A DNA stretch of 47,826 nt from Akkermansiaceae bacterium (lineage in GTDB: Bacteria; Verrucomicrobiota; Verrucomicrobiia; Verrucomicrobiales; Akkermansiaceae): NCBI GenBank assembly GCA_023263995.1, contig JALQTQ010000001.1:1-47826 (forward strand), given 5' to 3'. Under the pieces are notes generated by a model. The model searched no databases. It was not told the origin of the DNA and saw nothing but the letters and a program-made list of their open reading frames with translations. Positions 1 through 47,826 of the stretch are shown one piece after another; the first letter of the stretch is position 1; the number at the start of each line of letters is the position of its first letter. The position numbers and the translations under genes are program-made.

Positions 1-1088
1 TCACCTTGGGCCCCTGGGTTTCCCCTTTCGTGGATGCGGGGATCATAGGGTTGAGGCCGTTCTTGCAGGATCATGGCGCGAGGGATGGCATGGGGAGAGT
101 CGGCCCGAAATTGTTCGAACTGCCCGATGAGGGTTTGAAATTTTTCCCGTTGGACCTGGTTCAACATCCGCTGGATTTCCCCGGGCGGGTTGAAGTTGAA
201 AATATCATCAGGAGGCTGGTAGCTTGGGGCGCAGCTGGACAGGTGGTTGTGGATGGCCATGGCCTTCTGGCGAAGGGCTTCGCGGTAAGCCTGAGCTGCG
301 GGTTCGGGTGACGGTTCGGCGATGGCGGGGAGTTGGTCCGGGACAAAGGAGCTGTTGAAGACGCCGTAGAGGGCGTAGTAGTCCGCTGTCGGAATGGGAT
401 CGGTCTTGTGGTCGTGGCAACGGGCGCAGGCCACGGTGAGACCCATGATACTGCGGGTGGAGACGTCGATGCGATCGGCGATGACGAGGTGGTTCTGCCC
501 GCCTTGGTAGCCGCGCCCCACCGTGAGGAACCCAAGAGCAGCCAACTCCTCGCGGGGAAGGTCGGGGATGAGATCAGCGGCAATCTGACGGTGCAGGAAT
601 TGGTCGTAGGGTAGATCTTTGTTGAGGGCACGAATGACCCAGTCCCGGTATGTGTAGGCAAAGGGGTAGTCCTCGCGGCGGGGAAGGGCCGCGCCCCGGG
701 TGTCGGCATAGCGGGCGATGTCGAGCCAGTGGCGACCCCAGCGCTCACCGAAGGCGGGGCGGTCTAGCAGGTCATCGATTAAGTGACGGAGCCAATCGGC
801 CCGCTGGTCGTTGATCGCCGTCGCGAGTTCCTCCTTGCTCGGGAGAAGGCCGGTGAGGACGTGGAAGGCCCGGCGCACCAGCACCTGGCGCCCGGCCGGA
901 GGCATCGGCGAGAGACCGGCTTGCACGAGCTTTCCCTTGATCAGCCGGTCAATGGAGCGGACGTCGGTCGACGGCATCTTGAAGGCCCAATGTTGTTGGA
1001 CCGGGGTGGTGGGGCCGGGCGGTGGGAATCCCTCGAAAGCCCCCAAGCCTCCGATGATCAAGCAGTAAAAAAAAGCGACCAACCTCAC
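1..1088 (-). CDS. DUF1549-domain (planctomycete/verrucomicrobial PSCyt-type) protein, C-terminus cut by the window edge
   Basis: Minus-strand frame is open from a GTG at 1088 to the window edge. It reads MRLVAFFYCLIIGGLGAFEG..VRSIDRLIKGKLVQAGLSP..RHWLDIARYADTRG..YDQFLHRQIAADL..GLTVACARCHDHKTDPIP, typical DUF1549 with CxxCH. It is absent from the ORF track because it has no stop in the window. Confidence 0.85.
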   Translation of the reverse strand, partial: MRLVAFFYCLIIGGLGAFEGFPPPGPTTPVQQHWAFKMPSTDVRSIDRLIKGKLVQAGLSPMPPAGRQVLVRRAFHVLTGLLPSKEELATAINDQRADWLRHLIDDLLDRPAFGERWGRHWLDIARYADTRGAALPRREDYPFAYTYRDWVIRALNKDLPYDQFLHRQIAADLIPDLPREELAALGFLTVGRGYQGGQNHLVIADRIDVSTRSIMGLTVACARCHDHKTDPIPTADYYALYGVFNSSFVPDQLPAIAEPSPEPAAQAYREALRQKAMAIHNHLSSCAPSYQPPDDIFNFNPPGEIQRMLNQVQREKFQTLIGQFEQFRADSPHAIPRAMILQERPQPYDPRIHERGNPGAQG

Positions 1089-1096
1089 GGTTGGTC
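1067..1096 (-). terminator. Rho-independent-terminator-like hairpin downstream of the 1152-2537 gene
   Basis: GACCAAC-cgtgag-GTTGGTC perfect 7-bp stem followed on the minus strand by T8 (A-run 1067-1074). Confidence 0.6.
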
Positions 1097-1151
1097 ACTA
1101 CGATGGAGGACGACCCGGTCTTTCCCGGGCCGGTGGTCCCTCGTCGTTTCT

Positions 1152-2537
1152 TTATCGTCCGCCTCCGAACGGGCCGCCGCGGCGGAAATCGCGTGGCGGT
1201 TCGGTGATTGACTTCACTGCTTCCTCGTTGAGACCGCTGTTTTGGATCCACTGCTCGGCGGCGGCGCGGTCCTGGCGATACCAGTCTTGGGCGACCTCGA
1301 TGACGGCTTGTTGGCGGGACTCAGCGTTGGTGATGGTTTCGGCCCAAGCCATGGCTCCGGCCGGGTCCTCCCGGGAAACCCTGGTGGCGTAACCTTCCAC
1401 GGCGGCGTCCCGCTCGGGGGAGTCTGTCAGGGTCCGGAGAAATTCTCCCGCAGCAGCGGCATCCTGACGGGCCCAGTTTTGCATCGTTTCCTCGTATGCT
1501 TGGGCTTTGGCGTTACCGGAGAGTTGGTTGGCCCAATCCATGACTGCTTTGGGGTCCTCGCGGGACCAATCGTCGGCGAGGCGGTTGACAGCGAAGGAAG
1601 CGGCTTCTTCGTTACCGTATTGCGCGATCCACTCGGCGGCCTGCTCCCGGTCTTTCTGCATAATTTCCATCGTGACGCGGGTGAGGGCCCCGGAGCGGAG
1701 GTCGGGGTCTTTGACGGTGTCGACCCAGCTTTTTGTCTGGTCGAGTCCCTGCTCAAGCATTTCTCCGGTGACCATGGCCATGTAGATCCCGCGGGCCCGG
1801 TTGCCTTCTTCGGAGGTGGGCATGGCCTTGATGAAGCTCATCGCTTCGTCGACGCCATTCACTAGCATACCTTGGATCACACCAAAGGCCGCTCCCCGTT
1901 GCTCGCGTTCGTCCTCGATGCTGGCCACGTAGGCCGAGGCGGCGGCACCATCAACGGTGGCCCAGCCGGAAAGGACGCTTCCCAGTTCTCCAGGTCCGCG
2001 GTCGCGCCCCCAACCTCCCCGTCCACGGTCACCTTCTTCTTCTTCGCTTGCGGCCAGTTCCTTGAGGGCAGCTACCGCGCCGGGTCCGTCGATTCGCCCC
2101 CAAGCGTTGGCCAAGAGGCGGAGTTGCTCGTCGCCGCCGCGGCCGAAGGGACCACCCCGGCTGTTTTTCCGAAGGGCCAGGAAGGCTTCCTTGGCATTGT
2201 CCGGAGTCAGGTTCTCCAAGAGCGCGGCGAACATTTTTTGTCTCAGGATGGGGTCGTTCGTGTCCGTGATTTCCTTCATCACCGCCTCCATATCGGTGGC
2301 AGCGATGGTGCCATCGACGAGGTATCGGGCGAGAAACTCGGATCCGGCACCTGCATCGTCCGATCCGGAGCGGCTACTGCGTCGTGAACTGCCAAGGCGG
2401 TCGCGGCTCGATTTGCGATTCTCGGCTGACGGGTCCCCGGATTCTTCGGAGCTTGAACCGGGGTTCATGGTCCAGCCGAGTCCAAAGGCGGCGGCGGCGG
2501 AGAGGGAGAACAGGGGAATCAGGGTGGAGTTCTTCAT
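1152..2537 (-). CDS. Exported alpha-helical repeat protein (about 35-aa W/D/A repeats), function unknown
   Basis: 461 aa, N-terminal signal-anchor MKNSTLIPLFSLSAAAAFGLGW, then repeated segments such as ADDWSREDPKAVMDWANQL / MQNWARQDAAAAGEFLRTL / AQDWYRQDRAAAEQWIQNSGL. Confidence 0.75.
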   Translation of the reverse strand: MKNSTLIPLFSLSAAAAFGLGWTMNPGSSSEESGDPSAENRKSSRDRLGSSRRSSRSGSDDAGAGSEFLARYLVDGTIAATDMEAVMKEITDTNDPILRQKMFAALLENLTPDNAKEAFLALRKNSRGGPFGRGGDEQLRLLANAWGRIDGPGAVAALKELAASEEEEGDRGRGGWGRDRGPGELGSVLSGWATVDGAAASAYVASIEDEREQRGAAFGVIQGMLVNGVDEAMSFIKAMPTSEEGNRARGIYMAMVTGEMLEQGLDQTKSWVDTVKDPDLRSGALTRVTMEIMQKDREQAAEWIAQYGNEEAASFAVNRLADDWSREDPKAVMDWANQLSGNAKAQAYEETMQNWARQDAAAAGEFLRTLTDSPERDAAVEGYATRVSREDPAGAMAWAETITNAESRQQAVIEVAQDWYRQDRAAAEQWIQNSGLNEEAVKSITEPPRDFRRGGPFGGGR

Positions 2538-2684
2538 GATTTTGCGTGAATGCTTATGGAACCAAACGGTTCAGGGGAAGTTGCGCAAAAATCGAATTTT
2601 TTTGGGAATCATCATTTTGGCGATCGGGAGGGGGCGGTCGACAGGTTGGCCGCAAAGTGATTGCCATCGGGTCGGGGTTGAGAG

Positions 2685-3473
2685 ATGGTCTCGCCCATGA
2701 ACGACAAGCCTTTGAGCGGGAAAACCGCGGTTGTTTTTGGAGTGGCCAACAAGCGAAGCATTGCCTGGGCGATTGCCAAGGCGTGGGCCGATGCTGGGGC
2801 TAGGTTGATTTTCAATTACCAGGGGGAGCGTCTGAAGGACAATGTTGAGCAATTGGCGGGAACCTTTGGTGAGGACGTGCCCCTATACCCCTGCGATGTC
2901 ACCAGTGATGAGGAGATTGATGCTTTCTTTGCCAAAGTGAAGGAGCATAGCGAGACCATCGATCTGGTGTTGCATTCGGTGGCCTTCGCGCCGAAGGAGG
3001 CACTGGAGGGTGATTTTCTCGGGACCTCGCGGGAGGCCTTCAAGATGTCCCATGACATCAGTGCGTATTCGTTGGTGGCACTGGCTCAGCGGGCGGTGCC
3101 GATGATGCCCCATGGCGGAAGCATCATCGCGATGAGCTACTATGGCGCGGTCAAGGTGGTGCCAAATTACAATGTGATGGGGGTGGCCAAGGCGAGCCTG
3201 GAGGCTTCCACCCGTTATCTCGCGGCTGACTTGGGGCCTAAAAGAATCCGGGTCAATTGCATCAGTGCGGGGCCGGTGCAGACCTTGGCGGCGCGTGGAA
3301 TTGCAGGTTTTGGCAGTATGATCAAACACTACGAGGAGCATGCCCCGCTGCAGCGGTCCTGCACCACCGAAGAACTCGGAGCAACCGGGGTGTTCCTGGC
3401 AGGCGACGGTGCGGCCTCCATCACCGGTCAGGTTCTTTACGTCGATGGCGGCTATGAGATCATGGGAATGTAG
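2685..3473 (+). CDS. fabI: Enoyl-[acyl-carrier-protein] reductase (FabI-type SDR)
   Basis: 262 aa (start may be the ATG at 2697). GVANKRSIAWAIAKA, SVAFAPKEALEGDF, SYYGAVKVVPNYNVMGVAKASLEA, GPVQTLAARGI, YVDGGYEIMGM are typical of FabI. Confidence 0.93.
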   Translation: MVSPMNDKPLSGKTAVVFGVANKRSIAWAIAKAWADAGARLIFNYQGERLKDNVEQLAGTFGEDVPLYPCDVTSDEEIDAFFAKVKEHSETIDLVLHSVAFAPKEALEGDFLGTSREAFKMSHDISAYSLVALAQRAVPMMPHGGSIIAMSYYGAVKVVPNYNVMGVAKASLEASTRYLAADLGPKRIRVNCISAGPVQTLAARGIAGFGSMIKHYEEHAPLQRSCTTEELGATGVFLAGDGAASITGQVLYVDGGYEIMGM

Positions 3474-3631
3474 ATCCCAATCCCCAATGATCGGGTGGGA
3501 TGACGGAAAGGAGGGACAACGGACGGTCCGGCGACGGGGGGCTTGGTGTGTGGACTCCTTTCCCTCGTCTTCTTCAGTTTTTGTGGAGGGGTTCTCTACG
3601 GGGTTCCGGCGGCAGGCTTGGTGGGCCCCGA

Positions 3632-6600
3632 TTACTTCTTCCGTTGGGAATTGTAGATAGCGGGGGCCAGCTTTTTGGAGCGTTCCTTGACTTCTTTTTT
3701 GAGGACTTCGATGGCCTTATCGAGCTGCGGGTCTTTCCCGGCTGAAAGGTCGCCGGGGTGGACATCGATGATGACATGGGGAACCGCCCCGTGGAGTTCC
3801 ATGTCCTCGCCATTCTGGGGGAGGAACCAGCCTCGACCGGGAAGGCGCATGCGGCCGAGGTCGAGGATAGTGGCGGACCCGGTTGAGATCACCCCGCCTG
3901 CGGTGGGCATGCCGATCACCTTGCCCCGATTGAGAGTCTTGATGGCATGGGAGAAGATCTCGGCATTCGAGAAGGAATTCTCGTTGCAGAGAACCACGAT
4001 GGGTTTGTTCCAACTGGCATAGACGAGACGGTCTTGTGGATACCCCGGTTGACCGTTGCGACCGATGGTGTAGGCGTGCACCGGCTGAGTCAGGACGGTG
4101 AGAAGGTGGTCGGTGGTGAAGCCGCCACCATTGTCGCGCACGTCGATGACGAGACCGTCCTTGCCGGCTCCTCGTTCGTAGATGTGTTGTTCAAACTTTT
4201 CAAACTCCTCCCACATCATGCGGGCGATATGGAGATAGCCGAGGGTTCCTTTGGACTGGCCTTCGACCCGTTCGAGGCGGTCGTCGAGGTGCGCCGCTCC
4301 GGCGAAGCTGCGAGCTTGGGAGTAGCTGACGGGGCGCAGGGTGACTTCGCGGGCCTCCTCATCGTCCGTTCCTTTCACCGTCAGGGTCAGGTCACGGTCG
4401 AGCGGACCGTTGAGGGCACGGGTGAGGGAATCCTGGGAGCCGATCTTCTCACCATCGACTCCGAGGATGCGGTCACCGAGTTTGAGTGAGCTGCCCGGTT
4501 GGTCGGCCGGCCCGTTCGGGAAGACGAAGGTCACGCGGCGTTCAGGATCGAGCCGGACGCCGAGGTGGGGGGTGGTTTCCCGCAGGGCTTCATCGAATTT
4601 CCATTCTCCGGGGAAGTTGGTGGGGTAGAAGCCCATGTGGGAGGCATTCAGTTCGCCGAGCATGAGGGCCATGATCCGAGCGTAGGTGTCTTTGTCGGCG
4701 GCCTGCCCCGCGGCCTCCTCATACTTGGTGCGGATCGCATTCCAGTCGCGGTTGTTGAGGGCGGGATCATAGAAGCGGTCGCGCAGGGTCCGCCACGCCA
4801 TGCGCAGGCCCAGCCGTTGATGGCTGACTCGGTCTCTCTCGTATGCCAGCTTGATACCGTAGGTGGTGACCTTTCCCCGGTTGAGGAATGCGGGGATGCC
4901 GTTGGAGAGAAAATAGATCTTGTCGTGATCGCGGTAACGAATCAGAGGGCCGGAAGCCTTGATCATCACGGCGGGGGTGGCTCCGCCCTTGGCCTCGACG
5001 CGGTAGATGTTTCCTCCCGACTGGAAGATGAGGTTCTTCGAATCCGGCATCCAGTGGAGTTGGGAAGGACCCAGCCCGTTGAGTTTGATTCGCTGGATGC
5101 GTTGGTGGATGTCCTCGAAGTCGATTGCGAGTCCGGGGTCGGCTTTCTTTTCCGGCTCCTCTGGTTTTCCCCCGTCAGCCTCTTCTGTTTCGTCTTCCGC
5201 TTCCTCCTTTTTTTCTTCCGCGGGTGTTTCCTCCTTTTTTTTCTCCTGATATTGCGGGTCTTGGGCCATGGCCTTGCGGGCCGACTCGAGGCGCGCGTCG
5301 CGGTCGCTCCGGAAGTGGGTCTCGCGGGTCAGGTGGACGAAAAAGAGGTCGACTTCGGTCGAATGCCGTCGGGCCGCGAAGGCGAGGGTTTTGCCGTCGG
5401 GGGACCACTGCGGGGCGTAGTCCGAATCGGGGTGGCGTGAGACGTTCACCGGATCGCTTTTGCCGTCGGTGGCGACGATGTAGACATCGCTATTGTAGTT
5501 TTCGTCTTCGGTCGAGTAGGCGAGGTATTTGCCCTTGGGGGACCAGACGTAGGATGGAGAATTCCAGTGCTTGAGAAGGGGGCGGGCTTCCGAGCCGTCC
5601 GGTTTGGCCACCATCAAGGTGCCGGGGGATTCGACCCAGGCGATGAGTTTTTCATCGGGGCTGAGCGAGAAGCCCCATTTGTCCTTGGGGCCTTTGGTGA
5701 TGGGTTGGCTTTCGAGCGACTCGGTCGTCCACCAGAAGGCCTTGGGGTCGGAGCGCGAGAGACGGTGGTAGTTGACGGTGAGGCCGTTGTCTCTTTTGAA
5801 ATAGAGGAACTTGCCGTTGTCGGCGAAGTAGAGGTCGGATTCGAGCGCGGGGGTGTCGGTGAGGCGGTGGGGTTCCTTGAGCACGGTGTCCATGGCCCAG
5901 ATGTCGCCTCCGGCGGTGAAGGCCCACTCGAGGCCGGTCGGGGTGACGGTGGCATCGCGGGTGGAGCTGACCTTGAACGATTCACTTTCGGGGTGTTCGA
6001 GGGTGGTGCGATGGTAGAGCTTGATTTTTTTTGGCTTGCTCGTGGGGTTGGTCGGGAGGTGGTGGAAATCGAAGAGGTGGCGAAAGACGAGGGATTTGCC
6101 ATCGCGTGACAAGGCGGGGGCGAAGACGCTGTCGTCCGGAAACTTGGTCAGTTGTCGGTCGTTCTTCTTTCCGAGTTCATGGTGCCAGAGGTTGAAGGCC
6201 CCGGAGCGGGCGGTGACGTAGTAGAATGATTTGCCATCGGGTGCCCAAAGCGGGTAGCGGCAGCCGGTGGGGTGTTTGACCGGCTCGCTGAAGGAATTTT
6301 TTTCACGATCGTAGAGCCAAATGCGGGCCGCCTGGGGACCATGGTAGCCCTTGCGGTAGGTGGGGGCGCCGCCGCGGACAAAGAGGATGTGCTTGCCATC
6401 GGGCGAGTAGCGGCCGTTACGGGCGCTGGCGTCGAAGACGAGCTGCTCGTCTTTCTTGGGATCGAGCGGTTTTTCGAGCAGGCGATAAGGAGCCCGGCCG
6501 GCGTGGTCGCGGATGCCGCTGACGAGGATGACCGGCTTGTTGGGGTGGAGGTCCTCGAGGAGAGAGCCTTCCGAGTGGAAGGTGATTTGTTCTGGAACGC

Positions 6601-6898
6601 CGCCGACGAGGGGCATGCGGTAGACCTGGTTGGAGCCGTTGCGTTCGGAATTGAAGAAGACAAACTTGCCGTCGTGGGAAAGCTTAGGGTTGTCATCCGG
6701 GGCGGAGTGGAAGGTGAGGCGTTCGGCTTCCCCACCATTCACGGAGGCGGTCCAGAGGTCACCGTTCCAGGCGAAGACGAGAGTCTTTCCATCGGGAGTG
6801 AGGTCGCCCGAGACTGGGAGCCGGATATCCTGCAGGGCCGGGACGGGGCAGGCGACGGCGACGAGCAATGCCAAGGAGACGAGGGTATTGCGAAGCAT
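3632..6898 (-). CDS. Tricorn-protease-like S41 peptidase (beta-propeller repeats, PDZ, S41 catalytic domain), exported
   Basis: 1088 aa with signal peptide, multiple S(P)DGK propeller repeats (LSHDGKFVFF, YSPDGKHILF, WAPDGKSFYY, LSPDEKLIAW, WSPKGKYLAY), PDZ-like GDRILGVDGEKI, and S41 segments DGLVIDVRDNGGGF and NENSFSNAEIFSHAIK. Confidence 0.9.
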   Translation of the reverse strand: MLRNTLVSLALLVAVACPVPALQDIRLPVSGDLTPDGKTLVFAWNGDLWTASVNGGEAERLTFHSAPDDNPKLSHDGKFVFFNSERNGSNQVYRMPLVGGVPEQITFHSEGSLLEDLHPNKPVILVSGIRDHAGRAPYRLLEKPLDPKKDEQLVFDASARNGRYSPDGKHILFVRGGAPTYRKGYHGPQAARIWLYDREKNSFSEPVKHPTGCRYPLWAPDGKSFYYVTARSGAFNLWHHELGKKNDRQLTKFPDDSVFAPALSRDGKSLVFRHLFDFHHLPTNPTSKPKKIKLYHRTTLEHPESESFKVSSTRDATVTPTGLEWAFTAGGDIWAMDTVLKEPHRLTDTPALESDLYFADNGKFLYFKRDNGLTVNYHRLSRSDPKAFWWTTESLESQPITKGPKDKWGFSLSPDEKLIAWVESPGTLMVAKPDGSEARPLLKHWNSPSYVWSPKGKYLAYSTEDENYNSDVYIVATDGKSDPVNVSRHPDSDYAPQWSPDGKTLAFAARRHSTEVDLFFVHLTRETHFRSDRDARLESARKAMAQDPQYQEKKKEETPAEEKKEEAEDETEEADGGKPEEPEKKADPGLAIDFEDIHQRIQRIKLNGLGPSQLHWMPDSKNLIFQSGGNIYRVEAKGGATPAVMIKASGPLIRYRDHDKIYFLSNGIPAFLNRGKVTTYGIKLAYERDRVSHQRLGLRMAWRTLRDRFYDPALNNRDWNAIRTKYEEAAGQAADKDTYARIMALMLGELNASHMGFYPTNFPGEWKFDEALRETTPHLGVRLDPERRVTFVFPNGPADQPGSSLKLGDRILGVDGEKIGSQDSLTRALNGPLDRDLTLTVKGTDDEEAREVTLRPVSYSQARSFAGAAHLDDRLERVEGQSKGTLGYLHIARMMWEEFEKFEQHIYERGAGKDGLVIDVRDNGGGFTTDHLLTVLTQPVHAYTIGRNGQPGYPQDRLVYASWNKPIVVLCNENSFSNAEIFSHAIKTLNRGKVIGMPTAGGVISTGSATILDLGRMRLPGRGWFLPQNGEDMELHGAVPHVIIDVHPGDLSAGKDPQLDKAIEVLKKEVKERSKKLAPAIYNSQRKK

Positions 6899-6970
6899 GG
6901 TGGGACGGTGGGTTCTTTTGGAAAAAAGCCAAGGGGAATTGGCTGGGGAGGAGGTGCCGGGAATGAGTCC

Positions 6971-7432
6971 TCAGTGGAGGAATTTGCAGGGGATGCTGAA
7001 GTTGAGCAGGGGATGGCGGCCCAGTTCGAGGGAGATCAGGGAGGTCTTCTTGACCCGGATCGAGAAGGGGGAGGCCCCGATGAGGTGTTCGACGAGGGCC
7101 GAGAAGTCGGGTTCGTGTCCCACGAGGGCCACCCGTGAGAATTGCTGATAGGCCTTGAGTTCCGCGAGGGCCTGTTCCGGTCGCATCCCACAGGCCAGCC
7201 AAGGTTCGGTGATGGGAGTGGGGCATCCTTCCTCGGCGAGCAGGTCGGCGGTCTCCTTGGCCCGGATGACCGGGCTGGTCAGGAGGACATCGGGAACGAG
7301 GTCGTGTTTGTCTAGGAATCGGCCCACCCGACGGGCTTGCTCGTATCCTTTTTCCACGAGGTGGCGCACGAAGTCACCGCCGGGAAGTCCGTGGGCCTCG
7401 GCGGTGGCGTGGCGGATGAGCAGGAGATTCAT
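6971..7432 (-). CDS. sixA: Histidine phosphatase family protein, SixA-like
   Basis: 153 aa, MNLLLIRHATAEAHG (RHG-type motif), SPVIRAKETADLL, ALVGHEPDFSALVEHL. Confidence 0.82.
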   Translation of the reverse strand: MNLLLIRHATAEAHGLPGGDFVRHLVEKGYEQARRVGRFLDKHDLVPDVLLTSPVIRAKETADLLAEEGCPTPITEPWLACGMRPEQALAELKAYQQFSRVALVGHEPDFSALVEHLIGASPFSIRVKKTSLISLELGRHPLLNFSIPCKFLH

Positions 7433-7440
7433 TTCGATTG

Positions 7441-7475
7441 GTGAAGGATGAAGGATGAAGGGTGAAGGGTGAAGG
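7441..7475. repeat. Five 7-bp tandem units (RTGAAGG)
   Basis: GTGAAGG ATGAAGG ATGAAGG GTGAAGG GTGAAGG immediately upstream of the sixA-like start. Confidence 0.9.
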
Positions 7476-7521
7476 ACTTCTGATCCTTTCCCTGATCACG
7501 GTCCTGCCACCGCAGGTTGTG

Positions 7522-8268
7522 TTACATCGTCATACCGCCGTCGACCGCGAGGACCTGTCCGGTAATGTAGCGGGCGTCGGGGCTGGCGAGGAAGAGGGTG
7601 GCGGCGGCGATGTCATCGACCTGGCCGAAGTCGGCGAGAGGGACCTTGGCGATGATGCCCTGCTTGAGGTCGTCCGACAATTCATCGGTCATGTCGGTGG
7701 TGATGAAGCCCGGAGCAATCGCATTGCAGGTGACCTTGCGGCCGGCGAGCTCGCGGGCCACCGACTTGGTGAAGCCGATGAGGCCGGCCTTGGAGGCCGC
7801 ATAGTTGGCTTGGCCGGCGTTGCCGATGAGTCCGATGACTGACGAGATGTTGATGATGCGCGGGTCGGTGCCCTTCATGAGGGGACGCTGGAAGGCTTTG
7901 ACGAGGTTGAAGGCACCTTTGAGGTTGGTGTCGAGGACGGCGTCCCAGTCCTCCGATTTCATCCGCATGAGCAGTCCGTCGCGGGTCACCCCGGCGTTGT
8001 TGACGAGAATGTCGACGCCACCGAGGTCCTCCACGATGGTCTTGGCAGTTTCCTGCACGGCCTCGTGGTCGGAGACGTCGAGGGCATAGAAGCGGGTGGA
8101 ATCGGGGCAGGCGGCGTTGATTTCCTTGGCCGCGGTGCCGCAGCTGGTGGGGTTGCGGGAGATGATGGCGAGCTTGGCTCCCTCCCGGGCGAAGGCGTGG
8201 GCAATGGCGAGGCCGATGCCGCGACCGGCTCCGGTGACAACGACGCGTTTTCCTGCGAACTTGGACAT
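7522..8268 (-). CDS. fabG: 3-oxoacyl-[acyl-carrier-protein] reductase
   Basis: 248 aa SDR: VVTGAGRGIGLAIA, LVNNAGVTRDGLLMRM, YAASKAGLIGFTKS, PGFITTDMT, YITGQVLAVDGGMTM. Confidence 0.92.
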   Translation of the reverse strand: MSKFAGKRVVVTGAGRGIGLAIAHAFAREGAKLAIISRNPTSCGTAAKEINAACPDSTRFYALDVSDHEAVQETAKTIVEDLGGVDILVNNAGVTRDGLLMRMKSEDWDAVLDTNLKGAFNLVKAFQRPLMKGTDPRIINISSVIGLIGNAGQANYAASKAGLIGFTKSVARELAGRKVTCNAIAPGFITTDMTDELSDDLKQGIIAKVPLADFGQVDDIAAATLFLASPDARYITGQVLAVDGGMTM

Positions 8269-8453
8269 GGCGGGAGGGTGAACGTCGAAGCTGGAAGTTC
8301 CAATGTCGAAATTGGGGAAGGGAGCTGTGAGCAGGGAGCTCGGGGCAATCGTTTCGTGAAGGGCTTGCCAAGGGGGAGGGGGGCGGTTAGGGGCCTTGCC
8401 CCTGGCAAAACCGGTCGGATGGCACGAATCCGGCTTTTCCCCGGCTGTTTCCC

Positions 8454-10031
8454 ATGATTTTTGACCTGATCCGCAAGCGCAATGGCAATTGGAAAGATGA
8501 CACCCTGTCCGGCCTGACGGTGGCCTTGGCGCTGGTCCCGGAGGCCATTGCCTTTTCCTTCATTGCTAATGTGAATCCGTTGGTGGGTTTGTGGGCGGCG
8601 GTCTTCATGGGCTTCATCACGGCCTCACTGGGTGGGCGTCCGGGGATGATTTCAGGAGCGACCGGAGCCATCGCGGTGGTGGTCGGGAAGCTGGTGGAGA
8701 AAGGAAATGAAGCGGGGGCGGCCCGGGGGGTCGAGGATTTGGGTCTGCAGTACCTTTTCGCCGCGATCATGATCGCGGGGATCATCCAGGTGCTCTTTGG
8801 GGTGCTGAAGTTGGGGAGGTTCATCCGGTTGGTCCCGCATCCGGTCATGATGGGCTTCGTCAATGGCCTCGCGATTGTCATCCTGCTGGCACAGTTCGGG
8901 TCCTTCAAGGATGCCTCCGGCAGCTGGCTGCCGCAGAATGAGCTCATGGTGATGGGGGTGTTGGCTGCGGTCACAATGGCTATCATCCATTTTTTCCCGA
9001 AGCTCACCAATGCGGTGCCCTCGATTCTGGTGGCCATTCTCGGGGTGGGGTGCGCGAGTTACTTCGGACTTTTCGAGACCAAGACGATCGAGGACGTGCT
9101 GCGTGGCGGTGGCGGAACGGGTGAGTTGAAGGGGAGTTTCCCGGTGCCGGTCTGGCCGGGCGATATTGAATGGGACCGAGCCACCTTGTTCCTGATCGTG
9201 GGCACGGCCTTTTCAGCCGCAATGGTGGGGATTGTCGAGTCGCTCATGACCCTGCAGTTGATTGACGACATGACCGAGACCCGGGGGCAGGGGAACCGCG
9301 AGTGTCTGGCGCAGGGGAGTGCCAACTTTCTCTCGGGTCTTTTCGGCGGGATGGGCGGATGTGCCATGATCGGGCAGAGTTTGATCAACATCAAATCGGG
9401 CGGCCGCGGCCGCTGGTCCGGGATCGTGGCCTCACTCGCGCTGGCCCTGTTCATCATGGTGGGCGGTCCGGTGATCGTGCACATCCCGGTGGCGGCCTTG
9501 GTGGGGGTGATGTTCATGGTGGTGATCGGGACCTTCGAATGGGCGACCCTGCGGACCTGGGGGCGCGTGCCCTTCCACGACATCTTCGTCATCGTGGCCG
9601 TGACCGTGATCACGGTGTGGACCGACAACCTCGCGCTCGCGGTCTTTGTCGGGGTGATCCTGTCGGCCCTCGTCTTTGCGTGGGAAAGTGCCAAGCACGT
9701 GCGGCTGCGCCGCGACGACAGCCAGGAAGGGGTGCGGATCTACAACCTGCAGGGGGTCCTTTACTTTGGATCGGTACGCGAGTTCGCCGAGCGGCTTGTG
9801 CCCTCGAATGATCCCGATGAAGTGATCATCGATTTCAAGGAAGCTCGGGTGGCCGACTTCTCAAGCCTGGAAGCCTTGAATGCCATCACCGAGCGATACA
9901 AAGCGGCTGGGAAGCGGGTGCGCCTGCGTCACCTCAGTCCGGCCTGTGCCAAGCTAATCGACCGTTCGAGCGCCCTCGTGACGGTGGAGGTGGCCGACGA
10001 TGACCCGCACTACGAACCGGCAAATCTCTGA
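8454..10031 (+). CDS. SulP/SLC26-family anion transporter with C-terminal STAS domain
   Basis: 525 aa, GLTVALALVPEAIAFSFIA, GATGAIAVVV, GMGGCAMIGQSLINIKSGGRGRWSG, then STAS-like VLYFGSVREFAERL..VIIDFKEARVADFSSLEAL. Confidence 0.92.
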   Translation: MIFDLIRKRNGNWKDDTLSGLTVALALVPEAIAFSFIANVNPLVGLWAAVFMGFITASLGGRPGMISGATGAIAVVVGKLVEKGNEAGAARGVEDLGLQYLFAAIMIAGIIQVLFGVLKLGRFIRLVPHPVMMGFVNGLAIVILLAQFGSFKDASGSWLPQNELMVMGVLAAVTMAIIHFFPKLTNAVPSILVAILGVGCASYFGLFETKTIEDVLRGGGGTGELKGSFPVPVWPGDIEWDRATLFLIVGTAFSAAMVGIVESLMTLQLIDDMTETRGQGNRECLAQGSANFLSGLFGGMGGCAMIGQSLINIKSGGRGRWSGIVASLALALFIMVGGPVIVHIPVAALVGVMFMVVIGTFEWATLRTWGRVPFHDIFVIVAVTVITVWTDNLALAVFVGVILSALVFAWESAKHVRLRRDDSQEGVRIYNLQGVLYFGSVREFAERLVPSNDPDEVIIDFKEARVADFSSLEALNAITERYKAAGKRVRLRHLSPACAKLIDRSSALVTVEVADDDPHYEPANL

Positions 10032-10220
10032 GGGGGGGCACCGCGAAGGCGCGGAGTGAGGGAAGGGAATTCAGGCGGGTCGCCTCCGCCAGTAGCGTTG
10101 GCATGCCAACTGATGGGCAATACAGCGAGGAGACTCTCATCAAGAAGTTTTCCGGCCTTGCGTCGACTGCCTGAAATCTTCAACTTCGTCCGCGACGAGG
10201 GTTTTTCCTTCTTTCTGGTG

Positions 10221-11326
10221 ATGATTACCCGCCTCCATATCAACAATTTTGGTGCCTGGTGGCATTCGAAATGAGGTTTGATTCGTTTCAGGTGCTTTGT
10301 GGGCCGAATGGGGCGGGGAAAAGCTCGGTGTTTGACGGCTTGAAGCTGATTCGCAACTTGGGATCGGGAGATGGGATTTTGGGCGGCGAGGGCGAATGCG
10401 ATGTGCAGCACCTTGATTTTACCAGCTGGCTGAATTCCACGGTCCAAGAGTTTGAGTTGGGTCTGCAGCTCAACGAGCAAGAGTTCACCTACCTCCTTCA
10501 TCTGGAACAGGTTGCGGCAGACCTCAAGCCGCGCATTGTGCGGGAGAAAGCCAGCTGTGACGGGAAAGTGATTTTCGAGAGGGACCTGGAACATGTCAGG
10601 CTTCCCACGAGCGATGGATCGGAGGCGACTTTTCCTCTGGATTGGCGCAGTTCCGCGCTCGCGGCGATTCAAGCCACGGGTGAACGTTTTCCAGTGGAGA
10701 CCCTGAAAGAGGCCGTTGCCAATCTCCTCATTTTGCGGCTCAGTCCCCGGACAATGGAGCAAGAGAGCAAGTTGGAGGCGCGGCAGCCGGACCTGATGAC
10801 GAGCAATCTCATTTCGTGGTATCGCTCGCTGTATCAGGACCAGGAATGGACTGATTCGCTGCGGGAACTCTTGCAAGAGATTTGGCCGGATTTTCGGGCC
10901 TTTCGGATGGTCGATGTCGTTTTGAATACCAAGGCCCTGCAGCTCAAGTTTACCGGAGACTCCCATCAGACCGAGTTGTTTCTTCATCAGCTCTCCGATG
11001 GTGAAAAGGCCCTGGTCGGCCTCTACATGCTGCGGGCGACTTTGGGGGCGGGAAAAGTGCGCACCATTTTGGTGGATGAGCCGGACAACTACATTGGGCC
11101 GCAGGAGTTGCAGCCGTGGGTGTATTCCATCCGCGAGCTTCTGGATGAGGAGCACCAATGCCTCCTCATTTCCCATCACCCGGAGATCCTCGCGTCATCG
11201 GGCGCGGAAAATGGGCGGTATCTTTGGCGGGACCATCACGCTTCTCCCGCCCGCAGTGGTCCGTTGAAAGTGGCCGATGGGATGAGCCCGGGAGAAGCGG
11301 TGGCAAGGGGGTGGGTCCATGCCTAA
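10221..11326 (+). pseudogene. AAA (ABC/SMC-like, OLD/AAA_15-type) ATPase with an apparent -1 frameshift near 10250; intact ORF only from 10259
   Basis: ATG 10221 gives MITRLHINNF and then runs out of frame. One extra base after 10250 restores NNF[R]CLVAFEMRFDSFQVLCGPNGAGKSS. Downstream motifs: LSDGEKALVGLYML (signature), TILVDEPD (Walker B), LLISHHPE. Confidence 0.75.
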
Positions 11327-11885
11327 CCGCACACAGATTCTCTGTTTGCACGAGGGCCGGGACGGACGAAGCATTGATCCGCTTTTCATTCGGACCTTGG
11401 TCTAAGGACTAAAACCATCGTGGAACGCGCCTTGGCCCGGCAGCAATGTCATCCGGATGGTGGGATGTCCTGGTCGGAAAGAACTGATGGAAACCACGCC
11501 GCGAGAATTGCGGGCCGTGTTGGCGCAGGGAAACCGGGTGACCTTGATGGTCTGGGCGGATCTCGATCACGATCAGGCGGATGGGGATGCTTTGAGGGAG
11601 GATTTTTGGCGGGAATGCGAGCGGCAGGGGGTGAGTCGGGCGGAATTTGAAACCATCGTTTTCGCTTTTGCCAAAGACCGTTTGGAGAACTGGATTCAGT
11701 TTTTGAATGAAGGAGCCACAGACGAGAAGGTGGAAGGCCCGCGAGTCAAGTTTGACCGCGAGGTGGGAAATGCCGCGAAGAAACTGGCCAAGATGTGCCT
11801 GCGCGGAGCGGACGGCGAGAGTTTGCCAAAGTCGCTCCAATGGTCGTGCAAAAACTGGCGGGAGCTGGTGGGGAGAATGAGGTGA
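11319..11885 (+). pseudogene. TOPRIM-like partner protein of the ATPase, interrupted by an in-frame TAA at 11403-11405
   Basis: ATG 11319 overlaps the ATPase stop (ATGCCTAA). It reads MPNRTQILCLHEGRDGRSIDPLFIRTLV*GLKPSWNAPWPGSNVIRMVGCPGRKELMETTP..TLMVWADLDHDQADGD..KDRLENWIQFLNEG..SCKNWRELVGRMR in one continuous frame apart from the stop. HEGRD and DLDHD fit TOPRIM E / DxD motifs. Confidence 0.65.
11842..11873 (+). repeat. Imperfect direct repeat, copy A (end of the TOPRIM-like gene)
   Basis: ggtcgtgcaaaaactggcgggagctggtgggg, compare copy B at 12005. Confidence 0.6.
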
Positions 11886-11902
11886 AAGAGAAGTTTTCGA
11901 TT

Positions 11903-12013
11903 ATGGAATCTGTGGTTTCGATGTTCTCTGGAGTAGGGGGTCTCAATATGGGATTTGAGGGTAACTTAAAATATATGGGAAAAAAGTATCAGGGATGTCC
12001 CAGAGGTCGTTAA
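11903..12013 (+). pseudogene. N-terminal fragment of a C5-cytosine-specific DNA methyltransferase
   Basis: MESVVSMFSGVGGLNMGFEGNLKYMGKKYQGCPRGR*: matches C5-MTase motif I (FSGxGGxxxGFE) and stops after 36 codons; no later motifs (PCQ, ENV) follow. Confidence 0.65.
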
Positions 12014-12034
12014 AACTGGCGGAGGCTGGTTGGG
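12005..12034 (+). repeat. Imperfect direct repeat, copy B
   Basis: ggtcgttaaaactggcggaggctggttggg, compare copy A at 11842. Confidence 0.6.
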
Positions 12035-12041
12035 TGGATTG

Positions 12042-12509
12042 TCACTTTCCGGTTTTTCTTTCAAGGTCATTTCGTCTTCCGCGCCAGCGCCAGCCACAGC
12101 GGGCGTGGTCGAGTTGGAGTTCCTCCTGGTCGGAGTAGAGGAGGAGGCCGACCTTGTCCTTGTTGAGAGTGGCCGGGAAGGCAAGGACGGCGGCGACCTC
12201 GGCGGTGTATTCGGCCTTGGTGGTGGTGCCGGAGCCGAAGTGTCCCGAGGCCGAGCGGTCGACGAGGAAGAAGACCTTCTGTTCCCGTTCCTCGGTGAAG
12301 AGTTTGATGTAGGGGGAGCCGAGACGGGCCGAGACGTGCCAGTCGATGGCGCGCATCTCGTCGCCTTCCTGGTATTCCCGGATTTCGGCAAACTCGATGC
12401 CGCGGCCTTTGAAGGAGGCGTGCCAGGTTCCGGCGGTACGGTTTTGCACGATGCGGCGGCTGCGGAGTTCGATCCGCCGCACCTTTTCCATTAACTCGGA
12501 GGCCAGCAT
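12042..12509 (-). pseudogene. DUF58-domain protein, C-terminally truncated
   Basis: 155 aa: RRIVQNRTAGTWHASFKGRGIEFAEIREYQEGDEMRAIDWHVSARLGSPYIKLFTEEREQKVFFLVDRSASG..NKDKVGLLLYSDQEEL, the N-terminal half of DUF58 proteins; the rest is missing and replaced by a low-similarity tail. Confidence 0.8.
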
Positions 12510-12515
12510 GGGGGA

Positions 12516-12743
12516 TCAGGGAGTGCGCAGGGTGTCGCAGACATCGTTGAGTCCGATGGAGTGGGTGAGTTGCGTGAAGAGCAGATTGGCCGCATGGCTC
12601 CACGGGGTGAAGGTGCGGGTTTGCTTGTCGATCCCGTGCTCGCGAGCGAGCTTCGGGACCAGATGAGGGGGAATGAGCTTGCAGAGCTGGGCGAAGACGG
12701 GGAGCTTGGACTTCGCTGGTTTTTGATTTTTCATCAGGCCCAT
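12516..12743 (-). mobile_element. Remnant of an IS4-family transposase (N-terminal DUF4372-like domain only)
   Basis: 75 aa: FAQLCKLIPPHLVPKLAREHGIDKQTRTFTPWSHAANLLFTQLTHSIGLNDVCDTLRTP*; characteristic N-terminus with no catalytic domain. Confidence 0.82.
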
Positions 12744-12891
12744 CCTGAGTGGGATGGACCGCCAGCCACTCGCAAAATCGCCTCAGCCTGTGGGATGGCT
12801 GTGCAATCAGAGCAAATATTGCCTTCAAAGTATCTGTCTCAATTTTCGTCCTCTGTGGATAAAACTGCTCCCGACGCTATCCTCTCTCCCC

Positions 12892-14862
12892 ATGAAATCT
12901 TTCCTTCTCACCTCCCTCTATGTCTCCCTCGCCCACGCGGGCGAACTCATCATCACGTCGCCTCTCAGCCATCAGGTCATCCAACGGCAGACCGCCATCG
13001 AAGGATCCCTGATGATCGTCGGCAAACTTCCCCACGCCGCCCGCCAACAGCTCAGCCTGGAGGCCCGCCTCAACGAAAACCCGTGGCAGGAAGTCGCCGC
13101 CATCCAACCGGGCCAATCCGAATTCTCGGCGTCTCTCGAATCAGTTCCCACCGGATGGTTCACCCTCGAACTTCGCGCGCAAGAGAACAAGACCACCCTC
13201 CACATGGGACACGTTGACAAAGTCGGGATCGGCGAGGTCTTCCTCATTGCCGGGCAATCCAACTCCGCCAATCACGGAGAAACGAAGCTCATAGTGGAAT
13301 CCGGCAGGGTGACTTCCTTTGATGGAACCTCCTGGAAGATCGCCAACGACCCACAGGGCGGTGCGAGCGGACACGGCGGGAGTTTCATTCCGCCTTTCGG
13401 TAATCATCTTGCCAAACAATTCAAGGTGCCCGTCGGGATCGTCTCCATTGGATCAGGCGGAACCAGCGTCCGCGAATGGCTCCCGAAAGGAGCCCGCTTC
13501 CCCAATCCTCCGACCGTCCTCGACAAAGTGACCCAACTTGAAAACGGTCAATGGGAAAGCCAAGGCCTCCTTTTCGACAGGCTTGCAAACCGGCTTCAAC
13601 AACTCGGACCCAATGGCTTCCGTGCTGCCCTATGGCATCAGGGCGAATCAGATGCCAACCAACGCGACCCAGGCCGGACGCTTTCTGGTGAGCTTTATCA
13701 AGATTACCTCACGCAACTCATTCATGAATCGCGCCGCGCTGCCGGATGGCAGGTTCCCTGGTTCGTTGCTCAGACCAGCTACCATACTCCCGAGGATCCC
13801 GGCTCGCCCGACATCCGTGCCGCGCAAAAAGCACTCTGGCAAAACGGCACCGCTCTCGAAGGTCCCGACACCGACAGCCTCACCGGAGCCCATCGCGAAA
13901 ACAACGGAAAGGGTGTTCACTTCAGCGAGGCCGGACTGCTCGCCCATGGAAAGCTTTGGGCTAACAAAGTCACTCCTTGGTTGGTCGGGCAGCTCGCCGA
14001 AGTCCAGGTCTTCCTTCTCGCCGGACAATCCAACATGCAGGGCCAGGGTGTCGTCTCCATGGATCATCCGCAATACTACAACTGCGGGAAAGGGAACCTC
14101 GTTTGGTCGATGCATCATTCCCCCAGCAAGAACCTCATGAAACACCTTCGCGATGCCGGCGGCAATTGGGTCGAACGATCCGACGTTCAGATCTCTTACA
14201 AAGCCAAAGACGAAGTCCGCAAGGGACCTCTCAGCATCGGATACACCGGCTATGGAAACCATTCCCACATTGGTCCCGAGTTGCAGTTCGGCCATGTTGT
14301 CGGTGACCACGTCGACGAGCCCGTCCTGCTCATCAAGACCGCCTGGGGCGGCAAGAGCCTTCATCAAGATTTCCGCCCGCCCTCGGCCTCGGGCGACACC
14401 GGCGAATACTACCTCAAGATGGTCGGGGAAATTCGAGCCGCCCTCGATGCTCTCGGCAACCGACCCTATCGCCTTCGCGGCTTCATCTGGATGCAGGGGT
14501 GGAACGACATGGTCTCCAAGCAAGCCACTGCTGAATATGCCGAAAACCTCGTCCTCTTTGCCAAAGACCTCAGAACCGAGTTTCAAACTTCAGACCTTCC
14601 GTTCATCGTCGGCGAACTCGGCAATGGCGGTCCGGCGAAAAAAGACTCCGGCATGGACAAGTTCCGCCAGGCCCAACGCGCCGGCACTTCAAAAATCCCC
14701 CACGCTCGCTTCGTCGAAACCGCTCAATTCGCACGCCCCGGGGAACTGTCTCCCAACACCGGCCACGGACACCATTGGTTCGGCAATGCCGAAAGCTACT
14801 TCCTCATCGGCGATGCCCTCGGCAAAGCCATGGTCGACGTTCTGGAAAAACAACGAAAATAA
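12892..14862 (+). CDS. Exported protein with two tandem sialate O-acetylesterase / SGNH-like domains
   Basis: Signal peptide MKSFLLTSLYVSLAHA. Two GQSN blocks (EVFLIAGQSNSANHG and VQVFLLAGQSNMQGQG), each with later G-T/W-G and W-QG(E/W) blocks (ALWHQGESDAN, FIWMQGWNDM). Confidence 0.88.
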   Translation: MKSFLLTSLYVSLAHAGELIITSPLSHQVIQRQTAIEGSLMIVGKLPHAARQQLSLEARLNENPWQEVAAIQPGQSEFSASLESVPTGWFTLELRAQENKTTLHMGHVDKVGIGEVFLIAGQSNSANHGETKLIVESGRVTSFDGTSWKIANDPQGGASGHGGSFIPPFGNHLAKQFKVPVGIVSIGSGGTSVREWLPKGARFPNPPTVLDKVTQLENGQWESQGLLFDRLANRLQQLGPNGFRAALWHQGESDANQRDPGRTLSGELYQDYLTQLIHESRRAAGWQVPWFVAQTSYHTPEDPGSPDIRAAQKALWQNGTALEGPDTDSLTGAHRENNGKGVHFSEAGLLAHGKLWANKVTPWLVGQLAEVQVFLLAGQSNMQGQGVVSMDHPQYYNCGKGNLVWSMHHSPSKNLMKHLRDAGGNWVERSDVQISYKAKDEVRKGPLSIGYTGYGNHSHIGPELQFGHVVGDHVDEPVLLIKTAWGGKSLHQDFRPPSASGDTGEYYLKMVGEIRAALDALGNRPYRLRGFIWMQGWNDMVSKQATAEYAENLVLFAKDLRTEFQTSDLPFIVGELGNGGPAKKDSGMDKFRQAQRAGTSKIPHARFVETAQFARPGELSPNTGHGHHWFGNAESYFLIGDALGKAMVDVLEKQRK

Positions 14863-14865
14863 AAA

Positions 14866-14899
14866 AGACCTCCCGGAAATCCCGGAAGGTCTTTGTTTT
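14866..14899 (+). terminator. Rho-independent terminator of the acetylesterase gene
   Basis: AAAGACCTCCCGGAAATCCCGGAAGGTCTTTGTTTT: AAAGACCT / AGGTCTTT stem with an inner CCGG/CCGG. Confidence 0.75.
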
Positions 14900-15051
14900 G
14901 GGTTTTCTGCAAATTTGCTTTGCGTGTCACCACGGATCCTCATTGAGTCGGCCGGACACCTGTGGTGCCAGCGGGGAACGGACTCTCGAACGGACCGTAG
15001 GTCTGCACCGATCCGTCGCCGGCGATATTGTCGTGTCGCTAGATGACATGG

Positions 15052-15090
15052 GGTTGTCAGGCGGGGGTGGAACCCGCCAACCTGACAACC
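15052..15090 (+). promoter_or_regulatory. Stem-loop directly upstream of the IS110 transposase start
   Basis: GGTTGTCA GGCGGG ggtggaa CCCGCC aacc TGACAACC, ending 3 nt before ATG 15094. Confidence 0.7.
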
Positions 15091-15093
15091 GTT

Positions 15094-16170
15094 ATGATTA
15101 CAGATAGAACGTCTACCAAATCCCACGCCACGATCAAGCTCGGAATCGATGCCCACGCGAAGTGGTATTACGTGGCCCGGCAGCTGGACGGGGCCACCCC
15201 GCAGCCGGTGCAGAAGATGGACCTCGATGGCCTCCTGCACTTCGTGGCCAAACAGCAACGCCTGGCCCGGGAAGTGCACACCTGCTACGAAGCGGGGGCC
15301 TTCGGCTTCTACCTGCACCGCAAACTCGTGGCGATGGGAGTGCACAACGTGGTGGTGCAGCCTCAAGACTGGGACGAGCGGGGCAAGCGGGTGAAGACGG
15401 ACCGGATCGACGCCCTGGCGCTTTGCCAGCGGCTGGACCGCTACGTGCGGGGCAACCGCAAGGCCTTCAGCGTGGTGCGGGTGCCCAGTGAGGAGGAGGA
15501 ACGGGAGCGGACCTTGAGCCGGCAGCGCCAGCAACTGGTGCGGGAACGGCAGCGGCTCCAGGCGATGGGCCGCAGTCTGCTGGCGATGCACGGGATCCAT
15601 GTCACCGGGAAGTGGTGGAAGGGTAAGACCTGGGCGATGATCGGAAGTGAGGCCCCGGAGTGGGTGGTGGAGCGACTCGAGATCTTCATTAGGCTGATCG
15701 AACCGGTGGAGGCCGAGGAGCGGAAGCTGACCGAGGCGATCCAGGAGGCGGCGCGGGACCGCAAGATTCCGAAGGGAGTCGGGCCGCTGAGCTTCGAGGT
15801 GCTGCGTCGAGAGGTGGGGGACTGGTCACGCTTCAACAACCGCCGCGAAGTCTCAAGCTACACGGGTCTGTGTCCGCGGGAGCACAGCAGTGGAGGCAAG
15901 CGGCGGGGCGGAAGCGTCAACAAGAGCGGCAACCCGCGGGTGCGGGCGATGCTCGTGGAGATGGTGTGGCGCATGATCCGCTGGCAGCCGGGCTACCACG
16001 CTCTGCGCAAGTGGATGCCGGTGCTGGGCGACGCCAAGCGCAGTGCTGCGGCGCGCAAGAAGGCGATCGTGGCGGTGGCACGGCAGTTGGCGGTGGATCT
16101 GTGGCGGCTCTTCACCGGGCAAACCACTGCCGAAAACCTCGGACTGATTTACCTTCCCCACGCGGCCTGA
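15094..16170 (+). CDS. IS110-family transposase (DEDD recombinase + Transposase_20)
   Basis: IKLGIDAHAKWYYVARQLDG, KTDRIDALALCQRL, SYTGLCPREHSSGGKRRGGSVNKSGNPRVRAMLVEMVWRMI. Confidence 0.92.
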   Translation: MITDRTSTKSHATIKLGIDAHAKWYYVARQLDGATPQPVQKMDLDGLLHFVAKQQRLAREVHTCYEAGAFGFYLHRKLVAMGVHNVVVQPQDWDERGKRVKTDRIDALALCQRLDRYVRGNRKAFSVVRVPSEEEERERTLSRQRQQLVRERQRLQAMGRSLLAMHGIHVTGKWWKGKTWAMIGSEAPEWVVERLEIFIRLIEPVEAEERKLTEAIQEAARDRKIPKGVGPLSFEVLRREVGDWSRFNNRREVSSYTGLCPREHSSGGKRRGGSVNKSGNPRVRAMLVEMVWRMIRWQPGYHALRKWMPVLGDAKRSAAARKKAIVAVARQLAVDLWRLFTGQTTAENLGLIYLPHAA

Positions 16171-16710
16171 GTCTTGACCCATGAAACCGAACCAAAACGA
16201 AACCACCTGACCAATCACCCACTCACAAACCGAACTTTACCGCCATGATGGTGTCACGGATGTCGCGCGTCTGAAAAATTCCGTGGGCGTTACAAAGAGA
16301 ACGTCCGGCTGCTAGATGAGACCGCATTTTCTTTCCTCGACCCGAATAGGTCACCTGGCGCTTTGCCAACGAGCAAACGCGCGGATAGCAGGCTGTGATC
16401 GTTGGAAGATCCACGACACTCCCAGTGGGAAGAAAGACTTTCGTAAAACTCAACCCGAGCCCAATCCCCGGCGGCTCCAGAACAGGCGGCTTCATTCCGC
16501 TCAAGGACGAATCCGGCATAACTCGCTGCGCTCGGCCTGCGGCACTTATTCCGTTTCGTCCTTGATCTCCATTGCGCCTCCCGTTGGGAGTAAATATGGG
16601 CTTTCAAGGAAGCCCTTTGGCAGACCTTGAAAGAGAGGACCGACCCCACCGAACCCGAATCAAGACCCCTACCGAACAAAAAAATCACACCCGGACTTGA
16701 CCAACCTCAT
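16171..16710 (+). ncRNA. Structured non-coding region 3' of the IS110 transposase, candidate bridge/seek RNA or other element-borne RNA
   Basis: No convincing ORF. Several hairpins: TCAAGGACGAA (16501-16511)/TTCGTCCTTGA (16555-16565), CTCCCgttGGGAG, GGGCTTtcaaggAAGCCC. Confidence 0.3.
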
Positions 16711-16819
16711 AGCAGGAATTTGCTTTTGGCGGAAAGGCCGCGGCGTTGGGGGCTGGCGTCATGCATGGGGGAAAAAGGGGGTTGACTGACAGGCACTCTA
16801 CGCAATCCTTGACAGCGGT

Positions 16820-17869
16820 ATGTCTACCAGTTTCACACCGCGGGACCTGCTTGATTTTTCAGTGGACCTGCAAGAGCTTGTTGGCTCCGAAACGTTTGAG
16901 CAAAGTTGCCTTTCCCTGCTCCGAAGCTGCGAGCTTCTCCCCGTCGGCGTGGCGCATCACATGCGATATCAACCGGCAACGGACCGCTCGGTAATCATCG
17001 ACGAGAACGGAACGGTGGAACAGGAGGGTGGGCCTATCGAAAGGGTGATCGATACATTTTCGACGGAGCTGCCCGCTTTCAAGACCGCGGTGGAAACTGC
17101 GGATCAACCCGCCGCCCTTTCCATGTATCAATCCCGGGCGGAAATAGAAAAGTCCACGATTTGGAATGCCGTGATCCGCCCTTTCGGCATGGCGGATGTG
17201 CTCAATCTTCCCCTGATGCAGGCGGAAACCCGGCATAGTATTATCATGGCCAGCCCGAGAAGATTCGATGATCGTGACCTTGATCTGGCCGAGGTGTTGC
17301 GTCGCCAGATCATTGCCGCGATGCGCAACCACTACTGGCTGAAGCACGCGGAAGCAAACGGCAGGCATTTCGAAGAGGTCAAAGGCCGATCAGTGATTCT
17401 TGAGCCTGCGAAAGACGGTTCGTTTCATGACTGGGGGCTGGTTGCGCACCGTCTCGCCCAGGGCGATGCCTACGCCTTTCCCGCCAGCCCCCCGGCCGAC
17501 CTCGTTGAATGGTTCGGGAGGCATGTCGCTCGGTTTCCCCTTCAATCGACGGATATGAATCGGGCTAGGTTTCAGCTGGACAAGGCAAGCGATCTCTCGG
17601 TGCACGCGGTCTTTTTGAGCAGCCGCGATGGTCGCCACCGCTTGTTGCTCTACTTGCCGAGCGGGGTGCCTGCCGGCCTGGGCTTGACCAAACGGGAAAT
17701 CGAAGTCCTGAATTGGATTTGCCATGGCCGCGGCAACAAGGATATTTCCACCGTGCTCGGCATCAGTCACCACACGGTGCGTCGGCATGTGGAAAAAATT
17801 TTTCAAAAGCTGCACGTTGCCACGCGGAACGAGGCCGCTGCAATCGCCCGTGGCTGGTTTGAGGACTGA
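16820..17869 (+). CDS. LuxR-family (HTH) transcriptional regulator
   Basis: C-terminal GLTKREIEVLNWICHGRGNKDISTVLGISHHTVRRHVEKIFQKLHVATRNEAAAIA. Confidence 0.88.
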   Translation: MSTSFTPRDLLDFSVDLQELVGSETFEQSCLSLLRSCELLPVGVAHHMRYQPATDRSVIIDENGTVEQEGGPIERVIDTFSTELPAFKTAVETADQPAALSMYQSRAEIEKSTIWNAVIRPFGMADVLNLPLMQAETRHSIIMASPRRFDDRDLDLAEVLRRQIIAAMRNHYWLKHAEANGRHFEEVKGRSVILEPAKDGSFHDWGLVAHRLAQGDAYAFPASPPADLVEWFGRHVARFPLQSTDMNRARFQLDKASDLSVHAVFLSSRDGRHRLLLYLPSGVPAGLGLTKREIEVLNWICHGRGNKDISTVLGISHHTVRRHVEKIFQKLHVATRNEAAAIARGWFED

Positions 17870-18066
17870 CACGAACGGCCAGAAGGCGGAGCTTCACTTC
17901 CTGTCTGCCGGCTCGAGTTCGCTGCGGAATTCAATCCAACTCCCCGGCAATCGACTGAGGTGCCACACCCTGGTCATTCCACACCGGCCATGCTGAGATG
18001 TCCGGGCCCAGTCCCCCGGCTTCCTCGACACCAAACTCACCGGGTTTGCAGCGTAGTGCTTTTCCG

Positions 18067-18987
18067 CTATGACACTGCCCCGGGCTTCACTTGGCCTTGG
18101 ACCTCCCGGCGACGGCGGAAGAGGACAGAGCCTGCAATCATGAGGGCGAGGCCGAGGACGCCGGAGGGCTCGGGAATGGCATTGATCGACCCGGGAAGCG
18201 CTCTGACGGGCTCATTCTGAATACGAGCAATTTCACTGCTGCTGATGACTTCGTCCCAAATTGCGACATCATCGATATATCCTTCGAAATTGCGTCCTGT
18301 CCCCGCGCGGTGTCCACCGATGACGAGGCCATTCCCGGCATCGATCAACGTCCCTGCCTGCTCATTATCGGAAGCGATGCGGGTGACGAGAGTGCCGTTG
18401 ATGTACGAATCCAGAGTGTCGGTCGTCGAATCGTAGGTGGTGATCACATTGACCCACTCCTGAGTGGGGCTGGAAAATTCGTAGTGTTGATCACTGATAT
18501 TTCCCACCGAAGTGTAAACTTGCGCGACATCTTCGTTTGAAATGTCCCTGAGTCCCAGCGAAATCGGGTGGCTCTGGGATCCGCCGACTGTATCGTTCTG
18601 GGTCGATTCCATCACGAAATATCGGTCGGATCCCGTGATGTCCGCGACATCGAGGTAGTACCATGCCGAGTAGGAGAAGCTACTGCCCTGCTCGAGCATG
18701 TTGCCCGAACCGGAGTCAGTAAACAGATATTGACTTTGATCACGGCTGAAAGAGGCACTTGAACTCCCGAACTTGGTTTCAACCGAGGAGATACTGGCGC
18801 CACCGGAGCCACCGAACGCAGTCAGATCGAAGTCGCTGCCGCCGACGTAGGCATTGAAGCCTGCGCCGGGTAGGCTTTCTTCGAAGGGGTAGTAGACGAC
18901 GAGCTCCGCGTGGCACGTCAGATTTGTTCCAGCGGTGACGAGGATGGCCGCTAATTTCAGTTTCACCATCGTTGTGGATCTGAACAT
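18067..18987 (-). CDS. LamG/concanavalin-like PEP-CTERM protein
   Basis: Starts MFRSTTMVKLKLAAILVTAGTNLTCHAELVVYYPFEE (ATG 18987 or 18969). LamG-like repeats and C-terminal AIPEPSGVLGLALMIAGSVLFRRRRE. Confidence 0.85.
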   Translation of the reverse strand: MFRSTTMVKLKLAAILVTAGTNLTCHAELVVYYPFEESLPGAGFNAYVGGSDFDLTAFGGSGGASISSVETKFGSSSASFSRDQSQYLFTDSGSGNMLEQGSSFSYSAWYYLDVADITGSDRYFVMESTQNDTVGGSQSHPISLGLRDISNEDVAQVYTSVGNISDQHYEFSSPTQEWVNVITTYDSTTDTLDSYINGTLVTRIASDNEQAGTLIDAGNGLVIGGHRAGTGRNFEGYIDDVAIWDEVISSSEIARIQNEPVRALPGSINAIPEPSGVLGLALMIAGSVLFRRRREVQGQVKPGAVS

Positions 18988-19414
18988 GGCTGTCGACTTT
19001 GGGAGTGGGTCTTGAAGTCTGAAGTAGGGTTGAAAACGGAGCCAGGCGAGACAGGCCTTTATTGACGCTCTAGGGGACAGGTGGTTTCCAGTCAAGGGCG
19101 GGATTTTTAAAAAAATCAAGGCCTTTGTGAGGCCGCCCTGGCCTTCGTCCCCCGCGGGGGAAATTTCTGGTTTGTCAGGTGTCATCTCAGTCATGATCGA
19201 CAGGACAGTGAACGACCACATCGCCCTGTTCCATAGGCCGAATGCCCTATTTCTGAATCTTCCCAAAATTCGGGTTGCAAGTGAGGTGTCCGCGGGCAGA
19301 ATTCGAGTGGCCGATTTCGCCCCTCAGCGGTAGGCGGAATGACCTAATTTGGGCTCGCCCCCTTGCGATCCCATGATGGCGACACAAGAGAATGTTCACC
19401 ATCTTCGAAACACG

Positions 19415-19726
19415 ATGAAAACAGCACTTCGTTTTTTAGCGCTTCTCTTTCTGCCGACTTCAGGGTCTCGTGCCGAACTCGTCGCCTTCGGCGGTGGCCT
19501 GCAGGTCGGCTTCACGAACATCGGCGACGCCGGGAATGCAGCGGATACGACGGGTGCCCCGGATCCGGCGACGTCGGAGGACTACGAGTTTCGCATTTCG
19601 ACCTGCGAGATCTCGCCAGCGCAGCGAGAGGCGGGATCATCTTTCTGCCGGATTTGGTGCCCTTCGCGGTTTCGAGTGGAAGAAATTTTCCCACAGGGTG
19701 GTTCCCAGTCGGCGGCGGGGTGCTGA
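19415..19726 (+). pseudogene. N-terminal fragment of an exported SUMF1/formylglycine-generating-enzyme-like protein
   Basis: MKTALRFLALLFLPTSGSRAELVAFGGGLQVGFTNIGDAGNAADTTGAPDPATSEDYEFRIS resembles the start of this family (GDxGNAADTTG..xxYxYRI); similarity is lost afterwards. Confidence 0.5.
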
Positions 19727-19744
19727 AGTAGCTGTTTCATCCCC

Positions 19745-20206
19745 ATGTCCCCATCCTGCCCACCTCCGAAGAACTCGACGGTCCCGCTCCCGGAAAACCC
19801 GAAGGTGAAAGGAAAATGGGTGGTCAAACGCAAGCGGAACCCCTGGGTGCGACGTATTGCCGTGGTCACCCTGCTGCTCGCCGTCGCGGCGGGCACTCTC
19901 TACTGGAAACGTGCCGCCCTGCGGCACCACGCCAACGACTGGAGCGCGGATCGTCACCTCGCCCACGCCGAGCGTGAGCTCGCAGCCGGCCATCATCGCG
20001 TCGCGCTTTCCCGGGCTCTCACCGCGCTCGAACTGGATCCTCGTCGGATCGAGCCGCTTCGGGTGCTTTGTGCCTCGGCCCGGGAACTCGACGACTCGCG
20101 TTCGCTCGTCCTTGCCACCGCCCTGGCTCGTCACCCCGAGGCGACAGACCCGGACCGGATCGACGCGCTCTCCGTTTTTGCCGAGGTGGGGATCGGGTCG
20201 AGGTGA
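19745..20206 (+). pseudogene. N-terminal fragment of a membrane-anchored TPR-type protein, cut by the group II intron
   Basis: One TM segment (RRIAVVTLLLAVAAGTLYW), then AHAERELAAGHHRVALSRALTALELDPRRIEPLRVLCASARELDD. The ORF ends just inside the intron boundary. Confidence 0.55.
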
Positions 20207-22098
20207 CGGGATTGCGCCCGTCACCCCTCCCACACCACCGGACAAGCGGTTTTCCGCATCCGGCGGTTGAACAACGGCCTCTTCTCTAGCCGCTCATTTC
20301 TGAGCCGCCAGCTTCGGCAAGATCTGATGGAGTCAGGAATCGGTATTTCCTCAGCCGCTTGTTGCTGAGCGCGGTGTGCATGACGGCATGAGCTGCCATG
20401 CGCCACGCTCCGCGGCTGCTGCCACCCAGGCGCACTTGCTTCGGTGGCAGGCCGAGACGACGAAGGGCATTGCATCTCCCCGCCGTCTTGTGCCACCTCA
20501 GCCAGAATAGCTTGCGGATGTGTCGACGAATCCACTTCGAAAGTGAACTCATCCGCCACGGCACTTCAACAAGCCGGAAGTAGCCATACCACCCTCTTAG
20601 ATAGGTCAGCCAATGGTCACGGATCGCTTCGGAGGACTTCTTTTGTCGACGATTATCAAAGTGCTCTCGCACCTTGTCTTTGAACCGATTCAGGCTCTTT
20701 TGCGACAAATCCAGACGTCCTTTCTGATCGATCCGGTACCCCAGAAAGCTCCCTTCATCCGGAGGACGGACTTGGCTTTTCTCCCGGTTCACTTCAAGCC
20801 TCAGGACCTTTTCGATCCACTTTACGATACTCTCGTAAATGCGCTGTGCGCTGCGCTCACTTCCCGCGTAGATGGTCACATCGTCGGCGTAGCGACAGAA
20901 GGCCACTCCGCGCGATTCCAGTTCCTTATCCAAAGCATCGAGATAGATGTTGGCCAATAGCGGGCTCAAGGGGCCCCCTGAGGGACGCCCACCGTGCTCT
21001 TGCTGATTTTACCATTCTCCATTGCTCCGGCACGCAGGTAGCTACCAATGAGCCGAAGCAGGGGTTTATCCCTGACTTTCTGCCCAACGGCACGCATGAG
21101 GGTGTCGTGGTTGACGTGGTCGAAGAACGCTTTGATGTCGAGGTCAACAACCCAGGTCTTGCCTTCTTGGACATAGCTTTGGGCTGTTTTCACCGCATCG
21201 TGAGCGCTCCTGTTCCTGCGAAATCCATAGCTATGCTCGCTGAAGCCGGGGTCGAAGACTGGGTCCAGCACTCCGACCACGGCTTGTTGGATCAAGCGAT
21301 CCACGGTCGTCGGAATCCCGAGTTGTCTTTCTCCCCCAGCTGGCTTGGGGATACGCACCCGCCTCACGGGCGAGGGTTTGTATTTCCCAGCCACGAGTTT
21401 GGCTTGGATCTTACTCCAATGTCGGCGCACGTGCTCCGACAAGTCCTCGACTTCGATTCCATCAATCCCGGCAGCTCCTTTGTTGGCTTTCACCTTCAGG
21501 TAGGCCGCTCGCAGATTCTCAGAACTCAGAACGAGGTTCATCATTTCTTCATTCAGCACTTTCTTTTCACTCACCTCCGCTGTCGAATGGTCCTCGCCCG
21601 TCGCGGCTCGGGTTCTCGCAGATCCATTGCAGTCTCCTTTGCCGCCAGGTCCGGAAGCTGCCTGTGGGGCCACTCCGTCCTGTTTCGACTGACTACTCGG
21701 ATCATTCATCAAGGTTGGTTCGGCTGTCTGTTTCGTTTGTTCTTCTGCCCTTCGCTCCGCTGGCTTTCACCAGTTTCTACGCTACTACGGCGTCTGCTGA
21801 CTTCTCAGCTGCTCTCACAGCCGAGATCTCCCCGGGTAAGGTGCGATGACTTTCAGCCTGTGCCGTTCGGCTCTACCTGGTGTGTCTTTCGATGACGTGT
21901 TGGATTTCGCATTTCCTAGCATGCTAATCGCCCACACCCGGCCTCGCTGCCGATTCGTGTTCCTACGGTCGTGCTTTTGATCCACGCTTCCTTCACCACC
22001 TCGGTCGCCCTTGGTGGCTTGCGCTTCACTACGGTTCTTTGTCATTCTGTCCGGTAATCTCATTTCATATTACGAGTCATCGCCCATGCCGGGCGCAC
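20192..22098 (-). mobile_element. Group II intron (about 1.9 kb), minus orientation
   Basis: 5' end GTGCGCCCGGCATGGGCGATGACTCG (minus, from 22098). Maturase ORF in the middle. Domain V-like AACCGCCGGATGCGGAAAACCGCTTGTCCGGTGGTGTGGGAGGGG and domain VI-like GTGACGGGCGCAATCCCGTCACCTCGACCCGAT ending at 20192. Confidence 0.85.
20286..21712 (-). pseudogene. ltrA: Group II intron reverse transcriptase/maturase, frameshifted
   Basis: ORF 21712-20966 ends ..STVGVPQGAP* and ORF 20969-20286 begins SPLLANIYLDALDKELESRGVAFCRYADDVTIYA. One extra G in CAGGGGGCCCC restores GVPQGGPLSPLLANI. GIIM-type C-terminus present. Confidence 0.88.
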
Positions 22099-22151
22099 TA
22101 GGCCGATCCTCGTAGGACCGGCCGCCAGCCACCCCTAAAATTAACCAGCCT

Positions 22152-22355
22152 ATGAGGTGGCTGTGTTTTCAATCGGTAAATTTTGACCCTGTTGCCCAAT
22201 CTTCGTTTGGTTTCTCAATAATCGCGGAGTCGGAGGACTTCTCCATCACAATCTGCGAGTTGCGAGGCATTCCTGGACCTTCGGCAATCTTACTCACTTG
22301 CTTAGCGGGAGGCTTTGGGATTTTCCGGACGAGGAGGCGGAATCTCGGAGAGTGA
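22152..22355 (+). pseudogene. C-terminal fragment of a PEP-CTERM protein
   Basis: SSFGFSIIAESEDFSITICELRGIPGPSAILLTCLAGGFGIFRTRRRNLGE: P-x-P, hydrophobic stretch and Arg-rich tail without an upstream body. Confidence 0.5.
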
Positions 22356-22380
22356 GTGAGGTGGTGAACTGCTATTAGTC

Positions 22381-22411
22381 TGGGAAACTGAAAAGGCGGG
22401 AAACTGAAAAG
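22381..22411. repeat. Short direct repeat GGGAAACTGAAAAGG x2
   Basis: gggaaactgaaaaggcgggaaactgaaaagg. Confidence 0.8.
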
Positions 22412-22550
22412 GAGTGCAGTCGATGGCGAAACGATTGCACGAGGATGGTTTGATCAGCCGGACTCCCGGAGGGATAAATCTCTTATGAGACTGCTTTTCG
22501 GAGCGGAGTTTCAGTCCTGTCTTTCCCCGGCCAAAGCCGGGAGGGGGGCT

Positions 22551-22770
22551 GCTAGGCATATGACACTTGAAAGCTGCCAGCGGCACCTTTGGCGACACCG
22601 CAAGCACAACGGCAAGTCAGCGGCCGAGGGCTCGCAGGGCAAGCCTCTGAGCATCAGCACGCAACGGGTTCGCCTTGGCACCCTCAAGGAGTACTTCACG
22701 AAGATAAAGGTCCGCCGATTTCTTTGGCTGGATGAGTTTCCAGGGCCAGCAGGTCGGTCACCACCACCTC
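22551..22770 (+). pseudogene. Fragment of a tyrosine recombinase/integrase (N-terminal SAM-like domain)
   Basis: MTLESCQRHLWRHRKHNGK..GKPLSISTQRVRLGTLKEYFTKIKVRRFLW resembles XerC/D-type N-termini (LE.YQRHL...RK..GKPLS..TQ..RL..L+.FF.W). No catalytic R-H-R-Y domain follows. Confidence 0.55.
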
Positions 22771-22886
22771 AAACATCCGCTTTTAACCACACCGAAAAAG
22801 ACTGTCCTGCAGGCGCGATGGGGCCGACCAAGCCAGCAAGCCGCCGAGCCCTTCACACAAAGAGAAGAGCCACATCCTGAATGCAA

Positions 22887-22913
22887 AAGAAGCGGCCATT
22901 GAGGCCGCTTCCT
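22887..22913 (-). terminator. Rho-independent terminator of the LamG-TSP3 gene
   Basis: Minus strand GAAGCGGCC tcaat GGCCGCTTC TTTT. Confidence 0.8.
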
Positions 22914-22938
22914 GATCGATCTAGGAAGGATCTTTATG

Positions 22939-25389
22939 CTACTCCGTCACTCTCAGGAAGAGCTTCGGAGCATTGGGAACAGGGTTCACGATTGGCCCAA
23001 CCGTGGTGCTTGTTCCATCGGCGGGGATGCCATCGATCAACTCGTTGCTGAAGTCCACGAGGTCGGTGGACCAGAAGACACGATAGGACTTCCCAGGCAC
23101 CGATGTGAAGGTAAGGGTCAGGCCGTCGGTTGAGGCGTCGTATTGGATGGAGGTGATCTCAATCTCTCCGGAGCCGAGGATGGCGTCGGGACCGGCGGTA
23201 AAGCTTGCCTGCACGGCAGCGTCATTCATCGCCCCTTCGTAAATGCGGAACTCGTTCAACCGGCCCTGCAGATAATTGTCGCCAGTCCAGTTCGAGCGTC
23301 CGAGCCAGTTGTTGACGTCATTCATGTCACGGGGAGTGAAGGTAGTGGTGCGGGAGCTTTGCCTCACACCATCGCGGTAGACAGTCAGCTGCCCTCCTCC
23401 GTTTCCGTCGGAAGTCCAGATTCCCGCAACGTGATATTCCCGACCGATAGAACTGGCGAGCGCGGTGTCGGCCGCTTCCTCGTCGCCATCGACCGGTCCG
23501 ACACCCCCTCCAGCGGCGAGGCCGTCGGCGTTACGAACGGAGGTGCGCTGGAGGTTGAGATCGACTCCCTGGGAGGGGGCATAGATGAAGTAATCCAGGC
23601 CCTGGCTGACACCGGTCATCGTGGAGGTCACTTCCCCGATCTCGGTGGAGCCAAAGTCCCAGATTCTTCCCCAATTCTGGATCGCATCCATCGTATACCA
23701 TGCCTCGAAAGTGACGTGGTCATGCGCAGAGAGAAGTCCGTTGGGCAGGTCGACGTAGGCGGCATCCGCAGAAGCACCATCGCCCCCGGGAAGAGACAAG
23801 GCATTTCCCTGCCAAGTGGCGTTATTCCCGACGATCGTTCCATTGGCACCCCCGACCGAGTCCACGATCACGGTGCCTGGGCCGGCCGGACCGGCCGGTT
23901 CATTAAAGGAGTAGCGATGGGCCAGACCGGGGGTCGTGGCATCGACGGCGAGTGGGTTGGTTCCACCCGCGACCTCCGGTCCGTCGTTGATTCCGTCATC
24001 GTCGCTGTCGGCGTCGAGCGGCAGAGTCTTGGTGGTATTGATCTCGTCGCCATCCGAGAGGCCGTCGCCGTCGCTGTCGGGATTCACGGGGTCAGTATTG
24101 GAGGTATTGACCTCCTGCCCATCATTGAGGCCGTCGCCATCGGTGTCGTCATCATTGGGCAGGGTGCCAATCTGAACTTCCTGCAGGTTGCTGAGACCAT
24201 CACCATCCTCGTCAAGCGCAGCATCTGACGCGCTATTGGGATCGAGGAAGACGTATTGCGTTTCGATCCCGTCGATGATGCCATCGTCATCGCTGTCGGC
24301 ATCGAGAGGGTCGGTGTAGTGATTGTTAATTTCCTCGTTATCCGAGAGCGCATCATCGTCGCTGTCAGTGTCAAGAGGATCAGTGTTGTGAGTGATGACT
24401 TCCTCTCCGTCGCTTAGTCCGTCATCATCGCTATCGCCGTCGTTCGGGATAGTCTTTCGTTGAAATTCCTCGAGGTTGCTGAGGCCGTCCGCATCTTCAT
24501 CGAGATCGGCATCGTCTGGATTGTTCGGGTCGAGGAAGGTGTAGAGATCCTCGTAGGCGTTGGGAATCTGATCGCCATCGGAATCGGCGGCGTAATCAAT
24601 GATCGTCTCTGGCCCAGCCTCGATGTTGGAGATGACCTGCTGCTCCGTGAGGGCGGCGTCATAAATACGAAACTCGTCGTAGGTCGCATTGATGTTGGCG
24701 TCGGCGGTCCAGTTGGAGCGGCCCAGCCAGTTGTTGACGTCGTTGATATCGGCAAGGTTAGAGTTGACCACACCGTCGGTTGTCAGTCTCACCCCGTCAC
24801 GCCAGTAGTTGATTTTGCTGGTTCCCACACCAGTATCCTCCCAGGTGACGGCGAAGTGGAAGGTTTGCCCCCCAATCGTGGGGACGCCGCTGTCGAAGGT
24901 GTAAATGCCACCTCCACCGGGGTCTTCATTGCGGACCTCGATGCGCTGTAAATTGTAATCGCCGCCGCGCGTGGCCGACAGGAGAAGGTAATCTGTTCCG
25001 GTGCCTCCGCCGCCGGGCCCGCTCAATTCGGAGAACTCACTGGAGCCGAAGTCGAAGACGCGGCCCCAGGGTTGGTCGGTGGAGTCGATCGTGATCCAAC
25101 CTTCGATGGTCACGGCGGTGTGAGTGGAAAGGAGGCCGTTGGGGAGATCTCCGTAAGCTTGGGTGGCCGAGCTTCCACCCGGAAGATCCAAACCGGTCCC
25201 GGTGAAGATGGCCCCGGCTCCCAGGACGCTACCATCGGCCCCCCCCACTGAATCAGTCAAGGTGGCCCCGGTGGCATCTCCGGCGGGGTTATTGAAGGAG
25301 TAGCGATGGATTAGTTGTCCATGCAGGGGTGTTGAGGCCCCGACGAGGCTCAGGAAAAACCCCGAGCGCAGAGCTTTATTAATTTTCAT
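22939..25389 (-). CDS. Large exported protein: LamG - thrombospondin-3/Ca-binding repeats - LamG - C-terminal beta module
   Basis: Signal-containing start MKINKALRSGFFLSLVGAST. Two LIHRYSFN/LAHRYSFN LamG domains separated by DSDDDGLSDGEE-type repeats. C-term SIQYDASTDGLTLTFTSVPGKSYRVFWSTDLVDF..KLFLRVTE*. Confidence 0.88.
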   Translation of the reverse strand: MKINKALRSGFFLSLVGASTPLHGQLIHRYSFNNPAGDATGATLTDSVGGADGSVLGAGAIFTGTGLDLPGGSSATQAYGDLPNGLLSTHTAVTIEGWITIDSTDQPWGRVFDFGSSEFSELSGPGGGGTGTDYLLLSATRGGDYNLQRIEVRNEDPGGGGIYTFDSGVPTIGGQTFHFAVTWEDTGVGTSKINYWRDGVRLTTDGVVNSNLADINDVNNWLGRSNWTADANINATYDEFRIYDAALTEQQVISNIEAGPETIIDYAADSDGDQIPNAYEDLYTFLDPNNPDDADLDEDADGLSNLEEFQRKTIPNDGDSDDDGLSDGEEVITHNTDPLDTDSDDDALSDNEEINNHYTDPLDADSDDDGIIDGIETQYVFLDPNSASDAALDEDGDGLSNLQEVQIGTLPNDDDTDGDGLNDGQEVNTSNTDPVNPDSDGDGLSDGDEINTTKTLPLDADSDDDGINDGPEVAGGTNPLAVDATTPGLAHRYSFNEPAGPAGPGTVIVDSVGGANGTIVGNNATWQGNALSLPGGDGASADAAYVDLPNGLLSAHDHVTFEAWYTMDAIQNWGRIWDFGSTEIGEVTSTMTGVSQGLDYFIYAPSQGVDLNLQRTSVRNADGLAAGGGVGPVDGDEEAADTALASSIGREYHVAGIWTSDGNGGGQLTVYRDGVRQSSRTTTFTPRDMNDVNNWLGRSNWTGDNYLQGRLNEFRIYEGAMNDAAVQASFTAGPDAILGSGEIEITSIQYDASTDGLTLTFTSVPGKSYRVFWSTDLVDFSNELIDGIPADGTSTTVGPIVNPVPNAPKLFLRVTE

Positions 25390-25545
25390 GATGTTTGTTG
25401 CCTGATTCTTTGGTTGATTGTGTGATGAATAAATTACCATCGATTGTCTTCGCTCATAGGTTTTTTTCGACACCTTTCATGTAAAAAAGCGACACAGGAT
25501 TGATACTCAGGGTCCTTCCTTTTTCCTGACCGCTCCATGCAACGG

Positions 25546-28500
25546 TCAACGCGGAAGATTCAAAATGGTCGTGTTCGATTTGACTTCCAACGTTTCGATC
25601 GAGCCATCGGGCCGGCGTATCTCTGCCGCAGTCTTTTCGGACGGCTTCGGAAAAACCAGAATGGGTGACGATTGGGCCAAGTAGCTCCCTCCGCCCGATA
25701 GTTCGCGGGTCAGACCGTTGAGGGTGACTCTTGTTCCAAGATCTGACGGGGAGAGAGGGACGACCAAGGTCTCGCCTTTGCTTTGATTCACATAGGTGAT
25801 GATTTGTCCGTCGTTGATGCCGAACACCAAGTCGGGGCGTCGGTCTCCATTGAAGTCCGTGATGGTTAGGCTCCGGGCATCCTCCGGGATCACGAGACCA
25901 CTCTCCGAAGCTGTCATCGGGAAGAGGTTCCCGTTCCCGTCGTTTTCCAAGACGAGGCCTAGGCCGCCGTCCATTCTTCCGGTCTCCCGCTGAGGGTGGT
26001 AAAAGTTTTGCGCGAGCACCCCGTCGAGGTCGCCATCGCCGTCGAAGTCCTGCAAGACCACGCCGAAGGCCGGGGCGGTCTGGGCAAATCGGGGCAGCGG
26101 TTTCCATGAAAAGCGGGCACCTCCTTCATTGAGGAGGACACCTGATTCGAGGGTGTTGGCGGAAAACTTGAGGGCATTCTCGAGGCGGGAGTCTTGATAC
26201 AACTCATCGAGGGCAGCGGTGGCAAAGTTATGGAAGGTTCCGACCTTCGCTTCCAGCGAGGGCATCGCACTCTTCGAGCAACTGAATCCCCGTCGCGGCA
26301 GAAGTTTACCCTCAGCGATCTTGGCCTCGATCAGGTGAGGCTTGCCGCTGCCGTCGACATCACCGAAATAAATCAGGGCGGGTTTTTTTTCCGACGCCTT
26401 GTATTTGGTGTTGAGGCCAAAGTTGGTGACAAGGTAGTCGAGGTCGCCATCGCCATCGAGGTCGCCGGCCGCAATGCCGTTCCACCACCCCGTTCTTGTG
26501 GTTAGTCCAGCAACTTCGCTATGGTCGGTGAGCTTTCCTTCTTCGTTTTTCAAAAACATGACCGGCCCCCATTCGGTGGTGATGAGCAGGTCGGGCCACC
26601 CGTCGTCATCGGCGTCAGAGAAAACAGCACCGGTGACCAAGCCAAGGTTGGGGAGGATCCTTGAGGTGAAAGTTCCTCCCTGGTTGAGCAGAAGTTGGCT
26701 GGGTGGTGCCTTGGGATATTGCCCCGGAATGAGTCGTCCGCCGACAAACAAATCGAGGTCTCCATCACGGTCGACATCGGCACAAGCCACCGGGCCGGAG
26801 CTGACCGGGAAGTCGGGAAGAGCTCCTGCGGGAGCGGCAATCAGATTCCCTTTGCCATCGTTGAGGTAGAGTCGATCGAGATAGGTCGGGTGACTGGGCG
26901 GAGCTTCCGTGCCACCGCTGGCGACGTAGAGATCAAGGTCGCCGTCCAGATCGGCATCGAAGAACAGGGCCCCCATGTCTTCGCTGTCTTTTGCTTCTTG
27001 AAGTACGACTTGTTTCTTAGGGATAAAGGATCCATCGTTCTCCCGGAGAAATATCTGACCGGCTTGCCCCCGGGCACCTCCGAGAAAGAAGTCATCGTCG
27101 CCATCCCCGTCGAGGTCCCCCCAAGCCATCCCGGGTCCGTTTTGGGAGAGTTTATTAGGTAGCAAGGGCTGGAGCTGGAAGTCATCGAAGGGAGTTTCTT
27201 GATGGACTGCTTCGGGCAAGTGATTGGAAGCGGCGAAGAGCGGGGTGGGAGATGGAGGGGTGGGCGGGGTGGGCTGGCCCACCGGTTCGGAGACGAGATA
27301 GCGTTGGTCAGCGGCCAAGTTTTCGAAGACTTGACGGACGTTTCCGGGCCAACGGATTTCGAGGCGGTCCACCCGATCGGAGTCTCCCAGTCCGAAGATC
27401 GCCGTGGGGTCGCTGGCCGAAAGCCAACCTCGGGCCGAGGTCACGCTGCGGGATTGCAACCCCTTACTGGTGGTCACCAGAATGGTTGCTCCCAGCCCAC
27501 GGCGATTGCTGGCCACTCCCCGGAGAGTCACCGCGATGCGATGTTTTCCGCTGGTGTGGTTGCGATAAATGCTCACCGGACCGTCGGCATTACTGACAAT
27601 AAGGTCGTTGTCACCATCACCATCGAGATCAGCGGTGGCGGCCCCAAAGCTGACCCCGTTTCTCTCCAAGCCCCAGTCTTGTCCGGCTGGCTCGAAGCGC
27701 AGATCTCCGAGATTGCGGAAGGCGAGATTGTTCTCTTTTCGCATCGGCTTTTCGAGCCAGAATTTCCGATACTCCGGCGAACCGGGAGTGAGATTCTTCT
27801 TGGCAAAATTGGAGAGGTCCGAGTTCATATTGTCCCGCATTATGCCGTTGGTCACAAAGAGATCGACGAGCCCGTCCTGATCGAAGTCCTCGATGCGAGG
27901 GGACCAAGTCCAGTCGGTGCTGGAAAGGCCTGCGAGAAAAGCCACCTCTTGAAAGCGCCCCCTTCCCGAGTTCAAAAAGAGGGAGTTTCGCATAAACTGG
28001 CGGGGTTCAGCCCAATCGAGAAACCATCCGCTGTCGTCCATGTTGCCCATCATGACCTTCTCCCGGTAGTGGGAAGTCGCGGACATGTCGGAGGCAAAGA
28101 GGTCGGGCAGTCCGTCATTGTTGAAATCGCCGACATCACTTCCCATCGAAAACCACGGGGTGTGTGGGGTGGCTTCTCGAATGACGTTTTCAAAGGTGCC
28201 ATCGCCCCGGTTGCGGTAAAGCATATCGGGGCCGGTGTAGTCGTTGGAGACGTAAAGGTCGGCATCGCCATCGCTATCGTAATCGAGCCAAGTGGCAGAG
28301 AGAGTGAAGTAGGCACCATCGATGCCGGAGGATTTTGACACGTCGACGAACTTGCCGTTGTCATTTCGGAACAGATGATCGAATTGGGCTGCTTCGGTGC
28401 GTCGTACCTTGTCGCCTGGGAGGTAGAGGAGTTCCCAGTATTCCCGGAGTTCGGGGAGAACCACGGGGACTTCCACCCCATCGCTTTCGCGGGGGACAAA

Positions 28501-29202
28501 CTTGACCTGAAATTTGGTTCCGGGCGGGGGGGCCACCGCAGTGGTGGCGAGGTAGCCGTCGAGGTCGCCGTCGTTATCGATATCGGCAAAGCTCATCATC
28601 ATACTACCGCCTTGATAATCGAGACCAAGCTCTTTGGCCTGATTGACAAAGGTTCCGTTGCCTTGGTTGAGGTAGAGCTTGTTGGGGCACTGATATCCGC
28701 AGGCGAAGAGATCGAGGTCGCCGTCGTTGTCGAGATCGACAAAGCTGGCTCCAGTCCCCCAAAAGTCCGGATCGGCCAGGCCCGCTGAGTCGGTCACGTC
28801 CTGAAATTTGAAGTCGCCAAGATTGCGGTAGAGCCGGTTGCCTCCCGACGGACTGGTGATGTAAAGGTCGGGAAGATGGTCACCATCATAGTCTCCAGTG
28901 CAGATTCCGCCGGCGGGATTGAGGAAGAGGAATTCCTTGAGGTGTTTTTCGGGGTCATCCCAGTGCATCCCGAAGTCCACCCCGCTCCTGGACGGGTCGA
29001 TGAGTTCGAAGAGTGGCAGGCCTTCCTCGCGGAAGACTCGTTCGGGCAGCGGGGTAGAAGTGAGGGTTCCTTCCAACACGAGAGGCGCGGGCGGGTCCGC
29101 TGGTGTGACCTCGCTCTTTCCTTGTGATGGAGTCTCATCGCAGGAAATCAGCAAAGCCGGTGCAGCGATCAGGGCTCTCAGGAATGGTCGACGGAATTTC
29201 AT
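25546..29202 (-). CDS. VCBS/FG-GAP repeat lipoprotein with ASPIC/UnbV domain (CRTAC1-like)
   Basis: 1218 aa, lipobox-like LLISCDE, many DxDGDGDxDL blocks, ASPIC/UnbV block NRRGLGATILVTTSKGLQSRSVTSARGWLSASDPTAIFGLGDSDRVDRLEIRWPGNVRQVFENL. Confidence 0.92.
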   Translation of the reverse strand: MKFRRPFLRALIAAPALLISCDETPSQGKSEVTPADPPAPLVLEGTLTSTPLPERVFREEGLPLFELIDPSRSGVDFGMHWDDPEKHLKEFLFLNPAGGICTGDYDGDHLPDLYITSPSGGNRLYRNLGDFKFQDVTDSAGLADPDFWGTGASFVDLDNDGDLDLFACGYQCPNKLYLNQGNGTFVNQAKELGLDYQGGSMMMSFADIDNDGDLDGYLATTAVAPPPGTKFQVKFVPRESDGVEVPVVLPELREYWELLYLPGDKVRRTEAAQFDHLFRNDNGKFVDVSKSSGIDGAYFTLSATWLDYDSDGDADLYVSNDYTGPDMLYRNRGDGTFENVIREATPHTPWFSMGSDVGDFNNDGLPDLFASDMSATSHYREKVMMGNMDDSGWFLDWAEPRQFMRNSLFLNSGRGRFQEVAFLAGLSSTDWTWSPRIEDFDQDGLVDLFVTNGIMRDNMNSDLSNFAKKNLTPGSPEYRKFWLEKPMRKENNLAFRNLGDLRFEPAGQDWGLERNGVSFGAATADLDGDGDNDLIVSNADGPVSIYRNHTSGKHRIAVTLRGVASNRRGLGATILVTTSKGLQSRSVTSARGWLSASDPTAIFGLGDSDRVDRLEIRWPGNVRQVFENLAADQRYLVSEPVGQPTPPTPPSPTPLFAASNHLPEAVHQETPFDDFQLQPLLPNKLSQNGPGMAWGDLDGDGDDDFFLGGARGQAGQIFLRENDGSFIPKKQVVLQEAKDSEDMGALFFDADLDGDLDLYVASGGTEAPPSHPTYLDRLYLNDGKGNLIAAPAGALPDFPVSSGPVACADVDRDGDLDLFVGGRLIPGQYPKAPPSQLLLNQGGTFTSRILPNLGLVTGAVFSDADDDGWPDLLITTEWGPVMFLKNEEGKLTDHSEVAGLTTRTGWWNGIAAGDLDGDGDLDYLVTNFGLNTKYKASEKKPALIYFGDVDGSGKPHLIEAKIAEGKLLPRRGFSCSKSAMPSLEAKVGTFHNFATAALDELYQDSRLENALKFSANTLESGVLLNEGGARFSWKPLPRFAQTAPAFGVVLQDFDGDGDLDGVLAQNFYHPQRETGRMDGGLGLVLENDGNGNLFPMTASESGLVIPEDARSLTITDFNGDRRPDLVFGINDGQIITYVNQSKGETLVVPLSPSDLGTRVTLNGLTRELSGGGSYLAQSSPILVFPKPSEKTAAEIRRPDGSIETLEVKSNTTILNLPR

Positions 29203-29254
29203 CGTAAGTTGCAGCTTGAAAAAGAGAGGAGATCAGGGCGAGTCACAAATGGCC

Positions 29255-29286
29255 AAAAAACCCGTCCCTGGTGAACGGGACGGGTG
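29255..29286 (-). terminator. Rho-independent terminator of the LamG PEP-CTERM gene
   Basis: Minus strand CCCGTCCC gttcacca GGGACGGG TTTTTT. Confidence 0.8.
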
Positions 29287-29316
29287 ATGAGGCAACGTCG
29301 GTTCGACAGACCGCGC

Positions 29317-30195
29317 CTAGCGACGGCGAGCGCCCGCCAGCAAGAAAAGTCCAAGCAGCCCGAGCAAAATGCTTTTTGGTTCTGGAATCAGGGTATTTGG
29401 GCCGGCGGCGAGGCTGGCAGCCACCTCGCCACCACTCAAGGCGTGGTCATAAATCCGGAATTCATCAAAGGTCCCATCAAGGTTGGCATCGCCAAGCCAA
29501 GTGGAGCGACCAAGCCACATGTTCACGTCATTGAGATCGCCGAGATTGGAACTCACCGCGGCATCGGTCAGCTCCTGCACTCCATTGCGCCAGTAGTTGA
29601 TTTGGCTTGTGTCTTCACCGGTATCTTCCCATGAAATGGCAAAGTGGAACGGCGTGCCGAAGGTGTAAGGATTGGCATCATCGAAAGTTGTGATCCCTCC
29701 CCCGGCCGGGTCTTCATTCCGGACTTCGATACGTTGTGAGTTGTAGTCTCCTCCGATGGCGGCGCTGAGGAACAAGTAATCGAGGCCCGCCGTGCCGCCA
29801 CCGTTGGTGTTACCCGGTCCGGTGACTTCACCACCGGCTCCACCATGTTCGGTGCTGCCAAAGTCAAAAATGCGGGCCCAGTTTCCGGCATTGCCGCTGA
29901 CCGTGACCCAACCCTCGATGGTGACGGCAGTGTGGGTGGAAATGAGATTGTTGGGGAGGTCACCATAAGCTTGGGTGTCCGAGCCCCCGCCCGGAAGATC
30001 AAGACCGGTCCCGGTAAAGTTGGCTCCGGCACCGCGGACAACTCCATCCGCCCCGCCCACCGAATCGGTGAAAGCAGACCCGTCAGGCGCTCCCCCAGCG
30101 GCGTTGTCAAAGCTGTAACGGTGAATCAGGGCACCAGGCGCGAGCATTGATCCGCCCCCAAAGAAGAAGAAAGTTCGAATAAGAATTGTGTTCAT
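29317..30195 (-). CDS. LamG-domain PEP-CTERM protein
   Basis: LIHRYSFDNAAGG..DSVGGADGVVRGAGANFTGTGLDLPGG..YGDLPNNLISTHTAVTIEGW, C-term LIPEPKSILLGLLGLFLLAGARRR. Confidence 0.88.
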   Translation of the reverse strand: MNTILIRTFFFFGGGSMLAPGALIHRYSFDNAAGGAPDGSAFTDSVGGADGVVRGAGANFTGTGLDLPGGGSDTQAYGDLPNNLISTHTAVTIEGWVTVSGNAGNWARIFDFGSTEHGGAGGEVTGPGNTNGGGTAGLDYLFLSAAIGGDYNSQRIEVRNEDPAGGGITTFDDANPYTFGTPFHFAISWEDTGEDTSQINYWRNGVQELTDAAVSSNLGDLNDVNMWLGRSTWLGDANLDGTFDEFRIYDHALSGGEVAASLAAGPNTLIPEPKSILLGLLGLFLLAGARRR

Positions 30196-30550
30196 TGTGT
30201 GTCTGTAAGGGTCCAAGTTGACACCCCGCAGGTTGTGAAGAGTTTGTCTGGAATTCTAGGAGAAAGGCGACAATCATGTGTATTTTTCCGCCATTTCCCC
30301 GTTACCAGATGGTGAAGCACCCTTTCAGGCACGAACCCGAATCGACTCCATTGTTGGGCTGGAGGCAGCGACTTCGGGCAGCGAAGGTGACCCCGACTCA
30401 CATCACGGCAACAGCTCCGCCATTTTTGTTGGCACCCCATCACCCCTGTTCCCGATTTCAGGAACCTCGCCGCTCAAAATAAATTGCCATCAAACGACAC
30501 CAGCCGACCATGACTTGACCAAGACCCATCTCTCGCACTTAACTTGCGGC

Positions 30551-31657
30551 ATGGGGAACCTGCGAACAATGAAAATGGTCATGGTATCCAGTGGCTGGGC
30601 GACCGGGCTCCTGGCCCCCAGTATTGCCACTGGCCTGACGATCGCGCTTGATGCCCCGGATGGCATCGATCCCCAAGCCCTCAGCGGCTTTCATTCAGCG
30701 GCATTCTACTGGTCCACGGTTCTCGCCGATGACGTGGAAGTCCGCCTGGCGGTAGACTTCACTTCGCTGCCCGCAGGAGTGCTGGGGAGCACGCGTGCCA
30801 CCTACGGCAGCTTCGAGGTTTCCGATGTCTTTTCCGCCCTGTCGAGTGACGTGACCTCCGATCATGACCTGATCGCAACGTCCCATTTCCCCTCGCTGAA
30901 CAATGAAACTTTTCTCTCCTTCATCACTCAGACTAACACCGAAGGTGGGAGCACCTCGACCAGCCTCGACAACGACACTTCCATCGTTGATCCGGTCACG
31001 GATGAAAACCTGAACTCTGCGGCCAACAACAACCGCTTCTTGGTGCTAACGACCGCGAATGCGAAGGCGATCGGGTGGCAGGCTCCCGATCCAACGGCGA
31101 GCGATGGCTCGATCACCTTCAGTTCCGGCTTTTCCTGGGACTTTGATCCGACTGATGGCATCGAAGACGGCCGTCAGGACTTTGTCGGCGTGGCGATTCA
31201 CGAAATCGGGCATGCTTTGGGCTTCGTCAGTGGCGTCGACGTTGTCGACCAAGCCATCGACTTATCGGTCGACCTCGATCCATACGCTGTCTTCTCGATT
31301 CTTGACATGTATCGCTACTCCTCAGACGGGACGCTCAACCTCGCTGCTGGAGTCGAGTCCTACTTCTCGCTCGACGGTGGCACGACCAGCCTCGCCACCT
31401 TCTCGACCGGCGTCTCGAATGGCGATGGCTGGCAGGCGAGCCACTGGAAAGACGACCAGAACTACGGCTTGATGGACCCGACCGCCAACCCGGCAGGGCA
31501 ATCCAACAGCATCTCGCAACTGGACCTCCTCGCTTTCGACGTCATCGGCTGGGACCTCCAGTTGTCGGCCATTCCCGAGCCGACCTCCACCCTCGCCATT
31601 GGCCTGCTTCTCGCTTCTTCCCTCGGTTTTCGCAGGCGGACTCCGACCAGCCGCTGA
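30551..31657 (+). CDS. PEP-CTERM-anchored zinc metalloprotease (NF038122-like)
   Basis: VAIHEIGHALGFVSGVD (HExxHxxGF), SQLDLLAFDVIGWDL, C-term AIPEPTSTLAIGLLLASSLGFRRR. Confidence 0.87.
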   Translation: MGNLRTMKMVMVSSGWATGLLAPSIATGLTIALDAPDGIDPQALSGFHSAAFYWSTVLADDVEVRLAVDFTSLPAGVLGSTRATYGSFEVSDVFSALSSDVTSDHDLIATSHFPSLNNETFLSFITQTNTEGGSTSTSLDNDTSIVDPVTDENLNSAANNNRFLVLTTANAKAIGWQAPDPTASDGSITFSSGFSWDFDPTDGIEDGRQDFVGVAIHEIGHALGFVSGVDVVDQAIDLSVDLDPYAVFSILDMYRYSSDGTLNLAAGVESYFSLDGGTTSLATFSTGVSNGDGWQASHWKDDQNYGLMDPTANPAGQSNSISQLDLLAFDVIGWDLQLSAIPEPTSTLAIGLLLASSLGFRRRTPTSR

Positions 31658-31851
31658 ACCTCCTCACGGCCTCGTCAATCGCCTGCTCCTTCAACGCCAT
31701 TTCACCGATCAAAAGCGCGGCGCTTGGCAGGGAGCACCGGGGCAAAGCTCGCTGGAAATAGCAACCAGATTTGTTTCGATGGGACCATTTTCGGGGTGAC
31801 GATGGACCGACTGGTCCCAGCCCAATGACGGATTGATGGTAGGTTTCGGAT

Positions 31852-34323
31852 GTGTTACTCATCCTTGTCGTGGCTGCGAATCTACTTGTCCTGATCTGGC
31901 TCACCCTCCTTTCCTCCGGGTCGGCGGAAGAGTGGTGGTCGTTCCAGGGGCTCGAACGGCCGCCGCTTCCCGAGGGGCCGGAAGACCATCCGATCGACCG
32001 TTTTGTGCGGGCCAAATTGCGCAAGTTGGGAATGGAGGCGGCCGAGGAGGCGGACCGCCGGATTCTCGCCAGGCGGGTGGCCTTTGATTTATGGGGAGTG
32101 CCACTGGAGCCGACACGACTCGAGGCCTTCGTGAAGGACGATCGACCTGAGGCTTATCACGAGTTGGTTGATGAATTACTGGCCTCGCCAAGATATGGGG
32201 AACGGTGGGCCAGGCACTGGTTGGACGCGGTTCACTACGGTGAAACCCATGGCTATGACAAAGATCAGCCCCGGGAAAATGCCTGGAGATATCGGGATTA
32301 TGTCATTCGTTCCTTTAATCAGGACAAGCCTTACGAGCGATTTGTCAGGGAACAAATCGCGGGTGATATCCTTTGGCCGACGACCGAGGACGGACTGGTG
32401 GGGCCGGGCTTTCTGGCCGCGGGGCCATGGGATTTCATCGGACATGCGGAGGTTCCGGAATCAAAGATCGACGGCAAGGTCGCTCGCCACCTGGATCGGG
32501 ATGACATGGTGACGGCCACCCTGAATGTCTTTTGCTCGCTCACCGTCCAATGCGCGCAATGCCATGACCACCGGTCGGATCCGGTGACGATGAAAGATTA
32601 TTACTCCTTGCAAGCGGTCTTTGCGGCCCTCGATCGTGCCGATCGTGAGTATGATCCTGATCCCGAAAGGGGGCGGAAGCGAGTGGCCCTGCAAGCGAAA
32701 TTGAGTGAAGCCCAATCACGATTGCAACTGGCCGGAGGTGGAAAGACACGCCTTGGTTACCACAGCCTCGTTGCGGAAGAGGCCCGTGAGGAGAAGTGGG
32801 TTCAAGTGGACTTGGGTGAAATGCGGACGATTGAACGGGTGATTTTGGAAGGGGCGAAAGAATATGGATTTGACGACTTTGGGTTTCCCCACCGCTTTCG
32901 GATCGAAGGATCGGAAACGGAAAAGTTTGAAGACCCGGTCATCGTGTGGGCCGAAAACGCCGAAGATTTCCCCCGACCTGGAGCCAAACCGGTGGAGGTG
33001 GCCACCGGCGGAATCAGTGCTCGTTTCGTGCGGGTGGTTGCCACGAAGCTCTGGAATCGGCGACGTGCCGGAGAACCTTTGACCAATGATTGGATCTTTG
33101 CCTTGGGCGGACTCAAGGTGATTGCGTCGGGTGAGGTGGTTCCGCTCGCTGGGGTATCGTCCAAGGATACGATCGAAGCGATGCCGAGGTGGGGACGCGA
33201 AAATCTTCGCAAGCCACTCGGGGGAGCGACGGATGGGATCGAAGAGGAGATCGCCGAGCTCGAGGCAGAGCTTGGGAAGCTGCCTCCTGCCAGGGCTGCC
33301 TACGTCGCGATGGTGCATCACGGACAGGGCAATTTCGTGGGCCGCGGACATTTGGGAGGGAAGCCAAGAGAGGTGCGGATATTGGACCGGGGCGACGTGA
33401 CCAGACCTCTGGACGTGGTGAAACCGGGAACGGTTCCGGGCCTCGTGGACGGAAAGGGCGCTTTTGACTTGAAGGAAGATCATACCGAAGGAGACCGCCG
33501 GGTGGCCTTGGCAAACTGGATCGTGCATCGCGACCATGTCCTGACCTGGCGCAGCATTGTCAATCGGATCTGGCAGGGGCACTTTGGCACCGGCTTGGTG
33601 GATACGGTCAATGATTTCGGGCGTCTGGGTGGCACCCCCTCTCATCCTGAGCTTCTTGACTGGTTGGCCGTCGAGTTCCGGGATGGTGGTGGGTCGTTGA
33701 AAGACTTGCACCGATTGATTTTGACCAGCGCAACTTACAAGCAGTCGAGCCGGGGGGTAGAGGTCAACCGATCCCAAGATGCCGCGAATCGCCTTCTTTC
33801 GCGGCAAAACCGGAGACGTCTGGAAGCCGAGGCAATTCGCGACACGATGTTGGTCGCGGCCGGGAAGATGGATTGGAAGATGGGAGGTCCGTCGTTCAAG
33901 GACTTTGTGATCGAGAAGCCCCAGCATTCGCCGCACTACCTTTACGAAAAGGCCGATCCATACGATGAGCAGACTTACCGGCGAGCGATTTATCGCTTTC
34001 TGGTGAGGTCGCAACCCCACCCCCTGATGGAGGCCTTGGACTGCGCGGATCCTTCCTTGCTGGTCGAAAAGCGTGGAGAGACCACGACCGCCCTACAAGC
34101 GCTGGCCATGATGAACAGCTCATTCGTGATGGCGATGGCGGAACACTTCGGGAACAGAGTGGAGAACGAAGGCGACAGGGCTGGAGCTGCGATTCGCCTG
34201 GCTCTGAGCCGAGAAGCCACCGACGAAGAGCGCGACAGCTTGAATGCCTACGCCAGTCGCCACGGGGCGGCCGCGATGTGCCGGATCATTTTCAACCTCA
34301 GCGAGTTCTCCTATGTCGATTGA
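31852..34323 (+). CDS. DUF1549/DUF1553 protein with internal discoidin-like domain
   Basis: GTG start. RFVRAKLRKLGMEAAEEADRRILARRVAFDLWGVP, ARHWLDAVHYGETHGYDKD, SLTVQCAQCHDHRSDPVT; insert KWVQVDLGEMRTIERVILEGAKEYG..ARFVRVVATKLW; DUF1553 block SIVNRIWQGHFGTGLVDTVNDFGRLG. Confidence 0.9.
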   Translation: MLLILVVAANLLVLIWLTLLSSGSAEEWWSFQGLERPPLPEGPEDHPIDRFVRAKLRKLGMEAAEEADRRILARRVAFDLWGVPLEPTRLEAFVKDDRPEAYHELVDELLASPRYGERWARHWLDAVHYGETHGYDKDQPRENAWRYRDYVIRSFNQDKPYERFVREQIAGDILWPTTEDGLVGPGFLAAGPWDFIGHAEVPESKIDGKVARHLDRDDMVTATLNVFCSLTVQCAQCHDHRSDPVTMKDYYSLQAVFAALDRADREYDPDPERGRKRVALQAKLSEAQSRLQLAGGGKTRLGYHSLVAEEAREEKWVQVDLGEMRTIERVILEGAKEYGFDDFGFPHRFRIEGSETEKFEDPVIVWAENAEDFPRPGAKPVEVATGGISARFVRVVATKLWNRRRAGEPLTNDWIFALGGLKVIASGEVVPLAGVSSKDTIEAMPRWGRENLRKPLGGATDGIEEEIAELEAELGKLPPARAAYVAMVHHGQGNFVGRGHLGGKPREVRILDRGDVTRPLDVVKPGTVPGLVDGKGAFDLKEDHTEGDRRVALANWIVHRDHVLTWRSIVNRIWQGHFGTGLVDTVNDFGRLGGTPSHPELLDWLAVEFRDGGGSLKDLHRLILTSATYKQSSRGVEVNRSQDAANRLLSRQNRRRLEAEAIRDTMLVAAGKMDWKMGGPSFKDFVIEKPQHSPHYLYEKADPYDEQTYRRAIYRFLVRSQPHPLMEALDCADPSLLVEKRGETTTALQALAMMNSSFVMAMAEHFGNRVENEGDRAGAAIRLALSREATDEERDSLNAYASRHGAAAMCRIIFNLSEFSYVD

Positions 34324-35764
34324 ATGGAAAACCAGGCGGGAATTCCTCTGGGAATCGGGTGGAGGACTGGGGGGAATCGCGTTGGCCTCCCTGCTCGGTT
34401 GTCGGGCCCAAGCCGGGAGCGGGGTGTTGCCAGAAGGGCACTTGCCAGCCAAGGCCAAGCGGGTGGTGCAATTTTTTATGGCCGGGGCGGCCAGTCATCT
34501 CGACTTGTTTGATTTCAAGCCCGAGCTCGTGAAGCGACACGGGCAGGACGCCGACTTCGGCGAGAAAGTGGAGGCTTTTCAAAATGGTCTTGGCCCTTGG
34601 ATGAAACCGATCTGGGAGTTTTCGAGACATGGGGAATGCGGGAAGCTGTTGGGCGAAACCGTAGCCCCGCTGGGAGAGGTCGTTGACGAGTTGGCCTTCG
34701 TGCACAACCTGACCGGGAAAACCGGGGTGCATAGTCAGGCGACCTATCTGCAAGCGACCGGATTTGATCGTCCAGGCTTCCCGGGGATGGGAGCCTGGGT
34801 GAGTTATGGACTGGGTAGCCTCAACGAAAATCTTCCGACCTTCGTGGTCCTTCCCGATCACCGTGGTTACGCTTCGAATGGTCCCAAGAACTGGAGCGCG
34901 GCTTTCCTGCCGGCAGTCGACCAGGGCACAGTGATCCGACCGGGATCGACAAATCCGATCACGCATCTGACCCCACCCGCCGGCATGGGAAGGGGGGCCG
35001 AGAAGGAAGCCGCGCAAATACTGGCCAAGCTGAATGGCCGCTTCGCAGACCAGCGCCCTGAGGATTCCCGACTGGAAGCACGCATCCGGAGTTATGAACT
35101 GGCGGCCCGAATGCAGTTGGCCGCTCCCGAGGCTCTCGATTTGAAGCGTGAGCCGGAATATATTCGTAAGATGTATGGTTTATCGCCTGATGGGACGACG
35201 TGGCCCAAGGAGATCAACTGGAAAGAAGAAGCGGACTCCTTCGGGCGGAAATGTCTGGCCACCAGGCGGTTGCTTGAACGTGGGGTGCGATTCGTGCAGG
35301 TCTGGTCAGGAAATGACAATGGCTTTCCCCGGCGCAACTGGGACAGTCACGAAGATGTGGAACGTGATCACGGCCCCTTGAGTCGCGGCATGGCAATCGG
35401 GGCAGCGGCCCTGATCAAAGACCTCAAGCAGCGAGGGATGCTGGATGACACCTTGATTCTCTGGACCACGGAATTCGGACGCCTCCCCTCCACGCAGGGA
35501 ACGAGAGGAAGAGATCACAACCCGCATGTCTTCACCAATTGGCTGGCCGGCGGGGGGATCAAGGGCGGGGTCACTTTCGGCGAAAGCGATGATTTTGGAT
35601 TCAAACCGCTCGACCGCAAAAATCCAACCCAAGTCCATGATATCCATGCCACGGTCTTGCACTTGTTGGGAATCGATCACGAAAAGCTCACTTTCCGCAA
35701 GGAAAGCATCGACCGACGCCTGACCGATGTCCACGGACGCGTGCTTGGAGAGCTTCTCGCTTGA
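34313..35764 (+). CDS. DUF1501 family protein, putative Tat substrate
   Basis: MSIEWKTRREFLWESGGGLGGIALASLLG; VVQFFMAGAASHLDLFDFKPEL, ILWTTEFGRLPSTQG..RDHNPHVFTNWLAGGG. ATG overlaps the upstream stop by 11 nt. Confidence 0.92.
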   Translation: MSIEWKTRREFLWESGGGLGGIALASLLGCRAQAGSGVLPEGHLPAKAKRVVQFFMAGAASHLDLFDFKPELVKRHGQDADFGEKVEAFQNGLGPWMKPIWEFSRHGECGKLLGETVAPLGEVVDELAFVHNLTGKTGVHSQATYLQATGFDRPGFPGMGAWVSYGLGSLNENLPTFVVLPDHRGYASNGPKNWSAAFLPAVDQGTVIRPGSTNPITHLTPPAGMGRGAEKEAAQILAKLNGRFADQRPEDSRLEARIRSYELAARMQLAAPEALDLKREPEYIRKMYGLSPDGTTWPKEINWKEEADSFGRKCLATRRLLERGVRFVQVWSGNDNGFPRRNWDSHEDVERDHGPLSRGMAIGAAALIKDLKQRGMLDDTLILWTTEFGRLPSTQGTRGRDHNPHVFTNWLAGGGIKGGVTFGESDDFGFKPLDRKNPTQVHDIHATVLHLLGIDHEKLTFRKESIDRRLTDVHGRVLGELLA

Positions 35765-35886
35765 CCATCCCGCAAGACCACCTGCGGCTCGCCTCTCCAC
35801 CCACCAGAACTAAATCCATAAAAACACAAAGCTTTTTATTCCATCCTTTCCCAATGGACTCATCGGCGGTAAACTCCTCACCTGTC

Positions 35887-37458
35887 ATGAGAGTGCTCCC
35901 CTTCCTTCTACTGACCTCGAGTCTCTGGTCTCACGCAGATTATCAAGTCGATGCCAACCTAGGCGTGCTCACCCCCGGAGTAGTCCAGGTCTCGGGCACC
36001 ACGGCCGCAGTGGAAATCGATCCCGGCCCTCCCCCAGTGGTGATTGGCGGGCGCAACAATGCCTCTTTCGCCCGAGGACTGGCTCTCGTCGAAACCCTCA
36101 ACTGGGGCAACGAATTCGTGATGCAATTTGAGGTCAAAGAGCCGTCGATCATCAGCCTGACCTCCATCACAATCGAAGGGGACCCTGACTTTTTCCTCCT
36201 CGAATCGCTTGCCACCGAATTCGACCCGAACCTTTCCAAGGAAGTGGCCACCGGGGCCATCGGGTTGGCCTATCTGGATGGCGAACCGCCGACCACCGAG
36301 ACAATCGCGACCATCCGCCCCGGGGTCTACTATCTGAGTGTGGAAAATTTCGACGGCCCCGACGGCAATCTCACCCCGGGGGATTCTTCCTTTTCGATCG
36401 GGATCAGCATCAACTCCGCCAGCCGCCAGAGTCTGGCCATCGATCTAGGGGCCATCGCGCTCACGAACGAACCGTTCACCTTGGACACCGCAGGCTCTGC
36501 CTTCGATACCGCAGTGGCCGTCTACGACCAAGACGGACAACTGCTGACCCAAAACGACAATGCCCCGAACAGCACTCACAGCCTAGTCACTTTCGATCAG
36601 GGGCTTCCCAACGGCCTCTACTTCGTGGTCCTCGCTGGAGGCGATGTCAGCTTTGGTCCCAACTTGGTGGTCACCCCCGGAGGCGAGACCGGCGATTGGG
36701 TCCTGAACTTCCCACCGAATGGCAACTACCCTTCGGGGTCGGAACAGAAAGCCACTGCCAGTGGATCAGAGGACACCGAATCTCCAATCTTCTTCTTCAC
36801 CGTCTCCTCGCCACCGATCGATTGGATTGATCTGGGGCAGGTTGCTCTCGTCGATGAGGTTTTCACCATCGACACCTTGGGATCCGACATTGATACCGTG
36901 ATCGGCCTGTTCGATCGAAAAGGCACTTTCCTCACCGCCAACGATGATATCTCCGCGGAGGTCCTGCAGAGCGCCCTCACCTTCAGACCGGGGCTGGCGG
37001 CTGGCGACTACTTTCTCGCGGTGGGAGGATTTCCCACGGTCTTCAATGATGGTTTCGCAGCCTTTATGGCCCCAGAGGCTGACACCACCGAGAGCGGCAG
37101 GGTTGTCCTCAACCACCCGGAGCAAGGTGGAGTGGCCGCGAAAAATATCGACATCGCCAGCGGTGAGCAGCAATGGTTCCGCTTCACCGTGGTCGAAAAT
37201 TACAGCGAAGACGCAGAGATTAAAATCGTTTCAATCGATTTCGATCCCGAAGCCCAGCAATTCACGGTGGCTTGGGAATCCGACCTACCCGGGCCCTTCA
37301 ACATTCACGTGGGGACTGCAGCCGAGCTTGAGGCGGCAGCGCTCACCCCCGACACGATGCTCGATCTGGCACTCTCCGGGGTTAATTCGCCAGCGGTCGT
37401 CACCGTGCCTCCTTCAAAGCAAGGGGCGAGGCAATTATTCCTCCAAGTGGCCCGTTAA
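35887..37458 (+). CDS. Exported beta-rich protein with repeated pre-peptidase-C-like domains, function unknown
   Basis: Signal MRVLPFLLLTSSLWSHA. Repeats LGAIALTNEPFTLDTAGSAFDTAVAVYDQDGQLLTQNDNAP / LGQVALVDEVFTIDTLGSDIDTVIGLFDRKGTFLTANDD. Confidence 0.7.
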   Translation: MRVLPFLLLTSSLWSHADYQVDANLGVLTPGVVQVSGTTAAVEIDPGPPPVVIGGRNNASFARGLALVETLNWGNEFVMQFEVKEPSIISLTSITIEGDPDFFLLESLATEFDPNLSKEVATGAIGLAYLDGEPPTTETIATIRPGVYYLSVENFDGPDGNLTPGDSSFSIGISINSASRQSLAIDLGAIALTNEPFTLDTAGSAFDTAVAVYDQDGQLLTQNDNAPNSTHSLVTFDQGLPNGLYFVVLAGGDVSFGPNLVVTPGGETGDWVLNFPPNGNYPSGSEQKATASGSEDTESPIFFFTVSSPPIDWIDLGQVALVDEVFTIDTLGSDIDTVIGLFDRKGTFLTANDDISAEVLQSALTFRPGLAAGDYFLAVGGFPTVFNDGFAAFMAPEADTTESGRVVLNHPEQGGVAAKNIDIASGEQQWFRFTVVENYSEDAEIKIVSIDFDPEAQQFTVAWESDLPGPFNIHVGTAAELEAAALTPDTMLDLALSGVNSPAVVTVPPSKQGARQLFLQVAR

Positions 37459-37650
37459 ACGGGACAAGAACTCCCGGGCCCCTTTGCCTTTGCTTCAGAT
37501 CACCGCAGGGAACGCGCTGACGCCCCAATCGCCTTTCGCCCTTTCGACCAAGCCGACGGGAACCGGATTGCTGAACTGTTCTTAGCCGCTTCGTCCCCTT
37601 CCTGGGTCCCTCTTGTTTCCATGGGTGAAAGCGGTGACTGCGGAGCCCGT

Positions 37651-39729
37651 TCACCACTCGTTCCCCGACTGCCGGACCCGGAAAAAGCCCTGCAAGGAAC
37701 TCCCGATCGGCAGGTCACGTGAGGCTCGCTCTTCAGCAGCCCGCATCATGTTACCCATGCCCGTAAAGCCCCTTTCAGGGTCGCCTCCCTCCACCCGATA
37801 AAAGAGGCCACGCCGTTGCCGCCACTCCAGGCGCACCCCTCCCTGGGTCGAAATGATCTGAACCTGCGGAACTTCTCCAAGAATCGAGCCATCGAAATAC
37901 CGTGTCGCCAGATCCCACACACCCAGTCCACAGGCCGCTCCGATCACCCGGCCAGGTCCGTCATCGGCCGGGACATGAATCCCACCATAAAGTCGCGAAA
38001 GCCCAGCCTGATCCGCCGCATCATAGTAAGTCGCCCACTGCAGAACCACGGGCTCGCTCGGGCCCGCTTCAAATTCCAGATCGCCCACCGCCACGGCGTG
38101 TTCCCGCAACCCGCCCGGAAAAAATTCGCTTCCGGTCAAAGCAGTCAAGATCTCAGCAGCCGCCCGACTGAAGGTGCTGTGGCCGGAGACATAACCGGCA
38201 AAGGCAGGCGTCACGAAGGTCGATCGCTGGTAGGGGAACCAGTTCTCCCCCAAAATCCATCCCACCCCGCCGATTTGGAACTCCGGAAAGAGCGGTTCGC
38301 CCTGCCAGGCCCGGAGGGCAATCTTCCCAATCGCCCTAGCCCCCAAGTTGGCATGCTTGCCACCCAACCCGGCCGACTCCGCTGTCACCACCTCGATCAA
38401 ATCCGGAACCAAAGGAAGTCCGTCAGGATGATACGAGGGCCCAGCGGGATCCGACGACTGCCCAAGCTGGCACAGGTAGCGAATGCTCGAGATCGGACGA
38501 ACATAGTCGTATTTCCGCTTACAGCTCCAGCACGCTACTGCGGCATCATGCACCGCCGCATTGACCAGAAAATACATCTTCACGTCCCATTCCAGTTCAT
38601 CGACCAAGGGCCCGGTGCCCCGCCAGCGACGCTCGAAGGAAGGGTGGTCCACGACCCAGTTGGCGATGACATTCCAGTGCCCCGGCGGCGTTTCCGACTC
38701 GGGACCATCCGCCCAATACTCCGCTACCACCCTCCCAAAATCCGCTTCGTTGACCAAGTTGGGAGCATAAGGAGTTCCCGACACCGGATTGACCTCATGC
38801 CCGCTCCCATCGTTCATCCCGAGAGTGTTATTTCCCCTCGCGCTTGGCGAAATATCGATCACCGGAGCGGTAGCCGGATCAAGCAGGCTACTGTAACGAA
38901 TGACCTCGACGTTTCCGTCTTGGTAAGCCTGCGAACCCTTCGAGTCTCCCAAGCGCGGAGGCGGTCCCGGGTCGAGATAAATGTCCCCGACAGACTCCCG
39001 ACTCAAGGCAAAGGGCCATACCTCTCGCCAATGCGACCCGACAAACTCCTGAATGGTAAAATCAAGAGGCTGCCCGGTCTGCGAGAACGCCCGAACAAAC
39101 TCAAGGGGCTGCCAGCGATTGGGATCGGCCATGATCGTCCCGGGCGACGCAAGATCGAGTGGCTGGTTGACCTCGGCGTAAGTGGCATCGGTGTATCCCC
39201 ATGCCTCATTGGAATGATCTCCACTGGTCCAAGAAATGACCGTGGCCGCAACCCGGTTTCCCACCGCCGCCGGACTATTTCCAGCCACCGTGGTGACCAA
39301 GGGATCGTATCCCAGTTCCCTGATCAGACGATCAAACGCGCCCTCGGCCAACCGGGCGTGGATGGACGAGGTGTTGGGATGCCTCACCGTCGTGTAGCGA
39401 TGAGCCAGCACGCGGAAAGCCGCATAACTGATGGCCTCGTTACGGTCAGCTTGCACATCGGCCGAGACAGCCTCCTCGCGATGCAGGTATCCCACCGCCA
39501 CCGGATCATACGCTGCCCAAGCATCGTACATCGCCACCGAGACATGAAACAGATTGCGGGCATGCACCGGCGGATCGGGAAAGGATAGACGGACTGCCTC
39601 CAGGAGGACTTCATTCCACTGCCTCGCCACAGATTGAGCCCGCACCGACGACAGCCCCCCGCCCAGAAAGAGCCAAATCAGGACAATCGTTGAAAATAAT
39701 CTGCAGGACATGCCGGTTAACTTTTTCAA
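37651..39729 (-). CDS. Exported vanadium-dependent haloperoxidase / PAP2-superfamily protein
   Basis: RQWNEVLLEAVRLSFPDPPVHARNLFHVSVAMYDAWAAYDP, CKRKYDYVRPISSIRYL, PAFAGYVSGHSTFSRAAAEILTALTG, YGGIHVPADD. Confidence 0.88.
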   Translation of the reverse strand: MKKLTGMSCRLFSTIVLIWLFLGGGLSSVRAQSVARQWNEVLLEAVRLSFPDPPVHARNLFHVSVAMYDAWAAYDPVAVGYLHREEAVSADVQADRNEAISYAAFRVLAHRYTTVRHPNTSSIHARLAEGAFDRLIRELGYDPLVTTVAGNSPAAVGNRVAATVISWTSGDHSNEAWGYTDATYAEVNQPLDLASPGTIMADPNRWQPLEFVRAFSQTGQPLDFTIQEFVGSHWREVWPFALSRESVGDIYLDPGPPPRLGDSKGSQAYQDGNVEVIRYSSLLDPATAPVIDISPSARGNNTLGMNDGSGHEVNPVSGTPYAPNLVNEADFGRVVAEYWADGPESETPPGHWNVIANWVVDHPSFERRWRGTGPLVDELEWDVKMYFLVNAAVHDAAVACWSCKRKYDYVRPISSIRYLCQLGQSSDPAGPSYHPDGLPLVPDLIEVVTAESAGLGGKHANLGARAIGKIALRAWQGEPLFPEFQIGGVGWILGENWFPYQRSTFVTPAFAGYVSGHSTFSRAAAEILTALTGSEFFPGGLREHAVAVGDLEFEAGPSEPVVLQWATYYDAADQAGLSRLYGGIHVPADDGPGRVIGAACGLGVWDLATRYFDGSILGEVPQVQIISTQGGVRLEWRQRRGLFYRVEGGDPERGFTGMGNMMRAAEERASRDLPIGSSLQGFFRVRQSGNEW

Positions 39730-40289
39730 GACAAGCTAGTGAGAAAGACTTCACGATGGCAAACCAAACTTTGCTACGGATTCCGCTCACATGCGTCACC
39801 CTTGTTCACCAAAGAGCTGGACCACTCCCCTCCGGTCGCCCACCAGCTGGCAAGGATCGTCTGAGCCATCGGGAAACACCAGCGTCCCCACGATCAGTCG
39901 CAACCGGGAAGCCCCGAACTGGTAGGTGACCGGAAAAACGCCTTCCACGTTGCCAGGCAGGCTGAACAATTTGGTGTCGCCTTGACAAAAAAGAACGGAA
40001 AATTGCCTCGCCGCCCTACAACCGCGGTGATAGGCCCGAAAAACATGATCGCTGGATCAGCGCTTTGCCAATCATTACGACAGCCAGATTATGTATCAAA
40101 AACCCACCAAGATCCTCCCATTCTCATGCGGCTCTCTCACCATGAGGCCCACGCTGGCTGACCCAATGACAGATGATATTTTCCCAAGCTCTTGGCTGCC
40201 CGATACGAATTTGGAATATTTCCGTGGGAAGCGATTTTCACCAGTCTCTGGGTTTCGCGATCTTTCCCTAAAAAACTAATTCGGAGTGC

Positions 40290-43200
40290 ATGATGAACAT
40301 TAAGTTTTGCAAACCTTGGTTCAGGGTCTTGTTGATTCTCCCTGCGGTATTACCCTCGGGTATCCAAGCCGCGCCGGAGGATGAGGCCCTGGCCGCGCTG
40401 AAGGCCTCGATCGGCATGGTTTTGACAGCCGAAACTGAGTTTGGCGTTGTCGCCGGATCGGATGCGGTAGGCGAAAGCTGGTCGATTTTTGGCAAGGCGA
40501 AAGCCAGCATCGGGGGAAACCCAGTTTCTTTGGACCTAGGCGTGGCGGATGCACCGGGAATCGTCGTTTCGAAGCCGCTGGGGAAGGACTCCTGGGAGCT
40601 GGTCTCGCTGGACGCAAGTTTGAGCGAGACGATCACCCTCGCCGGGCTTTCGCTAAAGACGATCAACGGGGGGCTCTCGGTGGCTTACGATCCCCGACAG
40701 GGCGCGCTGACCCTGCACGGCGGTGTGGAAGCGAGCTTCGAGAGCGAGTCAATCGAACTAAGGTTGGGGAATGCGGCGCAACCGGGACTGAGTCTGAGTA
40801 TCCGCGAGGACGGAAGTTGCGAGTTGCTCGCCCTTTCCGGTGAGCTTTCGGCGGACCTCGACCTCTTTGGTGTGAAGCTGTCTCTCGATCCGAACAACTC
40901 TCCGACCCTACGCTACAAGGCGGCAAACAACCACTACGCCGCATCAGGGGCGTTGAGTCTGGCGATCGAGAATCAGAAGGTGGGCATCCGGCTGGGCGAC
41001 GAGAAGGACCCCGGACTGGTGATCTCGGGTGGAGTGTTGGAGCACCTGGAGTTTGCGATTGTTGAAGATCTGACTTTTGCCGGACTGGAACTCAAGACCG
41101 GGGCGGATGGTGTGGGCGCGGCTTACGATCGTGACGGAGGGCAGTTGATTGTTTCAGGATCGGCGACGATCGAGATCGAAGGTGAAATCGTGACCGTTGC
41201 GCTGGGAGACGATCAGACTCCGGGGATGCGACTCACCATTGATGAGGGCACCGGGACCACCACCCTCGCCGAGCTGGCTTTGTCCGTGGCCGACGATTTG
41301 AATATTGCGGGCTTCACCTTCGACGTGCCGGATGCCGATCCTATCGACATTCGCTACACCGAAGCGCCGGACGGCGATCACTTCCTTGTCTCCGGCGAAG
41401 TGAAGCTGAAAGACCTCTGGTCGGCCGACCTTGCCCTTGGTAGTGCACAGCATCCCGGCCTTAAGATTGTGGATGGGACCTGGGACCTCGAAAGCCTTTC
41501 GATCGACCTCCAACAGATTGATCTCGGCTTCGTGACGATGAAAGAGGTGAAGGTGCGCTTCGCTGAAGACGAGGCTGGTCCGGACGTGGAGGTGGATCTT
41601 TCGGTGGTGATTCCCGAGATCGGCGAGATCGCTGCGGATGTGAAAGTGCGCAATGGTGCGCTCGAGGAAATCGCTCTGGAATACGACGCGTTGGGCGATT
41701 CAGAGGGCTTGGAGATCGCCGAGACGGGTATCTCCATCGCGGAACTCGGGGTGGACTTGACCAACCTCGACCAACCGGCCGATCTCGGTTTCGAGGGCAC
41801 GGTCGGATTAGAGTTCGGCGGCCAGCTCGACTTGTTTGGCGAGACGGTCACCCTGATCAGGGTGAATGGCGACGTGGCGATCGATCGCAATCATTTCTAC
41901 ATGGAGGACCAGTTCTTGCTGGGGGCTTATCGACCGGACTCGCCCGACCACGCGCCCTGGAAGTCGGTGCTTTTCGATGGCGACCTGATCGTTGATCTCA
42001 ATTGGAGCGAGGACCGCTATTTTTTAAAGGGTGAGGTCAAGATCCCCGAAGACTACGGCCTCTACCTTGACGCCGAGTTGCTGATCAACCAGCGGGTGCT
42101 CGATGCCCTGATCAAGGCCGGCGTGCGCGTGCCAATGGAGATCCCAGTGATCGGGGGCATTTGGCTCGACCAGATCGATGTCGCCCTGCGCATGGATCAT
42201 GCCGATCCGTCGGCTGATTTTGCGGCGGCGTGGACCGAGATCCTATTCTGGCGGGCGGGCATTGAATACGAATGGAACCGCAACGAGTTCAAACTTCTTG
42301 ATGGGGCTGCAATTGATCAGATCCAAGAGCAGATTTCTGACGACGAAAACACCCGCACCCTTACCAAGACCTTCACCCTGCCTTACGGCGCGGATGCCAT
42401 GTCCTTGCATCTTGATTGGGGGCAAACGATCGAGTTGGCTCAGATTGACGTCTTCGGGCCAGTGGAATTGCACGGGAATCCGGCGACTTTCCTACTCGAT
42501 CTGGAGCCACTGGAATTCTCGGACACGGGCATCGTGGTGGACGCCGCGCCATTCGAGGCGGTGATCGTCAACGAATCTTCGGTCAAGTTTTTCGTCCGCC
42601 AGGGTGATTCCCTGATCACCGGCGACGGCACTTCTCCGCCGCTTGCCAGCACGGCCAGTGAGTCGGCGCGACAGGTGATCCTTCAATTCACCTACGACAA
42701 GGCCCTTGCCCCAAATTTGACGGCTTCGGACCTCAAAGTCGAAGTGGTGGGTCACTACCCAGGGTCGAGTATCAACGCCACGTTCTCGGATTCGGCCAAC
42801 TCGGCTGGCCGCGAACCGCGCAAACCGCTGCTGGGCCCGATGAAACGGGACGCGCCGGTGAAGCATGCCGGTTCGTCGCTGCCGATCGACCTCGAATACT
42901 GGATGCTCGGCCTGCATGCCGGTGAAGCCGAGATCTCCCTCTATCTCGACGACGACGACAAAGGTCACGATGGGCGTCTGGTCGTCAGTGGGTTGCCCTA
43001 TGGTGGGCACGATGAGATCGCTGGCGGAGCGCAGAGTTTCCCCTGGACAGTGGCGGGGCACATCCCGCACCCGCACGGTAGCTACCATCTCTATGCCCGG
43101 CTCGACCGGCCGGGTCGCTCGCCGGTTTATTCCCCGCACCTTGGTCCGTTTCACATCGCACCGCCGCTGCACGGAACCGTGACCGACCCGCTGCGCGCCG

Positions 43201-44150
43201 GGCTTCCACTCCCCGGGACCAGGGTCTTTCTCGATGAGAACTTCGATGGCCGCTTTGACCCCCTTACCGAGCCCAGCGTGCTGACCAATCCGGATGGAGA
43301 GTTCGCCTTTCACTCGTTGCCGGAAGGCACACACCGGCTCGGACTGCTGCCGCTGCCCGGCCATGACTTCCGCGGTGACCTCGGCGGCGAGCCGACGGTG
43401 ATGAAGGATTTCGTGCATCGCATCGGCGAGCCGACCGAAGTGAACTTTCATCTGGCACTTCGGCGTTCGGTTTCCGGCATCGTCTTCATTGACGCCAACG
43501 GCAACGGTGCGCGCGACGAGGCCGAAGCCGGAATGCCGGGAGTGGTGCTCTATCACGATCTTGATGGCGATGGCATCCGTTCAGCCGGAGAAGCTCGCGC
43601 GATGAGCAAGGCGGACGGCAGCTATCGCTTCCACGCGTTGGTGGGCGAAACTTGGCATCGCTTCCGCATTCTGGCCCGACCGGAGCTGGCGACCCGACTC
43701 GAAGGGGCAACACCAGCGCTCACCACGGGGTCCGCCCCTTATGCCCAGCACGCCGGACAGGATGTGGCGATCCCGCCCGATCTCGCCTTTGAGCTTGGGA
43801 ACCCGGATTACTCCGAATGGGCGGCCCGGACGCTTGCGGCGTCCCCAGCAAGCGGCCCTTTCGAGGATCCTGACGGTGACGGAATACCGAACTTCACTGA
43901 GTTTCTAGGAGCAACCGATCCGTTCAATTCAAACGATGCTCCGGCACTCGCAATTTCTCGATCCGGCGATCTGATGACGCTCGATTTCGAGGCCCGGCAG
44001 GGCGTTCGCTACCGGCTCGAGAGCTCGGAGGACCTCCGAAATTGGGAGGTGTTTCGCGATGTCCGCGATGCCGAAGGGCCGATCAAAATCCAACCCAACG
44101 AGTTACCCGACGTCTCGCGAACGTTCTACCGACTCGACCTGGATCGATGA
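40290..44150 (+). CDS. 1286-aa exported repeat protein: N-terminal ~80-aa beta repeats, SdrD_B-like domains, TSP3-like linker, C-terminal beta module
   Basis: Repeated (V/I)xLxLGxxxxPG(L/I)x(I/V)...L.(F)AGLxLKT...YD.....L.VSG. SdrD_B-like VFIDANGNGARDEAEAGMPGVVLYHDLDGDGIRSAGE. C-term LDFEARQGVRYRLESSEDLRNWEVF..FYRLDLDR*. Confidence 0.75.
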   Translation: MMNIKFCKPWFRVLLILPAVLPSGIQAAPEDEALAALKASIGMVLTAETEFGVVAGSDAVGESWSIFGKAKASIGGNPVSLDLGVADAPGIVVSKPLGKDSWELVSLDASLSETITLAGLSLKTINGGLSVAYDPRQGALTLHGGVEASFESESIELRLGNAAQPGLSLSIREDGSCELLALSGELSADLDLFGVKLSLDPNNSPTLRYKAANNHYAASGALSLAIENQKVGIRLGDEKDPGLVISGGVLEHLEFAIVEDLTFAGLELKTGADGVGAAYDRDGGQLIVSGSATIEIEGEIVTVALGDDQTPGMRLTIDEGTGTTTLAELALSVADDLNIAGFTFDVPDADPIDIRYTEAPDGDHFLVSGEVKLKDLWSADLALGSAQHPGLKIVDGTWDLESLSIDLQQIDLGFVTMKEVKVRFAEDEAGPDVEVDLSVVIPEIGEIAADVKVRNGALEEIALEYDALGDSEGLEIAETGISIAELGVDLTNLDQPADLGFEGTVGLEFGGQLDLFGETVTLIRVNGDVAIDRNHFYMEDQFLLGAYRPDSPDHAPWKSVLFDGDLIVDLNWSEDRYFLKGEVKIPEDYGLYLDAELLINQRVLDALIKAGVRVPMEIPVIGGIWLDQIDVALRMDHADPSADFAAAWTEILFWRAGIEYEWNRNEFKLLDGAAIDQIQEQISDDENTRTLTKTFTLPYGADAMSLHLDWGQTIELAQIDVFGPVELHGNPATFLLDLEPLEFSDTGIVVDAAPFEAVIVNESSVKFFVRQGDSLITGDGTSPPLASTASESARQVILQFTYDKALAPNLTASDLKVEVVGHYPGSSINATFSDSANSAGREPRKPLLGPMKRDAPVKHAGSSLPIDLEYWMLGLHAGEAEISLYLDDDDKGHDGRLVVSGLPYGGHDEIAGGAQSFPWTVAGHIPHPHGSYHLYARLDRPGRSPVYSPHLGPFHIAPPLHGTVTDPLRAGLPLPGTRVFLDENFDGRFDPLTEPSVLTNPDGEFAFHSLPEGTHRLGLLPLPGHDFRGDLGGEPTVMKDFVHRIGEPTEVNFHLALRRSVSGIVFIDANGNGARDEAEAGMPGVVLYHDLDGDGIRSAGEARAMSKADGSYRFHALVGETWHRFRILARPELATRLEGATPALTTGSAPYAQHAGQDVAIPPDLAFELGNPDYSEWAARTLAASPASGPFEDPDGDGIPNFTEFLGATDPFNSNDAPALAISRSGDLMTLDFEARQGVRYRLESSEDLRNWEVFRDVRDAEGPIKIQPNELPDVSRTFYRLDLDR

Positions 44151-44423
44151 GGGGCGTTTCTCCACCTCCGCGCTCTCTATCTCCCAGGACGATTGGTCCA
44201 GCCTCCTCCAATCCTTCGAGACGCCTTGGATCCAGAAAAAGATGGCAGCATCCCCTTCTCCTCCACGCCCAGGCCCTCCCGCTCTTTTTTCCAAAAGCGA
44301 AGGCTCAGAACAAAGTAACAGGCCCCGGGCATTTTTCCGGCCTCCGCTCACCTCCTCTCCCCTGAAATAACGGCACGCCGGCAGGCGTAAATCTGCCTCC
44401 CGTTTTCTTTTCCCCATCCTCTT

Positions 44424-46835
44424 GTGCCAACTTCATTTTTCCTGAAACGCCCCTTCCATCTGGTGACCATCACCACCTTGGTTTTCGTGCACGGCCCAGC
44501 CCACGCCAAGCTGTCCTTCAACCAGGACATCCGGCCCATTCTCTCAGCCAAGTGCATTGCCTGCCACGGGCCCGATGAAGGAGTCGATGCCAAGGGCAAG
44601 CCCAACCGCAAGGCCGGTCTCCGCCTCGACACCCCCGAAGGTGCCTACGCCCTCAAGGACGGGATCGCCGCGATCAAACCCGGCTCAATCGAAGACTCGG
44701 AAGCTTGGGTCCGCATCACCGACAAGGACGACCCCATGCCGCCCAACGACGGCCACGCCAAACCCCTCACCTCCGCCGAAAAGGATCTCCTCAAGCAGTG
44801 GATCATCGAGGGCGCGGAATACGAAGACTTCTGGGCCTTCGTCCCCGCAAAAAAACAGGACCCGCCCGCTGTCAAGAACACGACCTGGCCTGCCTCCGAC
44901 CTCGACCACTTCGTCCTCGCCAAGATCGAGGCCAAAGGAAAGTCCCCCTCACCCCTTGCCGACAAGCGCACCCTCATCCGCCGCCTCTCGCTCGACCTCA
45001 CCGGCCTCCCCCCCACCCGGGAGGAAATCAGGACCTTCCTCGATGACTCCTCGCCCGATGCCTACGCCGAGCTCGTTGACCGGCTCATGGCCAAGCCCGC
45101 CTACGGAGAGCACATGGCCAAATACTGGCTCGACCTCGTCCGCGCGGCCGACACCAACGGCAACCACCACGATCACTTCCGCGACACCTCCCCCTACCGC
45201 GACTGGGTGATCAAGGCCTTCAACGAGAACCTCCCCTACGATCAATTCACCAAGGACCAGATCGCCGGCGACCTCTACGACCATCCCACGCAGGACCAGT
45301 TGATCGCCTCCGGCTTCAACCGCCTCCACATGATCATCGACCGCGGCACCGCCCTGCCCGAGGAATCCCACTTCAAGAATGTCGTCGATCGCGTCTCCGC
45401 CGTCGGCACCGCCTTCATGGGACTGACCATGGGCTGTGCGGTCTGCCACGACCACAAATACGATCCCATCACGATGAAGGATTTCTACCAGATGTATGCC
45501 TTCTTCAACAACTTCGACGGGGATCCCGAAACCGGAGGACGCGGGGGGCCCGACTTCTACCGGGGCCTCCAGCCGCCCTACCTCGATCTCCCCACGGAAG
45601 AACAAGCGACCAGGCTCAAGCAATTTGACGAGGAAATCACAGCCGCGCAAAAACTTGTCGAAGATCTCAAGCGAGCCTTGGGCTTCCCGCTCATTCCCGC
45701 CAACATGCCCGGGATTTCCGGACTCACCCGGGAGGAAGCCACGGCCAAACTTCAGGAGACCGAGAAAACGATCCCGAACCTCCAAAAACAACGCACCAAT
45801 TTCCTGCACCAGGTCCGCGGCGCCATGATCATGCGCGAGCGCCAGGAGGTCAGACCAACCCACCTGCGCATCCGTGGCAACTACGACCAACTGGGCGAAC
45901 AAGTCACCCGCAACACCCCGGCCTTCCTCGCCCCGCTCAAGAAACGCGGCGAGATTCCCGATCGACTCGATCTCGCCAACTGGCTCGTGGAAAAAGACCA
46001 CCCCCTGACCGCCCGCGTCGCCGTCAACCGCTTCTGGCAACAGTTCTTCGGCACCGGCATCGTGAAGACCTCCGAGGACTTCGGGGCCCAGGGAGCCTGG
46101 CCCAGCCACCCCAAACTCCTCGACTATCTCACCCTGTCCTTCATCAATTCCGGCTGGGACGTGAAGAAACTGGTCAAGGACATCGTCACCTCGCAAGCCT
46201 ACCGGCAGTCGTCCGCCGCGTCCTCGGTCGATTTTGAAAGCGACCCCGAAAACCGCCTCCTCGCCCGGGGACCGCGTATCCGGCTCGACTCCGAGGTCAT
46301 CCGTGACCAGCTCCTCGCGGTCACCGGCACCCTCAACCGGGAAATGGGCGGTCGCTCGGTGAAGACCCCTCAGCCGGCCGGCATCTGGAAGATGGTGGCC
46401 CTCCCCAGTTCCTACCCGAACTCCTTCACCCCCGATCCCGCCCCGGCCGACAAGCGACGCTCGATCTACACCTTCTGGAAACGCGGCCTCGCCCCGCCTC
46501 AAATGACCATTTTCGACGCCCCCTCGCGCACCGAATGCATCGCCCGACGGGAACGCACCAACACCCCGCTGCAAGCCCTCCTCCTCATGAACGAGCCCGA
46601 GTATTTCAAGGCCGCCCAGCACAAAGCCACCACCCTGCTCGCCGAAGCCGGCACCGAGGAGGAAAAGCTCGCCCGCCTCTACGAAACCGTCACCGCCCAC
46701 CTCCCCGATGAGACCACCATGACACTCCTCAAGGAAGGCCTCGCCTCCTTCAAGGAGGACGGTGATGAACACTTCGCCTGGACCATGATCGTCCACACCC
46801 TCCTCAACCGCGACGCCTTCAAGAACAAACAGTAG
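44424..46835 (+). CDS. PSCyt1 (cytochrome c-like)-DUF1549-DUF1553 protein
   Basis: GTG start. [106 protein letters not shown]. Confidence 0.93.
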
Positions 46836-46886
46836 CCTGTCCGCGTCCATCCTTCGAATCTCACCGCTCAAATCTCAAAGCTCACC

Positions 46887-47826
46887 ATGTTCGATCTCCA
46901 AACCCGCCGCCAATTCCTCAACGCTGCCGGCATGGGCCTCGGTGGTACCGTTCTCGGCAGCCTTCTCGCCCAAGCCGATGGAGCGTCCGGCGGCCACGGC
47001 TATCTGCTTCCGAAAGCCCCGGCAAAACGGGTCATCTTCCTCTTCATGGCGGGCGCGCCTTCCCAGCTCGACCTCTTCGATCCCAAGCCGGAACTCCACA
47101 AGCGCTTCAAGGAACCGCTCCCCGAATCGGTCACCCAGGGCCAGCGCGTCACCGCCATGACCAAGGGCAAGGCCAAGCTCGTGGCCCCCTCGATGTTCAA
47201 GTTTCACAAGCACGGCCAGTCCGGGATGGAACTTTCCGAGGTTCTGCCACACCTCGGATCCGTCGCTGACCACCTCGCCCTCATCCGCTCCACCTCCACC
47301 ACCGCGATCAACCACGACCCCGGCAAGACCCTCTTCTGCACCGGCACGGAGATCCCCGGCAAGGCCTCGATGGGTGCCTGGCTCTCCTATGGCCTCGGCC
47401 GCATGAACGAAAACCTCCCCGACTTCATCGTGCTCAACTCGGCCTTCTGGTCGGGCGACCGCCAGAATGTCCAGGGCCTCTACTCCCGTCTCTGGGGCTC
47501 CGGCTTCCTTCCCTCCAAGCACCAGGGGGTTCCCTTCCAGCCCTCCGGCGATCCCGTCCTCTTCCTCTCCAACCCCGACAAGGTGACCCGCCAGACGCGT
47601 CGCAAGATGCTCGACCTCGTCGGCAAGTTCAACGAAGAGGACATGGCCAAAATCGGGGACCCGGAAATCCAAACCACCATCGCTCAGCAGGAAATGGCCT
47701 TCCGCATGCAGGCTTCCGTGCCCGAACTCACCGACCTCTCGGGTGAGAACGAGGCCCTCAACGAGAAACTCTACGGCCCCGAGGTCAAGAAGTCCGGATC
47801 GTTCGCCCGGAACTGCCTCCTCGCCC
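46887..47826 (+). CDS. DUF1501 family protein, C-terminus cut by the window edge
   Basis: MFDLQTRRQFLNAAGMGLGGTVLGSLLAQ (twin-arginine), RVIFLFMAGAPSQLDLFDPKPELHKRF. Open to the window end. Confidence 0.92.
   Translation, partial: MFDLQTRRQFLNAAGMGLGGTVLGSLLAQADGASGGHGYLLPKAPAKRVIFLFMAGAPSQLDLFDPKPELHKRFKEPLPESVTQGQRVTAMTKGKAKLVAPSMFKFHKHGQSGMELSEVLPHLGSVADHLALIRSTSTTAINHDPGKTLFCTGTEIPGKASMGAWLSYGLGRMNENLPDFIVLNSAFWSGDRQNVQGLYSRLWGSGFLPSKHQGVPFQPSGDPVLFLSNPDKVTRQTRRKMLDLVGKFNEEDMAKIGDPEIQTTIAQQEMAFRMQASVPELTDLSGENEALNEKLYGPEVKKSGSFARNCLLA

Follow-up and report, generated by a model that had tools for sequence, protein, structure and literature searches.

A stretch of DNA from a member of the Akkermansiaceae carries an ATPase gene that runs into a small gene, and both appear broken. 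What kind of module did these two genes form, is the copy still functional and does it belong to any system that has already been named? The window, i.e. the whole stretch of 47,826 nucleotides analyzed here, corresponds to C111, one of the 562 contigs in a draft genome (3.85 Mb, 81% complete).

The gene pair, its lesions and its genomic site

The preliminary description had noted an ATPase gene overlapping a small gene with HEGRD and DLDHD motifs, and both genes and both motifs were indeed located on the plus strand (Table 1). In the ATPase gene, the frame that begins with MITRLHINNF... is lost by a one-base frame shift at about 10250-10253, before the P-loop. Walker A and the remaining ATPase sequence are read in a frame that is open from 10259 and comprises 355 aa up to 11326. 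It contains Walker A (GPNGAGKSS), the signature (LSDGE), Walker B (VDEPDN) and the switch histidines (SHHPE), matches the AAA_21 profile with 1.4e-15 and also resembles SMC_N and Rad50. The partner gene is interrupted once, by a TAA in frame at codon 29 (11403-11405), where the partner of the intact close homologue pair L100, to which the window genes were aligned for placing the lesions, has lysine. As the frame continues past this TAA to the natural stop, we are dealing with a nonsense codon; a frame shift in the partner gene, which had also been considered, is ruled out by a frame that is continuous except for this one codon. The earlier statement of one lesion per gene is therefore correct, but the lesions differ in kind.

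Table 1. Features of the gene pair and its surroundings in the window.
Feature	Position	Strand	Basis or remark
SulP-family transporter, intact, left flank	8454..10031	+	89% (G532) and 88% (G579) protein identity, same genus
ABC/AAA_21-type ATPase gene (SMC/OLD-like), broken	10221 (ATG)..11326 (stop)	+	frame analysis, profile matches
Overlap of ATPase and partner genes, 8 bp, ATGCCTAA	11319..11326	+	
Small TOPRIM-like partner gene, broken, 188 codons (about 187 aa)	11319 (ATG)..11885 (stop)	+	frame analysis, homologue alignment
HEGRD motif of the partner	11349..11363	+	
DLDHD motif of the partner	11559..11573	+	
Remnant ORF after the partner, VKEKFSIMESVVSMFSGVGGLNMGFEG..., 43 aa	11882..12013	+	by eye like motif I of C5 DNA methyltransferases; no Pfam match
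DUF58 gene shortened to 155 aa (G532: 288 aa), right edge of replaced stretch	12042..12509	-	
DUF4372 (IS4-type transposase N-terminus) fragment fused to last MoxR codons	12516..12743	-	

Apart from one lesion each, the two genes are well preserved, and the partner retains the family residues E12, D83, D85, E123-W125 and E136. Identity at first, second and third codon positions amounts to 70/78/40% for the ATPase and 67/69/48% for the partner, with third positions diverging far more than the other two. Judged at the codon level, this is the pattern of protein-coding constraint rather than of chance frames and, as constraint is otherwise so strong, the same comparison makes the lesions recent or artefactual. 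With one disabling mutation in each gene, the copy in the window is probably inactive.

Both lesions were read from a single draft assembly, and under an alternative reading the module is of the proposed kind but sequencing or assembly introduced the lesions, so that the organism itself has two intact genes. The draft state of the genome, the restriction to just one disabling change in each gene and the strong codon constraint elsewhere in both genes speak in its favor. Nevertheless, we consider it unlikely, because the pair carries two lesions within 1.66 kb whereas a comparison of G000 with the same-genus genome G532, admittedly on a small sample, showed one lesion in 21.5 kb of sequence from 14 orthologue-like genes. 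In addition, the adjacent DUF58, methyltransferase-like and IS pieces are also truncated, and other decayed copies of the same pair are known (L148 and L149).

The surroundings of the pair are altered as well. In G532, the gene order is SulP, DUF4381-type gene, DUF58 and MoxR (DUF4381 and MoxR named by eye), and a DUF58 match is found close to SulP in both G532 and G579. The window lacks this arrangement: beginning directly behind SulP and reaching to about 12109, it has the cassette, the methyltransferase-like remnant and only the first part of DUF58 instead, with the DUF4372 fragment coming next. Flanking housekeeping genes had been described as intact; this applies to SulP on the left but not to the right side where, compared with the arrangement in G532, DUF58 is truncated and both MoxR and DUF4381 are absent. 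What is left at 12042-12743 belongs to a MoxR-DUF58-DUF4381 operon, complete in G532, which is cut on one side by the cassette and on the other by the IS4-type fragment. An intact-looking IS110-type transposase gene (named by eye) resides at 15043-16170, to the right of the debris zone.

Intact relatives, their distribution and genomic neighborhood

A search for intact homologous pairs in Verrucomicrobiota was successful and revealed close relatives in at least seven Verrucomicrobiae genomes. A profile search of the class identified L100 in genome G603, which belongs to another family, and a search in the order of G603 yielded six further intact partners that are 61-71% identical to L100, which served as query, along with some matches that are shorter or partial. 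The ATPase gene adjoins the partner gene in all six loci. L100 is the nearest of the relatives that were compared in full: its ATPase shares 60% identity with the window ATPase piece over 362 aligned columns, and the partners share 55% identity from end to end. Upstream of the intact G603 pair, a gene for a metallo-beta-lactamase-fold protein and one for a TIR-domain protein are present (L147:9033-10479).

A scan of genome contigs with the window ATPase as a single sequence returned no relatives; the alignment-based scan of genome contigs provided 80 good ATPase relatives from more than 20 phyla. The cultured Oligosphaera ethanolica (L025) also has an intact pair. In 73 of these 80 loci the partner is encoded directly downstream, the two genes usually overlapping, by 4-13 bp, or nearly touching; the spacing has a median of about -13 bp, and -8 or -4 is frequent. 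The family ATPases retain Walker A, LSDG(Q/E), Walker B and the SHHPE switch. Among 53 family partners, E16 and D81 are present in all and D79 in 52, and E133 and an IETW-like block are also kept. The window partner exhibits the same catalytic-type residues, i.e. E, DxD and the later Glu, with HEG replacing CED and LENW replacing IETW. Its length had been regarded as unusually short (about 188 aa), which did not hold up: the family median is 187 aa and the window partner is thus of normal size. In the phylogenetic tree, the window sequence shares a long branch (support 100/100) with seven sequences from Verrucomicrobiae, and profile comparison establishes homology of this clade with the wide family (P 2.9e-32).

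The occurrence of the ATPase is patchy. It is found in one out of 27 same-genus genomes, none of the other 26 that were searched containing it, and in ten out of 388 genomes of the phylum. A housekeeping role, considered as a further candidate, is disfavored by this distribution. Just two plasmid records contain an ATPase relative and none was found in phages; the partner was found neither in plasmids nor in phages. Scans of viral contigs resulted in three weak matches, all to the ATPase only. On the viral contigs L096 (4369-6173) and L098 (3304-5107), a distant ATPase relative is immediately followed by a gene for a 170-aa protein, and neither of these proteins matches the partner profile. 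In L013:930-2532 and L015:1426-2911, ATPase relatives are paired with a different small partner (EDDATRQ... IDFDK). Decayed copies of the module itself are present in L148:6567-7098, where residues 38-287 are missing from the ATPase and similarity to the partner stops near residue 57, and in L149:6681-6800, where just a partner fragment is left.

The loci of the closest clade point at restriction. In L144 (genome G809), which has an intact pair, the genes for HsdM (N6_Mtase), HsdS (Methylase_S), the ATPase, the partner, an IrrE peptidase and HsdR follow one another in the manner of an operon, hsdS overlaps the ATPase gene in L143, and HsdR comes after the partner in L145. In the wide family, neighbors differ between genomes and a recurrent defence family was not found among the neighbors of the 80 relatives, which indicates that the pair usually stands alone. 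In L010 and L011, the pairs have a methylase-like gene (DPPYYDAVPYADL(A/S)DFFYVW) on one side and a gene for a DUF499-like ATPase on the other (named by eye), a setting as expected for embedding of the HEC-01 type.

Intact copies across more than 20 phyla and the residence of the nearest ones inside restriction operons suggest that the locus most likely derives from a horizontally mobile two-gene module against phages that has since decayed. We assign this reading a probability of about 70%. The original proposal of a defence-type two-gene cassette is thus supported by the intact homologous pairs and the association of the nearest ones with type I restriction operons. On the other side, the accessible literature yielded no phage assay of this ATPase-partner family.

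It is also conceivable, albeit improbable, that the pair acts as a toxin-antitoxin or maintenance unit devoid of an anti-phage role, in which the ATPase neutralizes a small toxic nuclease. TOPRIM_OLD toxins are neutralized by AAA ATPases in the pairs that have been tested (PMC10440598), and the overlap of the genes and their patchy distribution fit such a unit. The location between hsdS and hsdR, however, points to defence, and the scarcity of the ATPase on plasmids and its absence from the phages searched speak against such a unit as well. Mechanistically, the two readings overlap. A function in DNA repair or chromosome maintenance, exerted by an SMC/RecF/OLD-like ATPase together with a nuclease, appears very improbable even though the ATPase resembles SMC_N and Rad50, the loci L004, L009 and L016 adjoin recF- or dnaN-like genes and, an archaeal ATPase of the OLD class is reported to function in the cell cycle (PMC12796447), because the ATPase is missing from the 26 other same-genus genomes, neighbors vary from genome to genome and decayed copies are tolerated.

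The small partner and a possible mode of action

The notion of an ATPase paired with a TOPRIM-like protein received mixed support. In the AlphaFold model of a family partner (pLDDT 91.6), E16 follows strand 1 and D79/D81 follow strand 3, and Glu and DxD are placed likewise in the model of the window partner (pLDDT 81.8). These are the positions of the TOPRIM motifs, and all three residues are present in the window. Weak profile matches recur: HEC-01B is matched by 24 of the 53 family partners (best 1.1e-6) and by seven out of eight partners from the window clade (best 3.7e-6), though not by the window partner piece when searched alone. The best values among the 53 partners were 1.6e-5 for DUF3226, 6.8e-4 for DUF4276 and 9.6e-4 for RloB, those examined lying below the Pfam cut-offs; DUF3226 and DUF4276 are families that we take to be TOPRIM-like. 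MAD4 weakly matches six out of 53. A comparison of profiles against RloB gave weak scores (P 0.0027 with an hhalign probability of 11% for the family, 0.064 for the window clade), although the motif blocks are in register. The fold check, in turn, did not bear out the proposal. Foldseek searches of the PDB with the family and window partner models gave no hit at E <= 1e-3 and no TOPRIM structure among the top 50; the matches included Rossmann-like alpha/beta proteins such as lumazine synthase. A sequence search of the PDB with the partner profile gave no meaningful match either. In view of these fold searches, TOPRIM identity is probable rather than proven. It is favored by the motif positions in a confident model, the recurrent weak profile matches and the kind of ATPase with which the protein is paired.

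Based on PARIS, we propose that the pair would constitute a module of a sensor ATPase and a nuclease effector. The ABC-type ATPase might serve as sensor and keeper and hold the small TOPRIM-like protein, putatively a metal-dependent nuclease, in an inactive state until infection leads to its release. In relatives embedded in restriction operons, the trigger may possibly be an anti-restriction protein, comparable to the case of Ocr and PARIS. The released nuclease would then cause growth arrest by cutting RNA, probably tRNA, or DNA. The nuclease activity, the sensor role, the trigger, the target and the abortive outcome are all suggested by analogy. More tentatively, and we regard this as rather doubtful, the window clade (HEG...GRSIDPxF...WAD(L/V)D...DRxENW) could represent a separate class of restriction-linked ATPase-nuclease guards that are positioned between hsdS and hsdR, watch the type I enzyme and fire when anti-restriction proteins block it. 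The effector may then have a nuclease fold lacking close solved TOPRIM relatives.

The copy in the window is a relic, yet it points to a two-gene family that occurs in more than 20 phyla and has an effector barely covered by Pfam and PADLOC models. As the nearest intact relatives reside in type I restriction operons, a back-up role when restriction is blocked is directly testable. The module has decayed repeatedly, as expected of costly mobile defence genes.

Comparison with named systems

The preliminary description considered the pair as possibly an unnamed subtype. This applies in part: the closest named models are HEC-01A and HEC-01B, with a confident match for the ATPase and a weak one for the partner. 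The window ATPase matches PADLOC HEC-01A with 1.1e-23 over residues 8-310 of 355, and gene order and sizes are as in HEC-01A plus HEC-01B. In contrast, HEC-01B is matched only weakly by both the family and the window clade, and the latter is set apart by its long, fully supported branch. Hma genes were not recognized beside the window pair, and its nearest relatives are found in type I restriction-modification loci. The HEC series comprises Hma-embedded candidates, and antiviral activity has been shown for several other members (PMC12988326); a statement on HEC-01 itself was not found.

The MAD3 profile of MADS matches the window ATPase (7.3e-14) and MAD4 some of the partners, as stated above, but the ATPase scores 42 bits against an NCBIfam MAD3 cut-off of 420 bits and a MADS operon is not present in the window. 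OLD and GajA from Gabija likewise couple an ABC ATPase with TOPRIM-type acidic motifs. There, however, both reside in one polypeptide (PMC10568477) while the window has two genes, and beside these no GajB-like helicase is encoded.

PARIS shares the combination of an ABC ATPase sensor with a TOPRIM nuclease effector that has a gene of its own. AriA keeps hold of AriB up to the point at which Ocr is sensed, whereupon AriB cuts tRNA (PMC12409363). AriA models match the window ATPase with 1.5e-14. An AriB match, in contrast, was obtained for one partner only (E 0.039) and for none in the window clade, and a PARIS structure was absent from the top 50 of the fold search. RloA/RloB and AbiLi/AbiLii also consist of an ATPase and a small partner with an E...DxD...P..(I/F)E.W pattern. 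RloB has been seen in operons for type I restriction and HHpred relates it to OLD_TOPRIM, while AbiLii acts as an effector of abortive infection (PMC10440598); the closest relatives of the window pair are similarly embedded in hsd operons. On the other hand, the RloB value given above was reached by just one of the 53 partners, the hhalign comparison is weak and RloB (PF13707) is not matched in the window clade. Taken together, the pair is most likely a decayed RloAB/AbiL/PARIS/HEC-01-like module of known general type.
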